A stretch of 62,319 nt of DNA, from the NCBI GenBank assembly GCA_013538855.1, contig JABXJS010000245.1:1-62319 (forward strand). Reading direction: 5' to 3'. Every line of letters starts with the position of its first letter. The stretch's first letter is position 1. The translations under genes were made by a program, and so were the position numbers. Under the pieces are notes generated by a model. The model was not told the DNA's origin. It was given only the letters and a program-made list of their open reading frames with translations, and ran no database searches. The stretch comes from Herpetosiphonaceae bacterium (GTDB lineage: Bacteria; Chloroflexota; Chloroflexia; Chloroflexales; Herpetosiphonaceae). Shown here piece by piece: positions 1 to 62,319 of the stretch.

Positions 1-624
1 AACCGTGATGAGCGCGGCGGACGCGATAATCGCGATGAGCGCGGCGGGTACGCACGCGGCGAGCGGCAAGATCGCGGCGAGCGTGGCGAGCGCGGCGGGT
101 ACAACCGTGGTGCCCGTGATGAGCGCGGCGAGCGTGACAACAATCGTGGTGCGCGCAGCTACGGCCGTGGCGAGCCACAGGATCGCAGTGAGCGCCGCGA
201 GGATCGAAATCGTTCGGAAAAGTCACAGACGGCTAGTCGCGGACCACTGCGCCGCCGCGATGATGAGCGTGATCCGCGCGCAAAGCGTCGCGAGCGCACG
301 GCGGCAGCGTCCGCTGATCAGGGCCAGCAGCAGGATCGACCGTGGGAGCTGTCGCAGTCTGCGGGCCAGGCGCGGCGTGAGGAGCAGGCTGAGCGGCCGG
401 TACGCCGCCGCGGCAGCTCTGGCGCTGCTGACGAGCCACAACCATCCGCTACCCAATCGCGCCAGGCTCCCAGTGAGCGCGAAGAGCGCTCGGATGCGCC
501 AACTCCGCGTAGCTCCGCTGCGCCGACGCGGCGCACCTGGACGCGCAGCGGAGATCGGGCTATCCGTCGCCGAGGGACCTTTGGGCCTTCGCGACGTGGC
601 AAAGGAGGGTCGGACGATGAATAG
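1..624 (+). CDS. C-terminal part of an Arg/Gly/Asp/Glu-rich protein (start outside window)
   Basis: Frame 1 is open from the first base to a TAG at 622-624 (207 codons) with no start, so the gene begins upstream of the window. The first ~65 residues are degenerate short repeats of the kind RDERGG, RGERQD and RGERGG. After that comes a charged, disordered stretch ending in RRGTFGPSRRGKGGSDDE. Such RGG/RDE tails are common as RNA-binding extensions of DEAD-box helicases and other RNA-binding proteins, but no catalytic domain is visible here, so the function stays open. A second open frame over the same bases gives an Ala/Ser-rich product and is taken as a shadow. The stop overlaps the start of the next gene, which implies translational coupling. 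Confidence 0.6.
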   Translation, partial: NRDERGGRDNRDERGGYARGERQDRGERGERGGYNRGARDERGERDNNRGARSYGRGEPQDRSERREDRNRSEKSQTASRGPLRRRDDERDPRAKRRERTAAASADQGQQQDRPWELSQSAGQARREEQAERPVRRRGSSGAADEPQPSATQSRQAPSEREERSDAPTPRSSAAPTRRTWTRSGDRAIRRRGTFGPSRRGKGGSDDE

Positions 625-886
625 GCTGCGTGAGGCATTTGTTGATCTATATGTCTCAACTGATCGTGTGCGTCGCCGCGCACGGCGCTCCGAGGACCAG
701 TGGGAGCTGTGGATGCGGCGCGCGCTGCTGGCCGATCGGCTTGGCGAGCATGCATTGGCGGCGCAGGCACGGCAGCGCGCTATGCGCTACGCCACCCGCA
801 ATGTGCGTTTGCAAGCCTTTTTGGAGGTCCAAGAGGATCAAATCGAGGCGGAGTTGGCCGAGCTGCGGGCGGCGCTGGCGCGCTAG
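617..886 (+). CDS. Small basic helical protein, function unknown
   Basis: This gene encodes 89 residues starting MNRLREAFVDLY. The ATG at 617 lies inside the last codons of the preceding gene, with a good SD (AAAGGAGG, 601-608) about eight bases upstream. The sequence is Arg/Ala/Glu/Leu-rich and looks almost wholly alpha-helical, with a pattern such as DRLGEHALAAQARQRA that resembles a single TPR-like or coiled helix pair. No signal peptide, membrane segment or catalytic motif is visible. I do not recognise the family. The coupling to the Arg/Gly-rich protein suggests the two are made together. The gene ends before a bidirectional hairpin shared with recJ. Confidence 0.6.
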   Translation: MNRLREAFVDLYVSTDRVRRRARRSEDQWELWMRRALLADRLGEHALAAQARQRAMRYATRNVRLQAFLEVQEDQIEAELAELRAALAR

Positions 887-926
887 CGTTCTGAGGCTGC
901 CCTAAGCCCATCAACTGTTGATCGTG

Positions 927-959
927 CAGGCCCAAGCTGCGCTGTGTAGCTTGGGCCTG
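927..959. terminator. Bidirectional hairpin between convergent genes
   Basis: A perfect 12-bp inverted repeat (CAGGCCCAAGCT, 927-938, with its complement at 948-959) encloses a 9-nt loop. It sits between the 3' ends of the small helical protein gene and recJ, so it probably terminates both. There is no strong T run on either side. Confidence 0.7.
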
Positions 960-967
960 TGACTGCT

Positions 968-2674
968 TCAAAGCTGAATATCAACCACGCGCAGCTCGAG
1001 CGAGCGCTGATTGCGCCAGACATTGACCTCGGGCACATAGGCTACATCGATGACGCGCCCGCGCTCGAGCTGTGCGCCAAGCATGCCATTGCCAAAGCTG
1101 ATGCCATTGAACATATCGCCACCTTGCTGCAGGCGCAGCTTGAGGTGTTGACCATCGCCGCCAACTGGGCGCGCCTCCAGCACACGCACCTCACGCGAGC
1201 ACAGCAGCGGCTGCGGGTTGTCGATGCCGAACGGTGCCATGGCCTCCAGCGCTTCGTAGCTCTCCCAGTTGATCTCGCTAAAGCGCGCTTCGGTGTCGAT
1301 ATCGAGATGGGGAATGAGCATGTCGTCGCTGATGCGCTCGTTCGCGAGCGCTTGCAGCCGCGCCTCAAAGGCTGGCAGGTTGCTGGCCGCAACGGTGAAG
1401 CCGGCTGCTGCTGCATGGCCGCCGTACTTTTCTAGCAGATCCGCACATGCCTGGAGCGCCTCGACAATATTGAAGCCAGGCACAGAGCGCGCGCTGCCGC
1501 GACACATAGCGTCCTCTTGGCCCATAACCAGCACCGGCCGATAAAACTCCTCGGCCAGGCGTCCGGCCGCTAGCCCAACCACGCCATGGTGGAAGTTCTC
1601 GCCAGCCACAACCATGATCTTTTGCTCGTGCTGGCCGCGCTCGAGCGCTAGCTCACGGGCGGCGGTCTGCACACTGCGCATCAGCGCTTGGCGCTCGACA
1701 TTGGTGCTGTTCAGCTCCTCGGCATAGCGCTGGGCTGTGGCGGCATCTGGCGCAAGCAGCAGGTGGTACGCCAGCAGCGCATCCTCGAGCCGACCGGCGG
1801 CATTGATGCGTGGCGCGAGCCGAAAGGCCACTTTCTGTGCATCGATGCTGGCTTGCTCTACACTGGCAACACGACATAACGCTAAAAGACCCGGCCGCTG
1901 GGTCTCGCGCATGGCCTGCAAGCCGTAGTGCACCAGCACACGGTTTTCGCCGCTCAGCGGCATCATATCGGCGATGGTGCCTAGCGCCACCACATCGAGC
2001 AGATCGCGCGCTGTGAGGCTCTTGGGCCGCGTGCCCTGCTTCCACAGCGCCTCAAACAGCTTAAAGGCTAGCCCGACACCACACAGACCTTTGAACGGGT
2101 ACGCGCAGTCGCTGCGCTTCGGATCAACCACCGCCAGCGCTGGCGGCAGGTGCGCTGGTGGCTGGTGATGATCAAGCACCACCACATCGAGACCTAGCTC
2201 GTTCGCATAGGCGATCTCGGCAGCATTGCTGATGCCGCAGTCAACCGTGATCAACAGATCTGCTCCGTCGCTCTGCAGCTTGCTGATCGCATCGCGGTTA
2301 AGGCCGTAGCCCTCGCCAGCCCGCAGCGGAATGTACGGATGCACATCAACATTGAGCGCCTGAAAGAGCTGCATCAGCAGGGTTACGGCTGTGACGCCGT
2401 CGGTGTCAAAGTCGCCGTACACCACAATGCGCTCGCGCTTGGCGATGGCCTGCTGCACCCGCGCCTGCGCCTTGTCCATATCCTGCAGCAGAAACGGATC
2501 ATGGCGGCTGCGCCAGTCGATGTGCAGAAAATCTTCAACTTCCGCCGCTGTGCGCAGGCCGCGCTGCCAGAGTACGCGCGCCGCCAGGGCGGGGATTGAT
2601 CCAAGGGCGGCGAGCTGCTGCGCTGATGGTGGTGGCGAGACACGCCAACGTCGCGGAACGGGAGTGTGTGTCAT
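968..2674 (-). CDS. recJ: Single-stranded-DNA-specific exonuclease RecJ
   Basis: The 568-residue product is a DHH-family 5'-3' single-strand DNA exonuclease that acts in recombination and repair. Its length matches bacterial RecJ. Visible motifs are the metal-binding YGDFDTDGVT (about residues 86-95), TVDCGIS (D145) and the DHH triad in VVVLDHHQPP (168-170). The DHHA1-type region (GRLAEEFYRPV, GGHAAAAGF) follows, then a C-terminal OB-like segment. The start ATG at 2674 has GAGG five bases upstream and lies about 30 bases downstream of a near-consensus promoter. The gene is transcribed alone, away from the glycosyltransferase gene and towards the small helical protein gene. Confidence 0.96.
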   Translation of the reverse strand: MTHTPVPRRWRVSPPPSAQQLAALGSIPALAARVLWQRGLRTAAEVEDFLHIDWRSRHDPFLLQDMDKAQARVQQAIAKRERIVVYGDFDTDGVTAVTLLMQLFQALNVDVHPYIPLRAGEGYGLNRDAISKLQSDGADLLITVDCGISNAAEIAYANELGLDVVVLDHHQPPAHLPPALAVVDPKRSDCAYPFKGLCGVGLAFKLFEALWKQGTRPKSLTARDLLDVVALGTIADMMPLSGENRVLVHYGLQAMRETQRPGLLALCRVASVEQASIDAQKVAFRLAPRINAAGRLEDALLAYHLLLAPDAATAQRYAEELNSTNVERQALMRSVQTAARELALERGQHEQKIMVVAGENFHHGVVGLAAGRLAEEFYRPVLVMGQEDAMCRGSARSVPGFNIVEALQACADLLEKYGGHAAAAGFTVAASNLPAFEARLQALANERISDDMLIPHLDIDTEARFSEINWESYEALEAMAPFGIDNPQPLLCSREVRVLEARPVGGDGQHLKLRLQQGGDMFNGISFGNGMLGAQLERGRVIDVAYVPEVNVWRNQRSLELRVVDIQL

Positions 2675-2982
2675 GATAACCTCGTTGTGAAACTTTCGTT
2701 CGATTTTAGAAATTTATCTGGCGGCTGTCAATTGTCCCTGTCCGTAGCTCGGTATGTTCAGGCTGGAGGCGGTGGCTCTCGATCAGGCAAGCGTGTATAG
2801 TTCTAGATGCAAACCTCTGCCTATTTGTCTGGCCGTTTATGAAATGTTTCATGGTATGCTTTTAGCCAGATATTATCAATTAAGTATGCTCTTGCCTGTG
2901 CGCGCTCGGTCACGCTTATGCGCAATTGCCCACAGACACGCAGTGTTGTTTTAATCGCTAGTAAGCTATTTTGGAGGCCAGT
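2675..2982. other. Divergent intergenic region, recJ / glycosyltransferase
   Basis: This AT-richer stretch separates two divergent genes. It carries the recJ promoter. The rightward promoter for the glycosyltransferase is less clear; TATTAT near 2872 is a weak -10 candidate. A 66-codon open frame here has no SD and no recognisable product and is not annotated. TTGGAGG at 2971-2977 is the SD for the glycosyltransferase. Confidence 0.6.
2703..2731 (-). promoter_or_regulatory. Sigma-70-type promoter for recJ
   Basis: On the minus strand TTGACA (2726-2731) is followed by a 17-bp spacer and TAAAAT (2703-2708). This is a near-consensus housekeeping promoter about 30 bases before the recJ start. 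Confidence 0.75.
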
Positions 2983-4254
2983 GTGAGACGGGTTGCCATG
3001 CTAAGTGTTCATTCAAGTCCGTTGGCAGCGTTGGGCGGCAAAGAGGCCGGCGGCATGAATGTGTATGTTCGCGAGCTTTCCCGCGAGCTTGGCCGCCAGG
3101 GCGTTGCTGTTGATATTTTTACGCGCTGCCAAGATCGCGAGGAGCCGGTCGTCGTACAGCTCGCGCCCAATGTGCGTGTGTTTACGGTGCGCGTTGGCCC
3201 GGCTGCGCCCTACGATAAAAATTGGGTCTTGACCTATCTGCCCGAGTTCATCCACCGCATCCGCTGCGTCGCCGACGGCGAGGATATTCACTACGATGTC
3301 GTCCATAGCCACTACTGGCTCTCTGGCGTCGCCGCGTTGGAGCTGCGCCAGGCCTGGGGCACCCCGGTCGTGCATATGTTTCACACGCTGGCCGCGATGA
3401 AAAATACGGTCGCACGTGGCGACGAGCACGAAACCAGCGAGCGCCTTGAGATTGAGCGCATGCTGCTGCAGGAGGTTGATCGCGTCGTCGCTGCCACGCC
3501 GCTGGATCGCGCCCAGATGGTCTGGCACTATAATGCCAACGCCGAGCGGATCATGGTTATTCCCTGTGGCGTCGACCTGAACCATTTTCGCCTGATCGAT
3601 CAGGATGCCGCGCGCCAGGAGCTTGGCGTGCCACCGCATCCGCACCGCATGCTGCTGTTTGTCGGCCGCATCGAGCCGCTCAAAGGCATCGACACGCTGC
3701 TGCGCGCCCTCGCGCTGCTGGTCGAGCAGCGCCCGAAGTGGTGGGGCCACGTCTGCCTCGCCATCATCGGCGGTGATCGCCGCGAAACACGCGATCAGTG
3801 GAGCGCCGAGATGAAGCGCCTGCGCCGTCTGCAGGGCGAGCTGGGCATCGGCGAGCTGGTAACGTTTCAAGGCTCGCAGGATCAGCGTAAGCTGCCGGTC
3901 TTCTATAACGCCAGCGATATCGTCGTGGTCCCATCACACTATGAGTCGTTCGGCATGGTGGCCCTGGAGGCCATGGCCTGTGGCACGCCGGTGATCGCCT
4001 CCGATGTCGGCGGCCTGCGCTATACTGTGCGTCACGGCGAGACCGGGCTGCTGGTGCCGCAGCAGGACCCGCAGGCGCTGGCCGAAAAAATTGCCCTCCT
4101 GCTTGATGATGAGCCGCTGCGCGCTAAGCTCGGTCAGCAGGCTTCGGTGACGGCCCAGCGCTATAGCTGGTCCTCGATTGCCCGCGAGATTCGCCAGCTC
4201 TACGATGATGTGATCTGCGGTGAGCCATGCCTCCAGCTGCCTGTGGCTGGATAA
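2983..4254 (+). CDS. GT4-family glycosyltransferase (MshA / sucrose-synthase-like)
   Basis: The product is a cytosolic retaining glycosyltransferase of the GT-B fold, about 423 residues. The N-terminal SSPLAALGGKEAGGMNVYV carries the nucleotide-sugar glycine loop typical of MshA and sucrose-phosphate-synthase relatives. The C-terminal half has FVGRIEPLKGIDTLLRAL and the EX7E motif in YESFGMVALEAMACGTPVIA. I place the start at GTG 2983, because TTGGAGG (2971-2977) is the SD; a TTG at 2971 inside that SD is unlikely to be the start. The acceptor cannot be told from sequence. Nothing else of mycothiol or sucrose synthesis lies nearby, so the MshA resemblance is only at family level. Confidence 0.88.
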   Translation: MRRVAMLSVHSSPLAALGGKEAGGMNVYVRELSRELGRQGVAVDIFTRCQDREEPVVVQLAPNVRVFTVRVGPAAPYDKNWVLTYLPEFIHRIRCVADGEDIHYDVVHSHYWLSGVAALELRQAWGTPVVHMFHTLAAMKNTVARGDEHETSERLEIERMLLQEVDRVVAATPLDRAQMVWHYNANAERIMVIPCGVDLNHFRLIDQDAARQELGVPPHPHRMLLFVGRIEPLKGIDTLLRALALLVEQRPKWWGHVCLAIIGGDRRETRDQWSAEMKRLRRLQGELGIGELVTFQGSQDQRKLPVFYNASDIVVVPSHYESFGMVALEAMACGTPVIASDVGGLRYTVRHGETGLLVPQQDPQALAEKIALLLDDEPLRAKLGQQASVTAQRYSWSSIAREIRQLYDDVICGEPCLQLPVAG

Positions 4255-4308
4255 AGTGCGCTACAATACGCGTACTCGTTGAACTTCGGTGGAAAAAGGA
4301 GCTATGCT

Positions 4309-4599
4309 ATGCCTGTGCTGTCTCAAGCTGAGATTCAGAAACGGTTGATGGATCTGCCTGGCTGGTTCGAGATCAACGGCGAGATTGTCAAAACCTACCA
4401 GCTCAACTCGTTCCCGTTTGCGATCGAGTTCGTGCATCAGATCGCCGACTACGCCGAGGCGGCTGGTCATCATCCTGATATCGATATCCGCTATAACAAG
4501 GTTAAGCTCGCTCTCTCCACCCACGATGAGAAGGGTATCACCGAGAAAGACTTTGCCCTGGCGCAGCAGATCGAGGATCTCTACCAGGCGCACTCGTAG
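4309..4599 (+). CDS. phhB: 4a-hydroxytetrahydrobiopterin (pterin-4-alpha-carbinolamine) dehydratase
   Basis: This 96-residue protein has the usual length and motifs of the PCD/DCoH family, which dehydrates pterin-4a-carbinolamine formed by aromatic amino acid hydroxylases. The active-site signature GHHPDIDIRYNKV (residues 53-65) and the following LSTHDEKGITEKD (69-81) are both intact. The start is ATG 4309 with AAGGAG (4296-4301) seven bases upstream; an upstream in-frame TTG lacks an SD. No aromatic hydroxylase lies in the window. In many bacteria this protein is also found alone, so the partner is unknown. The next gene starts 16 bases after the stop. Confidence 0.93.
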   Translation: MPVLSQAEIQKRLMDLPGWFEINGEIVKTYQLNSFPFAIEFVHQIADYAEAAGHHPDIDIRYNKVKLALSTHDEKGITEKDFALAQQIEDLYQAHS

Positions 4600-4615
4600 T
4601 GCTCTAGGAGCCAAT

Positions 4616-6232
4616 ATGCAACGTTTTCGCTGCTTGTTCGTCGTCGTGCTGTGCATGCCGATGCTCTTGGCATGCTCGTCTAACCAGTCGCCAACGCCTG
4701 CGCCAACTGGTGCGCCTACGTCGGCCGAGACGGTTGGGGGCGGCGGCAACCTATTTTTGACCTTGGGCGATGATCCCGACACCCTCGATCCGGCGCTGAT
4801 CGGCGATGCTAGCTCGGCCTTTGTCGCACGCCAGCTCTTCAGCGGCCTGATGCGTCTCAACGAGCAGCTGGAGCCGGTGCCCGATCTGGCCGAGTCCGTC
4901 GATCTGTCTGCGGATAAGCGCACCTACACCTTTAAGCTGCGCGCCGATGCCCAGTTCGCCGACGGCACGCCGATCACCGCCGAGGATGTGCGCTGGAGCC
5001 TTGAGCGCGCCACCGATCCGCAGCTCGGCGCGATTGTTGCCGCCACCTACCTCGATGACATTCTCGGTGTCACCGAAAAGCTCAGCGGCTCCGCCGCCGA
5101 GCTGGCGGGCCTTCAGGTGATCGATGATCGCACGCTAGCCATCACGCTGCGGGAGCCAAGCAGCCTCTTCTTGCTGAAGATCAGCAACCCGCCGGCGTTT
5201 GTTATTGATCGCCGCGCAGTCGAGCAGGGCGGTCAGTGGTTTGAGCATCCCAATGGCTCTGGACCATTTATGATCGATCGCTGGGAGCACCGCCAGCGCC
5301 TGGAGCTGGTGCCTAATCCGCGCTACGCCGGCCAGCCCGCCAAGCTCGACCGCGTGACGTTCTTGCTCGGCGCGCTCGGCAGCAATCCGCTGGGCCTCTA
5401 CGAGAACGGCGAGGTCGATCTCGCACCTATTGGTGCCTACAGCCGCGACCGCATCAGCAGCCCCGAGGACCCGCTCCACGCTGAGCTGCGCGAGACGCCG
5501 CAGCTGTCGCTGGACTATATCGCCTTCAATACGCAAAATCCGCCTTTCGACGATCCGAAGGTGCGCGAGGCGTTTAGTTTATTAATTGATCGCGTGCGCC
5601 GTGCTGAGGTTACGTTCAATGGCACCGTGATTCCGGCCCGTGGTATCCTGCCGCCAGGTATGCCTGGAGCCGATCCCGCTGCGCTGCCCGAGCCAACCGC
5701 CGATATTGCGCGCGCCAAGCAGCTGCTGGCCGAGTCCAGCTATGGCGGCACCGAGAACCTGCCGCCGCTGGTTGGCTATACATCCAATGGCGGCGTGAGC
5801 TTGCTCGCCCAGATCGCCCACGATGAGCTAGGCGTGACCATCGAGCTGCGCTCGCACGATCAGTTTGGCGACTATCTGCAGGCGCTCACCACCGACACCG
5901 ATCAGTTCCATATGTACGATCTCAGCTGGATCGCCGACTACCCTGATCCGCAGAACTTCTTAGAGGTGCTGTTTGGGCAGCGCGGCCAGTATAACTACAC
6001 GGGCTATCGCGACGCGGAGTTCGAGCAGCTGCTCGCGCAGGCCAAGGCCGAGACCGATGAGCAGCGGCGTGGTGAACTGTACCGTCAGGCCGAGCAGCGC
6101 TTGCTGGCGGCCCATGTGGTTGTGCCGCTCGATCACACGATTGACTTTTCGGTGGTGAAGCCTTACGTTCAGGATTTAACGATTACCCCGCAGGGCTTGC
6201 TCGATCTGGCCCCGGTTTCGCTGCGCCGCTAG
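4616..6232 (+). CDS. Peptide/nickel ABC transporter substrate-binding lipoprotein (SBP family 5)
   Basis: The 538-residue product is a family 5 extracellular solute-binding protein. It has a signal peptide with a lipobox ending LLAC (Cys20), then a Thr/Pro-rich linker. The family signature follows: DDPDTLDPALIGD, then DGTPITAEDVRWSLERA. Later come FNTQNPPFDDPKVREAF and a C-terminal YPDPQNFLEVLFG region. Such proteins bind oligopeptides or related ligands at the membrane surface. The start ATG 4616 has AGGAG at 4606-4610. No permease or ATPase genes are adjacent, so it is either an orphan receptor or works with a transporter encoded elsewhere. Confidence 0.92.
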   Translation: MQRFRCLFVVVLCMPMLLACSSNQSPTPAPTGAPTSAETVGGGGNLFLTLGDDPDTLDPALIGDASSAFVARQLFSGLMRLNEQLEPVPDLAESVDLSADKRTYTFKLRADAQFADGTPITAEDVRWSLERATDPQLGAIVAATYLDDILGVTEKLSGSAAELAGLQVIDDRTLAITLREPSSLFLLKISNPPAFVIDRRAVEQGGQWFEHPNGSGPFMIDRWEHRQRLELVPNPRYAGQPAKLDRVTFLLGALGSNPLGLYENGEVDLAPIGAYSRDRISSPEDPLHAELRETPQLSLDYIAFNTQNPPFDDPKVREAFSLLIDRVRRAEVTFNGTVIPARGILPPGMPGADPAALPEPTADIARAKQLLAESSYGGTENLPPLVGYTSNGGVSLLAQIAHDELGVTIELRSHDQFGDYLQALTTDTDQFHMYDLSWIADYPDPQNFLEVLFGQRGQYNYTGYRDAEFEQLLAQAKAETDEQRRGELYRQAEQRLLAAHVVVPLDHTIDFSVVKPYVQDLTITPQGLLDLAPVSLRR

Positions 6233-6329
6233 GCCGCCGCGCCTGCCCAGCGCTGGCTTCTATCGGCTGTGTGGCTGCTGGCTGTACGGCGCGCCGCACC
6301 CAGCACGCTAGGTTTTGAAAGAGGTATCT

Positions 6330-7637
6330 ATGATTACACCCCGCTCGTACAAAGGCATGCGCGATCATCTGCCCGATGCGATGCGCCTGCGTCGCTATAT
6401 CACCGACACGCTGATCGATGTGCTCCGCCGCTACGGCTTCGAGGAGCTGTCAACGCCTATCGTTGAGTATGCCGAGACCTTGGAGGGCAAGATTGGCGAG
6501 GATGAGAAGCTGCTCTTTCGCTTGCAGTTCGGCTCCGATCAGCTCGCCCTGCGCTACGATCAAACGGTGCCGCTGGCCCGTGTGATCGCCGCCAACGAGG
6601 GCAAGCTGGGCATGCCGTTCAAGCGCTATGCGCTTGGTCAATCCTACCGTGGCGAGCGGCAGCAGCGCGGCCGCTACCGCGAGTTTTGGCAGCTCGATGC
6701 CGATATCGTCGGCGTCGATAGTCCTGTCGCCGATGCCGAGGTGATCGCGATTGTCTGCGAGTCGCTGCAGCGCCTGGGCTTCGCTGGCGCGCGCGTGCTG
6801 ATCAACCATCGCGAGATCCTCAGCGGCCTCGCCCGCGTGGCTGGCGTTGAGGCTGAGGCGGCGGCCAACGTCTACCGCATCATCGATAAGCTCGATAAAA
6901 TCGGCCTCGATCAAGTGCGTGAGCAGCTGGTGCAGAGCGGTGTCAGCGCCGATGCTGCGGCCAAAATCTGCGACTTCATCAGCCTTGAGGGCGCGCCCGA
7001 CACCGTGCTCGCCGCCATGCAGTCGACCCTCGGCGACGATGAGGCTGCCAGTGCTGCGCTCGCGAATCTGCGCGCGATCATCGAGAATGTCGCGCTGCTC
7101 GGCGTTGCACCCGAGAGCTACACGCTCTCACCAGCCCTTGCGCGCGGCCTTTCCTACTATACCGGCTGTGTCTTTGAGGCTGTGCTTGCTGAGCCGCCGA
7201 TGGGTTCGCTGCTCGGCGGCGGGCGCTACGATAACCTGATCGGCATGTTCAGCAAGCGCTCGCTGCCCACCGTCGGCTTCGCCTTTGGCATCGAGCGCCT
7301 CTACGATCTCATGGTTGAGCTGAAGATGGGGCCAACCTTCGAGCGCTTCATCGATGCGTATGTCACGATCTTCAGCCCTGAGCTAGAGCCGGAGAGCTTG
7401 CGCCTGGCCAGCGAGCTGCGCGCTGCGGGCCTGTCGGTGCTGACAGCCTACGGTCCGGCGCGGCTAGGTACACAGTTCAGCGAGGCTGACCGCAAGGGCG
7501 CAACCCTCGCCCTCGTCTACGGCCCAGATGATGCCAGCGCTAACCTCGTGCAGATCAAAGACCTGCGCACCGGTGCGCAAGAGCCTGCCGCCCGCGATCA
7601 GATCGTGGCGGCAGTGCAGCAAAAACTTCAAACTTAA
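6330..7637 (+). CDS. hisS: Histidyl-tRNA synthetase
   Basis: This 435-residue class II aminoacyl-tRNA synthetase charges tRNA-His. The class II motifs are complete: motif 1 region with RYDQTVPLARV, motif 2 YRGERQQRGRYREFWQLDAD, the histidine-specific LARGLSYYTGCVFE, GGGRYDNLIGMF, and motif 3 PTVGFAFGIERLYDL. The C-terminal anticodon-binding domain is present. I choose ATG 6330, preceded by GAAAGAGG (6317-6324), over an in-frame TTG at 6315 that lies within the SD region. The gene is followed 18 bases later by the acyltransferase and is probably cotranscribed with it. Confidence 0.97.
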   Translation: MITPRSYKGMRDHLPDAMRLRRYITDTLIDVLRRYGFEELSTPIVEYAETLEGKIGEDEKLLFRLQFGSDQLALRYDQTVPLARVIAANEGKLGMPFKRYALGQSYRGERQQRGRYREFWQLDADIVGVDSPVADAEVIAIVCESLQRLGFAGARVLINHREILSGLARVAGVEAEAAANVYRIIDKLDKIGLDQVREQLVQSGVSADAAAKICDFISLEGAPDTVLAAMQSTLGDDEAASAALANLRAIIENVALLGVAPESYTLSPALARGLSYYTGCVFEAVLAEPPMGSLLGGGRYDNLIGMFSKRSLPTVGFAFGIERLYDLMVELKMGPTFERFIDAYVTIFSPELEPESLRLASELRAAGLSVLTAYGPARLGTQFSEADRKGATLALVYGPDDASANLVQIKDLRTGAQEPAARDQIVAAVQQKLQT

Positions 7638-7655
7638 CCAGATCAGGGGGCTGAT

Positions 7656-8288
7656 GTGAAACGTTTTACCCACCGTCCTTCTAAACGCATGGTGCGCCCG
7701 GCTAGCTGGCGGCGCTGGCTCTCCGGCTGGATCATGCGCCGCATTGGCTGGAGCATCGAGGGCGAGGTTCCAACTGTGCCCAAGTGGATCGCGATCGGTG
7801 CGTTCCACACCTCGAACTGGGATTTTGTGATTATGCTGTTGGTGGCGTTTCGCCTACGCCTGCGCGCGAACTGGATTGGCAAAGACAGCCTGTTCAAAGG
7901 CGTCTTCGGCAAGCTGATGCGCTGGCTTGGCGGTATTCCGATTCGTCGCGATGCGAGCTACAACGCCGTCGAGCAGGTCATCCAGGCGATCAACGAGCAG
8001 GAGCACATTCTGCTCGTTGTCGCCCCCGAGGGCACACGCGACTACACCGACCACTGGAAGACCGGCTTTTACTGGATGGCCCACGGCGCTGGCATTCCGA
8101 TTGGCCAGTGCTATATCAACTACGAGCGCAAGGTCATCGGCTTTGGTCCGCTGCTCTACCCCTCTGGCGATATCGAGGCCGATTTCGAGCAGCTGCGTGA
8201 GTTCTACACCTCCCACGCCCGCGGTAAATTCCCCGCTCAGGAGAGCACCGTGCGCGTTCGGCCACGCTCCGAGACGCCTAACTCTTGA
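7656..8288 (+). CDS. PlsC-like 1-acylglycerol-3-phosphate O-acyltransferase
   Basis: The 210-residue protein belongs to the LPLAT acyltransferase superfamily of phospholipid synthesis. It contains the HX4D block as HTSNWD (residues 51-56), the GGIPIRRDAS block and the PEGTRD block (124-129), followed by GFYWMAHGAGIPI. The HTSNWD variant and short length resemble the MlaS/YihG-like and glycerol-acyltransferase branches rather than classical PlsC. The GTG start at 7656 has AGGGGG just upstream. The 3' end overlaps the convergent sensor kinase gene by 52 bases. Confidence 0.85.
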   Translation: MKRFTHRPSKRMVRPASWRRWLSGWIMRRIGWSIEGEVPTVPKWIAIGAFHTSNWDFVIMLLVAFRLRLRANWIGKDSLFKGVFGKLMRWLGGIPIRRDASYNAVEQVIQAINEQEHILLVVAPEGTRDYTDHWKTGFYWMAHGAGIPIGQCYINYERKVIGFGPLLYPSGDIEADFEQLREFYTSHARGKFPAQESTVRVRPRSETPNS

Positions 8289-10426
8289 TCATCTCCATCG
8301 TCAATAAAGGCGGCTAGGTTCCAGAGGTCTTCAGGCACGTACATGCGCACGGTTGTTCCGCGTGGCGTGCCTGCCTCAATCGCGAGCTTCCCGCCGAGCA
8401 GCGCCAGCAGACTACGGTGGACGTTGAGTCCGATGCCTGTGCTGGTGCTGGCCTGCGCCTGTTTGAAGCCAACGCCATCATCGCTGATGCTGATGTGCAG
8501 GCCCTGCTGCCAGTGCAGGTCAACTGTCACGTGGAGCGGCTGCTGACTGCTATCGTTGCGCGCGTGGCGTGCGGCGTTGCGCAGTGCCTCCTGAACGGCA
8601 TAGCTGATCACCTCGCCGACGAACTGTGGTGTGAGCGCTAGGCGCTCGGCGATGCCTGGCTGCTCGTTCCACTGCACGTCATCGAAGGCCGCTTTGAAGT
8701 CCACCAGCGCCAGGTCGCGCAGCGTCTGGAGCAGCCCCACATGCTCCAGCCGATGGGGGGTGGCTGGCGGCAGGGTGCGAATCAGCGTCGATAGCTGGCT
8801 GTGGGCGTCGGCGAGCGCTCTGGTTGCTGCCTGCACGGTGGCATCGGGGTTGGGCATGGCGCTCAGGTGGATCAGCGCCGCGTGAATCTGCGGCAGGATG
8901 TCATCGTGGAGCGTGCGGCGGCCCTGGCTGCCAAGCACTTTGACCTCAGCGATGCGCTGGCGCAGCACGTCGGCGAGCATCCGCGCCGCACGCTCGCCGG
9001 CTAGGGCGTCGGTCAGGCGTGCGCAGCACGCGGCGGCGACCTCCATCAGCTCTTCGGTGTAGACGGCTCCTGGCAACGGTGGTCCCAGAATAAGCGCCCC
9101 AGCGATGCCCCGGCCGTCGGTGAGCGGAATGGCCCAGGTTGTGCCATTGACGCTGGCATCAAGGCGCATGCCGCCGCTGTGGTGGGGCAGGCTGAAGTTG
9201 AGATCGCCAAGCTGTGGCACCTCCGCTGTCCCCCAGCGGTACGTTACCACCATCGGCAGGCCCGGGATGCGATCACGCAGCAGCAGGCAGGCGCGCTCGG
9301 CGCGCAGCACATCGCGGCTGATCGCCTCGAGCAGTTTGGTCACGGCGGTTGAGAGGCTGACGCCGCCATCAAGCAGCCGGTCTTGGAAGTGCAGGCTGGC
9401 GACGAACGGCCGCAGACGGCTCATAAACGCCTCATGCTCAACGCGATAGCGCCAGCTCAGCAGCGCATACGCCAGCGCCGCCAGCGTGGTGGCGAACAGG
9501 ATGATGTAGATCGGCGGCAGCTCAAAGGTTGTGCTGATGCCGACCACGAGCGCGAATGTCGCGGCGATTAGCACGAGCCAGCGCCATTGGTCAACCCGAT
9601 TCCACTGTGGCAGCGGTCGCTCAGTGAAGGCTGCGTAGGCTCCGGCCGCCTGCCCCGCTGTGCCGAGCGCTGCTGCCACAATTACCAGCACACCAACATC
9701 AAACTGGAAAAATTGGCTGATCTGGGCTGCGTCTGGCTCATGGAAGGGCTGGTCGAGGTTGGCGCTTTGGCCGGAGAAGATCAGCACCGCGCCACCAAGC
9801 GCCACCATGCCCGCCAGCAGCCCGAGCAGCGATGTGCGCACAAGCCAGGTGCGCACGCGCGCCCATGCATGGCTTGGCAGATGATCGCTGCGGCCAGTCC
9901 CGGTCCACAGCGCATGAATCGGCAGCACAAAACAGATGATCAACGTTAGCAGGTAGCCAGCGATCAGAAATGGCAGCCCGGCCACCAGCCACGCCGGCAC
10001 GATGCGCAGCGCAAAGGTGCGCAGCTCCGGCGGCAGCGGGTAGATCGCTGTGAGCAGCAGCACCAGCAGTCCGATAAACAGCCCCAGCACGATCAGCAGC
10101 ACCTTGTGCACAGCCAGCGCGCGATCACTGACGCCGGTGTACCACACCATTGTGGCGTACCACGCGTAGGGCGCAAGCAGCGATGGCACGCTGATTACGC
10201 GCCACCAAAATGGAATGCCTAGCCCGCTCAGCGGCGGACCTTTGCCCACCACCGCCGCGTGAATCAAGAAAAAGACGCCCGCCATCAGCATGCCTGCTGC
10301 GGCTAAGCGTGGCCCACGCTCGCGCCCGCCATCAAGCCAAACGGTTAGCCCGAGCCACAGGCAGATGATTGCATTGAAGATTGAGACCGCCAGTGCCACG
10401 GCCTGCCAGGTGTTGATAATATTCAT
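8237..10426 (-). CDS. Membrane sensor histidine kinase (HisKA_3 / NarL-pair type)
   Basis: The 729-residue protein starts with about eight to nine hydrophobic helices (residues 5-325), a 7TM-like sensor or transporter-like input region. A GAF-like domain (about 345-480) follows, then a HisKA_3 dimerisation box with the phospho-acceptor His507 in RRTLHDDILPQ. The ATPase domain has NAARHARN (N box), DDGVGFKQ and TGIGLNVHRSLLALLGG (G boxes). I place the start at ATG 10426, which overlaps the stop of the upstream response regulator gene by ATGA, so the two are coupled. A longer reading to 10483 would run into that regulator. The input signal is unknown. Confidence 0.9.
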   Translation of the reverse strand: MNIINTWQAVALAVSIFNAIICLWLGLTVWLDGGRERGPRLAAAGMLMAGVFFLIHAAVVGKGPPLSGLGIPFWWRVISVPSLLAPYAWYATMVWYTGVSDRALAVHKVLLIVLGLFIGLLVLLLTAIYPLPPELRTFALRIVPAWLVAGLPFLIAGYLLTLIICFVLPIHALWTGTGRSDHLPSHAWARVRTWLVRTSLLGLLAGMVALGGAVLIFSGQSANLDQPFHEPDAAQISQFFQFDVGVLVIVAAALGTAGQAAGAYAAFTERPLPQWNRVDQWRWLVLIAATFALVVGISTTFELPPIYIILFATTLAALAYALLSWRYRVEHEAFMSRLRPFVASLHFQDRLLDGGVSLSTAVTKLLEAISRDVLRAERACLLLRDRIPGLPMVVTYRWGTAEVPQLGDLNFSLPHHSGGMRLDASVNGTTWAIPLTDGRGIAGALILGPPLPGAVYTEELMEVAAACCARLTDALAGERAARMLADVLRQRIAEVKVLGSQGRRTLHDDILPQIHAALIHLSAMPNPDATVQAATRALADAHSQLSTLIRTLPPATPHRLEHVGLLQTLRDLALVDFKAAFDDVQWNEQPGIAERLALTPQFVGEVISYAVQEALRNAARHARNDSSQQPLHVTVDLHWQQGLHISISDDGVGFKQAQASTSTGIGLNVHRSLLALLGGKLAIEAGTPRGTTVRMYVPEDLWNLAAFIDDGDDQELGVSERGRTRTVLS

Positions 10427-11196
10427 GGCTGCTGTGCTATTGCAGGTGTGAGCAGGTTCGCCTGCTCCCAGAGCGGTTTCCAAGCCCCATCTGGCGTGCA
10501 GATTTGCCCGATACCGTTGCTGTCCCAGACGATCAGTTGGCCGATGTGGTAGATCAGCGCGGCGCGTGTGCGCGCAATCTTCTCATCGATGCTGTTTTCA
10601 TTCAGCCCCCAGGCGGTGTAGATTTGGCCGTTGATCCGGCTTACCGCACGCGCATCGCGAAAGCCAAGCCGCTGGGCGATTTGATCGTTGGTGAAGCCTT
10701 GGGCGATCAAGTGCGCCACCTCGCGCTCGGCAGGCTCCAGCAGATCAAGCGCCGACTGCTCGTCGCGGTGCTGCACCTCCTCCACGCGCAGTGCAATGTC
10801 TGGATCGGTGAAGGCGCGGCCCATGATCGCATCGCGCAGCAGCGGCACGACCATCACTGGCAGCAGATAGTTGCTTTTGCGCACATAGGCGTAGTGGCTC
10901 AAGATGCCCGAGCGCTGGAAATCACGGTAGAACGCGTCATCGTCTTGAATCGAGTAGAACACGACCGGCAGGCGCGGATGTTCACGGCGAATGGCGATGG
11001 CGGCCTGAATGCCGTTGATCGAGTTGTCGAGCGCCACATCCATCAAGATCGCGGTGGGCGTTGTGTGGGCACAAAACTCAATCGCTGCCGACCCGCTGCC
11101 CACCTCGCCGATAACCTTGACTGCCCCTGTGGCCTCAAGCCCGATCCGCATTGCCTCGCGGAGCGTCGGATGATCTTCAACAATTAGTATGTCCAT
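10423..11196 (-). CDS. NarL/FixJ-type response regulator
   Basis: The product has 257 residues. The receiver domain starts at once (MDILIVEDHPTL), with the phospho-acceptor Asp53 in ILMDVAL and the conserved Lys in VRKSN. A LuxR-type helix-turn-helix follows (LEPAEREVAHLIAQGFTNDQ, then RLGF). About 50 further residues after the usual end (YHIGQLIVWDSNGIGQICTP) are unusual for the family, and their role is unknown. ATG 11196 begins exactly at the receiver domain; an upstream TTG (11217) adds seven residues with no support. It is the first gene of the pair and is divergent from the amidase gene. Confidence 0.9.
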   Translation of the reverse strand: MDILIVEDHPTLREAMRIGLEATGAVKVIGEVGSGSAAIEFCAHTTPTAILMDVALDNSINGIQAAIAIRREHPRLPVVFYSIQDDDAFYRDFQRSGILSHYAYVRKSNYLLPVMVVPLLRDAIMGRAFTDPDIALRVEEVQHRDEQSALDLLEPAEREVAHLIAQGFTNDQIAQRLGFRDARAVSRINGQIYTAWGLNENSIDEKIARTRAALIYHIGQLIVWDSNGIGQICTPDGAWKPLWEQANLLTPAIAQQP

Positions 11197-11325
11197 GCTA
11201 TTGAGTATGCCCACCAACGCGGCTCTGCGTCAAGCAATTGAGTGCATGGGTCGATTTGTTAATCTCCTGTAAACCTTCGCGCGCTCAAAGCTGTGGTACT
11301 GTTTTTAAGATAGTCGGAGGCTACG

Positions 11326-12390
11326 ATGAAACGAACGTTACTGCTGCTATGTTTGCTGCTCAGCGCGTGCCAGGGCCAAGCCCCGGCGGAGCCTGTTGGC
11401 GTTGTCCGCGAGCCATCGGTGCTCGATCAAGCTGCACTACCACCTACACCTACACCTGGCGCTCCAGCGACGCTTGCGCCCACACCCGCAGCGCCCCCAG
11501 AGCCAACGGCTGTTCCGACCCAAACACCTGCGCCAACGCCAACTGTGCCCGCGCGTCCGCGCGTCGGTATCCAGGCCGGCCATTGGCAAACCGATCAGCT
11601 GCCCGAGGAGCTGGCGCGCTTTCGCACATCAACCGGCGCATTCGTGGCTGGCTACAGCGAGATCGATGTGAACCTGCCCATCGCCGAGCAGGTGGTGGTG
11701 CTGCTGCAGGCGAACGGCGTTGACGCTGATCTGTTGCCTGCCACCGTGCCTGTCGCCTATGCTGCCGATGCGTTTGTGGCGCTGCACGCCGATGGCTCGC
11801 CGCAGTCGAGCACGCGCGGCTTTAAGCTGGCGACGCCTTGGCGCACATCGGCGGCCTCCCAGCTGCTGCTGGAGCAGATCGACGCCGCCTATGCCGAGCA
11901 GACAGGGCTGCCGCGCGATGGCGCTGTGACGTTCAATATGCGTGGCTACTACGCCTTTAGCTGGCGTCGGCACCAGCACGCGGTCGCCCGCACCACCCCG
12001 GCGGTGATCGTTGAGATGGGCTATCTCTCGAATCCCACAGATCGGGCAATGCTGCTTGAGCAGCCGGATCTCGTCGCTCAGGCTATCACCACCGGCATTC
12101 TCAACTATCTGGCTCGCCACGATCCTGCTGATCGTGCAGCGCTCGAGCCGCCAGATCTGGCGCTGCAGCGCCCGCGTGAGTCTGGCGTACCAGTTCATGC
12201 TGCGCCACAGGCCGACTCCGCCGTGCTGGCCGAGATCACCCCCGAGGACCGCTTTATGCCCTTCCGCGAGCAGGATGGCTGGTATGAGGGCGTGGTGCGC
12301 AATCAGTGGCGCGTCGTCGGCTGGGTGCGCCGCGAGCAGTTGGCCGCGACCAATGAGCCATTTCCAACGCCAGCGCCGCTTGACCGCTAG
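11326..12390 (+). CDS. N-acetylmuramoyl-L-alanine amidase lipoprotein with C-terminal SH3 domain
   Basis: This 354-residue exported lipoprotein has a lipobox LLSAC followed by a long Pro/Thr/Ala linker. An amidase_3 domain then cleaves the amide bond between muramic acid and the stem peptide. Its zinc ligands are visible as the His in QAGHWQ, the Glu in GYSEID and the His in ALHADG; the catalytic Glu lies in VIVEMGYLSNP. A bacterial SH3-like domain follows (PVHAAPQADSAVLAEI to WVRREQL) and probably binds cell wall. CGGAGG at 11315-11320 precedes ATG 11326. A terminator hairpin lies downstream at 12626-12647. Confidence 0.92.
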   Translation: MKRTLLLLCLLLSACQGQAPAEPVGVVREPSVLDQAALPPTPTPGAPATLAPTPAAPPEPTAVPTQTPAPTPTVPARPRVGIQAGHWQTDQLPEELARFRTSTGAFVAGYSEIDVNLPIAEQVVVLLQANGVDADLLPATVPVAYAADAFVALHADGSPQSSTRGFKLATPWRTSAASQLLLEQIDAAYAEQTGLPRDGAVTFNMRGYYAFSWRRHQHAVARTTPAVIVEMGYLSNPTDRAMLLEQPDLVAQAITTGILNYLARHDPADRAALEPPDLALQRPRESGVPVHAAPQADSAVLAEITPEDRFMPFREQDGWYEGVVRNQWRVVGWVRREQLAATNEPFPTPAPLDR

Positions 12391-12625
12391 GGCGTTGTCG
12401 TCCTGTTGCTGGCACTGAATATGCTACAGAAATATGTTTGCAGCAGTCTGGCTGCCTTCAGTTGCTCAAGGACGGTGTATGCTGTGTTGGTATTCTGTCC
12501 CGATTTTTCTAGCGTAGCCGCCGTGCGCTGGCCTGCTACGCCAGCGTGCACCCCAAGCAACAGCTGCTCACTGGCTCACTGGCGCGTTTTTTCTGTCTCG
12601 AAAACAAGTGAATAGTCTCTCCTTG

Positions 12626-12647
12626 GCCCACGTTCGTGTGGGCTTTT
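12626..12647 (+). terminator. Rho-independent terminator after the amidase gene
   Basis: GCCCAC (12626-12631), a 6-nt loop and GTGGGC (12638-12643) are followed by TTTT. The hairpin lies upstream of the next gene's chosen start at 12669, which argues against starting that gene at GTG 12636. The remainder of 12391-12668 shows no gene. Confidence 0.65.
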
Positions 12648-12668
12648 GTGTGTGATGAGGTGTGGAAC

Positions 12669-13217
12669 ATGCTTGGATCGCCCGAGGTATCCATTGGCAA
12701 CGCTGATCCTAGGATCCAGCGTGGGAAGCAGCGCGATGCTGTGGCTGCTGAGGCTACGTGGGTGGAGGTTGCGCTGGCCGCCTTGCCTCAGCTGCGCTAT
12801 CAGTCTGGGTGTGAGCTAGGCTGTGGCACTGGTCGCCTGACGGTCCGGTTGGCGCAGCACTGTCAGCGGCTGCTTGCGTTTGAGCAGTCGCCGCAGCTCC
12901 TGCAGCAGGCTCGCGCCCGCTGTCGGCATCTGCGCAATGTCTCCTTTGCGTGTCTAGTGCTGCCACAGATGCAGGCAACAGCCCGCTTTGACCTCGTGGT
13001 GCTGCACGCTACAGCCCTCGCCTGTGTCGCCGAGCCTGGCGCTCGCGTGCTGCAGCTGCTGCGACGGAGCGCGCATCTGCTGATCGTGCGCTCACAGCGT
13101 AGTGCGGCCTTCAGTGATCAGTTTAGCGAGTACATGGCCCGCTCGCCACAGCTCAAAAGTTTGTACGGCTATCGCACGTCAAGCTACCAGCTTGATGTCT
13201 GGCAGTGCTGCGCGTGA
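12669..13217 (+). CDS. Class I SAM-dependent methyltransferase-like protein
   Basis: The 182-residue protein has a Rossmann methyltransferase core. Motif I is CELGCGTGRLTVRLAQ (about residues 48-63). LLAFEQSPQLLQQA fits the acidic end of strand 2 that contacts the SAM ribose, and FDLVVLHATAL fits motif IV. The C-terminal half is short, so this is a minimal enzyme with no substrate domain that I can name. ATG 12669 has GAGG (12657-12660) eight bases upstream. The gene ends nine bases before a strong bidirectional hairpin. Confidence 0.75.
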   Translation: MLGSPEVSIGNADPRIQRGKQRDAVAAEATWVEVALAALPQLRYQSGCELGCGTGRLTVRLAQHCQRLLAFEQSPQLLQQARARCRHLRNVSFACLVLPQMQATARFDLVVLHATALACVAEPGARVLQLLRRSAHLLIVRSQRSAAFSDQFSEYMARSPQLKSLYGYRTSSYQLDVWQCCA

Positions 13218-13227
13218 AGCGTAGCGC

Positions 13228-13260
13228 AGCGGCCACAGCCTAGATTTGGCTGTGGCCGCT
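13228..13260. terminator. Bidirectional terminator
   Basis: A perfect 13-bp stem (AGCGGCCACAGCC, 13228-13240, and its complement at 13248-13260) with a 7-nt loop is followed by AATTTTT on the plus strand. It lies between the convergent methyltransferase and vWA genes. Confidence 0.85.
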
Positions 13261-13265
13261 AATTT

Positions 13266-16166
13266 TTAATGGCGTCGGGCGCGATTTTTGGCGGCGCGTA
13301 GGCGCTCCAGTGGATCCGTTACTTCGTCTGGTGATGGCGGCGGTGGCGCGCTCTGGCTTGGCTGTGGCGTGCTCTGCTGGCCAAGCGGCTTGGTCGCCGA
13401 CGGCGCTGCGGACGTGGCTGGGCGCGGCTCTGCCACTGGAGGCGCTGCGGGCGTCTGCTCGGTGCTATCAGAGCTCCAGCGCCCACGTGCGCGCGCCTTT
13501 GCTCCTTGCAGGTTGGCCACCGTTGCTGTTGGTGCTGCCGCTGCTCGTTTTTGCACGGCACGGCGCTCGCGCAGTTGGGCAAAATCGCGGCGGCGCAGCG
13601 AGAGGCGGCGAATCGCAATGTCAAGCGGCAGTACCATAATCACCAGCAAGAGCAGCAGAAGGTCGATCGGCACAGCGCGACGAACGGCGTCCAGCGTGTG
13701 GTCAAACGCCTGCGCCGGCTGCTCCAGCGTGCGTCCACCGCTCTGCTGCGCGAGGCTGGCCAGCAGTGCGGGGTTGCCCTGACCCTGGCGATACTCTGGC
13801 GAGTAGGGCACCAGCAGGCCGAGCGTGGTGGCGAAAACTGGTTTTCCAGCCTTATCTGTTCCGGTGACTTGCACAAGGTAGGTACCGGTGGGCGGGCTAG
13901 GCAGCAGCGTCTGGTACTGGCCTGGCCCAACTTCATTCAGCGTTACCTGCTGCGGCTCGCCAGTGGGGCCAATAACCCGCGCATCCACCTGTAGGCCGCT
14001 TTGCGCTGCGCCATCCTCGGCGGTTGCCACCAGATCAATGCGCACATCGGTGCCCACAAGCGTGGCTGCGCCCGAGACGAGATCGCTGCTGACGCGCGGC
14101 AGCGTCCAGCCCACAAGCTGGCTCACAAAGCGTGGAAACTCCTCCCACTGTACCCAGTTGACCGCCCACTTGCTAGCGAGATCGCTGGTCCAGGCCACCG
14201 AGCGGCCTAGCCCATACTGCCACTGCGCCAGCACCGGCGAGCCATCTGGCGCAACCAGGGCCAGCCGCGCCGTATCTTTCTCATCAGTGCCATTGTAGCC
14301 CAGCAGGGCGGGCAGGCCGGACTGTAGCGCGCTCAAGATCGGCGTGTCTTCGGCATAGGCTGGTGTGAATGTCTCCTCAACAATGTAGGTGCCAACAGCT
14401 TGAATCGTCTCTTGCAAAAAGATCTGCGGCACTTCTTCCATCGTGCGGGCTGGGTAGTAGCGTCCGCCGCCGATGTTCGCATACTCGGCCAGCTTCTCGT
14501 CCGAGCCGTTGCCGGCGGCCACAACCGATAGGGTGATGCCGGAGTCGCGCATCTCTTGCGCGATGCTGCTGACATCGGCGCGCCCCCAGCCGTCGGTCAG
14601 CAAGATCGCATGCTTAATTTTCGCGTCGGACTGCTGCAGCTGCTTCAGCGCGGCCTCCATGCCGCTAACCACGTTTGTCCCGCCGTTGGGCGGAACTGGC
14701 GCAAGCGCATTTTCAATGTCGGCGGCGGAGGGCACTTTCTGCAGGTCAATCGACCAGTGAAAGGTGTCATCGAAGGTGACGACACCGAGCTTATCGTTCT
14801 GCCCAAGCACTGTTGCCGCCTCGGCGACGGCCTCTTTGGCGATATCGATCTTCTTGACGCCGCCCTCTTGGCGCGCAGCCATGGCCCCGCCGTTGCAGTG
14901 GCAGGCGTCCATGCTGCCAGACTTGTCGATGATAAACACCAGCGCGATATCTGGGCGCTGCTGGCGATTGCGCACATCCATGTTGACCGGCAGCGCCTCT
15001 TCGATTGGTGTGCCGGTGTAGCCGCCGACGCCAAAGCTGTGCGAGCCGCCAACCATGACCAGTCCATGACCAAGATCGCCCACAAACGAGCGAATCAGCG
15101 CCTGGGTGTCGTTGGGGATGTCGCGCGCTGCAACATTTACCAGCATAATTGTTTCATAGTCCGCTAGTCCTGGCAGATCAGTCGGCAGGCCAGAGGGTGT
15201 GACAACGACCGGCTCAACGTTGGCCGCCGCTAGCGCCGTTTTCAGCTGGTCGGCTGCGCCTGGCTCGCCCTCGACGAGCAAGACCTTTGGCGGCCCGTTG
15301 ATATCGACGAGGGCTCCTGCAACATTGTTCTGCAGGCGCGTGTCGTCGGTGGGAATAACCTGCACATTGTAGCGGTGAAAGCCTTGATCGCCGACGACCA
15401 CGGTTGTGGTGAAGGTGTTGGTGCCCGCTTGCAGCTCGACTGACTGCTCGGCGAGCAGCTCGCGGTCGTTGTTCCAGCGTAGCTGGGCTGTCTGGGCTGT
15501 GTTGCTCTCAACACTGGCGACGAGCTGAATCTCTTGACCGCTGCGGGCGCGGGCGGGAGCTTGAAAATCGACAACCGCCACCTCGGGGCCATTGATGGCG
15601 GCTCCGGTTGGCACAACGTCGATAGGCACGTTGCGCTGTTGGGCTAGATTGAGCATATGCAGGGCCTGGCCTGTGTTCTCCCCACCGTCCGAGAGCAGCA
15701 CGAGGCGCTTCTGTGTCTCGGCTGGAAACAGCGCCACACCAAGCTGGAGCGCTGCGGCGATGTCTGTGCGTGCAGCAATCGGCACCGACTGCACTGCTCC
15801 CAGCCGCTGAATTTCGGAGGGCACCCGCTCGACGAGCGCATTTTCGCCAAAGACGACCACAGCTGCCTTGTCGCCTGCTTGCATGGACTGGAGCGCTTGT
15901 TCGATAAACTGTTCGTTGGCTGAGCGCTGTCCAGGCGAGATTGAGTCGGAGCTGTCGAGCAAGAACACCGTTGTGAGCGAGTGCACTGGCTGCACAAGCT
16001 GCGCTCCGGCTAGGCTGCCGATCAGCGCTACGAGCAGCAGCGTGCGCACGATCAGCGCCGACCAGCGTCGACGTGTCATCCTGCCGCGCTGATTGAGCAG
16101 GCCAAGCCCCCAAACCAGCGGGAGAAACAATAAAAACCACAGAAATTCAGGCCGCACAAAACTCAT
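13266..16166 (-). CDS. Membrane protein with two vWA domains flanking a GATase-like domain
   Basis: The product has 966 residues. Two N-terminal membrane helices (about 7-25 and 37-57) are followed by a first vWA domain with MIDAS motif DSSDS (71-75). Next comes a glutamine-amidotransferase-like fold (about 292-395: KVLLVEGEPGAADQL to VMVGGSHSFGVGG). A second vWA with a perfect MIDAS, DKSGS (414-418), follows. A beta-rich region and one membrane helix (about 840-860) come next, and the protein ends in a Pro/Ala/Arg-rich tail. ATG 16166 has AGGAG eight bases upstream; longer readings run into the preceding gene. It is last in the MoxR operon, 11 bases after its neighbour. MIDAS domains bind metal-dependent protein ligands and are typical partners of MoxR ATPases. 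Confidence 0.9.
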   Translation of the reverse strand: MSFVRPEFLWFLLFLPLVWGLGLLNQRGRMTRRRWSALIVRTLLLVALIGSLAGAQLVQPVHSLTTVFLLDSSDSISPGQRSANEQFIEQALQSMQAGDKAAVVVFGENALVERVPSEIQRLGAVQSVPIAARTDIAAALQLGVALFPAETQKRLVLLSDGGENTGQALHMLNLAQQRNVPIDVVPTGAAINGPEVAVVDFQAPARARSGQEIQLVASVESNTAQTAQLRWNNDRELLAEQSVELQAGTNTFTTTVVVGDQGFHRYNVQVIPTDDTRLQNNVAGALVDINGPPKVLLVEGEPGAADQLKTALAAANVEPVVVTPSGLPTDLPGLADYETIMLVNVAARDIPNDTQALIRSFVGDLGHGLVMVGGSHSFGVGGYTGTPIEEALPVNMDVRNRQQRPDIALVFIIDKSGSMDACHCNGGAMAARQEGGVKKIDIAKEAVAEAATVLGQNDKLGVVTFDDTFHWSIDLQKVPSAADIENALAPVPPNGGTNVVSGMEAALKQLQQSDAKIKHAILLTDGWGRADVSSIAQEMRDSGITLSVVAAGNGSDEKLAEYANIGGGRYYPARTMEEVPQIFLQETIQAVGTYIVEETFTPAYAEDTPILSALQSGLPALLGYNGTDEKDTARLALVAPDGSPVLAQWQYGLGRSVAWTSDLASKWAVNWVQWEEFPRFVSQLVGWTLPRVSSDLVSGAATLVGTDVRIDLVATAEDGAAQSGLQVDARVIGPTGEPQQVTLNEVGPGQYQTLLPSPPTGTYLVQVTGTDKAGKPVFATTLGLLVPYSPEYRQGQGNPALLASLAQQSGGRTLEQPAQAFDHTLDAVRRAVPIDLLLLLLVIMVLPLDIAIRRLSLRRRDFAQLRERRAVQKRAAAAPTATVANLQGAKARARGRWSSDSTEQTPAAPPVAEPRPATSAAPSATKPLGQQSTPQPSQSAPPPPSPDEVTDPLERLRAAKNRARRH

Positions 16167-16177
16167 CAGCGGTTCTC

Positions 16178-18079
16178 CTAAGCGGTACGTCGTGCGCGCC
16201 ACCACAAGCGTAGACGGGTCATGCCGCCGCGCTGGGCCAACACCCACTCGATCAGCAGCACGATCAGCGCTACCAGTGCCAGCGGCCGCCACCACTCATC
16301 CTTGCCAGCCTGGGCCTGCTCGGTCTCGGTGCTGCCAACGACACCACCACCAGCTTGAGCGATATCAAGCACGGGCACTGGATTGATGGTGGCCTCGCTT
16401 TCGCTGTAGGCATTGACCACATAGCGCTGTGTGTTAACAACGCCGCCTGCGCCGTGAAGTTCCACGGTGTAGATGCCAGCCTGACTGACCTGTGCAGCGT
16501 CGAGGGTTGCGCTACCCTGACGAGGCTCAAGCTCGACCGTAGCGCCGTTGGGCAGCGTCACGCGCACCTGCTCCACATCGCTGGTGACAGAAATATTCAG
16601 CGCCTGGTTGGGTGCGATAAAGGCGGATTCGCCGCCGCTGCCAGGGGCTAAATAGCCAACGAGATTGGCCATCAGCACCGGAAAGGCAATATTAAGCGGC
16701 AGATCGGAGTCGTGCAGGTCGAAGCCCAAAATGGCGATGCGGCGTCCGTCAACTTCGCCTGCGATTAACAGCGGCCCGCTGGAGCTGTCGATCACGGTGT
16801 GTGCCCATGGGGCATTTTCAACATGCACCGAGCGCAAAATATTCACTTCGCCTAGCTCAATGCCGCGCAGCAGCGGCTCCTCGGTGAGGCTTGGGCGCGG
16901 CACAGGCTGATCGAGCACGCCGGTCACCGAAAAGTACGCGGTTGAGCGGTAGGGCGCGATGATCAACAAATTGCCCTCTGGCAGCGGGTCCGGCAGGCTT
17001 GCATCTAGCACAGTCAGCATCGGCGTATCGGTGAACGCCGCCGTCTCGGTGAGATAGGCTGTCACCGCAACACGTGGCATCAGGCCCAGCACGGTGGCCA
17101 AGAAGCGGTTGCCAGGCGTCACGAGGCGCACGGGAATTGGGTCATTGGAGGGGCGCACAGCCCAGGCCTGATCGTCGCTTGGCAGCGCATCGGTGCCATC
17201 GAGATACACGTGCGCGATCTGCGTGCTGGCGGGCACATCGACATTGATGGTCTGATCCTGGCCTGGCGGCAGCTCGATGTCGTAGGCGTTGAACAGGGTG
17301 CCGTCAAGCTCCACCACGAGGCGGCGCACAACGCGCTCGGCACCATTGTTGCGCACACGGGCGAAGAATGTCAGCGCGCCAGGCGCTAGCTCGTTGAGCG
17401 TCACTGCCGCGATCGCCTGGTTATTGGCTGATTCGCCAAGTGGAAAAAAGCGAATCTTGGCCGGAATCGTGGTGCTGGTCGGCACAGTGACCTGACCATC
17501 GGATAAAATCGCCACCTCCGAGTCGGTCTCACGGGCGGCGAGCGCTCCAGCGAGGCTGAGGGCTTGGCTCATATCCGAGCCGCCTCCCAGGCGCAGTTGA
17601 ATACCATTGATTGCGTTGCGCAGCTCGCGGCGATCGTTGGTCGCGGCGGCGGGCACATCGAGCTCACCGCCGATGGCCATCACAGTGGCGCGTGCCCCAT
17701 CCGGCAGCTGGTCGATCAGGCGGATGGCTTCGGACTTCGCCCGCTCCAGGCGTGTGGGATCGGCATCGACTGCGCCCATTGATGCTGAGCGGTCAATAAT
17801 CAGAATCAAGTTCTTGCCGCTGACGCCAGCGGTCTTGAAGAACGGTCGGGCGAGCGCCGGCGCCAGCAGGAGTGCAGCCAGCAGCTGGAGCCACATCAGC
17901 CAGTTATTGCGCAGCCGCTGCCAAGGCGCATTTGCCTCGACATCGCGCACCAGCTGCTGCCACAAAAAGGTCGAGGAGACGGTGCGTTCTTCGCGGCGCA
18001 GGCGCAAGATGTAGAGGGTGACAATCCCTGCCATCACCGCAGCGCCCAGCCCTAACATCAGTGGAGCGAGTAATCCCAT
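16178..18079 (-). CDS. BatA-type membrane protein with vWA domain
   Basis: The 633-residue product begins with a BatA-type N-terminal membrane segment (MGLLAPLMLGLGAAVMAGIV and a second helix LQLLAALLLAPALA). A vWA domain follows with MIDAS DRSAS (96-100) and AILSDGQV. A long extracytoplasmic beta-rich region comes next, then a C-terminal membrane helix (LALVALIVLLIEWVLA). The arrangement matches vWA proteins in MoxR operons (Bat-like). The ligand is unknown. The gene lies nine bases downstream of the DUF58 gene and 11 bases before the two-vWA gene, in one transcription unit. Confidence 0.9.
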   Translation of the reverse strand: MGLLAPLMLGLGAAVMAGIVTLYILRLRREERTVSSTFLWQQLVRDVEANAPWQRLRNNWLMWLQLLAALLLAPALARPFFKTAGVSGKNLILIIDRSASMGAVDADPTRLERAKSEAIRLIDQLPDGARATVMAIGGELDVPAAATNDRRELRNAINGIQLRLGGGSDMSQALSLAGALAARETDSEVAILSDGQVTVPTSTTIPAKIRFFPLGESANNQAIAAVTLNELAPGALTFFARVRNNGAERVVRRLVVELDGTLFNAYDIELPPGQDQTINVDVPASTQIAHVYLDGTDALPSDDQAWAVRPSNDPIPVRLVTPGNRFLATVLGLMPRVAVTAYLTETAAFTDTPMLTVLDASLPDPLPEGNLLIIAPYRSTAYFSVTGVLDQPVPRPSLTEEPLLRGIELGEVNILRSVHVENAPWAHTVIDSSSGPLLIAGEVDGRRIAILGFDLHDSDLPLNIAFPVLMANLVGYLAPGSGGESAFIAPNQALNISVTSDVEQVRVTLPNGATVELEPRQGSATLDAAQVSQAGIYTVELHGAGGVVNTQRYVVNAYSESEATINPVPVLDIAQAGGGVVGSTETEQAQAGKDEWWRPLALVALIVLLIEWVLAQRGGMTRLRLWWRARRTA

Positions 18080-18088
18080 GCCTGATTC

Positions 18089-18970
18089 CTATCGCAACAG
18101 TTGGCGCTCGCGGAGCACCGAGACCAGTAGCGTGTCGAGCGGCAGCGTGGTTTCTACAAAAATGTAGTTGATACCGCGCGCATTGCAGAAAGTCTCGACC
18201 TCTTGACGCCAAGCGTACAGTCGTTCAACGTAGCGCTGGAGCAGATCAAGGTCGGCGCTGACATCAACGCCGTCACCGCCCTCGACATCCAGCAGCTTAA
18301 GATCGCCCTCCAGCGGTGGGTTTAGCTCATCGGGGGCGAGGATATGCATCAGCGTAATCTCAAATGGCCGGCGGCTCAGCGTGCGCAGCGCCTCCTCCCA
18401 GTCGGGAGTGAGCAGGTCGGTGCACAGCAGGAGCGGGCCAGCGACACGGGTTGTTTGCACATAGCGCTGACATGCGTCAACAAGGTTGGTTGGCCCCTGG
18501 CCCTGCAGCTGGCTGAGGAAGCGAAACAGCGGCACTACGCCGGCGCGCCCGCGCTGGGCTGGCAGGCGCGTGGCGTTGCCGCCAAACGCCTGCACACGGG
18601 CGCGATCTAGCCCGCCCAGCGCGATGTAGCCCATTGCTCCCGCGAGCTGCGCCGCGTAGCGCAGCTTATTTGGCTCGCCCCAGTCCATTGAGGCGCTGGA
18701 GTCGATCAATAGATGCAGGGTGATCTCTTCCTCGGCCACAAAGAGCTTGAGAAAAAACTTCTCGAGGCGGGCATACAGGTTCCAGTCGATCTGCCGGAAG
18801 TCGTCGCCAGCGGTGTAGGGCTTGAAATCGGCGTACTCAATCGACGAGCCACGGCGTGGTGAGCGGCGCTCGCCTTGCATTTGACCAACCGTGCTGCGTC
18901 GTGTGAGCAGCACAAGCCGGTCAAGCTGTTTTAGAAACGCTGGCTCAAACAAGCCGCCGACATCACTCAT
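18089..18970 (-). CDS. DUF58-domain protein (vWA-like, MoxR partner)
   Basis: This is a soluble 293-residue protein. The DUF58 signature is clear: GERRSPRRGSSIEYADFKPY, then GDDFRQIDWNLYAR. The vWA-like MIDAS LLIDSSASMDWG is also present. DUF58 proteins are constant neighbours of MoxR AAA+ ATPases, and the pair is thought to act in assembly or metal insertion of partner proteins. The ATG at 18970 overlaps the end of the upstream DsbA-like gene by eight bases (ATGAGTGA). Longer readings would overlap that gene by over 100 bases and are rejected. Confidence 0.92.
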   Translation of the reverse strand: MSDVGGLFEPAFLKQLDRLVLLTRRSTVGQMQGERRSPRRGSSIEYADFKPYTAGDDFRQIDWNLYARLEKFFLKLFVAEEEITLHLLIDSSASMDWGEPNKLRYAAQLAGAMGYIALGGLDRARVQAFGGNATRLPAQRGRAGVVPLFRFLSQLQGQGPTNLVDACQRYVQTTRVAGPLLLCTDLLTPDWEEALRTLSRRPFEITLMHILAPDELNPPLEGDLKLLDVEGGDGVDVSADLDLLQRYVERLYAWRQEVETFCNARGINYIFVETTLPLDTLLVSVLRERQLLR

Positions 18971-19654
18971 TGGCCGAATCCTGTAGGCCCTCGATTGCCG
19001 AGGCGAAGCGCGGCAGTGACTGTGCGCCGCGAATATAGTACTTGCCAATAAAGAAGCTTGGGGTTGCATCAGCGCCAAGCGACTGCGCCTCTAGCGACTC
19101 CGCATCGACCTGCTTGCGCATCGCTGGATCGGCTTGGCACTCCTTGAAGGCTGCAACATCAAGGCCAAGCAGCTCGGCGTAGCGGGCGAAATAGTCAGGC
19201 GCGGTATCTGGATCGGCGCTCCAGGCATTTGCCCGCTCAAAGAGCATATCGTGCATTGCCCAGAACTGATCTTGCTTGGCGGCGCAGAGGCCGGCGACAC
19301 CGGCGGCGGGGGCGGCGAGATGCTCGGGCACAGCAATGTAGTTCCGGAAAACGTAGCGCACCTGTCCGGTCTCCACGTACTGCTTGATCAGCTCGGGGTA
19401 GACGGTTTGCTCGTGCTGCTGACAGAAGGGGCACTGGAAATCGCTATACTCGATCAGCGTGACTGGCGCGTTGGGATCGCCTTGTGCGCGCGGATCATCG
19501 GCCGGGATGGTCGGCAGGTCTCCGGTGGTGGAGGGCAGATTGACAGCGCGCTTAAGCTCGATTGTCGGCCGTGCCGTCGGCGGCTGTGTTTCAAGCGATC
19601 CGCAGGCAGCCAGCACAACCATGAGCACCAGCAGAGGTATTCCACGACGTTGCA

Positions 19655-19655
<1 letters not shown>
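18963..19655 (-). CDS. DsbA-like thiol oxidoreductase lipoprotein
   Basis: The 230-residue exported lipoprotein has a signal peptide with lipobox LAAC (Cys18). After a linker comes a thioredoxin fold of the DsbA/Com1 type. The redox site is CPFC (75-78) in EYSDFQCPFCQQHE, and the cis-Pro region is GADATPSFFIG. It should oxidise or shuffle disulfides outside the membrane. Its position inside a MoxR/vWA operon is notable. The start shares a base with the MoxR stop (TAATG), and its end overlaps the DUF58 gene, so expression is tightly coupled. It may fold the extracytoplasmic parts of the vWA proteins, which is an inference. Confidence 0.9.
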
Positions 19656-20644
<989 letters not shown>

Positions 20645-20705
20645 GGGTACCCTTTCAACATGTTTGCGGGTGGGGAGTACAAAAGCGGCGTGTATGATCA
20701 AAGAG

Positions 20706-20737
20706 GCATCAACGCCCCTCTTCTGACGTTGATGCCT
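20706..20737 (-). terminator. Hairpin between the 66-aa membrane protein gene and moxR
   Basis: A perfect 10-bp inverted repeat (GGCATCAACG, 20706-20715, and complement at 20728-20737) has a 12-nt loop and, on the minus strand, is followed by TCTTTGAT. It may end the upstream transcript or attenuate read-through into moxR. Confidence 0.6.
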
Positions 20738-20790
20738 AGCATAGCGTGCGTAGCTGCGCCGTAGGCGGCTCAACCATCTAAGCCCCTAGA

Positions 20791-20991
20791 CTACATAAAC
20801 ACAGCGAGCTGTGCTGTATAGACCACAAGGGCAATGGTGGTGAGCAAAAAGCCCATCCAGCTTAGCGCTGTCAGCGCAAATGTTATGGTCATGGTGCGAT
20901 GACTAATGTTGTACCGGCGTGCACCGACAGTCAGAGTCATGATGCCCATCACGAGCAAGGTGATGAACCCACATTCCAATGCCAGAAACAT
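20791..20991 (-). CDS. Small membrane protein with two helices, unknown
   Basis: This gene encodes 66 residues starting MFLALECGFITLLVMG. Two hydrophobic segments (about residues 3-21 and 34-62) are joined by a short basic loop (GARRYNISHR). The SD AAGGAGG is full-length but only three bases from the ATG. I do not recognise the family. It lies between the Gln-Asn-Gly repeat protein and moxR on the same strand, 64 bases after the former, so it is probably a membrane component of the same locus. Confidence 0.65.
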   Translation of the reverse strand: MFLALECGFITLLVMGIMTLTVGARRYNISHRTMTITFALTALSWMGFLLTTIALVVYTAQLAVFM

Positions 20992-21055
20992 AGTCCTCCT
21001 TATTGTGTGGCGGCACGATGGAGCCTACACAGCTAGTTTTCCGCCACAAACCAGC

Positions 21056-22846
21056 TTACTGATCGAGTTGATCAAAGTAGGAGCGAATTAATTCTTTCAT
21101 TTGTGGGGCGATATACCCGCTATCAACAGCCCGCCCCGCTGACTCACGATAGCCTGGATCGACTTGATTATAGGGCACCTGCGAGCCATTGGGTAGGCCG
21201 GGGCCTGTGGTATTGCCCGGCAAGTTCGGTGCCGAGCCACTTTGGCCAGGCTGGCCCTGGATATTGGTGGGGTTGTTGGGATCCCCAGGCTTCCATGGCT
21301 GATAGACGAGTCCTTTGTCGTTGCCAGTGCCAGGGAAGTTTTGGTCATTGCGGCCTGAGCGGTTAATGTTGCCGCTGCCATTGCTGGTATTTTGCCCCAG
21401 GTTGCCCCCGTTGGCTCCACCGCCTTGGCCCTGCCCTTGACCTTGGCCCTGCCCCTGGCCTTGCCCCTGGCCTTGCCCCTGCCCTTGCCCATTCTGACCA
21501 TTTTGGCCGTTTTGACCGTTTTGGCCGTTTTGACCATTCTGGCCATTCTGACCGTTTTGACCGTTCTGGCCGTTTTGACCGTTCTGGCCATTCTGACCGT
21601 TTTGACCGTTCTGGCCGTTCTGGCCGTTCTGGCCGTTTTGACCGTTCTGGCCGTTTTGACCGTTCTGGTCATTCTGGCCATTCTGGCCATTCTGGGCAAC
21701 CTGCTGGCTATTTTGACCATTTTGAGCTGTCTCTGTGCGTGTTTGCTGCACAGAGCTGAGCGCCTGACCAACAGCTTGCTGATCACGAATTTGCTGCGCA
21801 CTCTGGCCGGCCTGCTGGCTCGCCTGCTGTAGGGCCTGCTGGGCTTCGCTGACATTGCCGTTGCGGAGGGCATCGGCGGCTTGGCGCAGCTGTTCGGCGA
21901 GGGCAGGATCGGTGGCGGCGGCGCGGTTGGCCTGCTCCTCCAACGTTTTGGCCAAATTTTCGCGCTCTTGCTGGCTCAGATTGTTAAGATCATCGGCTGT
22001 TTTTTGCAGCTCCTCGGCGGCTTTTTCAGGGTCTTGGCGCTGTGGCGACTGCTCGCCACGGGCATTTTGCAGCGCACGGGCGATCTCCTCAAGTGAGGCG
22101 CGGCGTGCGCCGGAGCGTGAGTCAAGCCGATTGCGCAGCTGCTGCTCGGTGCGGGACAGGCGGGCGAGGGCATCCTCGCGGGTCGCTGTATTTTCACGAA
22201 GATCGCGGGATAGCTCGGCTAGCTGGCGCTCAAGCTCGGCGCGCTCTTCTGGAGATAACGTTTGATCTTTGGCGATTTCGGCTTTGGTGGCGTCGATGCG
22301 CTCAGCGGCCTGCTGTAGCTCGGTCTGGAGGGCGGCCTGCTCAGCGAGAGCGGCCTGCTGCGGATTTTCCAAGAACGCGCCGAGGCCGCCGAGCAGCAGA
22401 AACAGCGCGGCAACCAGCACCCAGCGTCGTTCCCGCTGCGGCGGTGCAAGGGGAATGTGCTTCGGTGTGGTTGCCCGCGCTGTGGCCATTGCGTCAGCGT
22501 ACTGAATATCGACCAGCGGCCCTTCGGCAGCTGTTTGTGATAGCTCAAGGGCGGTTGATAGCCGTTCGCGCAGATCGAGCGACAGATCGCTGCGTTGAGC
22601 GACCCGCTGAGGTGATTGCGGGCGGAGGAAAACAACAAGCAGCCCGATCAACCAAACCCCAAAAGGAACCAGCGACCATGCTGTCCAGTGTGGAATAGGC
22701 CACAGGCGACCAGCCCCCTGGATAAGCGCAAAGCCCAGCGTCGCTAGCCAGAACGTTCGTCCTGCCCACCGCAGTGTGTCGGCAAGCCGTAAACGACGCC
22801 CAAATGGGCGCAACAAGTGCAGAATTTCCGTGCGCGTCCCAGCCAT
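21056..22846 (-). CDS. Membrane coiled-coil protein with Gln-Asn-Gly / Gly-Gln repeat tract
   Basis: The 596-residue protein has three membrane segments near the N-terminus (about 30-48, 56-75 and 143-161). A long Glu/Gln/Ala/Arg-rich coiled coil follows (about 160-340), then a low-complexity tract of more than 20 QNG units and about a dozen GQ units (roughly 384-475). A Pro/Gly/Asn-rich tail ends in MKELIRSYFDQLDQ. I choose ATG 22846, seven bases from AAGGAG; the other ATG at 22852 is only one base from it. No enzyme motif is seen. The architecture resembles DUF4175-type proteins found next to MoxR/vWA genes. The repeat tract suggests a flexible surface linker. Confidence 0.85.
   Translation of the reverse strand: MAGTRTEILHLLRPFGRRLRLADTLRWAGRTFWLATLGFALIQGAGRLWPIPHWTAWSLVPFGVWLIGLLVVFLRPQSPQRVAQRSDLSLDLRERLSTALELSQTAAEGPLVDIQYADAMATARATTPKHIPLAPPQRERRWVLVAALFLLLGGLGAFLENPQQAALAEQAALQTELQQAAERIDATKAEIAKDQTLSPEERAELERQLAELSRDLRENTATREDALARLSRTEQQLRNRLDSRSGARRASLEEIARALQNARGEQSPQRQDPEKAAEELQKTADDLNNLSQQERENLAKTLEEQANRAAATDPALAEQLRQAADALRNGNVSEAQQALQQASQQAGQSAQQIRDQQAVGQALSSVQQTRTETAQNGQNSQQVAQNGQNGQNDQNGQNGQNGQNGQNGQNGQNGQNGQNGQNGQNGQNGQNGQNGQNGQNGQNGQNGQNGQNGQGQGQGQGQGQGQGQGQGQGQGGGANGGNLGQNTSNGSGNINRSGRNDQNFPGTGNDKGLVYQPWKPGDPNNPTNIQGQPGQSGSAPNLPGNTTGPGLPNGSQVPYNQVDPGYRESAGRAVDSGYIAPQMKELIRSYFDQLDQ
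21424..21695 (-). repeat. Coding tandem repeat (9-bp QNG and 6-bp GQ units)
   Basis: Imperfect 9-bp units CAR-AAY-GGY, then 6-bp units encoding Gly-Gln, are tandemly arrayed inside the coiled-coil protein gene. Third-base variation between units suggests age or selection, but the tract is a likely site of slippage and length change. Confidence 0.85.
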
Positions 22847-22892
22847 AACCATGCTCCTTGAGGTTGCCTAGCGCGCATTATACACGATGCGC

Positions 22893-22991
22893 CTAGAGAC
22901 CTGTACCGCTGATCAAAATATACAACAATGGCGCGCCCAATAAAACCATCAGGAATAAAACCACCGAGACTTTATCCGACACCCGTTCCAT
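22893..22991 (-). CDS. 32-residue single-helix membrane peptide
   Basis: ATG 22991 opens a 32-codon frame ending in TAG at 22893-22895. GGAGGG (plus positions 22997-23002) lies five bases upstream, a strong SD. The peptide starts MERVSDKVSV, then runs into a hydrophobic helix (VVLFLMVLLGAPLLYILI) and ends SGTGL. The short charged N-terminus and single helix are typical of small membrane regulators or subunits. It lies 46 bases upstream of the coiled-coil repeat protein on the same strand and is probably the first gene of the MoxR/vWA locus. The family is not recognised. Confidence 0.6.
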   Translation of the reverse strand: MERVSDKVSVVLFLMVLLGAPLLYILISGTGL

Positions 22992-23123
22992 AGCTGCCCT
23001 CCAAAGTTGTGATGTGCTTTAGACGCCAGTGGCTTGTAAAAGGTTCCCTTTTAAGGTAACAATCTACGTTGGCGCTGCGAATGATGCTACACTGATGAAT
23101 CCGTGATGTCCACTACTTTCCAG

Positions 23124-23129
23124 TATAAT
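23124..23129 (+). promoter_or_regulatory. Candidate -10 element for the FKBP gene
   Basis: A perfect TATAAT lies 36 bases before the GTG start of the FKBP lipoprotein gene. No convincing -35 is present at 16-18 bp, so the promoter may be activator-dependent or the match may be chance. Confidence 0.4.
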
Positions 23130-23164
23130 GAGCGCGTTAACGGTCTCTAGCAGGAGAATGGCTT

Positions 23165-23737
23165 GTGAAACGACGGAACGTTAAGCAGTATGTGTGCCAC
23201 ACGCTGGCACTGGGGGCAGTGTGCCTGTTGGCAGGCTGCGGTGAAATTATCGGTCCTGGTGATAGCACGGCAATCAGTGGCAGCGAGCAGGATGTGTCGC
23301 AATCCGAGGTGCTGAGCACGCCAACGATTGGCGCTGCTGTGCCGACGCCAGAGGTGGTGGCTGGGCCTGTACCAACAATTGCTGGCAACCCAGAGCCAAC
23401 CACAACGGCGTCGGGCTTGCAGTACATCGATATCGCCGAGGGTGAAGGAACGCCTGCGGCCGCTGGCAGCAACGTGCAAGTGTTCTACGTTGGCTACCTG
23501 CCCAGTGGGGAAATTTTCGATCAGCTTCGGCCCGACTCCGGCCGTGATCCATTTACGCTTAAACTTGGCCAAGGCTCGGTTATTCCCGGCTGGGAGGAAG
23601 GTCTTCAGGGCATGAAGCCCGGTGGCAAGCGACGGCTGATTATCCCGCCGGAGCTAGGCTATGGTGCGCAGGCGATTGGCAGCATTCCGCCGAACTCAAC
23701 ACTTATTTTTGATGTAGATATGGTGAGCGTCAAGTAG
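23165..23737 (+). CDS. FKBP-type peptidyl-prolyl isomerase lipoprotein
   Basis: The 190-residue lipoprotein (lipobox LLAGC) has a Thr/Pro linker and one FKBP domain (about 80-190), which isomerises Xaa-Pro bonds outside the membrane. The domain is typical: ASGLQYIDIAEGEGTPAAAG, VFYVGYLPSGEIFD, VIPGWEEGLQGMKPGGKRRL and PPELGYGAQAIGSIPPNSTL. The GTG at 23165 follows CAGGAGAA. Its last eight bases overlap the 3' end of the convergent glpB-like gene. Together with the PpiC-type and DsbA-like lipoproteins, it adds to a set of extracytoplasmic folding helpers in this window. Confidence 0.93.
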   Translation: MKRRNVKQYVCHTLALGAVCLLAGCGEIIGPGDSTAISGSEQDVSQSEVLSTPTIGAAVPTPEVVAGPVPTIAGNPEPTTTASGLQYIDIAEGEGTPAAAGSNVQVFYVGYLPSGEIFDQLRPDSGRDPFTLKLGQGSVIPGWEEGLQGMKPGGKRRLIIPPELGYGAQAIGSIPPNSTLIFDVDMVSVK

Positions 23738-24965
23738 CTGCGCTCGCCGCCCAGCCTGTTGCTAGGGCGATGCCGTTTAGGCAGCGCTGACGAATAAAGT
23801 CGGCCTGCCCAAGCGCGGCTCCAGCAACGCGCACATTTATGGCAACCACGCTGTTATCGGCAGCGAGCGGCTGCCAAGCAGCGTTGACCGCGATCCCTGC
23901 CTGGAAGACCAGGTGGGGATCGTCTGCATGGGGGGCGAACCAGTCGGCGCGCTGGGGTGGCTGCACGAGTGGCAGGTCGAGCGCTGTTTCACGCAGCAAG
24001 TTGGGGTAGTCGGCGCGGAAACCGCCGCCAGCGATGCCGCCGGTGGCGAGGATGAACTGGTCGGCGCTGTGGCGCTGCTCACGGGCGGCGGCCTTGGTCC
24101 AGACAGCGCGCAGCCGTTGGCCCTCCCACTCGCCGCGCACAACCTCGGCGTTGATTTGGAGGCGGCCGCCGGCCTGCTCAAAGGCATGGCGCAGGATGCG
24201 CTCTAGGCGCAAGCCTGGCACAACCGTTGGGAGGGTGGGGATTTCGGCGATCCGCGCGCCGCTCAGCTCCTGTAGCTCGCTGACGACGCTGAGTGCGTGA
24301 TCTACGCCCAGCACAGCGGGCAGCAAGATGATCTGTGCGCTGCCGCGGATGGCGCGCAGCTGCTGCCCGACAGCCGCACGGAAGTCAGGTCGCTCGAACA
24401 AGCGCGACAGGTGGTTGGTTGTGAAATCGCGTGTGCGCTCAGTCGGCGGCATCGTCAGATAGACCGGTCGCGCATCGATGCCCTGCTCGACCAGGCGCGT
24501 GGCGAGCAAGGGCGGGTAGAAGTCGCGTAGCTCGCGGAAGCCGGCCACCAGCACCGAGGCGTGCTGCAGATTGTTGCGCTCTGCGGCAACCATCGTGAGC
24601 GGCAGCAGCGCGGCGGCCGTCCACGTGCCAATCGCTGTTGGCAGCAGGACGCTGCGATTGGGGCTGCCGACGAGCGGGTAGCCAGCAGCACTGGCCTGCG
24701 CTTGCAGCCATGTGCAGGCGCGCTCGATAGCAGCCTGCGTCAGCAGGCTATAGGGATGTGGTGATTGCAGCACTTGAATCGCGCTGAGCGGGTTGGCCGC
24801 TGGCCACAGATCAATACAGCCATTGGTCCATGACAGCGACCCTAAGCCCTTGGCTAGCAGGAGCGTTTGTGCTCCGGCCTGCTGTTGGCGCAGGGCCGCG
24901 ACCAAGCCTGCTAGCCCCGCCCCAATCACAATCGTTGTTACTCCGTGCGTTTCGCCGCTTCCCAC
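23730..24965 (-). CDS. glpB: GlpB-like anaerobic glycerol-3-phosphate dehydrogenase subunit B
   Basis: The 411-residue flavoprotein-like product has an N-terminal dinucleotide-binding loop (VIGAGLAGLVAAL), then LGSLSWTNGCIDLWP, which matches the GlpB family's small-residue block. A C-terminal FAD region (FILATGGIAGGGFRADY) is also present. Its length is that of GlpB. In GlpABC complexes GlpB links the dehydrogenase GlpA to the Fe-S subunit GlpC, but neither gene is in this window. The GTG start at 24965 overlaps the end of the MazG gene by 28 bases and has AGGAGG about ten bases upstream. A later GTG in VIGAG is possible but would cut the nucleotide-binding strand. Confidence 0.82.
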   Translation of the reverse strand: MGSGETHGVTTIVIGAGLAGLVAALRQQQAGAQTLLLAKGLGSLSWTNGCIDLWPAANPLSAIQVLQSPHPYSLLTQAAIERACTWLQAQASAAGYPLVGSPNRSVLLPTAIGTWTAAALLPLTMVAAERNNLQHASVLVAGFRELRDFYPPLLATRLVEQGIDARPVYLTMPPTERTRDFTTNHLSRLFERPDFRAAVGQQLRAIRGSAQIILLPAVLGVDHALSVVSELQELSGARIAEIPTLPTVVPGLRLERILRHAFEQAGGRLQINAEVVRGEWEGQRLRAVWTKAAAREQRHSADQFILATGGIAGGGFRADYPNLLRETALDLPLVQPPQRADWFAPHADDPHLVFQAGIAVNAAWQPLAADNSVVAINVRVAGAALGQADFIRQRCLNGIALATGWAASAAT

Positions 24966-26470
24966 AGGGCATCAGCCTCCTCTAGAGATAATGAATCGAC
25001 AGTGCGGCCTTGGGCGGCGGCAGCGGCCTCGATGCTACGGAAGCGACGTTGAAACTTACTAATCGTCGTGCGTAGCGCCGACTCGGCATCGACATCGAGC
25101 CAGCGGGCCAGATTTGTGACGGCGAAGAGAACATCGCCTAGCTCAGCAGCATAGTCTGTGGCTGGCGCAGCGCGCAGCTCGTGTAGCTCCTCGTTGATTT
25201 TCTCCCAGACGCCGGCGATCTCGGGCCAGTCAAAGCCGACTTTGGCGGCCTTGCGCCCAATGGTTTGGGCATAGGCCAGGGCGGGCAGGCTGGCAGGGAC
25301 GCCGTCGAGCAGGCTTTGGCGGTCGGTCTTGCCCTTCTCGGCGCGCTCGGTGGCTTTGATCGCCTCCCAGTTTTGCAGCACTTCGGCAGCGCCGCTCACC
25401 GCGACATCGCCGAAGATGTGCGGATGGCGGCGAATGAGCTTGGTGTTAATCGCGGTGGCGATATCAGCAAGGTCGAAGGTGCCGCTTTGGCGGCCAAGCT
25501 CGGCGTGGAAGATGACCTGGAGCAAGAGATCGCCTAGCTCCTCGCTGACGCCGTCCCAGTCCTCGGCGTCAAGCGCCTCTAGCACCTCGTGGGTTTCTTC
25601 GAGCAAGAATGGGCGCAGGCTCGCGTGGGTCTGCTCGCGATCCCAGGGGCAGCCAAATGGCCCAGCGAGACGCTGCATCACCCACTGTAGTGTATCGACG
25701 CTGCGCACATCCTGCTCGATGCTGAGCGCTGGCAGGTAGACGCAGGTGAGGTGATCGAAATCATCGGCGTGATCAAGCTCGTGCAGCGGAGCCGTTCGCG
25801 TGACCTGATCGGGCAGGCCAGCGTGGCGCACGACGGTCACGGGATGGCTGGCAGGATAGCGCTCCATCAGCGAGAGCTTGACCTCGGCGGCGATCTGGCG
25901 ACTGTAGACCTGACACAGCAGCACAGGCTTAATCGGCACCAGCGGCAGCGGTGTTGGTGGCGGATAGGGGCCAACAGCGTGCAGCTCGCTCCAGGCGCGG
26001 TCGGAGCCGCTGGCAGCTGGAACAGGTGGCGGGATGAGATCGAGCGCATCGAGCAGCTGCATGCCCTCGGCGAGCGGGTCGAGGTTGAGCGATGTGCAGA
26101 CAGGCTCGATAAACGACAGGCCGGCGATGATCTGCACGGGCACGGCTGCCGCCTTGGCCTGCTGCAAAATATGGCGCGTGGTGGCCTCGGCGACTAGCGG
26201 ATGCCCGGGGACGGCGTAGACGACCGGCTGCGACTGGGCCTGCTCGATCAGCGTTGCGGCGATCGTGGTATAGATCGACTGAAAGTCAGCGGCCTGCTCG
26301 TAGAGATGATCGAACGCTTGGATGCTCAGCGCTTTGGGCAGAGCACTGATCGTCGGATGGATGCGCGTGCGCACATACAGCGTTGACGTGGTGCTGAGCA
26401 GCTGATGTGCCTCAAGCGTCAGCTGTTGGGCAGCGCCTGGGCCAAGGCCCACAATCGTGATCGAATGCAT
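24938..26470 (-). CDS. mazG: SAM-methylase / MazG nucleoside-triphosphate pyrophosphohydrolase fusion (YabN-like)
   Basis: The 510-residue protein joins two domains, as in Bacillus YabN. Residues 1 to about 215 form a tetrapyrrole-methylase-like domain (ITIVGLGPGAAQQLTLEA, YAVPGHPLVAEATT). About 260-510 is the MazG all-alpha NTP pyrophosphohydrolase. Its metal-binding EExxE/ExxD motif is visible in LLEETHEVLEALD and SEELGDLLLQV, with RRHPHIFGDV after it and a second half EELHELRAA / AELGDVLFAV. MazG removes non-canonical NTPs. The start is ATG 26470, where the methylase fold begins; an extension to 26512 has no support. Confidence 0.92.
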   Translation of the reverse strand: MHSITIVGLGPGAAQQLTLEAHQLLSTTSTLYVRTRIHPTISALPKALSIQAFDHLYEQAADFQSIYTTIAATLIEQAQSQPVVYAVPGHPLVAEATTRHILQQAKAAAVPVQIIAGLSFIEPVCTSLNLDPLAEGMQLLDALDLIPPPVPAASGSDRAWSELHAVGPYPPPTPLPLVPIKPVLLCQVYSRQIAAEVKLSLMERYPASHPVTVVRHAGLPDQVTRTAPLHELDHADDFDHLTCVYLPALSIEQDVRSVDTLQWVMQRLAGPFGCPWDREQTHASLRPFLLEETHEVLEALDAEDWDGVSEELGDLLLQVIFHAELGRQSGTFDLADIATAINTKLIRRHPHIFGDVAVSGAAEVLQNWEAIKATERAEKGKTDRQSLLDGVPASLPALAYAQTIGRKAAKVGFDWPEIAGVWEKINEELHELRAAPATDYAAELGDVLFAVTNLARWLDVDAESALRTTISKFQRRFRSIEAAAAAQGRTVDSLSLEEADALWEAAKRTE

Positions 26471-26504
26471 AGCGATATCTTCTGCTACAAAAGAAAGAGC
26501 GGCG

Positions 26505-26527
26505 GGGGCCACGCGTGGCGCGGCCCC
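26505..26527 (-). terminator. GC-rich hairpin after the PpiC lipoprotein gene
   Basis: GGGGCC (26505-26510) and GGCCCC (26522-26527) flank an 11-nt loop, with a CTTTCTTTT stretch after it on the minus strand. It could be a weak terminator between the PpiC lipoprotein gene and mazG. Confidence 0.45.
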
Positions 26528-26536
26528 ACGCGCGGG

Positions 26537-27481
26537 CTACTGTGAAGGCTTGGCGGTAATGCTCGCGGGCAGCGGTACCGTCTCTGGTGAGATATAGATT
26601 TTCAGCGTGCCATTTTGTTTGTAAGCGTTGATCACCTGGTTGATGTAGGCCTGGCCAGCATCGCTTTGCTGCATATCGCGCCAGCTCTGGAAGGTTTGGC
26701 GGCCGAGGACCTCGATGATATGCCAGCCGAACTGCGTTTCGACGGGGTCGCTGACTTGATTGAGCGGCAACGTTTGCACAGCCTGTTTGAAGCCATCGAC
26801 ATAGCCCGCCGGATCGGCCCAGCCCAGATCACCGCCCTGCACAGCGCTGCCAGGATCTTCGGAGTACTGGCTGGCTAGCTCGGCAAAACTTGCGCCGTTG
26901 CGCAGCTGCTGAACAACATTTTCGGCCGTCTTGCGCGCCTCTTCGTTGGCCGCAGGCGAGTCGGTGCCCTGAACAGAGATGAGGATATGGCGGACGTGCA
27001 CCTGCTGTGGTACGCCCTCGATGTTGACCGTTTGGGCGTAGTTATCGAGCGCGATGACGCGATTGATATAGGTGCGCAGATCCTCGTATGAGTCGAAGTT
27101 ATTGGCCTGCGCAAACTCGGTCAAGTCCTTGAAGGTAGGATTTTCTTGACCGGTGTTTTGGAGCATCACGCGCTGAATAAACTCAGTGCTGTCCGCGTCG
27201 ATGCCAGCGCCAGACTGGCGGGCCTCGTTGAGGAAGACCTCTTCTTGGATCAGCGAGTCGAAGATCTGCTGGCGGATCAGCTCAGGTGAAATATTATTGG
27301 ATTGCACAACCTGGTTGATCTCGGGCGCGGCGCGCTCGAGATAGTTGGTAAACTGAGCCTCGGTGTAGTTGTTGGGGCCAACGCTAAACATCGCTGGTGA
27401 TACTTGCTTGCTGGCCTCGCCACAGCCCAACAGGAGGCCGCTGAGCAGGACGATCAGCAGCACCTGGAGCGAACGTTGCAT
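26537..27481 (-). CDS. PpiC/SurA-type peptidyl-prolyl isomerase lipoprotein
   Basis: The 314-residue lipoprotein (lipobox LLLGC) has a SurA-N-like helical region (ERAAPEINQVVQSNNISPEL, LIQEEVFLNEAR). A parvulin rotamase domain follows: VHVRHILISVQGTD, ASFAELASQYSEDPGSAVQG, GDLGWADPAG and ETQFGWHIIEVLGR. It should assist folding of exported proteins. The start is ATG 27481, seven bases from GGAG; upstream in-frame codons lack an SD. It follows glyA on the same strand after a small hairpin, and TATAAT at the glyA stop (27567-27572) may give it its own promoter. Confidence 0.92.
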   Translation of the reverse strand: MQRSLQVLLIVLLSGLLLGCGEASKQVSPAMFSVGPNNYTEAQFTNYLERAAPEINQVVQSNNISPELIRQQIFDSLIQEEVFLNEARQSGAGIDADSTEFIQRVMLQNTGQENPTFKDLTEFAQANNFDSYEDLRTYINRVIALDNYAQTVNIEGVPQQVHVRHILISVQGTDSPAANEEARKTAENVVQQLRNGASFAELASQYSEDPGSAVQGGDLGWADPAGYVDGFKQAVQTLPLNQVSDPVETQFGWHIIEVLGRQTFQSWRDMQQSDAGQAYINQVINAYKQNGTLKIYISPETVPLPASITAKPSQ

Positions 27482-27519
27482 GGACACATGCTCCTCCGTT
27501 ATCTGAAATAAGAGTATTG

Positions 27520-27541
27520 GTGCCAGGTGTGTGCCTGGCAC
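27520..27541 (-). terminator. Hairpin between glyA and the PpiC gene
   Basis: GTGCCAGG (27520-27527) and its complement (27534-27541) enclose a 6-nt loop. It has no T run, so termination may be partial. Confidence 0.4.
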
Positions 27542-27567
27542 GAGCTTCTATCTGCGTGTGCCGCCTA

Positions 27568-28845
27568 TTATACGGCGGATTCGGTTGATGTTAGGTCAGG
27601 CTGTCCTGGGACAGGGAAGCCTGCGCACAGCTCGACGACTTCGCCGCGAATACGTGCGTGCATGTCGCTGTCGTTGATGTTGCGCACAACTTGGCCGACC
27701 CACTTGGCGATCTGGCGCATCTCGGCGGCTCCGAAGCCGCGGCTAGTGACCGCAGGTGTGCCGAAGCGCAGGCCGCTGGCGACCATCGGGGGCTTTGGAT
27801 CGAATGGGATCGCATTTTTATTGACGGTGATGCCGGCGCGGTCGAGCGCCTTCTCGGCGGCCTTGCCAGTGACATCGAACGGCGTCAGGTCAACCAGCAT
27901 CAAGTGATTATCGGTGCCGCCGCTGACGATGCGGAAGCCCTCGGCGGCCAGTGCCTCGGCCAGCACCTGGGCGTTGGCGATCACCTGCTGGCTGTAGGTG
28001 CGGAATGACGGCTGGAGCGCCTCGCCGAAGGCCACAGCCTTGGCGGCGATAACGTGCATCAGCGGGCCGCCCTGAACGCCGGGGAAGACCGTCTTGTCGA
28101 TGAGCTTGGCATCATCGGCCGAGCACAGAATCAGGCCGCCGCGCGGGCCGCGCAACGTCTTGTGGGTGGTGGTGGTGACGAACTGGGCCAGGCCAACTGG
28201 CGACGGATGCAGATCGGACACGATCAGGCCGGCGATGTGGGCGACATCGGCCATGAGCACCGCGCCAACGCTCTTGGCGATATCGTGGAAGTACTCGAAG
28301 TTGATCGTGCGCGGGTAGGCGCTGGCACCGCAGATAATCATCTTGGGGCTGACGCGGTGGGCGATCTCGGCGACCTCCTCGTAGTCGATCTGCTCGGTCT
28401 CGGGGTTGACGCCGTAGCCGTGGATCTCATAGCTCATGCCCGAGAAGTTCAGCGGGTGGCCGTGGGTGAGGTGGCCGCCGTGCGCGAGGCTCATGCCAAG
28501 CACGCGATCGCCGGGCTTGAGCGTGGCCAGCTGCACGGCCATATTCGCCTGCGCGCCAGAGTGGGGCTGCACATTGGCGTGCTCGGCCCCAAAGAGCTGC
28601 TTGGCGCGCTGGATGGCCAGCGACTCGGCGACATCGACCCACTCGCAGCCGCCGTAGTAGCGCTTGCCGGGGTAGCCCTCTGCATATTTATTGGTGAGAA
28701 CCGAGCCTTGTGCGGCGAGCACAGCGCTGCTGACATAATTTTCCGAAGCGATTAACTCAATTCCCGAGCGCTGGCGGTCGGCCTCGGCGCGAATCGCCTG
28801 TGCAATTTCGGGATCAGACTGACTCAGAATATCGAGCGTGGTCAT
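27568..28845 (-). CDS. glyA: Serine hydroxymethyltransferase
   Basis: The 425-residue PLP enzyme interconverts serine and glycine with transfer of a one-carbon unit to tetrahydrofolate. All family blocks are intact: [52 protein letters not shown] and the PLP-lysine block [14 protein letters not shown] (Lys229). AAGGAG lies close to the ATG at 28845. It lies downstream of the multi-GAF kinase gene on the same strand with a 66-base gap. A functional link to the kinase is not evident. Confidence 0.98.
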
Positions 28846-28911
28846 GGCTGCTCCTTAGGTATGGCCCAAACAATCTCGCCTAGAGCATATCACAGATGGG
28901 CGATCCTGTGG

Positions 28912-31900
28912 TCAGGCGCTCACATCGGCACCTTCAATCAGGCTTGCGATGGTACGGCGCAGCTCCTGTAGCTCGAAGGGCTTGGACATGATCACATCGG
29001 CGTGCTGATTTTGCTCGCCATCAAGCTGATAGCCCCAGCCAGTTAGCAGGACGGTGCGAATCGACGGATGCAGCTCGCGTGCGGCGGCCAGCAGCTGCCA
29101 GCCGTTCATGCCTGGCATGCCCAAATCAGAAATAATAATGTCAAAGGCGGTAGTTTGCAGCTCTTGGAGCGCTTGTTCGGCCGAAACAGCGACAGCAACC
29201 TGGTGCTGATCTTTCTCGAGCACGCGCATGACAACGCGGCGCACAGACGGATCGTCGTCAACGACCATGATGCGTCGCGAGCGCTGCTGTGGCTGCACAA
29301 CAGGCCGCGGTGGCGCGACCTGCTGCACATGGCGTGGGAACGTGGCCACAAAGCGCGCGCCGCTTGGCACCACCGACTCGACACTGAGCATGCCGCGGTG
29401 GCGCTGCACAATGCTGAGCGCGACCGCGAGGCCCAGGCCGGTGCCCTGGCTGAGCGGTTTGGTGGTAAAGAACGGATCGAAAATGCGGGTGCGATTTTCC
29501 GGCGTCACGCCAGGCCCGTGGTCGGCAACGCTGAAGCCAGCCTGATCGCCTTGCGTGAAGGTGCGCACCTCGATGCGGCCGCCGTTGGGCTGGGCATCGA
29601 CGGCATTGACCAGCAAATTGACAAACACCTCGCGTAGCTCGGCGGCGCTGCCAAGCACAAAGGCTGGCTCAAGCTGCGATGCGATCTGGATGGTGATGCC
29701 GCGCTGCTGGGCCTGATCGCGCCAGGAGGGGCGGGTAAACTCTAGGCCGACCTCGACAACTTGCTGAAGGTCGACAACCTCATCGTAGACCGTTTCGGAC
29801 GAGCGGGCGAACTCTTGGATGCGGCGGACGGTGATTGCGCCATCTTTGGCGGCTTGTTCAATCATATGTAGTGCTTCTCGATGCTCGCTAGGGTCGGCCT
29901 CCTGAAGCAAGATTTGCGTGTTGCCGAGGATCGACGCCAGCAGATTATTGAAGTCATGAGCGACTCCGCTGGCTAGCTCACCAAGCGCGCGGAGCTTCTC
30001 TGAGCGCAATAGACGCTCGCGCGTTTGATCAAGTTCCTCAAGCACGGCGCGCAGATGGTGGTAGGCCTGCTCGGCATCAGTGCGCAGCATATGTTCCTCT
30101 TCGTAGCGCCGCGCCGTGTGCATCGCCTGGGCGATCTGGTTGGCGATAGCAGCGGCGAGACGGCGCTCATCGGGCTTGAACGGGAGCGCCGGTGCGCGCT
30201 GGTACATCTGGAGCCAGCCGCTGAACACACCGTTGACCATGAGCGGCTGGGCATAGAGCGCCAGCAGGCCCTCGTGCTGCACAGGGCTGGTGCGCGAAAG
30301 CGGGTCGTGGCTGATATTGGCGATGTACAAATCGGAGGGCGGCGGAAAGCGCTCGATCCATGCATTAACGGCTGCTGGCGGCATGAGCAGTTGACTCACG
30401 GCGTTATCAGACAGGCCGACGCTAGCGATCGGCTGCATTGGCTCCTGGGGGGTGCGCCACATCAGCACCACAGCGGCGGTGATATTGAACACGCCCAGCA
30501 GCTTGTGCACCACATTTTGACATAGTGCCACAAGATTAAGCTCACCGCTGATCGCCGTGATGATCTCCTGAAGCGTTTCAAGCTCGCGGCGGCGCTGCTG
30601 CTCGGCATCATAGAGCTGCATCTGGCGATAGGCTAGCGCGAACTGGTCGGCCACATCGCTAATCAGCCGTAGCTCATCTAAGGCCCAGCGGTGCGGGCGC
30701 TCGATGGTAAAGATGCACAGCGCGCCGATCCAGCGCTCGCCGATCTGCAGTGGCGACCAGGCCAGCGCACGCACGCCATGGTCGAGCAAGAGCGTGCGGA
30801 TGGGATCGTTGATCTGGGTTGTGTAGAGCAGATCGTCAATGATTCCGGTGCGCTGCATCTCGAGGGCCTGCATGATCTCGTGGCGCAAGATTGTGGCGAT
30901 GGCCGGAAAGGCGGCGTTGGCCTGTGGCTGCGTGTAGACACCATGCCACTGGAGATCGCCGTTGCGCCCGATGATGCCAAGGCTGCACCAGTCGCTCTGG
31001 AGGCCAACGCCAAGCACGTGATTGACCTCATCGATCACATCGTGAATATTGAGCGACTGGCGAATCGTGCTGACGATACGGGCGAAAAGGGTGGTGCGCT
31101 CATTCGTAGCGTACATCGATGCAAAGAGGCGGGTGCGCTCGATCAGCTGACCAAGGGCTGCGCCAACTTCGGCGAGCAGCATGGCCTCGGTGGTGTTGAG
31201 CGGGATGATTGGCTCGATGGTGAGCAGGCCAAGCAGCGCCGAGCCTGCCCGCAGTTCAATTTCTAAGGCTGCATCGCTGTCCAAGGGTGTGCGCAGCGTA
31301 TGAATACAGTGCATATCGAAGGACTTATCGGGCGCAGGCTCGGTCGGCAGCAGTGGTCGGCGGAGCGGCGGGGTGATATTGGGGCTGTGGGCATAGAGCG
31401 ACAGATGATTGTACTCTTGCAGGTAGATCGCAACGGTGCGAAACGGCAGGTGCTGCATCAACGTTGCGATAATCTCCTCGAGCAGCACTGTCATGTCAAG
31501 CTGCTGATCGGCCTTGAGCCGGATCTGGTCGAGAATTTGAGCATAGCGTGTGCGGCGGAGCATGGTGAGGTACAGCTCCTGGTTCTCGAGCGTAATGCCC
31601 AAGTTAACGCCGATAAGCTCTAGGGCTGGCTGCAGCTGGCTAAAGCGCGGGCTGTCACTGTTGTTGGAGCTTTGCAGGGCGAGCACGCCACGCACATTGT
31701 GCTGTTGGTCGCGGATAGGCACAACAAGCTCAACCGCCACGTCGGTGGGCTGCGGCGTATAGCGATAGCGCGCATCGGCGGCGGGATCGGTCACAAGCAC
31801 CGTTTGAGCGTGCTGCACCACCCATCCATAGATATGGGTGGTGCTTAGCGGTAGCTGCAGCGGCAGCAGGCCAGTAAATTCCTCTAGGCCACCAAGGCTG

Positions 31901-32097
31901 CTGGCGACGAAGCAGAGCTGTTCGCCGTCAACTAAGGCGATCGCAACGCGCTGCACCTCTGTTGCCGACTGGATCAGATAGACAACGCGGCCGGTGAGCG
32001 ACTCCTGGTCGAGGATGCCGTGGCAGGCAGCATTGACCTGATGCACAAGCGTGAGCAGAGATGACAGGAGTTGATCGCGCTTCGACAGTGAATGCAT
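28912..32097 (-). CDS. Hybrid sensor histidine kinase with multiple GAF domains and a C-terminal receiver
   Basis: The 1061-residue soluble protein has no membrane helices or signal peptide. It carries about four GAF-type sensor modules (roughly 20-170, 195-320, 345-490 and 510-660). A short coiled coil leads to a HisKA domain with His714 in ELASGVAHDFNNLLASILGN. The HATPase domain shows NLLVNAVDAQ, DHGPGV and GTGLGLAVALSI. A C-terminal receiver has DDDPSVRR, phospho-acceptor Asp991 in IIISDLGMPGMNG, and SKPFEL. Such multi-GAF hybrid kinases sense small molecules, redox or light in the cytoplasm; the ligands are unknown. No separate output regulator is adjacent. It starts 24 bases after the enoyl-CoA hydratase gene. 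Confidence 0.94.
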   Translation of the reverse strand: MHSLSKRDQLLSSLLTLVHQVNAACHGILDQESLTGRVVYLIQSATEVQRVAIALVDGEQLCFVASSLGGLEEFTGLLPLQLPLSTTHIYGWVVQHAQTVLVTDPAADARYRYTPQPTDVAVELVVPIRDQQHNVRGVLALQSSNNSDSPRFSQLQPALELIGVNLGITLENQELYLTMLRRTRYAQILDQIRLKADQQLDMTVLLEEIIATLMQHLPFRTVAIYLQEYNHLSLYAHSPNITPPLRRPLLPTEPAPDKSFDMHCIHTLRTPLDSDAALEIELRAGSALLGLLTIEPIIPLNTTEAMLLAEVGAALGQLIERTRLFASMYATNERTTLFARIVSTIRQSLNIHDVIDEVNHVLGVGLQSDWCSLGIIGRNGDLQWHGVYTQPQANAAFPAIATILRHEIMQALEMQRTGIIDDLLYTTQINDPIRTLLLDHGVRALAWSPLQIGERWIGALCIFTIERPHRWALDELRLISDVADQFALAYRQMQLYDAEQQRRRELETLQEIITAISGELNLVALCQNVVHKLLGVFNITAAVVLMWRTPQEPMQPIASVGLSDNAVSQLLMPPAAVNAWIERFPPPSDLYIANISHDPLSRTSPVQHEGLLALYAQPLMVNGVFSGWLQMYQRAPALPFKPDERRLAAAIANQIAQAMHTARRYEEEHMLRTDAEQAYHHLRAVLEELDQTRERLLRSEKLRALGELASGVAHDFNNLLASILGNTQILLQEADPSEHREALHMIEQAAKDGAITVRRIQEFARSSETVYDEVVDLQQVVEVGLEFTRPSWRDQAQQRGITIQIASQLEPAFVLGSAAELREVFVNLLVNAVDAQPNGGRIEVRTFTQGDQAGFSVADHGPGVTPENRTRIFDPFFTTKPLSQGTGLGLAVALSIVQRHRGMLSVESVVPSGARFVATFPRHVQQVAPPRPVVQPQQRSRRIMVVDDDPSVRRVVMRVLEKDQHQVAVAVSAEQALQELQTTAFDIIISDLGMPGMNGWQLLAAARELHPSIRTVLLTGWGYQLDGEQNQHADVIMSKPFELQELRRTIASLIEGADVSA

Positions 32098-32121
32098 AGT
32101 TGGTGGCCCTTACGTGGTATG

Positions 32122-32925
32122 TTATGACTCTGAGCGAGTAACCCAGCCTGGACGGCGTTTTTCTAAAAAGGCGCGCATGCCCTCTTGGCCCTCGGCGCTG
32201 GTGCGGGCTTGGGCGATCGCATTGATCGCGTAGCTCCGCGCAGCCTCGCGCTCCTGCTCCCACATGGCGCGGATCAGCTGCTTGGCTGCGTTGATGGCGG
32301 CGGGGCCGCTGCTGACCATGCGCTGTGCGAGCGCCTGGACGGTGGCATCAAGCTCGTCGCTGCTGGTGATGGCGTGGATCAGGCCGATCTCGAAGGCCCG
32401 CTCGGCGGTGAAGCGCTCGCCTGACACAAACAGCGCGCGGCTTTGGCTCACGCCAATCTTAGGCACAACATACTGGGCGATCACAGCAGGAATTAAACCA
32501 AGCTTGACTTCTGTAAACCCAAACCGCGCTTCCTCGACGGCCACCGCCAGATCGCAGCAGGCCACGAGTCCGACACCGCCACCGAGCGCGGCCCCATTGA
32601 TCCGCCCGATCACAGGCTTCGGGCAGGTATCGAGCACCTGAAACATGCCATCGAGCGCAGCGGCATCGGCGACGTTTTGCTCGTGCGTGTAGGTGTGGGT
32701 CTCGCGCATCCAGTTCAGGTCGCCACCGGCAGAGAACGAGCGGCCTGCGCCCGTCAGCACAATCACGCGCACGGCCTCATCTGCGCCAAGGCTGGTAAAG
32801 GCGGCCTGTAGCTCCTGCATCAGCTGCGGATTGAAGGCATTGTGTAGCTCGGGCCGATTGAGCGTGACGGTGGCGACCGTCTCTGTGCGCGTTATCTGGA
32901 CAAGTTCAGGCGCGGCATGTGCCAT
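32122..32925 (-). CDS. Enoyl-CoA hydratase/isomerase family protein (methylglutaconyl-CoA hydratase-like)
   Basis: The 267-residue crotonase-fold protein has the oxyanion-hole segments GRSFSAGGDLNWMRE and INGAALGGGVGLVACCDLAV. The catalytic-acid region is ARFGFTEVKLGLIPAVI, and the protein ends EKRRPGWVTRSES. The FSAGGDLNWM form resembles methylglutaconyl-CoA hydratases of leucine breakdown, but substrate assignment within crotonases from motifs alone is unreliable, and no other leucine-catabolism gene is present. AGGAGA lies upstream of ATG 32925. It sits 17 bases after the broken zinc-ribbon gene and just before the hybrid kinase gene. Confidence 0.9.
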   Translation of the reverse strand: MAHAAPELVQITRTETVATVTLNRPELHNAFNPQLMQELQAAFTSLGADEAVRVIVLTGAGRSFSAGGDLNWMRETHTYTHEQNVADAAALDGMFQVLDTCPKPVIGRINGAALGGGVGLVACCDLAVAVEEARFGFTEVKLGLIPAVIAQYVVPKIGVSQSRALFVSGERFTAERAFEIGLIHAITSSDELDATVQALAQRMVSSGPAAINAAKQLIRAMWEQEREAARSYAINAIAQARTSAEGQEGMRAFLEKRRPGWVTRSES

Positions 32926-32942
32926 TGGGTTCTCCTTTGAAC

Positions 32943-34001
32943 TTATGGAAGACTAAACTGAAAGTTATCGAACTCCATCACCGTATCGCCTTCATCGAAG
33001 GTGCTCACACCAAAGCCCATGGCCCCATCGGTGTAGGTGGTGTCGGTGACACGGTCGATGAGCTGCCCATTGAGGTACAGCTCGAACAGCGGGCCAACCG
33101 CCACGACGCGCAGCCGGTTGGTGGCATCAAGATCAGCATTGACGACCGAGCTGTAGGTCCAATCGATCAAGTTGGTCCACTCGCCGTCGCCGCCATCGTC
33201 GGGCTTATCGAAGCGCCGGAAGGCGTACTCGCCGACTGGTGAAATCTGGAAGGTGTAGAGGCTACTGTTCTCTTGCTCGCGGATGATCAGTCCGGCGGCG
33301 TTATCGGTGGAGCCTTGGCGGGCGGTGATGTCGATCTGCATATCGACGTCGCTGTACGTCTCGATCGTCGAGGTCCAGATGATGCGCTGAGTGGCCTCGA
33401 CGCTGATCTGGTAAGCATCGTCGATGTAGGCGTAGGAGCCGCTGCCGCTGCTGGTTGGACCCTCGGGTCAGCCCTCATCTTTGGTGGAGAAGTCATCGAC
33501 AAGAATGAAGTCCTGGGCTGGCTCGTTGGTCGGCAGCGGCTCTGGCGTTGGTGTGTTGACGATCACCGCTACGGAGCTGCGCGGCGTGCTTGTCGGCAGC
33601 AGGGCGATGGCGGTGGCCGTCGGCGTGCCGGTGCTGTTTTGCCCAAGCCAGAAGAACAGCCCGCCGACGATGGCCAGGACTGCGACGCCGATCAGCCCGA
33701 AGATCCACACTGGTGCGCGGCTGGGCTGTGGCGGCTGCGGGTAGCCGGCCTGCGGATAGGGCGGGTAGGTCGGCGGCTGATTGTAGTTGTAGGGTGGCTG
33801 GCTGGGCGGAAAATCAGCTGGCGGCGGTGGCGGTGTGCTGCCGACCGGCATCGTCGGCGGCGTGTACGGCGGTGGCTCCTGCCAGTTTGGCGTCTGTGGC
33901 GTAGCGTAGCCGCCAGAGGGCTGCAGACGTGTGCCACACTCTGGACAAAACTGCTGATCACCTACCGGAGCTTGACAATTGGGACACGTGCGGTTGGCCA
34001 T
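32943..34001 (-). pseudogene. Zinc-ribbon / membrane / beta-sandwich protein interrupted by an in-frame TGA
   Basis: ATG 34001 (SD AGGGGG) opens a frame with a zinc ribbon (CPNCQAPVG, then CPECGT), a Pro/Tyr-rich linker, one membrane helix (WIFGLIGVAVLAIVGGLFFW), a Thr/Pro linker and VDDFSTKDEG. A TGA at 33470-33468 then stops it after about 177 residues. The same frame continues without break to 32943 with PEGPTSSGSGSY and a concanavalin-like domain: DMQIDITARQ, LYTFQISPVGEYAFRRF, ELYLNGQLIDRV, FDNFQFSLP. In this family a Trp usually precedes the Pro (SGWP-like), so TGG to TGA is the simplest explanation. It could be a true nonsense mutation, a sequence error, or read-through. Confidence 0.8.
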
Positions 34002-34024
34002 GGTCTGCCCCCTTCGGTACTCCA

Positions 34025-35131
34025 CTAAGCAGAGGGTACAAAGTCAACGATCTCAACCATGTTGCTGATGGTGGCGACAAGCCGCTCCTCGACGGCGCGG
34101 TGAGCCTGAGCGATGGCATTCTGGACCGCGAGGGCGTCGGATTTGCCGTGGGCCACGATGGCGACGCCGTTAACGCCAAGCAGCGGCGCTCCGCCGTAGA
34201 CCCGATAGTCCATGCGGCGCTTGATGTCGAGCAGCGCTGGCAGCACAACCGTCAGCGGCAGCGCTGCTCCGGCCAGGCCGGCCAGCAGGGCGCGGGCGCG
34301 GCCCTTGCCTGGCAGCGCGGCGGTGAGGACGAGTGGAGCGAGGCCCGCCACAGTGCGCGGCAGCGCACGCTTGCGCAGGTTGTCGCCAAGTGCGGTGGTG
34401 AGCAGCTTGACCACGGCCTCGCTAAACTTGAGCGCGAGGTTGCCGACAAAGCCGTCGGCCACCACAACATCGGCGGCATTGTTGACGAGCATGTCCTTTG
34501 GCTCGACGTTGCCGACAAAGTTCACGCCCTGGTGCTCGGCGAGCAGCGCATGGGTCTCCTGCACGAGCTTGTCGCCTTTATTCGCCTCCTCGCCGTTGGC
34601 CAGCAGCCCGACGCGCGGGTTGGCGACCTGCATGGCCTGGCGGGCGTAGACCGCGCCCATCTGGGCGAACTGGACCAAGTAGCTTGGCTTGCAGTCGGTG
34701 GTGGCCCCAGCATCGACGAGCAACGTCCAACCGGTGGCGGTTGGGAAGCGCGTGGCCAGGCATGGGCGCTCGATGCCTTTGATGCGGCCAAGGATAAACA
34801 GTGCGCCGGCCATGGTCGCACCGCTGTGGCCGGTTGATACAAAGGCGTCGGCGGCTCCTTCGCGCACCAGCCGCAGGCCGACCACCACCGACGAGTGCGG
34901 TTTACGGCGAATCGCCTGCGCCGGGTGCTCGGTCATCTCAATAATATCTGGTGCGTGCACCACCGGGAGATCGAGGCCGCTGGTGTCGTGGCGGGCTAGC
35001 TCGGCTCGAATCTCGTCTTCTTTGCCGACCAAGATGATCTGGTCGCCGCTGGCTCGTGCGGCGGCGACGGCACCAGCTACGGTCGCTTGCGGTGCGTAGT
35101 CGCCACCACTAGCGTCAAGAACTATGCGCAC
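34025..35131 (-). CDS. plsX: Phosphate acyltransferase PlsX
   Basis: The 368-residue protein makes acyl-phosphate from acyl-ACP for phospholipid synthesis. Family motifs are clear: MRIVLDASGGDYAPQATVAG at the start, HAPDIIEMTEHPAQAIRRK, STGHSGATMAGALFILGRI, GLLANGEEANKGD, VVVADGFVGNLALKFSE and DYRVYGGAPLLGVNGVAIVAHGKS (two overlapping blocks near the C-terminus). It lies 23 bases upstream of the zinc-ribbon pseudogene. Neither plsY nor fatty-acid genes are adjacent. The upstream region to DUF2330 carries a perfect hairpin. Confidence 0.97.
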   Translation of the reverse strand: MRIVLDASGGDYAPQATVAGAVAAARASGDQIILVGKEDEIRAELARHDTSGLDLPVVHAPDIIEMTEHPAQAIRRKPHSSVVVGLRLVREGAADAFVSTGHSGATMAGALFILGRIKGIERPCLATRFPTATGWTLLVDAGATTDCKPSYLVQFAQMGAVYARQAMQVANPRVGLLANGEEANKGDKLVQETHALLAEHQGVNFVGNVEPKDMLVNNAADVVVADGFVGNLALKFSEAVVKLLTTALGDNLRKRALPRTVAGLAPLVLTAALPGKGRARALLAGLAGAALPLTVVLPALLDIKRRMDYRVYGGAPLLGVNGVAIVAHGKSDALAVQNAIAQAHRAVEERLVATISNMVEIVDFVPSA

Positions 35132-35242
35132 AGAGTGCCTCCCAACTTATCAGTGTTTTGCTTGGTCAAATATTAACGCGGTTATGCGTTTCGGGCAACC
35201 GCAGATCGCTCACGCTGTGTGGTCCGCAGCGCGGGTATGTGG

Positions 35243-35277
35243 GGCTGCGGCTTGGCTCTAGCAGCCAAGCCGCAGCC
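35243..35277. terminator. Strong hairpin after the DUF2330 gene
   Basis: A perfect 15-bp stem (GGCTGCGGCTTGGCT, 35243-35257, and complement at 35263-35277) with a 5-nt loop sits between the end of the DUF2330 gene and plsX. No T run is seen, so it may be partly a transcript-stabilising element. Confidence 0.65.
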
Positions 35278-35286
35278 AGAGGTTGA

Positions 35287-36501
35287 TTATGGGGTTTTTT
35301 GACGTGGACGGCGCAGCCCAAGCCAGAAGATCAGCCCTAGCAGGGCCACGACGATTACGCCGGTCAGCAGCTGTAGCGGCCCGCGACGCAGGTCTTGGGT
35401 GGCCTGCTCTGGTGTTGAGCGGTTGCCAGCGGCGGCGTCAAACTGCTGTCGGCGCACGGTGTGCATCCGCTGGCTCTCGCAGTCGTATGGCGTCACGCGC
35501 TTGCTGAAGTCAAACACGTTGGATACCGGCGCGAGCTGCGGATCAAAGCTGAACTGCGGATCGACGGTCATCTCCTCTGGCGACATCTCGCCGTACAGGC
35601 GCGTCACATAGGGATAGCGGGCGATCAACTGCTTGACCAGCGGGTCGCTCGACGCTAGCTCGCTCGTCGGCTGCGCGTACTCAACCACAAAGCCCTGCCC
35701 CTTGACGCTGTCGATCGCGCCAGAGCGCAGGTCGTTGTAGTTGCTGCTGCCGAACATATCGGTCTCGGCGATGTCGTTGGGCACCATCTTCAGCCGCGTC
35801 ATGTTCGCTGGCGTGGCCTGCTCGTCGGCGAAGATCCAGGTGACGATGGCCATGTTCGGGTTGGCCGCCACCGCCGTCAGGCGAATCGGGATCATCGGCG
35901 CGCTAGATTTGTAGGTCATCACCACGGGCTGAATATCCTGCACGCCCTTGCCGCCGCTGAGCTTCATGGCCAAGAAGGCCATGCCCTCGTCGGTGTAGAC
36001 CTGCACGAGCGGCTCCATCTCTGGCGTGATCCGGTAGCCATTGTCGCGCAGCCAGCTGACCATCTCGGCGGCGTCGCCGTCGATCACGGCATAGTCGTAG
36101 GGCCCGACCGAGCCTTGCTGCATCACGTTGACGCCTTCAGGCATCGCACCTGCTGCATCCATCATTGGCATCGGGAAGCAGTCCGGCGGCGGTGGGAAGA
36201 TCATTCGCGGCGCGGTGAGCTGCGATAGCTCGTTGAACGCGGTGATGTCGGCAACATCAACCTTCGGGTTGTTCGGCACCGGCACCACCCACGAGAAGCT
36301 GTCCGAGTCGCCGGTGTAGTTGATCTGCACGTAGGCGGTTATCTCGCCCTTGGCCCGATCAACAGCAAAAATAATTCGCTCTGCCGACTGGTCAACCGGT
36401 GTGTTGGTGCAAAATAAGCCGCCACACGCCTCCGTTGCGGTTGGTGGCACAAGGCTGAGCAGCCCAACCACTGCCGCGACAATGTAGAGCATACGACGCA
36501 T
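35287..36501 (-). CDS. DUF2330-domain exported membrane protein
   Basis: The 404-residue protein has a signal sequence (MLYIVAAVVGLLSLVPPTAT), then the DUF2330 hallmark ACGGLFCTNTPVDQSAERII. The rest of the domain includes SFSWVVPVPNNPKVDVAD and WLRDNGYRITPEME. A C-terminal membrane helix (LLTGVIVVALLGLIFWLGL) and a basic tail RRPRQKTP follow. It is thus an anchored extracytoplasmic protein of unknown function. Three ATGs in a row follow GGAGG; the third (36501) has six-base spacing and is chosen. Codons upstream to 36705 are in frame but carry no recognisable sequence. Confidence 0.88.
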   Translation of the reverse strand: MRRMLYIVAAVVGLLSLVPPTATEACGGLFCTNTPVDQSAERIIFAVDRAKGEITAYVQINYTGDSDSFSWVVPVPNNPKVDVADITAFNELSQLTAPRMIFPPPPDCFPMPMMDAAGAMPEGVNVMQQGSVGPYDYAVIDGDAAEMVSWLRDNGYRITPEMEPLVQVYTDEGMAFLAMKLSGGKGVQDIQPVVMTYKSSAPMIPIRLTAVAANPNMAIVTWIFADEQATPANMTRLKMVPNDIAETDMFGSSNYNDLRSGAIDSVKGQGFVVEYAQPTSELASSDPLVKQLIARYPYVTRLYGEMSPEEMTVDPQFSFDPQLAPVSNVFDFSKRVTPYDCESQRMHTVRRQQFDAAAGNRSTPEQATQDLRRGPLQLLTGVIVVALLGLIFWLGLRRPRQKTP

Positions 36502-36602
36502 CATCATCCTCCTAAGTACAATCTGTTCGGGGATGATATCATGACGCCTCAGGTTGTGTTGCCGTTCCCCTTTCCGGTACGATTCTTGGTACGATGGGTT
36601 TA

Positions 36603-36632
36603 TTGGCGATGTCCCTGAGGATGGGCTATAAT
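36603..36632 (+). promoter_or_regulatory. Candidate promoter for the CHAT-WD40 gene
   Basis: TTGGCG (36603-36608), an 18-bp spacer and a perfect TATAAT (36627-36632) lie about 70 bases upstream of the CHAT-WD40 start, in the divergent region with the DUF2330 gene. Confidence 0.55.
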
Positions 36633-36703
36633 ACGCTTTACTACCAAGCATCGTATAAAAATACCATGGACGTGCACCAGTTTTAGTGTGGAGCCACCCC
36701 CCC

Positions 36704-39232
36704 ATGACCCAATCCCCTGAACAGCAGGCTATGTCATTGTTGTTGATTCATCGTCAACGGCTGCACGTTTTAGAGCAACAGGCGGCGCAGTTTGGCCTTC
36801 TCGTCCCTCCACACATTCAGCTGGAGCTTGAGACGGTGCGCCAGTCGATCGCCGATCTTGAGGCGCAAATCCCCGGCAGCTCTGGCACACCTGCGCCTCA
36901 GCCGCCGAACGATGTGGTATTCCTGTTCACGCCTGCTGCCGATGGCTCCTACCTGCTGACTGTTCGCGGCCATGATGGCACCTCGCACAGCTTGACATTC
37001 ACTCTGCCCTGGAGCGAAGATCGCACCAACTATATTTTGTATGTCCTGCGCACCGCCGCCCGCTCCACCGCCACCGTGCGCTCGGCCGAGCTGCACCGCG
37101 CTGGCATCGATCCGCGCGCCATCGGCTTTCAGCTCTACTCCGCTGTCTTTGCCCAGCCGGTGGCCGAGATGTATGCGCGCGCGCAGCAGGACGGCGAGGG
37201 CCGCGTGCGCCTGCGCATCCACGCCTCGTCGCCAGCGATTGGCCGCCTGCCCTGGGAGCTGCTGCACAACGGCGACGATTTTCTGTGCTTGGATCGCGAT
37301 ACGCCAGTGGTGCGCGGCGTCACGGTGCGCCCACGCCGCTTCGAGACTGAAACACCGCTGCGCGTGCTGGTGATCGGCGGCATCCCCTCCGACGCAGCGC
37401 CCCTGCGCTTGGAGCATGAGCAGGCGCTCATCGAGCGCAATCTCTCGGCTGCCATCGAGCGCGGCGATGTTGTGCTCCAGACGCTGATCGGGCCAAACTT
37501 GGAGCGCGATCTGCCCTCCGTGCTCGGCAGCTTTCGGCCCCATCTGCTCCACGTGGCTGGCCACGGCGGCCTCGATGGGCTGCACGTCGAGGGCCAGAAT
37601 GGCGCTCCCCGCCAGCTGTCGGCCAATACGCTCGGCCGCCTGCTGCGCAATGTGAAGTCGGTGCAGATGGTGGTGCTCAACGGCTGCGACCTCGCCGCGA
37701 CCAGCGAGGAGCAGCAGGGCGTGGCGCTCACGCTCGCACGCCTCGGCATCCCGGCCGTCGTCGGCATGCAGTACGAGATCAGCGATGTGGCCGCGCTGGC
37801 CTTCGCCGAGGGCTTCTACGAGGCGCTTGGCTGGGGCTGGCCGATTCAGGAGGCCGTCACCTGGGCGCGCTCACGCATGGTCTACTATGCGCCCACTCCC
37901 GACGTGATCGAGTGGGTCACGCCAGCGCTCTTTGTCGCCACCAACGATGTTGCGGTCGAGGACCCCCACCCGCAGCCTGTCGAGACTGTCTCCAACGAGG
38001 CGATCTACCGCGGCCTGCTTGAGCTGGTCTGGGACGACGATGTGATTAGCGATGCCGATCAGCAGCGCCTAGAGCGCAAGCGCGTCGAGCTGGGCATCCC
38101 GCCAGAGCGCAGCCAGATTCTTGAGAACGAGGTGCGCCTGCGCTTGTCCGCCGGTGCGCTCACGGCCGCGCAAACGGCCATCGAGGCCAGCCAGCTCGAG
38201 CAGGCCCGCGACTGCTTCCGCCGCGCCCTCGTCCTCGATCCCGACAATCTCGTCGCGCTCCAGTCGCTGCGCCGCTGGGCCTACTGGCCCGACGACCTAG
38301 CCGCCATCAGCGTCAGCAATGTCGAGCGCATCGAGCGCCTCTGGCGCATCACGCTGCCTGGCCGTATCTTTGCCGCCGCCTGGAGTCCCGATGGCCGCTG
38401 GCTGGCTCTCGCGACCGAGACCGGCCTGGTCATCTATGACGCCGATACGCTCGAGATTCAGTTTAAGCTGAGCGGCACCGCCGGCCTCAGCTACAGCGTC
38501 TCTTGGAGTCCCGACGGCCGCTATTTGGCCGCCGGCGACGACGTGGGCATTGTGCGCCTGTGGGACTTTCAGGCCCAGCGGGTGCTGCCGGCTGTCTGCG
38601 GCCCGCACGCCCACATCCACGCGCTGGCCTTTCGCCCGCACCAGCCAACCACCCTGGCCGTTGGCGATAACGAGGGCAATCTCACGCTCTGGACTATCTC
38701 CGATATGCCGCCATCATCACAGACCCTCGTCGAAGGCCACGGCGATTCGATCTACAGCCTCACCTGGAGCGCCGACAGCTCGCTGCTTGTCGCGGGCACC
38801 CGCGACTGTAGCATTCACGTCCACGCCCCCGAGTCGCAGCAGGAGCGCGTGCTCAAGGGCCATGGCGATTGGGTGCGCCGCCTCGCCTGGAACCGCGAGT
38901 CCAGCCTGCTTGCCTCTAGCTCTGGCGATCAGACGGTCTGCCTGTGGGAGTGGCCCAGCGGCACCACGCGCGCACGCCTGCGCGGCCACTCCGGCTGGGT
39001 GCGCGGCCTCAGCTGGTCCGCCGATAACTCGCTGCTCTTCTCCGGCGGCGGCGATGGCTATGTGCGCGTCTGGAGTCCTGAGAGCGGCACGGAGCTGCGC
39101 ACGCTTGGCAGCGGCGAGCTGGGCCTGATCAACGATCTGGCCATGCGCCCGGATGGCCGCGTCCTCGCTGTCGCCTCATTCGAGTATGTGCTGACCCTCT
39201 GGGGCATCCCGCCGCTCGACGAAGAGCTGTAG
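36704..39232 (+). CDS. CHAT caspase-like protease domain fused to a seven-bladed WD40 propeller
   Basis: The 842-residue soluble protein has three parts. An N-terminal helical segment (RQRLHVLEQQAAQFGLLVPP, to residue ~60) resembles short N-terminal modules seen on Chloroflexota conflict proteins. A CHAT domain (about 80-430) carries the catalytic dyad His287 in HVAGHGG and Cys328 in VVLNGCDLA. A helical linker with one TPR-like unit (QARDCFRRALVLDPDNLVAL) follows. The seven WD40 repeats (about 550-842) begin at IFAAAWSPDGRWL and end at LTLWGIPPLDEEL. CHAT domains act as proteases in programmed death and immune signalling; here the propeller would be the sensor or scaffold. ATG 36704 has GGAG 10 bases upstream. 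No obvious substrate gene is adjacent. Confidence 0.92.
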   Translation: MTQSPEQQAMSLLLIHRQRLHVLEQQAAQFGLLVPPHIQLELETVRQSIADLEAQIPGSSGTPAPQPPNDVVFLFTPAADGSYLLTVRGHDGTSHSLTFTLPWSEDRTNYILYVLRTAARSTATVRSAELHRAGIDPRAIGFQLYSAVFAQPVAEMYARAQQDGEGRVRLRIHASSPAIGRLPWELLHNGDDFLCLDRDTPVVRGVTVRPRRFETETPLRVLVIGGIPSDAAPLRLEHEQALIERNLSAAIERGDVVLQTLIGPNLERDLPSVLGSFRPHLLHVAGHGGLDGLHVEGQNGAPRQLSANTLGRLLRNVKSVQMVVLNGCDLAATSEEQQGVALTLARLGIPAVVGMQYEISDVAALAFAEGFYEALGWGWPIQEAVTWARSRMVYYAPTPDVIEWVTPALFVATNDVAVEDPHPQPVETVSNEAIYRGLLELVWDDDVISDADQQRLERKRVELGIPPERSQILENEVRLRLSAGALTAAQTAIEASQLEQARDCFRRALVLDPDNLVALQSLRRWAYWPDDLAAISVSNVERIERLWRITLPGRIFAAAWSPDGRWLALATETGLVIYDADTLEIQFKLSGTAGLSYSVSWSPDGRYLAAGDDVGIVRLWDFQAQRVLPAVCGPHAHIHALAFRPHQPTTLAVGDNEGNLTLWTISDMPPSSQTLVEGHGDSIYSLTWSADSSLLVAGTRDCSIHVHAPESQQERVLKGHGDWVRRLAWNRESSLLASSSGDQTVCLWEWPSGTTRARLRGHSGWVRGLSWSADNSLLFSGGGDGYVRVWSPESGTELRTLGSGELGLINDLAMRPDGRVLAVASFEYVLTLWGIPPLDEEL

Positions 39233-39581
39233 CCCGCTGAACTTTTTTGCCGCCCACGTTGTACCTTCACTGCGAGCGCTGTGCCGTCGGCCTACGGTCG
39301 GCCAAGCACAGCCTGACTCTGCCTGCGCGCTGCCGTACAATCAGCACGGCTAGGCATCCACCAGCGTGCTGATTGGGAAGGGCAGCGCGGTGGATTGTTG
39401 GCGGCTGGTGCGGCGTGGGCGCACGCGGGTGGTGGCGGTCGGCGCGGCGGCGGATTGCTCCAGCGCAGGCTGGCGAGCCAGCACGGCTAGGCATCCAAAC
39501 TACTGGGCTACACCTCGGACTTTTGGCGCTAGCCTAGCGCTGTGGCGGCAGCTACACTGGGGCAAATGCAAGGAGGAATCT
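39233..39581. other. Intergenic region with a 19-bp direct repeat and a hairpin
   Basis: This 349-base gap between the CHAT-WD40 and acetyltransferase genes carries a perfect 19-bp direct repeat, CAGCACGGCTAGGCATCCA, at 39342-39360 and 39479-39497. The first copy overlaps a hairpin with a 10-bp stem (AATCAGCACG, 39339-39348, and complement at 39365-39374). A run of six Ts at 39243-39248 follows the CHAT stop. No coding frame with an SD is seen. Confidence 0.65.
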
Positions 39582-40142
39582 ATGCAGATTGTACCGCTGG
39601 CTGACGCCACACCAGAGCAGCGCGAGCAGCTGGCCGCGATCTTGTGGCGTGAGTTTCGGCCCAACTACCCTGACGCCTGGCCAACGCTTGCGGACGCCCG
39701 TGCGGAGGTCGCCGAGGCACTCGATGGCGCGCGGATCGGCCTGATGGCCGTCGCGGCGGGCACGGTGTGTGGCTGGATCGGCGGCATCCCCGAGTACGAC
39801 GGCAATGTCTGGGAGCTGCACCCGCTGGTGGTCGCCTCACCGTATCAGCGGCGCGGTGTTGGCCGTCAGCTAGTGGCAGCGTTGGAGCAGGCGGTGATCG
39901 CCCGCGGCGGCTTCACCATCCGCGTTGGCACCGACGACGAGGATGGCCGCACGACGCTTGGTGGCGTCGATGTGTACCCTGATGTGCTGCGCCACGTGGC
40001 GGACGTGCGCAACCTCAACAACCACCCCTTCGAGTTCTATATCAAAAATGGCTTTGCCCTGGTTGGCATTATTCCTGATGCCAATGGCTTTGGCAAGCCC
40101 GATATTTTGCTTGCCAAGCGTGTAAGGAGTTTTCATGAGTGA
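39582..40142 (+). CDS. GNAT acetyltransferase, AAC(6')-like
   Basis: The 186-residue GNAT-fold protein resembles aminoglycoside 6'-N-acetyltransferases. Visible blocks are WELHPLVVASPYQRRGVGRQ (acetyl-CoA loop QRRGVG), GTDDEDGRTTLGGVDVYPD, then NLNNHPFEFYIKNGFALVG and IPDANGFGKPDILLAKRV. The last two blocks are typical of AAC(6') enzymes. It would transfer acetyl from acetyl-CoA to an amine; the true substrate is not proven. ATG 39582 follows AAGGAGG at a five-base spacing. Its stop overlaps the start of the Eis-like gene by eight bases, so the two acetyltransferases are coupled. Confidence 0.87.
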   Translation: MQIVPLADATPEQREQLAAILWREFRPNYPDAWPTLADARAEVAEALDGARIGLMAVAAGTVCGWIGGIPEYDGNVWELHPLVVASPYQRRGVGRQLVAALEQAVIARGGFTIRVGTDDEDGRTTLGGVDVYPDVLRHVADVRNLNNHPFEFYIKNGFALVGIIPDANGFGKPDILLAKRVRSFHE

Positions 40143-41307
40143 TACAGTCGCAGTGAGTGTGATGCAGCCCGATGAGGTCGAGGCGGTTGGCAACCTGATC
40201 GCGCAGGCGCTGCATTTTCAGTCGCCCGCTGGCGAGATGGTGGCGTGGATGGAGAAGCGCGGCATCGAGAACTTCCGCGTCGCGCGCGTCGATGGTGAGC
40301 GCGCCGGTGCGCTGGTCAATATGCCGATGGGCCAGTGGTTCGGCGGCGTGGCGGTGCCCACGGCGGCGATCGCTGGAGTCGGCATCGCGCCAGAGTTTCG
40401 CGGGCGCAAGGTGGGCGCAGCGCTGATGACCGCCATGCTCAGCGAGCAGCGCGAGCTCGGTGTGCCGCTGTCGACGCTCTACCCGGCTACGACGCAGTTC
40501 TACCGCACGCTGGGCTATGAGCGCGCCGGGTCGCGCACTGTCTATCAGGTTGGCACGCGGGCGATGACTGTGCGCGAGCGCGAGGTGCGCTTTCGCCGCT
40601 CTGGTGTAGACGAGCGCGAGCTGATCGAGGGCCTCTACAATGCGTGGGTGAGCAATCAAAATGGCCCGCTGCAGCGCTCGGCTGTGATGTGGGAGCGCGT
40701 CTTCAAGACCTACACCGGCGTGCCGCTAGTCTACATAATCGAACAGGCTGGCCGTCCGGTGGGCTACCTGTCCTATCTCCAGGGCAAGCAGCAGGAGGAG
40801 GTGCGCGTGATCGACTGGTGCGCGCTGACGGCGGCGGCGGCGCGCGGCATCGTGCAGTTTTTCTACGATCATCGCACAATGGCCAGCGAGGTGCTGTGGC
40901 CCGGCGCGCCCAGCGATGTGCTGCTATACGTGCTGCCCGAGGAGCAGCACAAGGTGCACTGGAAGCTGGACTGGATGCTGCGCATCACCGATGTGGCCCA
41001 GGCCCTGATGGCGCGCGGCTACTCCGCCGCTGTGCAGGCCGAGGTGCACTTCGATGTGCACGATGCCGTGCTGCCAGAGAACGCCGGCCGCTGGGTGCTT
41101 CAGCTGCGCGATGGCAAGGCCAATGTCGAGCGCGGCGGCACTGGAGCGATCACGCTCGATGTGCGCGATCTGGCGGCGCTCTACGCGAGCTACCTCGATC
41201 CGTTCACGCTGCGCATTGCTGGCGCGCTCAACGCCAGCGCCGCCGATCTGGAGACGCTGCGCTTGATCTTCGGCGGCCCGCGCCCGTGGATGCCCGATAT
41301 GTTCTAG
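40135..41307 (+). CDS. Eis-like GNAT acetyltransferase
   Basis: The 390-residue protein has the three-part Eis architecture. An N-terminal GNAT domain carries the acetyl-CoA loop in GVGIAPEFRGRKVGAALM, followed by STLYPATTQFYRTLGYERAG. A second GNAT-like region follows (about 150-290), then a C-terminal SCP2-like domain (about 295-390) ending PWMPDMF. Eis enzymes acetylate several amines of aminoglycosides and lysines of proteins. ATG 40135 overlaps the preceding gene. The stop codon shares the palindrome CTAG with the stop of the convergent MocA-like gene. Confidence 0.9.
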   Translation: MSDTVAVSVMQPDEVEAVGNLIAQALHFQSPAGEMVAWMEKRGIENFRVARVDGERAGALVNMPMGQWFGGVAVPTAAIAGVGIAPEFRGRKVGAALMTAMLSEQRELGVPLSTLYPATTQFYRTLGYERAGSRTVYQVGTRAMTVREREVRFRRSGVDERELIEGLYNAWVSNQNGPLQRSAVMWERVFKTYTGVPLVYIIEQAGRPVGYLSYLQGKQQEEVRVIDWCALTAAAARGIVQFFYDHRTMASEVLWPGAPSDVLLYVLPEEQHKVHWKLDWMLRITDVAQALMARGYSAAVQAEVHFDVHDAVLPENAGRWVLQLRDGKANVERGGTGAITLDVRDLAALYASYLDPFTLRIAGALNASAADLETLRLIFGGPRPWMPDMF

Positions 41308-41879
41308 CGCCGGCGCAGCCGCTCGTAGTCGGCTGGTGTATCGATGTCGGCGCAGATCGCGGGCGTGTCGAGGGCCAGCAGGCGCGGCTGGTGCTGCTCC
41401 AGGGCTGTGCGCGGCTGGGCTGGCGGCTGTAGCTGGAGCAGCGCGGGCCAGGCACTGCGATCAAGCAGCACCGGGTGTCCGCGCTGGCCGTGGTAGGTGG
41501 GCACAATGCTTTGCCCAACCACGTAGGCCGCACAGATCTGCGCCACGGTTGCGCTGGTCAGCTGCCCTAGATCGGCTGGCACAACCAGCGCGGCGGCGCT
41601 CGTTGGCAGCGCGCGTAGCCCGGCCTGCAGCGACGTGAGCATGCCGTCCGCGAAGTCTGGGTTGTGAACGCAGCGCACCGGCAGGTGGCGCAGCGCCAGC
41701 GTGCTGGCGTCGACGTAGGCCCCAGTGACCACAACAATCTCGTGCAGCGCCAGCGGCAGCAGCTGGCTGATCACGGCCACGAGCAGCGGCTGCCCGTCGG
41801 TCCAAGGCAGCAGCAGCTTGGGCTGGCCCATGCGCGTGGAGCGGCCTGCCGCTAGCACAACGGCGCTGATGCTGGCCAT
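41304..41879 (-). CDS. MocA-like molybdenum cofactor cytidylyltransferase
   Basis: The 191-residue nucleotidyltransferase starts with the NTP-binding signature SAVVLAAGRSTRMGQPKLLL. It continues with GAYVDASTL, NPDFADGMLTSLQAGL and VVPADLGQL, then the GHPVLLDRSAWPAL block typical of the MocA/MobA-like clade (family members end DIDTPADYE). MocA adds CMP to molybdopterin for xanthine-dehydrogenase-type enzymes, which fits this operon. Its start lies 28 bases inside the 3' end of xdhC, so it is translationally coupled; no separate SD is evident. Confidence 0.9.
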   Translation of the reverse strand: MASISAVVLAAGRSTRMGQPKLLLPWTDGQPLLVAVISQLLPLALHEIVVVTGAYVDASTLALRHLPVRCVHNPDFADGMLTSLQAGLRALPTSAAALVVPADLGQLTSATVAQICAAYVVGQSIVPTYHGQRGHPVLLDRSAWPALLQLQPPAQPRTALEQHQPRLLALDTPAICADIDTPADYERLRRR

Positions 41880-42916
41880 GGACGCGCCGCTTCTTTCCGG
41901 ATCACGCTGATCAGCTCTGCCACAATTGCTACCGCGATCTCGGCCGGTGTCTGCGCGCCGATATCCAGGCCAACCGGGCCGTGGATGCGCTCGACAGCGG
42001 CGAGCGGCAGCCCGCGCTCAAGCAGGCGCTCCCGGCGCTGGGCCTGGGTGCGACGGCTGCCAAGCGCGCCGACATAGCCTGCTGGCGAGCACAGCGCCTG
42101 CTCCAGCGCCTCATCGTCGAACTTTGGATCGTGGGTGAGCACGACGATCGCTGTGCGCGCGTCGATCTCCAGCTGTGCTAGCCCCTCGGCGGGCCAGGCG
42201 TTGCTGATCGCCGCAACTGTTGGGAAGCGCTGCGCATTGGCGAAGGTCGGCCGCGGGTCGATCAGCGCCACCTGGTAGCCGATCAGCGGTGCTAGCTGTG
42301 CCAGCGCTTGGGCAATGTGGTTGCCGCCGATGATTGCCAGCGTGGGCGCAGGCGCGATCTGCTGCACGAAGCAGGTTATATCACGTGGCGCAAGCTCCAC
42401 GAGGGCGCTCGCTCCGGCGCTGCAAAGCTGGGCGTAGTCGGATGCCAGCAGCCGTGCTGGCAGCGTGGAGTACACAATCTCATCATGGTGCAGCACCACG
42501 TGGCTGCCGAGCCAGTCGGCGGGGCCACGCACCACGGTGATCAGCGTGCAGCGCTGCGCCTGGTCCAGACAGCGCTGGAGCGCCTGGTGCAGCGCAGGCG
42601 ACCAGCGCTCGACAAAGATGTCGATGTCACCGCCGCAGGCTAGGCCAACCTCAAAGGCTGTGTCGTTTGTCACCCCAACGTGCAGCCAGCGTGGCCGCCC
42701 GTGGCGCAAGCAGCCCTGCGCCGCCTCGATCACGGCGGTCTCGACGCAGCCAGCGCTGACCGAGCCGTAGATGTCGCCGCTGCTGCTGAGCGCCAGCAGC
42801 GCCCCTGGTCGGCGCGGCGCTGATCCCCACGTGTTGATCACGGTGGCGAGCGCGGCCGTCTGCCCCTGCTGCTGCCACTGCTCGATGACGGCGAGCGCGG
42901 CTTGTAGTTCTTCCAT
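41852..42916 (-). CDS. xdhC: XdhC/CoxI-family molybdenum hydroxylase maturation factor
   Basis: The 354-residue protein has the XdhC N-terminal block (ATVINTWGSAPRRPGALLAL, GSVSAGCVE) and a C-terminal NAD-like Rossmann domain (TLAIIGGNHIAQALAQLAPL, VALIDPRPTFANAQRFP, VGALGSRRTQAQRRERL). XdhC proteins bind molybdenum cofactor, aid its sulfuration and deliver it to the apo-enzyme. The start is ATG 42916 with AGGAG seven bases upstream; an extension to 42964 lacks an SD. It is third in the operon, 56 bases after the FAD subunit gene. Confidence 0.94.
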   Translation of the reverse strand: MEELQAALAVIEQWQQQGQTAALATVINTWGSAPRRPGALLALSSSGDIYGSVSAGCVETAVIEAAQGCLRHGRPRWLHVGVTNDTAFEVGLACGGDIDIFVERWSPALHQALQRCLDQAQRCTLITVVRGPADWLGSHVVLHHDEIVYSTLPARLLASDYAQLCSAGASALVELAPRDITCFVQQIAPAPTLAIIGGNHIAQALAQLAPLIGYQVALIDPRPTFANAQRFPTVAAISNAWPAEGLAQLEIDARTAIVVLTHDPKFDDEALEQALCSPAGYVGALGSRRTQAQRRERLLERGLPLAAVERIHGPVGLDIGAQTPAEIAVAIVAELISVIRKEAARPWPASAPLC

Positions 42917-42972
42917 ACTGCTGCTCCTGTGGCCGCGTGAGCGCCAGGCGTGCCCGGCGCTCACACGCTCTG

Positions 42973-43932
42973 CTAGCCCTCGCCCTGCGCTGAGCGCTGG
43001 TAGGCGCGCTGCAAGGTCTCGGCGACGCTACTGGCGATCAGATCGACCTTGTAGCCGGTCATCGGCAGCGGCGTTGCACCGTGCGTTGCCTGCTGACCAG
43101 CCTGCGTGAAGGTTGCAGGTGTGGCGGGCTGACCAAGCAGCGCCTGCTCCACCGCTGGCAGGCGCAGCGGAATGTTGGCCACGCCGCCGAGGCCGATGCG
43201 TGCGAAGGTGATCACCGCGTCGGCATCGACAGCGAGGCGCACGCTCACCTCGACCAGCGGCCACTCGGCGCGGGCGCGGGTGATGGCGCGAAAGTAGCCG
43301 CCGCGCTCGTCGGCCAGTGGCGCAGGCAGCTCGATGCTCGTCAGCACCGCGCCTGGCTCAAGCGTGTGGTCGCGGTGCGGATCGCTGCCATCACCGAAGA
43401 CTGCGCTGAGCGGACGGCGCTCCTGGCCGTTGATCGTTACCTCGGCGTCGTAGGTGAGCAGGGCCATCCCCAAGGTTGACGGGTGCGGAAAGGCACACGG
43501 CCCCAGATCGAAGCACACGCCAAAGCGATGGTCGCCATCGCGCGCCAGGCATGCATCGCCGCCATTCTTGTAGCAGGTCAGATCAGGGTGGCGATAGTAC
43601 CAGCAGCGCGTGCGCTGGAGCAGCGCGCCGCCCATCGAGGCCATGCTGCGAATCTGCGGCGTGGCCAGCGCACCAGCGGCCAAGCTGAGCGCTGGATAGT
43701 TGGCTGCCAGCTCTGGGTGCTTGGCGACGGCGTCGATGCTCACCAGCGCGCCGATGCTGACTGTATCATCAGCTTGGCGGGCGATGGCGCGTAGCCCGTC
43801 GATGGCGCTGATGTCAACGATGGGCGCGTGGCTGATGTGATGGCGCAGGCGCTCTTGTACATCGGTGCCACCGGCGCGAATCTCGCCTGTGCCTGCCTGA
43901 GCAGCGGCGAGTGTTGTTGCACGATTTAGCAT
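42973..43932 (-). CDS. Molybdenum hydroxylase FAD-binding subunit with [4Fe-4S]-type cysteine insertion
   Basis: The 319-residue protein is the medium (FAD) subunit of a xanthine dehydrogenase/aldehyde oxidase-type enzyme. The FAD loop region reads AGGTDVQERLR, and SMGGALLQRTRCWYYRHPDL follows. The latter begins a cysteine-rich insertion with Cys in CWYY, LTCYKNG, DACLARD, GVCFD and GPCAFPHPST. That pattern is like PaoB/YagS-type subunits, which hold a [4Fe-4S] cluster. The C-terminal CO-dehydrogenase flavoprotein domain follows. Its ATG overlaps the stop of the large subunit gene by seven bases. Confidence 0.92.
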   Translation of the reverse strand: MLNRATTLAAAQAGTGEIRAGGTDVQERLRHHISHAPIVDISAIDGLRAIARQADDTVSIGALVSIDAVAKHPELAANYPALSLAAGALATPQIRSMASMGGALLQRTRCWYYRHPDLTCYKNGGDACLARDGDHRFGVCFDLGPCAFPHPSTLGMALLTYDAEVTINGQERRPLSAVFGDGSDPHRDHTLEPGAVLTSIELPAPLADERGGYFRAITRARAEWPLVEVSVRLAVDADAVITFARIGLGGVANIPLRLPAVEQALLGQPATPATFTQAGQQATHGATPLPMTGYKVDLIASSVAETLQRAYQRSAQGEG

Positions 43933-46610
43933 GATTGCAGTCCCTCCAGCATGCGATCTGGGCGAATCGGGGCCTCCAGCGCACGCCAGCCGGTGGCGTT
44001 GAACACCGCGTTAGCCACCGCAGCAGCCACAGGGATCGTCGACAGCTCGGACATGCCGACGCCGCCGCCCTTGACCGATGGATACTCGTTATCGAGAAAC
44101 TCGATCTGGATCGCGGGAATATCACCGATGCCCGGAATGCGGTAGTCCTCCAGCCCCAGCGTCAGCACATGGCCAGAGTGCGGGTCGATGACTTTCTCCT
44201 CGTAGAGCGCATAGCCGATGCCTTGGATCACGCCGCCGACGGCTTGGCTGTAGGCCAGCGCGGGCACGTGGATGCGCCCAACCGCCAGCATGCCCCAGAC
44301 GTTGAGCACGCGCGTTTTGCCAAGCAGCGTATCGACCTCGACCTCGCACACATATGCGCCGCTGGTAGTGCCTTGGCCCACGCGCAAATCCATGCTCGTG
44401 TGGCTCAGCACAAAGTTCTCGAGCTTATCGACGATGTGGTCATCTGCGCCGCGGGTGGCGGTCGCCTGCTGCGGCGCAACCTGCGCCCAGATCTCCGGCC
44501 AGGCGCTGAAGCCAGCGGCGTGGGTGATGCCGCCGGGGCTGGCGCTGGCGCTGCGCAGGCCAAGCTGGCTGCTCGCCTGCTGCACCAGGGCGTCGCGCAC
44601 CTCTGTGGCGGCAGCGTGGGCCGGGTGCCAGACCGAGTTGGTGGTGCGGCTGCCGCCGGAGGTTGGCCCGTGGACGTGGCGCGAGCTGCCGATGCGCACC
44701 TCCACGCTGTCGGCGGGGATGCCAAACACATCGGCAACGGCGCTCGCCAGCACTGTGCGCGAGCCGTTGCCCATATCTTGGGTCGCGCTGCGCACCTCGA
44801 TGCCTGCTGGCGAGGTGCACACCTGCACTTGGCTGTCGGCATCATAGTAGTTGTTCCAGTAGCCGATGGCCACGCCGACGCCGCGCCGGTAGCGCCCTGG
44901 CTGCGCGCTCGGCGGCTGGCGCTCTTGCCAGATCGGCAGCGCCTGCACCCAGTCGTAGATGCGCGCGCGCACCGCGTGATCATCCCAGCGGCGGCGCAGC
45001 TCGATTGGATCAAGCTGAAGCTCATGGGCGAGCTGATCGACGCTCTGCTCAAGCGACCAGTAGGTCAGTGGCCCGCCTGGCCCGCGAAACGGCTTGCCAG
45101 GCGCATTGTGCGTCACGACATCGATGTCCGTTAGGTCACGCGGGCTTTTGGTGCGCGTGTAGAGAAAGCGCATGGGCGTGGCGATCAGCGAGTTGATGCT
45201 CACGCCTGCATTGGCGTATGACGTGCACTTGAGCGCCTGCAATATGCCATCCTTGTCGGTCACGGCGGTGAGATCGATGGTCGCGCCAGGTCGGTAGCCG
45301 CCAGCGATCATCTCCTCCGCCCGATCAAGGATGACACCAACGGGGGCCTGCGCCGCCTGCGCGAGCTTGATTGCGCTCACCGCCTCTGCCGTGAGGCCGA
45401 GCTTCGAGCCAAACGCGCCGCCGACATACTCGCTATGTAGTGTGATCTGTTCGACCGGCAGCTCAACCAGCTTGGCGATCTGGTGGGCGATGTGATCGAC
45501 TGCCTGGGTTGATAGGTGCACCGTGAGGTGCGTCTGGTCATCCCAGCGGGCGACGCAGCAGTGTGGCTCAAGCGCGGTGTGGCTCTGCGCTGCGAGCCGG
45601 AAGCGATTGCTGACCACTGTGTGGCCGTTGGCCTGGGCCTGCTTGATGATCTCGCGCGCCTTGCGTGGCCGAATGCTGGTGGCGTTGAGCAGCGGCTTGC
45701 GCTGGTTGCCCTCCCATTTGCCGGGCATCACTGGACCCTCGGAGGCGTTGGGCATATTCTTGATTGGCTGCTCCCAAACCAGCGGCGCATCGGCGTGCAT
45801 GGCCGCCTCTGTGTCGAACACTGCGGGCAGCACCTCGTACTCAACCTTAATTGCAGCCAGCGCGGCGCGGGCTGTCTCGGCATCGCTGGCTGCGACTGCC
45901 GCGATCTCTTCGCCGACATAGCGCAGTGTGGCTGGTGTCTCGACCAGCGCCACCGCCGCCTGCACGCCTGCCAGCTGGCGGGCTGGTTCCAGATCAAGCG
46001 CTAGCACACGGGCGTGCGCATGCGGCGAGCGGAGAATCTGCCCGATAAGCTGGCCCGGATAGCGCACATCGGTGGTGTAGACCGCCTGGCCGGTGACTTT
46101 GGCCTGGGCATCGACGCGGGCGGGCTGGACAGCGCTGGCGGTGTCAAAGTCGCCGGCGCAGGCGCGCTGCACGGCGGTGTAGATGCCGATGTAGGCTCCG
46201 CAGCGACACAGATGTCCAGCGAGTGCCGCCGCTACAGCGTCCTTGCTTGGCTCGCTCGTGCCGTGGCTGGCGCGCCAGCGCTCATAGAAGGCGATCGCTT
46301 CCAGCACGAAGCCCGGCGTGCAGTAGCCGCACTGGAGCGCATCGTGGGCCATAAAAGCCCGCTGCACCGGATGCTGGCCGTCGGCGAAGTGCTCGATGGT
46401 GGTGATATGCGTGTTGTCGATGGCGGTGGTTGGCAGGAGACAGCTGGTCATGGGCGTACCGTCCACCAGCACGGTGCACGCGCCGCAGACGCCAGCGCCG
46501 CAGACCAGCTTCGTGCCGGTAAGTCCGCAGGCGTCACGGAGCAGATCAACTGTGGCTCCAGCGCTCTCCGCCTGGGTGTGCTCTTGTCCATTGATCGTTG
46601 TTTTAATCAT
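43926..46610 (-). CDS. Fused 2Fe-2S / molybdopterin-binding subunit of a xanthine dehydrogenase-family hydroxylase
   Basis: The 894-residue protein joins what are usually two subunits. Residues 1-150 bind two [2Fe-2S] clusters: plant-type Cys37, 42, 45 and 57 (VCGAGVCGACTVLVDG), then CGYC (94-97) and CRC (135-137). The molybdopterin domain follows, with YVGGAFGSKLGLTAEAV, NAPGKPFRGPGGPL, ATQDMGNGSRTVLAS and TSGGSRTTNS. The catalytic-Glu loop reads GVGMSELSTIP rather than the common GVGEPP; the Glu is kept. The start ATG 46610 has only a distant GAGG. A further in-frame 56 residues upstream would cover the promoter and are rejected. The substrate could be a purine, aldehyde or heterocycle. Confidence 0.92.
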   Translation of the reverse strand: MIKTTINGQEHTQAESAGATVDLLRDACGLTGTKLVCGAGVCGACTVLVDGTPMTSCLLPTTAIDNTHITTIEHFADGQHPVQRAFMAHDALQCGYCTPGFVLEAIAFYERWRASHGTSEPSKDAVAAALAGHLCRCGAYIGIYTAVQRACAGDFDTASAVQPARVDAQAKVTGQAVYTTDVRYPGQLIGQILRSPHAHARVLALDLEPARQLAGVQAAVALVETPATLRYVGEEIAAVAASDAETARAALAAIKVEYEVLPAVFDTEAAMHADAPLVWEQPIKNMPNASEGPVMPGKWEGNQRKPLLNATSIRPRKAREIIKQAQANGHTVVSNRFRLAAQSHTALEPHCCVARWDDQTHLTVHLSTQAVDHIAHQIAKLVELPVEQITLHSEYVGGAFGSKLGLTAEAVSAIKLAQAAQAPVGVILDRAEEMIAGGYRPGATIDLTAVTDKDGILQALKCTSYANAGVSINSLIATPMRFLYTRTKSPRDLTDIDVVTHNAPGKPFRGPGGPLTYWSLEQSVDQLAHELQLDPIELRRRWDDHAVRARIYDWVQALPIWQERQPPSAQPGRYRRGVGVAIGYWNNYYDADSQVQVCTSPAGIEVRSATQDMGNGSRTVLASAVADVFGIPADSVEVRIGSSRHVHGPTSGGSRTTNSVWHPAHAAATEVRDALVQQASSQLGLRSASASPGGITHAAGFSAWPEIWAQVAPQQATATRGADDHIVDKLENFVLSHTSMDLRVGQGTTSGAYVCEVEVDTLLGKTRVLNVWGMLAVGRIHVPALAYSQAVGGVIQGIGYALYEEKVIDPHSGHVLTLGLEDYRIPGIGDIPAIQIEFLDNEYPSVKGGGVGMSELSTIPVAAAVANAVFNATGWRALEAPIRPDRMLEGLQSC

Positions 46611-46764
46611 TGTGGTGTGTGTGTCCTCATGAATGCAGATAGGTGTCTGCCGCTTGCTGCTGCAATCGTCACGTGAGGGTCGGATGGTCTGCGTTGTGAT
46701 GGGCTGGGAGGGCGGCCCGGCTAGCCCGCTGCTGCTCCAGTCTACAGAGTGGAATTCTTGGAAA

Positions 46765-46807
46765 TGACCAACGGTCACACTATAAATGACCGTCGGTCAT
46801 TTGTCAA
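46765..46807 (-). promoter_or_regulatory. Promoter with two palindromic (TetR-type) operators for the molybdenum hydroxylase operon
   Basis: On the minus strand TTGACA (46802-46807), a 17-bp spacer and TATAGT (46779-46784) form a near-consensus promoter. The palindrome AAATGACCGTCGGTCATTT (46784-46802) fills the spacer and touches both hexamers. A second copy of its core, TGACC-N3-GGTCA, lies at 46765-46777, about the start of transcription. The centres are 22 bp apart, two helical turns on one face. This is the form of TetR-family operators, so repression relieved by a ligand is likely. No regulator gene lies in the window. Confidence 0.85.
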
Positions 46808-46839
46808 TAGCTAGGACTATGAACAAATGCGAACAGCAC

Positions 46840-46864
46840 AAAAAGGCCAGTCGATTGACTGGCC
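46840..46864 (-). terminator. Rho-independent terminator of the metallophosphoesterase gene
   Basis: On the minus strand an 8-bp perfect stem (GGCCAGTC, 4-nt loop, GACTGGCC; 46845-46864) is followed by TTTTT (46840-46844). It lies 22 bases after the metallophosphoesterase stop and insulates the Mo-operon promoter. Confidence 0.88.
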
Positions 46865-46886
46865 GTCGGCGCAGGAGCGTGGAGCA

Positions 46887-47615
46887 CTAGCGATACTGTT
46901 GCTCGAGCATAGTGCTGAGCGGGTGATGCGAATGCTCGACAGCGCGGTGGAGCAGGGCTTTATTCAGGGGTATGCGTCGCAGGCTTACGTTAATGGCACC
47001 ATTATCAATATCGATCAGCGCATACTCGGCGTGCTGGAGCAGGCGCGGCGGCTTGCTTGTCTCGAACTCCTTGAAGGGCAGGCCGACGCTGCCAGGGTTG
47101 ACGATGAGCATGCCGTGGTGCTGGCGCAGCATCTGGATATGCGTATGGCCGCCGATCATGACCGTAGCCGAGTAGCCTCCGAGCATGCGATCGAGATCGC
47201 CAGGGCTGGTTGTCGCCAGTAAATTCTCCATATGTGAGCGTGGCGAGCCGTGATAGAAGAGGATGCTCGTCTGCTTATCGACCTGTAGCTCGATGCGGGG
47301 CTGGAACGTCTCCAGGAAAGCGAGATGTTTCGCAGCCAAGCGGTCGCGGCACCAGTCGACCGCCTCGATCACCACCGACACATCGGTGTAGCTATGGATG
47401 AGATGCGGGTCGAGCAAAAACTCATCGTGGTTGCCCAGCACGCAGGGGCAGTTTAGCTCCTGTAGCATCTCGATCGCGCTGTCTGGCTCTGGCCCGAGTG
47501 TTGCCACATCGCCCAAGCAGATAATTTGATCAACACCACCATGGCGAATCGCCGCAATCACCGCCTCGAGGGCTACAGCGTTTCCATGAATATCTGAAAT
47601 TAGTGCGATCCGCAT
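46887..47615 (-). CDS. Calcineurin-like metallophosphoesterase (YfcE/MJ0936-like)
   Basis: The 242-residue enzyme has the five metal-binding motifs of this family: ISDIHGN (D8, H10), CLGDVATLGPEP, LGNHDEFL, FYHGSPR and IGGHTHIQM. The ending VNPGSVGLPF is typical of the small YfcE-type phosphodiesterases. The natural substrate is unknown. The chosen start ATG 47615 gives the usual N-terminus MRIALISD and has GGAGG about ten bases upstream. An in-frame extension to 47693 is not supported. It is transcribed alone and ends at a clear terminator. Confidence 0.9.
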   Translation of the reverse strand: MRIALISDIHGNAVALEAVIAAIRHGGVDQIICLGDVATLGPEPDSAIEMLQELNCPCVLGNHDEFLLDPHLIHSYTDVSVVIEAVDWCRDRLAAKHLAFLETFQPRIELQVDKQTSILFYHGSPRSHMENLLATTSPGDLDRMLGGYSATVMIGGHTHIQMLRQHHGMLIVNPGSVGLPFKEFETSKPPRLLQHAEYALIDIDNGAINVSLRRIPLNKALLHRAVEHSHHPLSTMLEQQYR

Positions 47616-48073
47616 GATATGGATACCTCCGACTGCAAGGTGTAAAAAATGCAGGTATGCTCTTATTATCGTTGTTAGTACACCAATCGGCACTAAACTC
47701 TAGTCCTGCTTTAGGTTTATCTTTTCGTCAGCGTCAGCAGTTCTAGCGCAATCAATGCGCTGCTGGTCGGGCGTGCTAAGGGTGTATTGATTGTGTGGAT
47801 CGCGAATGCTGCGCCGCAGCTGGGCAGGCAGCAAGCGAGCAAGTAAACCATAATATCAGTGCACAACTATTATGACTCGCCCTGAATATTCATGTGGTTA
47901 CACTTTGATGACAGCCAGGCAGCGTATGGTACAATGCTGGCAGTGACGGGCGAAAGGCATGGCTTTAGGCGTCGGTAGTCGCTTATACCTGTGTCTGTAG
48001 CCCCTTCTTTTCGTGCTACCAGCCGCGCTTGTGTGCTGCGCCACGCTGGTACTTAATGTTTGAGAATGGATCA
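47616..48073. other. Divergent intergenic region, metallophosphoesterase / methyltransferase
   Basis: No gene is visible in this 458-base gap. TTGATG (47905-47910) and TACAAT (47930-47935), with a long 19-bp spacer, are a weak rightward promoter candidate. A short palindrome, AGCGC-N6-GCGCT, occurs near 47745. A leftward promoter for the phosphoesterase was not identified with confidence. Confidence 0.5.
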
Positions 48074-49195
48074 ATGGTAGGGATAGAACTGTATCGTCTC
48101 GTTCGCTGTCCAACGTGTACGTCACGTGACCTAGCCTGGCTGGAAGGACGCTTGTGGTGTGGCGCATGTCATACCGAGTATCCCATCCACACTGGATATA
48201 TTGATTTGATGCCGCGGGCGACGCACTTTGATTATATTTCAAAGTACGTCGCTGAGGAAGAGCATATGGGCGAAGAGCTGGACTATCGCGAGATGGCTCC
48301 GCCGCTCCTCGCTGCCGGCGTGCGCCACCGCCAAATTCGACGCATGCTCGACCTCAAGCCCACTGATGTGGTCTTCGACAACGCCTGTGGCAACGGCCGC
48401 TTTGGCCTGTGGAATCGCGATGCTGTTGCGATGATCGTCGGCAGCGATCCCGCCGTGCTCTTCGCCGATCAGGCGCTTGATGAGCTGATGCTGGCCCAGG
48501 CCGACTCACGCCGCCTGCCCTTCGCCGACAATGTCTTCGATAAGGCGCTCTCTGTCGATGTGCTCGAGCACTTCCCGCGCGATGTCATCCACGACTATCT
48601 GGTCGAGACTGCGCGCGTGCTGCGACCTGGCGGCCGGGTGGTCTTCTTCTCCAACACCCGTGAGATGTCGCCGATCCAGCCGCTGATCAATATCTCCAAG
48701 CGCCTGGGCCGCTTCTTTGTTAAGCGCGGCATGTACGACTTCGAGCGCGAGGCGCGCCGCAAGTCCGATCACATCAAGGCCCTTGAGACCTGGGACGATG
48801 TGGAGGCTGCGCTGGTCGAGGCGGGCCTGAAGCCCGTCAAGGTCGTTTTTTGGAACAGTCTGTTCACCTCGTTTGTCGAGCACGTGCTCATGAAGCTCGG
48901 CGAGTCGCTGATCGCCCGCCGCCGCTTGCGCAAGGCAACCCAGAGCGCTCCCGATACTGCGCCCGCTGCGGCCTCGGCTGGCACGCAGCGCGAGATTGTC
49001 GCCCGCCGCGCTATGCGCCGCCACCTGACCAAGCGCTCGCCAATCTACTGGGCGCTGTTTGCCATCACCCTGCTGATGGAGCTTGATCTATGGCTGTTTG
49101 GCCGCATGCGCACCGGGCCGTACTTTGTGCTGGCCGAAAAAGCCGAAGGGCGCTACATCCCCGCCGATCTGCCAGCCGAAGACGATACGCTCTAG
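48074..49195 (+). CDS. SAM-dependent methyltransferase with N-terminal zinc ribbon and C-terminal membrane helix
   Basis: The product has 373 residues. An N-terminal Trm112-like zinc ribbon (CPTC at 12-15, CGAC at 29-32) leads to a class I methyltransferase: VVFDNACGNGRFGLWNRD (motif I), ADSRRLPFADNVFDKALSVD, HFPRDVIHDYLVETARVLRP and GGRVVFFSN. A hydrophobic segment near the C-terminus (YWALFAITLLMELDLWLFG) may anchor it. This layout is like methyltransferases of the UbiE/COQ5 group that act on lipids or quinones, but the substrate is unknown. The start is uncertain: ATG 48056 is in frame too, and neither has a strong SD. Confidence 0.85.
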   Translation: MVGIELYRLVRCPTCTSRDLAWLEGRLWCGACHTEYPIHTGYIDLMPRATHFDYISKYVAEEEHMGEELDYREMAPPLLAAGVRHRQIRRMLDLKPTDVVFDNACGNGRFGLWNRDAVAMIVGSDPAVLFADQALDELMLAQADSRRLPFADNVFDKALSVDVLEHFPRDVIHDYLVETARVLRPGGRVVFFSNTREMSPIQPLINISKRLGRFFVKRGMYDFEREARRKSDHIKALETWDDVEAALVEAGLKPVKVVFWNSLFTSFVEHVLMKLGESLIARRRLRKATQSAPDTAPAAASAGTQREIVARRAMRRHLTKRSPIYWALFAITLLMELDLWLFGRMRTGPYFVLAEKAEGRYIPADLPAEDDTL

Positions 49196-49217
49196 CGTGC
49201 GGAGGAATGTTGTTGAA

Positions 49218-49253
49218 GCCACCAGGTTGTCGTGCTACGCTAAACCTGGTGGC
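49218..49253 (+). terminator. Hairpin terminator after the methyltransferase gene
   Basis: A perfect 11-bp stem (GCCACCAGGTT, 49218-49228, and complement at 49243-49253) has a 14-nt loop and is followed by TCTTGCATTCT. Confidence 0.7.
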
Positions 49254-49342
49254 TCTTGCATTCTGCAATTCGTGCCCATGCAACAGGCTTTAGCTGGCTA
49301 CGTATAGGCTGTGAAAGCCCAAACTATCTCTGGGGAGGACTA

Positions 49343-50530
49343 ATGCGTACATCGCGGTTTATTGGCATCGGATTCCTTGTCCTGTGCGCGCTGATTGTGC
49401 TGGCTGTGGCACAAGGCTGGCTCAGCTCAAGCGCGCCACTAGCGATTTTTCCTACCGCCGTCCCCGCTCCAACCAACACACCCAACCCAGCCGATGTGGT
49501 CACCGTCGAGCTGATCTATAGCACCGAGAAAGAGCAGTGGCTCAAGGAGGCTGTGGCCGCCTGGCAGGCAACCGGCCCCACTGTCGATGGCCGCCCAATC
49601 CAGGTGCGGCTCGTCGGCGCTGGCTCACAGGAAATTGTCGCTGGCCTCGCCGACGGCTCGCTGCGCCCAACAGCCATTAGCCCGGCTAGCTCGCTGCAGA
49701 TCCGCCAGATCAACGCTGTCACCATCGAGGGCCAGCAGAATATCGCCGCCGATGCGCAGCCGCTGGTCTACACGCCGCTGGTCGTCGTTGGCTGGAAGCC
49801 AGCTGCCGCTGCCGATCAAAGCCCCATGGGTTCGCTTGAGCAGGGGCAGGCCGCGCTCTGGCGCACCTTGCAGCAGCAGGTCGTTGCGCACGCCGCCGAT
49901 CGCACCTTTCTGTTTGGGCAAACCGCGCCCGACTCGTCCAACAGCGGCCTGGCAACGCTCGTGCTCATGGCCTACGCCTACCACAACAAAACCTCCGGCC
50001 TCACCGTCGCCGATATTCAGGACGCTGGCTTTCAGCGCTGGCTCACTGACTATGTGCGCAATGTCGAGCGCTTCGGGGAAAGCACTGGCACCTTTATGCA
50101 GGATATGATCCGCTTTGGCCCCAGCCGCTATACCGCCCTCGTCTCCTATGAGGCCACCGCGCTCGAGTACTTATCAAGTGCCAAAAATCGCTGGGGCGAG
50201 CTAGAGCTGATCTATCCGCCAGCTAACTTGTGGAGCGATCATCCGCTGGCGATCCTCAGCGCCCCATGGGTGACGCAGCAGCAGCGCGATGCCGCCCAGC
50301 AGCTCCGTGCATTCTTGCTCACAACCCCGCAGCAGCAGGCGGCGGTCACGTTTGGCTTTCGTCCCACTGATCCTAGCGTGGCGCTCGATGGCGCTGACTC
50401 GCCGTTTCAGCAGTATGCCAGCTATGGCGTCAAGCCGAGCATCAACCAGCTTGTTGAAGATCCTTCCGCCGAGGTCGTCAATGCGCTGATGGATCTATGG
50501 ATGCAGCTTAAGCCGCTTGTGCGTCAGTAG
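49343..50530 (+). CDS. Extracellular solute-binding protein (SBP_bac_11-like), membrane-anchored
   Basis: The 395-residue protein has an N-terminal signal anchor (FIGIGFLVLCALIVLAVAQG), a Pro/Thr linker and a periplasmic-binding-protein fold. Recognisable blocks are VELIYSTEKEQWLKEAVAAW near the start of the fold, AISPASSLQIRQIN, PLVYTPLVVVGWKP, ALVSYEATALEYL and LSAPWV. No lipobox cysteine is present, so it should stay anchored by the helix. ATG 49343 has GGGGAGG four bases upstream. It is first in a three-gene unit with a 40-residue lipoprotein and a coiled-coil membrane protein, with no transporter genes, so a sensing or scaffold role is as likely as import. Confidence 0.85.
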   Translation: MRTSRFIGIGFLVLCALIVLAVAQGWLSSSAPLAIFPTAVPAPTNTPNPADVVTVELIYSTEKEQWLKEAVAAWQATGPTVDGRPIQVRLVGAGSQEIVAGLADGSLRPTAISPASSLQIRQINAVTIEGQQNIAADAQPLVYTPLVVVGWKPAAAADQSPMGSLEQGQAALWRTLQQQVVAHAADRTFLFGQTAPDSSNSGLATLVLMAYAYHNKTSGLTVADIQDAGFQRWLTDYVRNVERFGESTGTFMQDMIRFGPSRYTALVSYEATALEYLSSAKNRWGELELIYPPANLWSDHPLAILSAPWVTQQQRDAAQQLRAFLLTTPQQQAAVTFGFRPTDPSVALDGADSPFQQYASYGVKPSINQLVEDPSAEVVNALMDLWMQLKPLVRQ

Positions 50531-50546
50531 CATTCGTGAGGTAGGT

Positions 50547-50669
50547 ATGTTGCTCAAAGGCCTGCTCCCGATAGCCTTGATCGTTTCTCTGCTTGCCGCG
50601 TGTGCGATGTATCAGGGCGATCCACAGACGATTCTGTCCGTGCATGCGGACATTGCAACATTTTTCTAG
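50547..50669 (+). CDS. 40-residue lipoprotein
   Basis: ATG 50547, with GAGG at 50537-50540 (six-base spacing), opens a 40-codon frame ending in TAG at 50667-50669. The peptide begins MLLKGLLPIALIVSLLAAC. This is a complete lipoprotein signal with lipobox LAAC (Cys19), so the mature peptide is only about 22 residues (CAMYQGDPQTILSVHADI and a short end). Its stop overlaps the SD of the next gene (TAGGAGG). It is encoded between a solute-binding protein and a coiled-coil membrane protein and probably belongs with them. The family is unrecognised. Confidence 0.7.
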   Translation: MLLKGLLPIALIVSLLAACAMYQGDPQTILSVHADIATFF

Positions 50670-50677
50670 GAGGGCTG

Positions 50678-51430
50678 ATGCAGCGTCGAAATCCTTTCTT
50701 GGCTGCGGCGAGTCAGCCGCTGGCGCTTGTGGTGCTGGCTGTTGCTGTCGCCATGACCATCGTTGTCCACTGGATAGCCTTGCCGCTCGGCCTAGTCGCC
50801 TATGTGGCGATGGTGTGGACAACGGCTGGCGATCCCGCTCTGCTGGCACCAAAGCCGGAGAAGCCCAAGCTGGCCAACATCACCAGCCGCACCTTTCAAT
50901 CCCAGCTCGATGCCATCGATCGCACGCGCCGCGAGATTCGCCGCGCCGCCGGTGTGACGGCCGGCCCGCTGCAGCGCCTGCTGGAGCCAATCGCCGAGCA
51001 GGCCGACGAGCTGTTTGTTCAGGCCAATGGCCTCGCCGATAAGGGCCAGATTATCGAGCAGTACTTGCAGACGACCAATCCGCAGCAGCTGCAAAACGAG
51101 ATCTACGCCCTCGATCAGCGCATCGCCGCCACCGCCGACCAGTACACGCTCGATCAGCTCCAGGAGACCCGCGCAGCCTTGATCGATCGCCAGCAGAACG
51201 GCCAGGCGCTCGGCACCTACTATGATCGCATCATGGCCCAGCTGCAAAATATCAAGGCCAACCTCGATAATGTGCTCTCCGAGACTGTGCGCCTGCGCGC
51301 CTCCGAGGCCGCCAGCGCCTCGACCACCTCAACCCAGGTCGCCGACCGCCTGCGCGATCTCAACGCCGACATGGACGCCTTTCAGCACGTGCTGGAGGGC
51401 GCGATCTCGCATAGCGCGGCGGGGCCGTAG
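50678..51430 (+). CDS. Membrane protein with cytoplasmic coiled coil, unknown
   Basis: The 250-residue protein starts with two close membrane helices (about 13-30 and 32-48: PLALVVLAVAVAMTIVV, LPLGLVAYVAMVW). About 190 residues of charged helix rich in Gln/Ala/Leu/Arg follow (for example LLEPIAEQADELFVQANGLA and LQNEIYALDQRIAATADQYT), likely a coiled coil. No enzyme motif is seen. ATG 50678 follows AGGAGG, which overlaps the stop of the 40-residue lipoprotein. It may connect the surface binding protein to a cytoplasmic partner, which is an inference from the operon. Confidence 0.8.
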   Translation: MQRRNPFLAAASQPLALVVLAVAVAMTIVVHWIALPLGLVAYVAMVWTTAGDPALLAPKPEKPKLANITSRTFQSQLDAIDRTRREIRRAAGVTAGPLQRLLEPIAEQADELFVQANGLADKGQIIEQYLQTTNPQQLQNEIYALDQRIAATADQYTLDQLQETRAALIDRQQNGQALGTYYDRIMAQLQNIKANLDNVLSETVRLRASEAASASTTSTQVADRLRDLNADMDAFQHVLEGAISHSAAGP

Positions 51431-51453
51431 CGCGAACCTCGGCATCGTCTCTG

Positions 51454-51487
51454 CAAAGCGCTCGCTCTACAACCAGCGGGCGCTTTG
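51454..51487 (+). terminator. Hairpin after the coiled-coil protein gene
   Basis: CAAAGCGC (51454-51461) and its complement (51480-51487) close a stem extended by CGCT/AGCG, with TGTGTTG after it. It lies 24 bases beyond the stop. Confidence 0.6.
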
Positions 51488-51736
51488 TGTTGCCTGTACG
51501 CGCCGAAATTGCCGCTTGCGTCTGACTGCGTGATCTCGTATGATGAGCGTGCATAGCACCACAGCGTGCGACGCTCTCTCCACGCTACGCTACCTGCGTT
51601 GGACTGCACCCACAAGCCTTGAGAAAGCTTGCGTGGGCTACACTGTTGCCTGATTTTCAAACGTCGCTGTTCATCTCGTCTGTCGGCAGATCTGACCTAA
51701 CGCTCGCTACCGCTCACTTGTGCCAATTCCCGCTGG

Positions 51737-51815
51737 ACCCCCAGCCACAGTGGGTGGGTTTGGGCCACCGCCCCAAGCCCCCGCAGGCCATCCCTGCACC
51801 CATGCTGCTGGGGGT
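51737..51815 (+). promoter_or_regulatory. Potential structured RNA leader (three-way junction)
   Basis: Four nested helices can form in 79 bases: P1 ACCCCCAGC (51737-51745) with GCTGGGGGT (51807-51815); P2 TGGGT (51751-51755) with ACCCA (51798-51802); P3 GGGTTTGGG (51756-51764) with CCCAAGCCC (51772-51780, one G-U pair); P4 GCAGG (51783-51787) with CCTGC (51793-51797). P2, P3 and P4 meet in a junction with only two unpaired bases. It lies 31 bases before the SD of the first membrane paralogue, so it could be a cis-regulatory RNA. The region is GC-rich, so chance pairing is possible. Confidence 0.4.
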
Positions 51816-51860
51816 TCAAGGCCGATTGGTAGTCATCAACGTCGCTAAGGAGATGCTGTT

Positions 51861-52490
51861 ATGGTAGATAACTCTGACACATTTTTCACCATCCTCTTTA
51901 TTTTTGCACTGCCCAGCGTTGTCGTGATGCTCGTGAGCTTTGTGCGCGGGCTGCTGCTGATCCGGCAGATTCGTGATCAGCGTAGCGGCCTTATGGCTCC
52001 AGCCTTTCGGCGGGCGCTCTGGCTGGTTGTGGCCAACCTAGTTGAGCCAGTGGTGACGACGCTTTGGATTACGCTGTTGCTGTTTAGCGCTGGAACGTTT
52101 TTGGTTTCGCTCGGTGTGGCTGTGGGCTTAGGCATGGCCACAATGCTGGGGCTGCTGCTGCTCGCGCCGCTGCTCCATGTGCTGTCGTCTACGCCGCTGG
52201 TGCGGCGGGTGGCCTGGACGCTGCTCGGCGTTGGGGTGGCCCGCATTGTGTGCACAGTGCTGATCTTCGCCTCCAGCCTGCTGAACATCTTTGGCGATGT
52301 GACGCTGTTTGTGGGCCTGTTTGTGGTGGCGCTCGGCGTGGCCGGCGCGTCGATCTGGATCAACCGGCGGCTTGTGGCCGCTGTGCTGCTTCAGGCCAGC
52401 GCCGCGCTGCCCGCTGTCACCGTCGGACGCGAGGGCGTGATGATCACCGCCGCCAACCATCAGAGCGCCAACCAGCCCAAGATCGGCTGA
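51861..52490 (+). CDS. Multi-pass membrane protein, paralogue 1 of 5 (unrecognised family)
   Basis: The 209-residue protein has about five or six membrane helices. A conserved block RRALWLVVANLVEPVVTTLW (about 50-69) and a C-terminal cytosolic or external tail with LPAVTVGREGVMITAANHQS, ending QPKIG, recur in the following genes. No enzymatic or transport signature is seen. The ATG has AAGGAGA about eight bases upstream. It is the first of five tandem relatives and may be controlled by the RNA structure at 51737-51815. It is followed 33 bases later by paralogue 2. Confidence 0.82.
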   Translation: MVDNSDTFFTILFIFALPSVVVMLVSFVRGLLLIRQIRDQRSGLMAPAFRRALWLVVANLVEPVVTTLWITLLLFSAGTFLVSLGVAVGLGMATMLGLLLLAPLLHVLSSTPLVRRVAWTLLGVGVARIVCTVLIFASSLLNIFGDVTLFVGLFVVALGVAGASIWINRRLVAAVLLQASAALPAVTVGREGVMITAANHQSANQPKIG

Positions 52491-52523
52491 TCCGGCTGGT
52501 CACTGGAGAAGTGGAGCGTGCGT

Positions 52524-53162
52524 ATGGGAGCCATCGAAGGGCTGGCTTGGGTGCTGGGCCTGAGCTATGTTTGGCTGCTGCTGGTCAACTTTTTCAGTGG
52601 CATAGCTTGGTGTGTGCGGTTGTATCGGCAGCGCTTTGTCACGTCTGCCGCCCGCCGACTGCTCTGGCTCTACAGCTGTAGCGCGGTTGAGCCAGTCGTG
52701 ACCTTGATCTGGCTTGTGCTTCAAACGCTTCTGATTAGTGTGCTATTTCGCAATACCATGCTGGATACCCTGTGGATCTGGCTGGGTATGCTGCCCCTGC
52801 CGCTGGTGGGCCTGCTCGTGGTGCTGCCGCTGCTTCAGCTGCGCACTGCCGATGCTGTCGTCCGCAGCGCTGTCTTGCCGATGCTTGAGTGGGGCATACT
52901 GCGCACTGCCAGCGTGTTTGTCATCGACATCATGGTGTATGCCGCATTTGCGGCGGATTCCCAAGTGCTGCTGTGTGGTGCGGTGCTGCTGCTGTGTGGT
53001 TGCATTGCTGTGCTGGTTCAGTCGCTGCGCTACGGCGAAGCGCATGCGCACGCGCTGCTGGCCGCGCTGGATACGTATCAGCCCGCCGTTTCTGTCGGCC
53101 CCGAGGGTGTGATGATCACCGCCCCCAACCACCAGAGCAATAATCAGCCTAAAATCCGCTGA
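52524..53162 (+). CDS. Multi-pass membrane protein, paralogue 2 of 5
   Basis: The 212-residue protein has the same plan as paralogue 1: an N-terminal helix, the block RRLLWLYSCSAVEPVVTLIW, several more helices, and the tail QPAVSVGPEGVMITAPNHQS ending QPKIR. I choose ATG 52524 (GGAG seven bases upstream); a GTG six bases earlier is only one base from that SD. It is closer to paralogue 1 in its tail than to paralogues 3 and 4. A hairpin (53196-53219) follows. Confidence 0.8.
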   Translation: MGAIEGLAWVLGLSYVWLLLVNFFSGIAWCVRLYRQRFVTSAARRLLWLYSCSAVEPVVTLIWLVLQTLLISVLFRNTMLDTLWIWLGMLPLPLVGLLVVLPLLQLRTADAVVRSAVLPMLEWGILRTASVFVIDIMVYAAFAADSQVLLCGAVLLLCGCIAVLVQSLRYGEAHAHALLAALDTYQPAVSVGPEGVMITAPNHQSNNQPKIR

Positions 53163-53195
53163 TGAGGCACACCAGAGACATCGTATAGACGCTGC

Positions 53196-53219
53196 CATGC
53201 CGCTCCTCGGTGCGGCATG
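53196..53219 (+). terminator. Hairpin after paralogue 2
   Basis: CATGCCGC (53196-53203), loop TCCTCGGT and GCGGCATG (53212-53219). A shorter version with a nearly identical loop follows paralogue 3, so the hairpin seems to have been copied with the gene. Confidence 0.6.
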
Positions 53220-53415
53220 AGTATCTCCTGTTTGCGTTCACTATCACCTCCCTGCTGCAAGGTTACACCGCATAGTTAGCCGTTAGGTGCAGGCCCGTTT
53301 TGAGGGCGCTCTGCTATGCTACCCCATACCTTACGTTGATCACACTCCTGAACATGGACTAGCCAACAATGCGCTGAGCTGCTTCCGCGAGCAGCTTTGT
53401 ACGCTATGGAGAAGT

Positions 53416-54075
53416 ATGATGAAAGCTTTCTTTTTTGTGCTGCTGTTGCTCGTCTACGGTATTCCTGTTTTGGTGTACGGCTATAAGGGCCTACGGCTGC
53501 TACAGCGGATGCGGCGTGATACACTCATGCCGCCGACTGAGCAGCGCATCGTTTGGCTGTGTGTGCTCAATGTGATGGAGCCAGCGCTGACCGCCCTATG
53601 GCTGGTAGTGGTTGGTGCAGTGCTGTATCGCACCAACCATAGTCCTTTTGCTGCGGCCCTGCTGTCGAGTTTGTTTTCCAATATGTTCATCCTGATTATC
53701 TTTCTCATTGTCTTTGTGTTTTGGCCAATACCGCTCTTGCTGCTGATTGCACCGCTGACAAAAGTGCGCGCGAGCCACCCTCAGCTCCGTGCAACTGCCC
53801 GTGTACTGCTGCGGCGCGGTGCTGGGCGCTGTGGCTTTGTGCTGGGCATCTGGGGCACTATCGCCTTTGATGTGGCGGGCGGCTGGTTCTTCGGCAGTGC
53901 ACTGTTTCTGATCGGCTATGCCTCTATGTTTGTATCGCTCAACCACAGTCTGCAAGACGCAGAGGAGTATCTGTGTGCTCCAGAGTATCTGCTGCCTGCC
54001 GTTTCTGTCGGGCCAGAGGGTGTGATGATCATCGAGCACGCATACCGTAGCAAAAATCGCCCGAAAATCGGCTGA
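53416..54075 (+). CDS. Multi-pass membrane protein, paralogue 3 of 5
   Basis: The 219-residue protein starts MMKAFFFVLLLLVYGIPVLV and carries the shared block QRIVWLCVLNVMEPALTALW. Further helices follow (LIIFLIVFVFWPIPLLLLIA), and its tail reads LPAVSVGPEGVMIIEHAYRS, ending RPKIG. The GGAGAAG before 53416/53419 makes either ATG possible. It is very similar to the broken paralogue 4, which points to a recent duplication. The 253 bases upstream (53163-53415) hold only a hairpin and no gene. Confidence 0.82.
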   Translation: MMKAFFFVLLLLVYGIPVLVYGYKGLRLLQRMRRDTLMPPTEQRIVWLCVLNVMEPALTALWLVVVGAVLYRTNHSPFAAALLSSLFSNMFILIIFLIVFVFWPIPLLLLIAPLTKVRASHPQLRATARVLLRRGAGRCGFVLGIWGTIAFDVAGGWFFGSALFLIGYASMFVSLNHSLQDAEEYLCAPEYLLPAVSVGPEGVMIIEHAYRSKNRPKIG

Positions 54076-54485
54076 TGTTCTACGCCGCAGGCCCCATAGT
54101 AAGGCTCCAGTGCCGCTCCTCGGGGCGGCATAGCTGTGTCCGCTGATTGCGCGTCTGTATGCATGCTTAACTGTGGGCTGACAGCCGATGCTGTGTCATG
54201 CTAGCGTCTTGGCGCTGGCGGCCTGGCTGCGGGGCAATCTGCGCTGGTGTGGGTGTATAATCTGGCGACCACGTAGCCGCGCTGTTAGGATGATCTAGCC
54301 CCTGCCGCGCTGCGCTCGTGGTGCTGCACCCGCCTGCGCTGGTGCCATCCCGCACGCTCATTCACCTGTCGCCTGCTGGCGCTGCCCCACAGCCCGCGTG
54401 CGATGGATGCAGCAGTGGGCTAGCTGCTCCACAGCCCAAGCAAGGGCAGTGCGCTATGGATTCTTTGCATTGAGTTTGGTGTGTG
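54076..54485. other. Intergenic region between paralogues 3 and 4
   Basis: This 410-base gap holds the copied hairpin and a TATAAT at 54256-54261 without a good -35. No gene with an SD is seen. Its end (GCGCTATGGA, near 54451) resembles the stretch just before paralogue 3 (ACGCTATGGA, 53401), which suggests upstream sequence was duplicated too. Confidence 0.5.
54111..54130 (+). terminator. Hairpin after paralogue 3
   Basis: TGCCGC (54111-54116), loop TCCTCGGG and GCGGCA (54125-54130). It matches the hairpin after paralogue 2 in stem and loop. Confidence 0.55.
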
Positions 54486-55136
54486 ATGATCATCGTTGAA
54501 ATCCTCGCTTTGGTACTGCTGCTCGTCTACGGCGTGCCTGTGTTGGTGTATGGCTATAAGGGCCTGCGGCTGTTGAAGCAGATGCGCCGTGATCCACTCA
54601 TGCCATCTGCTGTGCGGCGCATCGTCTAGCTCTGTGTTCTCAACGCGATTGAGCCAGCGCTCACGGCCCTATGGCTGGTACTCGTTGGTGCATTGATGTA
54701 CAGCGGCACCGTGATTGCCTTCGTTGACGACCTGCTGTCGCGTTTGTTGCCCACGATGTTCGTGCAGCTCGTTTTTATTTTTTGGCCGATCCCGCTCTTG
54801 CTGCTGGTCGCACCATTGACGCAGGTGCGCGCGAGCCACCCTCAGCTCCGCGCACCTGCCCGTCTGCTGCTGAAGCGCGGTGCTGCGCGCTGTAGTTTTG
54901 TGCTTGGCATCTGGGGCCTTGTGGCGCTTGATATCGAGGCCAGCTGGTGCCTCGGCAGTGCGCTGGTGCTGGTCGGCTACGCGTCTATGCTTCTATCGCT
55001 GAACCGCAGTATCAACGGCGCAGAGGAGTATGTGTATGCTTCAGAGTATCTGCTGCCTGCCGTTTCTGTTGGCCTAGAGGGTGTCATGATCATCGAGCAC
55101 GTCCACCGCAGCAAAAATCGCCCGAGAATCGGCTGA
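54486..55136 (+). pseudogene. Membrane paralogue 4 of 5, broken by an amber codon
   Basis: From ATG 54486 the frame reads MIIVEILALVLLLVYGVPVL and on to RRIV, then TAG at 54627-54629. The same frame continues to 55136 with LCVLNAIEPALTALWLVLVG, FIFWPIPLLLLVAPLTQVRA, and the tail LPAVSVGLEGVMIIEHVHRS ending RPRIG. In all other copies this position is Trp (WL), so TGG to TAG is inferred. Apart from this the copy is intact and close to paralogue 3. A product from an internal start (GTG or ATG near 54693) would lack the first helices. Confidence 0.85.
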
Positions 55137-55178
55137 GATTCCTGGGTACGGGACGTTGCTATTAATTTGGAGGCGCGT

Positions 55179-55795
55179 ATGGGGTGGCTGCTGTTGATAC
55201 CTGCACTGATCTACGCAGGCATTGCGCTCGTTGGTGTTGTCGAGGGCGTGCGCGAGTGGCGGCAGCTGCGACGTGTGCCAGCTGTGCCGGCACAGGTGCG
55301 TCGCATTGTCTGGCTGTGTATTTTCAGCACTGTTGAGCCAGCGCTGGCTCGCGCTTGGATGCTGCTGTGCACGACGCTGCTTGTCGATGCAATGTTTGGT
55401 GCGCGTAGCTTGCCTGGGGCTGGCTGAGTGACGAAGTGTTGATACTGCTGTATGGCGCGCTGTTCATTCTGCCAACGTTCCTGCTGCTGGTGCTGGCTCC
55501 TGTCCCGGTGGCTGTAGCGACTGCTCCGCAGCTGCGGTCTGTGGTGCTGTGGTTGTTTGGCTGGGGTATGCTGCGTACCTTGGGTGTTGGTGTTGTGTCT
55601 GTTTTCCTCTGGAGCGTGCTCGTCAACGTGGCGATGCTGTGTTTCGTGGTGCTGCTGGTGGTTGTTGGTGTGGTTCTGCTCCTGCTGGCGTTAGAGTTTA
55701 GCGGGGATCAGGCGTGGACGCTCCTGCAACTATCGGCAGATCGAGCGCGTGCTGCGTCTCGTTCTGCCCACGCTGCGACCAGGACCAAGCTGTAG
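55179..55795 (+). pseudogene. Membrane paralogue 5 of 5, frameshifted and divergent
   Basis: ATG 55179 (GGAGG five bases upstream) begins MGWLLLIPALIYAGIALVGV and includes the family block RRIVWLCIFSTVEPALARAW. The frame ends at TGA 55425-55427. The family-like sequence resumes in another frame (LAWGWLSDEVLILLYGALFI, to 55795). The shift lies between 55406 and 55427 and is consistent with loss of one base. The C-terminal tail ends in an Arg/Ala-rich stretch and lacks the PAVSVGPEGVMI motif, so this is the most divergent copy. If the two halves are both translated they are unlikely to be functional. Confidence 0.75.
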
Positions 55796-55964
55796 CATCA
55801 CCCTCGCCTGGAATGTGCTAGCGGCGCGTGTGTGCCGCTCCAGCTTGGGGCGCTATTTGTGGGCCTGCAAAAGTAGAACATGTGCGCGAGTTGTGCTATA
55901 GTGGCGGCGCAAAACACAGACGGGACATCCTTTAACTTAACGAGCTTTGCCGAGGAATGAATGC

Positions 55965-56792
55965 ATGGGTCCAGCCTATCGCCTGTTGGCGCTTGATCTT
56001 GATGGAACACTGATTGATCGTAGTTTACAGTTTCGCCCGGCGGTTCAGGCGGCGGTGGCGGCAGCGCAGGCGGCTGGCGTTACCGTCACGCTGGCCACCG
56101 GGCGCATGGTGCGCACAACCCGCCCGTTCGCTGACCAGCTAAACATAACGTCTCCGCTGATCTGCTACCAAGGCGCGCATGTGCAGGCACTCAGCGGCGA
56201 GGTTATCTACGATAACCCGCTCGACGGCGCGCTGGCCGCGCAGATCGTGCAGCTGGCCGCCGCGCGCGACATCTACATCCAGGCCTACATCAACGACGAG
56301 CTGTACATCGCCGCTGAGCGCCCCGAGGCCGATGAGTATCGCAGCTTCTCCACCGTGCCGCTGCCCGTCCATGCCGTCGGCGATCTGGCCGCATGGGTGC
56401 GCACGAATCCGCCAACCAAGCTGCTCTGGATCGCTGCGCCGGAGCTGCTGCTGGAAACGCTCGACCGCTGGGGTGCGCAGTTCCAGGGCCAGGCCAGCAT
56501 CTTTCGCTCGCACGATCGCTTTGGCGAGGCGGCGGCCCCCGACAGCTCGAAGGGTGTGGCGCTGGCGGTGCTGGCCGCGCAGCTCGGCATTCCGCGCGCG
56601 CAGGTCATGGCCATCGGCGACCGCCAAAACGACGCGCCCATGCTCCAGTGGGCCGGGCTGGGCCTGGCCATGGGCGATGCCGATGAGCACGCCCGCAGCG
56701 CCGCTGATGCCGTGCTGCCACCGTTTGCCGAAGATGGCGTCGCCTGGGCGATTCAGCGCTGGATTTTGGAGCAACCGCATGACAACAATTAG
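55965..56792 (+). CDS. Cof-type HAD-superfamily phosphatase
   Basis: The 275-residue protein is a HAD phosphatase of the Cof/class IIB group. Motif I is LALDLDGTLIDR (nucleophile Asp), motif II lies in VTLATGRMV, motif III Lys in SSKGVALAVLA, and motif IV is AIGDRQNDAPML. A C2 cap lies between motifs II and III. Such enzymes remove phosphate from sugars, cofactors or nucleotides; the substrate is unknown. The start is ATG 55965, after CGAGGAA; an upstream TTG is rejected. Its end overlaps the next gene by 14 bases. The 169-base upstream region has TATAGT (55897-55902) as a possible -10. Confidence 0.93.
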   Translation: MGPAYRLLALDLDGTLIDRSLQFRPAVQAAVAAAQAAGVTVTLATGRMVRTTRPFADQLNITSPLICYQGAHVQALSGEVIYDNPLDGALAAQIVQLAAARDIYIQAYINDELYIAAERPEADEYRSFSTVPLPVHAVGDLAAWVRTNPPTKLLWIAAPELLLETLDRWGAQFQGQASIFRSHDRFGEAAAPDSSKGVALAVLAAQLGIPRAQVMAIGDRQNDAPMLQWAGLGLAMGDADEHARSAADAVLPPFAEDGVAWAIQRWILEQPHDNN

Positions 56793-57972
56793 CCGCGACA
56801 CCGCTCGCGCCATGGCTATCGCCGCCACCGGTCTAAGCCAGCGTCCAGCACAGCCCACGAAAGCTCACGTGTGGGCGACGCTGGAGCGCCTGGCCATTAT
56901 TCAGATCGACACGATCCATGTCGTCGCCCGCTCACCGTACCTCGTGCTCTGGAGCCGCCTCGGCGACTACGAGCCAGCCTGGTTCGACGAGCTGCACTAT
57001 CCCGATGGCCGCATCTTCGAGTACTGGGCGCACGCGGCCTCGTTTTTGCCCATCCACCTGTGGCCGCTGCTGCGCCCGGCGATGCTGCGCTACCACGAGT
57101 GGGGCTGGGGCCGCGCTGTCGAGTGGATGCGCGAAAATGCGGCGGCGCTCGAGCATGTGCTGACGGAGATTCGGGCGCAAGGCCCGCTGCGCTCGGCGGA
57201 CTTCAAGGACGAGAACCATAGCAGCAGCGGTTGGTGGAACTGGAAGCCCGCCAAGCAGGCCCTCGATATGCTGTGGAGCAGCGGCCAGCTGATGATCAAG
57301 CGCCGCATCAACTTCCAGCGTGTCTACGAGCTGACCGAGCGCATGCTGCCCGACTGGGACGACGCCCAGGCTCCCGACTACGCCGAGGCCCAGGCTCAGC
57401 TGAGCATGATTGCGCTCAAGGCGATGGGCCTCGCGACGGCCCGCCAGCTCGCCGACTACTTTCGCCAGCCGCGTACCGGCATGGCCGAGCGTCTGGAACG
57501 CTGGGTCACCGATGGCGCGGCGCTGCGCATCAACGTAGAGGGCTGGGATGATCCAGCCTACGTGCACCCTGACCACGCTGAGTGGCTGCACGCTGGGCCG
57601 CCTACTCCGCAGCTGACCACGCTGCTCTCGCCCTTTGATAACCTGATCTGGGATCGCGAGCGCACTGCTGCGCTATGGGACTTCGACTACAAAATTGAGT
57701 GCTACACGCCGGCTGCCAAGCGCCGCTATGGCTATTTTAGCCTGCCCATTCTGTGGCGTGACCAGCTGGTTGGGCGCATTGATGCCAAGGCCGAGCGCAA
57801 AAGCGGCATCATGCGTATCTTTGCCGCGCACCTTGAGCCAGATGTGGCGCTCTCCGCTGACCTGATCGACGATCTAAAGCCGATGCTGCGCGACTTTGCG
57901 CGCTGGCATGGCACGCCTGAGCTGGTGATTGAGCAGAGCGATCCGCCGGAGCTGCGCACAGCCCTGATCTAA
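56779..57972 (+). CDS. YcaQ/AlkX-like winged-helix DNA glycosylase
   Basis: The 397-residue protein belongs to the HTH_42 family of which E. coli YcaQ (AlkX) unhooks interstrand DNA cross-links. The N-terminal catalytic QxD motif is present in AIIQIDTIHVVARSPYLVLW. Further family features are FDELHYPDGRIFEYWAHAAS, the wing region LMIKRRINFQRVYELTER, and LLSPFDNLIWDRERTAALWD. ATG 56779 lies inside the end of the HAD gene, with the stop 14 bases in; coupling is likely. It would protect against alkylating or cross-linking damage. The gene ends at a strong bidirectional terminator. Confidence 0.9.
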   Translation: MTTISRDTARAMAIAATGLSQRPAQPTKAHVWATLERLAIIQIDTIHVVARSPYLVLWSRLGDYEPAWFDELHYPDGRIFEYWAHAASFLPIHLWPLLRPAMLRYHEWGWGRAVEWMRENAAALEHVLTEIRAQGPLRSADFKDENHSSSGWWNWKPAKQALDMLWSSGQLMIKRRINFQRVYELTERMLPDWDDAQAPDYAEAQAQLSMIALKAMGLATARQLADYFRQPRTGMAERLERWVTDGAALRINVEGWDDPAYVHPDHAEWLHAGPPTPQLTTLLSPFDNLIWDRERTAALWDFDYKIECYTPAAKRRYGYFSLPILWRDQLVGRIDAKAERKSGIMRIFAAHLEPDVALSADLIDDLKPMLRDFARWHGTPELVIEQSDPPELRTALI

Positions 57973-57979
57973 AAACACA

Positions 57980-58009
57980 ACGCTGCGGCTCTAGACAGAG
58001 CCGCAGCGT
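57980..58009. terminator. Bidirectional terminator
   Basis: A perfect 13-bp stem (ACGCTGCGGCTCT, 57980-57992, and complement at 57997-58009) with a 4-nt loop, followed by CATTTT on the plus strand and TGTTTTT on the minus strand. It separates the convergent YcaQ-like and STAS genes. Confidence 0.88.
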
Positions 58010-58031
58010 CATTTTGAGAGTCTGTGGAGCG

Positions 58032-58859
58032 CTACTCAGCCTCAGGTGCTTGCTCGCAGATGGCGAGGTTGAGCAGGCTGAGCGCGTACTCGATGCCAGC
58101 CTGGAGGTTCGAGCGTGTGGTCAAGCCGGTCAACTCGATGCCAAGCTGCACAATGGTCTGGGCGATCTCGGCGCTGATGCCTACCAGCACAACCTGTGAG
58201 CCAAGCAGCCGCACAGCGCGCGCTGCCTGCAGCAGATAGTTGGCGACGCCGGTGTCGATGACCGGCACGCCGGTGATATCCATGATCACCACATCGGCCT
58301 GATTAAGCGTGATCGCCTCAAGCAGCTGCTCGATGATCGTCGCCGCCCGCGATGAGTCGATGCTGCCCACCAGCGGCAGCACCAGGATGCCCTCGTGGAT
58401 CGGCACAATCGGCGTTGACAGCTCGCGAATGGCGGACTGCTGCGCCTCCAGCAGGTTGTTGTACAGCGCTTCGTAGACGCGATACATCGACACAACTGCA
58501 GAGCGCACAACATGATGGGTGCGGATGATCAGCTTGATCTGGTCATCGTTGTCGTCAACGTGCTCTTGAACGAGCTTCTGCACCTCTTCTTCGGCGATCT
58601 CGATTGCTTGGAGCACGCTGTCGAGCGGAATGCCGGCCTGTAGACGCTGCTCGGTGATCTTGCGCCAAAACTCAGCGAAGCGATGCGGTGTATCTGCAAT
58701 CAGATCTTCGATAAACTGCGTGAGCGAGTTGTTCGCTAAAGTCTGAACTTGAGACAGCTCAATATCACGATAGCCCTCAAGCTCTGCGTGAATGCGCTTG
58801 GCTGAGCGCTCCACTAGGGTTGGGAGCAGCTCCCGAAAGTGTTCGACATTGTAGCTCAT
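58032..58859 (-). CDS. RsbR-type STAS-domain regulatory protein
   Basis: The 275-residue cytosolic protein has an N-terminal globin-like helical sensor region (about 1-150, including ITEQRLQAGIPLDSVLQAIE). A C-terminal STAS domain follows (about 155-265: PIHEGILVLPLVGSIDSSRA, ADVVIMDITGVPVIDTGVAN). The Thr residues in DITGVPVIDTG match the phosphorylated positions of RsbR/RsbS co-antagonists. Such proteins form stressosomes and act with an RsbT-like kinase; none is in the window. The start at 58859 fits the family. The divergent intergenic region (58860-59053) has TATACT near 58898 as a possible leftward -10. Confidence 0.88.
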   Translation of the reverse strand: MSYNVEHFRELLPTLVERSAKRIHAELEGYRDIELSQVQTLANNSLTQFIEDLIADTPHRFAEFWRKITEQRLQAGIPLDSVLQAIEIAEEEVQKLVQEHVDDNDDQIKLIIRTHHVVRSAVVSMYRVYEALYNNLLEAQQSAIRELSTPIVPIHEGILVLPLVGSIDSSRAATIIEQLLEAITLNQADVVIMDITGVPVIDTGVANYLLQAARAVRLLGSQVVLVGISAEIAQTIVQLGIELTGLTTRSNLQAGIEYALSLLNLAICEQAPEAE

Positions 58860-59053
58860 TGTAGCAAACCTCTGTGGCTGGTCATTTTGCCACAGTATAC
58901 ACTGAGATGCAGGAGCGCGCTACTGAGCACTGTTTTTCTGACTATTCACGCACGCGGAGCCACACAGTCTTTGATAGCAAACTGTCATCCGCTGTACTAG
59001 TGCAGCTAGCCGTATCTTCGCTATGCTGAGGCAGAGCAAGGAGGCACCTAGCT

Positions 59054-60826
59054 ATGGCCCAGCAACTTCGATCAACCGGTTCTCTGCGCCGTGCATGGCG
59101 TTGGGATAGCCGCTTACCGCGTCCAATCCTGTTTCTGCTAATTGTCGATCTGCTGCTGCTGCTGCCGATCCCGTTTCTGCTGCTGCACGGCCTGCAGCGC
59201 GCACCAGCGCCGCAGGGCGCACTGGCTCCTGTCGCGCCGCCACCAGCGCCACTGCAGCCGGTCTTAGCAGCGCCGCCACGACCTGCCGCGCAGCCAAGCA
59301 GCGGTGATGCACGCGAGACGACGGCCGATCTGCCGCTGCTGATCGATCCCATCCGTCTGCAAGATGCCTCTGGCTACGATACGAACCGCGTTGCGGCGCT
59401 GCTCGCAGTGCACTCGCCGTCGCTGGCCTCGGTGCAGGTTGATGTTGGTGGCGGCGTGCAGCAGTCGCTGGCGAGCGTGATCACCGGGCAGGCGCTGCGC
59501 TGGAACCTTAATCCAGCGGTGGTGCTTAGCCTGGTGGAGCTACAAACGCGCACGCTGACCGAGCCGATCTCGCAGCCACTCCGGCTTGATCTGGGCGGAC
59601 CGGCCACGGCGCAAGGGCTGCCCGCCCAGATCGAGTGGCTGGCCTTGGAGCTGCGCGCTGGCTTGCTGGAGCCGATCGCGGCGGCGGTGCCGCTGCGCGA
59701 TGGCACGCTGTGGCCGGTTGCGGCAGGCATCGATCAAGCCAACTATGCACTACTGCGCTTTTTAGCGCTTACCCGCTCGCGGCCACAGCTCGAGCGTGTG
59801 CTTGGCGCAGAAGCTGACAGCTGGGTGGCTGTGGCCAGCAGGGTGATGGGCGATCCGCGCGCGCCAACGCTGGTGCTTGTTCACGATATGCCCTTGCTGA
59901 CACAGCCGTTCACTGGCCCGCTGCGTCCGATTGCGCGCTTCGATCATCAGTACCCGCTGGTGGCCCAAGACGATGTGATGCTTGGCAATGACTCTGTCTA
60001 CACGCTTGGCTACGATGGCCACAATGGCTGGGACTACCAGCTGGCACCACAGACCGCTATTCTGGCGGCGGCGACGGGCCATGTGTTGTTTGCAGGCTGG
60101 ATGGACAATGGCTGTGCCACGGCGGCAGGCGTGGTGGTGATCGAGCACAGCGGTGGCTACCGCAGCAGCTACTGGCATCTTAGCCGGATTGATGTTGCGC
60201 CAGGAGCCGACGTAGCCCAGGGCGCGCCGCTTGGCCTGAATGGATCAACAGGCTGTGCCAGCGCGCCACATCTCCACTTCAGTGTTCAGCGGCTAGGCCG
60301 CGATGTTGATCCAGCTGGCTGGTGTCAGCCCTGGCCTGATCCGTGGGCGGCCCACCCCGCTGGCGCGCCCAGTCGCTGGCTCTGGTTGGATCAGGCCGAT
60401 CCTTGCGCGCTGAACCAGCAGGCGCTGATTGTGGACGACGGTGATCCAACGGCTGTGCTGCTGCAAGGTGCGGCGTGGCAACCCAGCCGACAGGGCAATT
60501 TCGGCTCGGCCCACTGGGCTATGTGCGCAGAAGGATGCTTGGCGCGCTGGCGACCGAGCATCGCGCTAGCCCAGCGCTACCAGCTGCTGGTGTTTGTGCC
60601 GAACACGGCGACGGCGGCTGGCACCGGAGTGTATCGTATCGAGCACGCTGATGGTGTGAGCGCGGTGCACATCGATCAAGCTGCCAGCGCTGGCTCGTGG
60701 GTTAATCTGGGCACATATCGATTTCTAGCTGGACAGAGCAGTCAGGTTACGCTGGTTAGCGCTGTGTCCGGACAGACTGTGTGGGCTGATGCGCTGGCAT
60801 GGGTGCCGACGGCGCAGCAGCCCTAG
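59054..60826 (+). CDS. M23-family peptidase with C-terminal golvesin-like domain
   Basis: The 590-residue exported protein has a signal anchor (ILFLLIVDLLLLLPIPFLLL), a Pro/Ala linker, and a helical region of unknown fold (about 95-300). An M23 (LytM-type) metallopeptidase domain follows, about 325-425, with zinc ligands in DGHNGWDYQL (His and Asp) and in PHLHFSV. The C-terminal part (about 480-590) matches golvesin C-terminal-like domains: QLLVFVPNTATAAGTGVYRI, then WVNLGTYRFLAG. M23 enzymes cut peptidoglycan cross-bridges or elastin-like peptides. The site seems complete. The golvesin-like domain probably binds polysaccharide, which is an inference. Confidence 0.88.
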   Translation: MAQQLRSTGSLRRAWRWDSRLPRPILFLLIVDLLLLLPIPFLLLHGLQRAPAPQGALAPVAPPPAPLQPVLAAPPRPAAQPSSGDARETTADLPLLIDPIRLQDASGYDTNRVAALLAVHSPSLASVQVDVGGGVQQSLASVITGQALRWNLNPAVVLSLVELQTRTLTEPISQPLRLDLGGPATAQGLPAQIEWLALELRAGLLEPIAAAVPLRDGTLWPVAAGIDQANYALLRFLALTRSRPQLERVLGAEADSWVAVASRVMGDPRAPTLVLVHDMPLLTQPFTGPLRPIARFDHQYPLVAQDDVMLGNDSVYTLGYDGHNGWDYQLAPQTAILAAATGHVLFAGWMDNGCATAAGVVVIEHSGGYRSSYWHLSRIDVAPGADVAQGAPLGLNGSTGCASAPHLHFSVQRLGRDVDPAGWCQPWPDPWAAHPAGAPSRWLWLDQADPCALNQQALIVDDGDPTAVLLQGAAWQPSRQGNFGSAHWAMCAEGCLARWRPSIALAQRYQLLVFVPNTATAAGTGVYRIEHADGVSAVHIDQAASAGSWVNLGTYRFLAGQSSQVTLVSAVSGQTVWADALAWVPTAQQP

Positions 60827-60890
60827 TTTTCACATATCTGGATCGAGGCTGCCCATTGACCAGCGCGCTCAAGCCACGGGCAGGTGCGGA

Positions 60891-62033
60891 TTATGGGTTA
60901 ACGCTGACATTCGCAAGCTCAGGCACGGCTGCAATCCAGAGCGGGCCAACTGGAAATACAACCTCTTGTCCAGCGGCGGTGTAGAAGCGTAGCGGGGCTG
61001 TCTCGCTCTCTTTGCGCCATGTCACCTCTGTCTGCGTTCCATCAATAAAGGCGAGCGCTGGGCCTTCGCCGACGACCTCTTGATCGATGCGCGCCTTCGG
61101 ATCACCAGGAATAGGAGCCTCGTGCACTTCCATCACGACGACGCTCTTGAACCACAGCTGCTCGCCGCTGACCGCATCGATGTGCGGCTGCCCGCGTCGA
61201 AAGCGCCAGTAGCGCTGGCCTTCAGCGTCGTAGCTCCAGCTCACTGGATCATCGGCATAGATGAAGAAGTAGCCGAAGCTGCTGGCGCTCGTTGGACCAG
61301 TGGTGGCGCTGGCATCATCGAACAGATAGCCAACGTCTGCAAGATCGGCGGCGCTGCGCTCTGGCACGCGCACGCTAAGATAGCTATCGACCTCGGCCTG
61401 GCTGGTGTAGAGATTGTGCGGCGCAAAGCGGTTCAAGTCGCGGCGAAAGAATGTCTCTTCATGGTCGCGCACGAGCGCATCAAGATTGATGACGTAGGTG
61501 TCGGCGTCCTGGTCAAGTCGCTCTAGCCCGGTGGGGCTGCCGCCAGCGTGAACATAGATGGCCCGCATGCCGATAGCCCACTGCACAAAGTAGAGCCGGG
61601 CTGAGCGCACAGGCCCAATGTCACCGAGCACAGGCACGATATCAGGCGCGAACACCGCCATATAGCGCGTAATGCCATATTCGGCGAGCGCCTCGAACAC
61701 GAGCGCAGCCTCGTCAAGCCCCGTTTGGGGATAGGCATCAGGATGATTATCCAGCATGGCCGCGATCGGCCGCCGCGTGAGTGTGCCGCGCACAAGCGCA
61801 GGCCGCCCGAAGCGGCTATCGGTAATCTGTTGCGTTGGGCTAGGCGTGATGCTTGGCGCACTGGTTGGCTGCGGTACTGCAGTTGCTGTGGCGATGCGTG
61901 TAGGTGCGATAGTTGGCGCTGCTGCAAGTGCTGTTGGCGTTGCGGCAGCGGCTGGTGCAGCTGTAGGCTGGGCTTGGCTGCCGCATGCAGCGAGCACGAG
62001 TATCAGCAATACCACCATGGAAAGACGACGCAT
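60891..62033 (-). CDS. DUF3048-domain (YerB-like) lipoprotein
   Basis: The 380-residue lipoprotein has a lipobox LAAC (Cys17) and a Thr/Pro/Ala linker. A DUF3048 domain follows: RRPIAAMLDNHPDAYPQTGL, VFEALAEYGITRYMAVF, GDIGPVRSARLYFVQWA, and the C-terminal domain with SYDAEGQRYWRFRRGQPH. The function of this family, which includes Bacillus YerB, is not established. ATG 62033 follows GGAGGAG; an in-frame extension to 62084 overlaps the upstream gene and is rejected. It starts 16 bases after the partial membrane protein gene and is probably cotranscribed with it. The divergent gap to the M23 gene's end holds nothing else. Confidence 0.92.
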   Translation of the reverse strand: MRRLSMVVLLILVLAACGSQAQPTAAPAAAATPTALAAAPTIAPTRIATATAVPQPTSAPSITPSPTQQITDSRFGRPALVRGTLTRRPIAAMLDNHPDAYPQTGLDEAALVFEALAEYGITRYMAVFAPDIVPVLGDIGPVRSARLYFVQWAIGMRAIYVHAGGSPTGLERLDQDADTYVINLDALVRDHEETFFRRDLNRFAPHNLYTSQAEVDSYLSVRVPERSAADLADVGYLFDDASATTGPTSASSFGYFFIYADDPVSWSYDAEGQRYWRFRRGQPHIDAVSGEQLWFKSVVVMEVHEAPIPGDPKARIDQEVVGEGPALAFIDGTQTEVTWRKESETAPLRFYTAAGQEVVFPVGPLWIAAVPELANVSVNP

Positions 62034-62049
62034 GAACTCCTCCAGTGAA

Positions 62050-62319
62050 CTACTGTTCCAAAACAACAAAGCGCGCATCGGCATAGCGCGTGTGCCATCC
62101 AGCTTGCTGCAAGTCGGCTACAAGCTGCGCCTTGCTTGGCAGAAAGGCGCAGGTGATCTGGTACTGGGCAAAGAGCGCTTGATACTCGCCAGATCGCTCG
62201 GCTTTGACGACGCGCATGAGCAAGTCGTAGGTGTAGGGGTCCTGGCGATTGTCGATAAAGACGGGCTTCTCCGGCACGAACCAGATCAGCTCGCCGCCGT
62301 TGCTGTCGCTGTTGAAGAT
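62050..62319 (-). CDS. C-terminus of a membrane protein (glycosyltransferase-like), start outside window
   Basis: The minus-strand frame is open from the window edge (62319) to a stop at 62050, 89 codons. The sequence IFNSDSNGGELIWFVPEKPV, then FIDNRQDPY and YQALFAQYQITCAFLP, is like the extracytoplasmic C-terminal end of polytopic GT39/GT87-like or oligosaccharyltransferase-like proteins. In these a GGYLIW...PVFIDGR block precedes a YxI(D)(Y/F)xL strand. The membrane part lies outside the window, so the assignment is tentative. It is the first visible gene of a unit with the DUF3048 lipoprotein. Confidence 0.6.
   Translation of the reverse strand: MFNSDSNGGELIWFVPEKPVFIDNRQDPYTYDLLMRVVKAERSGEYQALFAQYQITCAFLPSKAQLVADLQQAGWHTRYADARFVVLEQ

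Follow-up and report, generated by a model that had tools for sequence, protein, structure and literature searches.

Strings of tandem, non-identical paralogues are documented among bacterial immunity genes. Staphylococcus aureus carries rows of tandem tsaI immunity genes, and TsaI and the other tandem T7SS immunity genes of Firmicutes vary in copy number, as does the array described here (PMC9484751). The analogy is one of genome behaviour only: no sequence match links the two, they belong to different phyla, and the present array has no recognised toxin or secretion genes adjacent to it. More generally, lineage-specific tandem families under birth-and-death evolution behave in the same way: their genes duplicate in place, diverge, lose parts, become pseudogenes and differ in copy number between genera, and nothing fundamental separates our array from them. 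Homologous sequences are found among the uncharacterised membrane proteins of Herpetosiphon (H. aurantiacus DSM 785, H. giganteus DSM 589, H. geysericola and H. llansteffanensis), which share the same EP block, the invariant residues and a tail in a similar position. Herpetosiphon differs from the array in having one copy at the common site (locus A) instead of five, an extra array at tRNA-Val(CAC) (locus B), and a tail unlike PAVSVGPEGVMI.

The Herpetosiphonaceae are gliding predatory bacteria, and the DNA considered here (the window, i.e., the whole stretch of 62,319 nucleotides that was analysed) comes from a member of this family. Its five genes define a protein family apparently absent from curated databases; the family has two clear loci, a neighbour gene that is conserved across the order, and natural copy-number variants. 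The genes offer a tidy, testable case of how a small membrane protein evolves by birth and death. They also flag a conserved and seemingly unstudied envelope locus, which comprises a solute-binding lipoprotein, a VWA lipoprotein and a coiled-coil membrane protein. The importance of the family is modest for now.

Organization of the array

A first-pass annotation, made from the letters and open reading frames alone, had described five plus-strand paralogues at 51861-55795, and both the reading frames and the alignments bear this out (Table 1). All five copies carry the block that it had pointed to: when the window is translated in six frames, (R/Q)RxxWLxxxxxxEPxxT turns up exactly five times, always within the array (52008, 52653, 53542, 54615 and 55299). 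The tail PAV(S/T)VGxEGVMI occurs four times in the same translation, again only in the array (52410, 53082, 53995 and 55056); it is found in the first four copies and missing from C5, also as described. C1 and C2 are separated by 33 nt. C3 was the query for the searches and for the structure model.

Table 1. Position of the array copies and of the neighbouring features in the window
Feature	Position	Strand	Description	Evidence
Solute-binding lipoprotein, upstream	49346..50530	+	PF13531	Pfam E 4.2e-10; 52-55% identical to the Herpetosiphon gene in the same place
SBP-VWA remnant	50547..50669	+	40 aa	Signal peptide + last codons, GDPQTILSVHADIATFF
Coiled-coil protein	50678..51430	+	250 aa (249 aa in Herpetosiphon); predicted N-terminal membrane segments	67-69% identical to Herpetosiphon
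Copy C1	51861..52490	+	209 aa, intact, body + tail	ORF; homology to C3 E 2.1e-13
Copy C2	52524..53162	+	212 aa, intact, body + tail	ORF; homology to C3 E 8.8e-13
Hairpin after C2	53197..53218	+	Perfect, short, GC-rich	
Copy C3	53416..54075	+	219 aa, intact	
Hairpin after C3	54110..54131	+		Same sequence as the hairpin after C2
Copy C4	54486..55136	+	216 codons; one in-frame TAG, otherwise open through the tail	
Copy C5, 5' part	55179..55427	+	First helix + EP block; frame ends at 55427	
Copy C5, 3' part	55436..55795	+	Different frame, tailless	
Cof-type HAD-IIB hydrolase, downstream	55965..56792	+	TIGR00099	E 4.1e-46; 58-61% identical to the Herpetosiphon gene in the same place

The annotation had also called C4 and C5 broken, which holds for the sequence as assembled: codon 48 of C4 is an in-frame TAG (54627-54629) in place of the TGG of C3, and C5 is split across two frames. 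The genome is a draft of 6.34 Mb in 285 contigs, in which the TAG and the frameshift may be either genuine or assembly errors. That both breaks are errors of sequencing or assembly, and all five genes intact, is unlikely, although single-base causes suffice, C4 is open at every other codon, and the shift in C5 lies near a short G run. Against this, a single error cannot explain C5, because this copy is also tailless and its branch in the tree is very long (2.2 changes per column).

The five genes share a common ancestry and are tandem copies. Aligned in pairs, they score 8-29 SD higher than 200 composition-preserving shuffles, C5 included (z 7.9-18.6), so that their likeness is not the product of chance. 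C3 and C4, which had been regarded as nearly identical, are only 67-69% identical in protein and about 77-82% in DNA and, with a dS of 0.40, do not stem from a recent duplication. C1 and C2 are 26% identical in the body and 81% in the tail. In a midpoint-rooted tree, whose long branches leave the deeper order unsure, the window copies form one clade (support 99/100), separate from both Herpetosiphon groups; the expansion to five thus most likely took place within the lineage of the window.

Predicted protein and known families

The product is predicted to be a polytopic membrane protein of about 200 aa with five helices, the N-terminus outside and the C-terminus inside. The AlphaFold models are helical membrane bundles with a short tail (pLDDT 74 for C3 and 78 for B1, the first locus B member of H. 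giganteus), with five long helices in the better of the two, that of H. giganteus B1; for C3 the modelled tail forms a beta hairpin, for B1 it is disordered. Hydropathy gives 4-6 segments, and by the positive-inside rule most members have their N-terminus outside and their tail inside. Across the 22 aligned members (C1-C4 included) just four residues never vary: a glutamate and a proline in helix 2, a proline in helix 3 and an arginine in helix 4. All four are predicted to lie towards the cytoplasmic side, which would suggest a structural salt bridge or a small conserved site.

As the first-pass annotation had supposed, the family is an undescribed one. Searches of Pfam (19 members) and NCBIfam (22 members) gave no E below 0.0099; for the six window products searched singly against the two libraries the best E was 0.0012, with 17.9 bits vs a cut-off of 60. 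No significant match was obtained in PHROGs, PADLOC or PDB sequences, nor with Foldseek at E<=0.001 (best E 1.0 and 0.83 for the two models), and no description of the family was found in the open-access literature searched. With respect to the libraries searched, this is a new protein family of ordinary birth-and-death behaviour. The best Z values of VIA-align (8.4 and 7.9) fall within the helical-bundle background, and the GPCRs, rhodopsins and other helical bundles in the Foldseek and VIA-align rows, being at this background level, are not read as homology. An origin from a phage, a plasmid or a viral contig was also considered and found no match.

Distribution and copy number

The family is restricted to the Herpetosiphonaceae in everything searched. 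Profile searches find it in all seven near-complete genomes of this group, which represent two genera; a profile of the window copies and their first Herpetosiphon relatives recovers it in 6/6 Herpetosiphon-type genomes. Among 400 Chloroflexota genomes (224 genera) convincing matches are confined to the same seven, and the sole further match is partial, inside a 515-aa frame (E 7.8e-4). A contig scan with a single protein likewise found Herpetosiphon only (H. giganteus DSM 589, H. aurantiacus DSM 785, H. geysericola and H. llansteffanensis). In two other genera of the Herpetosiphonaceae, whose genomes are only about 75% complete, the family was not found. Other families of the order gave some matches at E 0.001-0.1; these, either short or contained in longer unrelated frames, were set aside.

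Each near-complete genome has 2 to 5 copies over two loci: five at locus A and none at locus B in the genome of the window, and one at locus A and one to three at locus B in Herpetosiphon. The variable copy number anticipated by the first-pass annotation is therefore real, but it is a feature of the Herpetosiphonaceae and not of the phylum at large. Its picture of an expanding and decaying family also agrees with these counts, with the two broken or tailless copies of the window and with a tailless 176-aa member, G6_B2, in the Herpetosiphon genome G006 (L014 2139-2669), which resembles C5. The loss of the tail in these two copies is independent.

Genomic context

The synteny at locus A, proposed earlier as a check, is common to the window and to 6/6 Herpetosiphon genomes; in each of these six a single diverged member of 206 aa separates the 249-aa gene from the HAD gene. 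Read along the locus, H. aurantiacus has a solute-binding lipoprotein, an SBP-VWA lipoprotein, the 249-aa coiled-coil membrane protein, its one family member and the Cof-type HAD. The window has the same order, with neighbours at 52-68% identity, except that five members stand in the place of one and the SBP-VWA gene is reduced to a remnant. This gene encodes 572 aa in H. aurantiacus (L091:4333-6051) and ends GDPATIRQVYHEIATFF, and comparison with it shows the 40-codon ORF of the window to be what an internal deletion has left. The SBP-VWA gene is wholly gone from H. giganteus and G006. The gene of 249 or 250 aa is a single-copy neighbour throughout the order (39/60 relatives), often adjoins SBP or VWA genes, and has no match to a curated family; it is a conserved envelope gene that lacks a name. 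A genome of one of the two other genera of the Herpetosiphonaceae (G001) has it too. The gene after it there is unrelated and, as we read its sequence, MutL-like; the HAD gene lies on a different contig.

The Herpetosiphon members at locus A are very diverged (15-16% identity). A profile built without them recovers 3/6 (E 7e-6 to 8e-7), and hhalign gives E 8.6e-13 for window-B, 1.5e-5 for B-A and 5.8e-5 for window-A. The last two matches are weak alone, and the membership of locus A leans partly on shared position.

Locus B, the second array of Herpetosiphon, holds one to three copies depending on the species and lies between tRNA-Val(CAC) and a VOC gene (L010 10140-11691; L011 8329-10716). 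Its neighbours are a VOC/glyoxalase gene, RtcB, tRNA-Val and two-component genes, and it is likely a place where genes are gained and lost. In the genome of the window, the best VOC relative (46%) is on contig C132, where profile searches find no family member.

Constraint and selection

Among the window copies the tail is under stronger constraint than the body. Between C1 and C2, pN is 0.10 in the tail vs 0.52 in the body (Fisher p 2.7e-10), and C2-C3 shows the same contrast (p 4.8e-6). Gene conversion of the tail was considered: the synonymous differences of C2-C3 are 0.32 in the tail vs 0.68 in the body (p 0.008), a hint limited to this pair. C1-C2 shows no such signal, so amino-acid constraint accounts for most of the conservation. 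B1, B2 and B3 of Herpetosiphon have tails that differ from one another, and the constant tail is thus particular to the window genome.

Wherever it can be measured, pairwise dN/dS stays below 1 (0.07-0.50 for the pairs with usable dS), a whole-gene measure that site-specific positive selection could escape. Most Herpetosiphon orthologue pairs fall between 0.07 and 0.25, one B2 pair reaches 0.43 and C3-C4 0.50; at locus A the range is 0.12-0.23 vs 0.03-0.07 for the neighbouring 249-aa gene. Evolution of the family is fast and the purifying selection on it weak, with no pointer to positive selection. The diversifying selection suggested in the first-pass annotation finds no support in these whole-gene values, and the dosage selection offered beside it is unlikely because the copies, after their divergence, are about 30% identical.

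The same values bear on the view that the window expansion is neutral decay without any selected function, most of its copies heading for loss. Two of the five copies are defective as assembled, the C3-C4 ratio of 0.50 looks relaxed, and a tailless copy exists in Herpetosiphon too; yet C1, C2 and C3 are still intact after great divergence, the tail is strongly constrained, and most Herpetosiphon orthologue pairs show the low dN/dS of purifying selection, which leaves neutral decay improbable.

Possible function

Our preferred explanation, held tentatively and at somewhat less than even probability, is that of a tandem family restricted to the Herpetosiphonaceae whose product would be an accessory subunit of the adjoining envelope system and which undergoes birth and death by unequal crossing over. 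The protein would work with the solute-binding lipoprotein, the VWA-type lipoprotein and the coiled-coil membrane protein encoded next door; its cytoplasmic tail may dock to a partner common to all the window copies, while the membrane body would drift under weaker purifying selection. Genes would be added and removed as copies cross over unequally, so that copies may be born, diverge, lose the tail and die. Several observations stand against this explanation: the second array of Herpetosiphon adjoins a VOC/glyoxalase gene and a tRNA, not envelope genes, and the tail is not conserved between B1, B2 and B3. Moreover, the SBP-VWA protein is not an obligate partner, since the family persists where this gene has been lost (H. 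giganteus and G006) or shortened to a remnant (window). A bolder version would see in these proteins a new membrane module, in which the conserved cytoplasmic tail acts as a common plug for one partner and the five-helix body is varied from one diverging paralogue to the next, copy number and body together tuning what an envelope system of predatory Chloroflexota recognises or resists; such a role is quite improbable at present.

A small transporter or a ligand-sensing membrane protein, whose copies diverge in substrate and whose invariant glutamate and arginine form part of the site, is a rather doubtful candidate. The presence of these two residues in the membrane, the helix prolines and the solute-binding lipoprotein gene adjoining the array would all suit it. 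Nonetheless, no transporter profile or fold was matched, the immediate neighbours of the array include no ATPase or other energising subunit, and the invariant residues appear near the cytoplasmic face, where a structural salt bridge explains them equally well.

Finally, it is very unlikely that the array is of the immunity type, each copy protecting the membrane against a different membrane-acting toxin from kin or from the predator itself, as might be argued by analogy from the tandem non-identical polytopic paralogues with variable copy number and a diverging body, from the documented tandem immunity paralogues (PMC9484751) and from the wolf-pack predation of Herpetosiphon (PMC6210107), because the ORF lists and the Pfam scans of selected neighbours brought up no recognisable toxin or secretion gene next to either locus, 19 members searched against Pfam at E<=0.1 matched no family of this kind, PADLOC gave no match, no dN/dS exceeds 1, and every Herpetosiphon genome keeps one member at a fixed locus of housekeeping-like character.

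Intergenic signals

No RNA families were found in 50400-56100 and no sigma-70 promoters were found; terminator-like sites number 11 vs 6.1 expected and lie mostly inside genes. The hairpin that follows C2 and C3 has only these two occurrences in the whole genome, so it is not a genome-wide repeat, and it was probably duplicated along with the genes.
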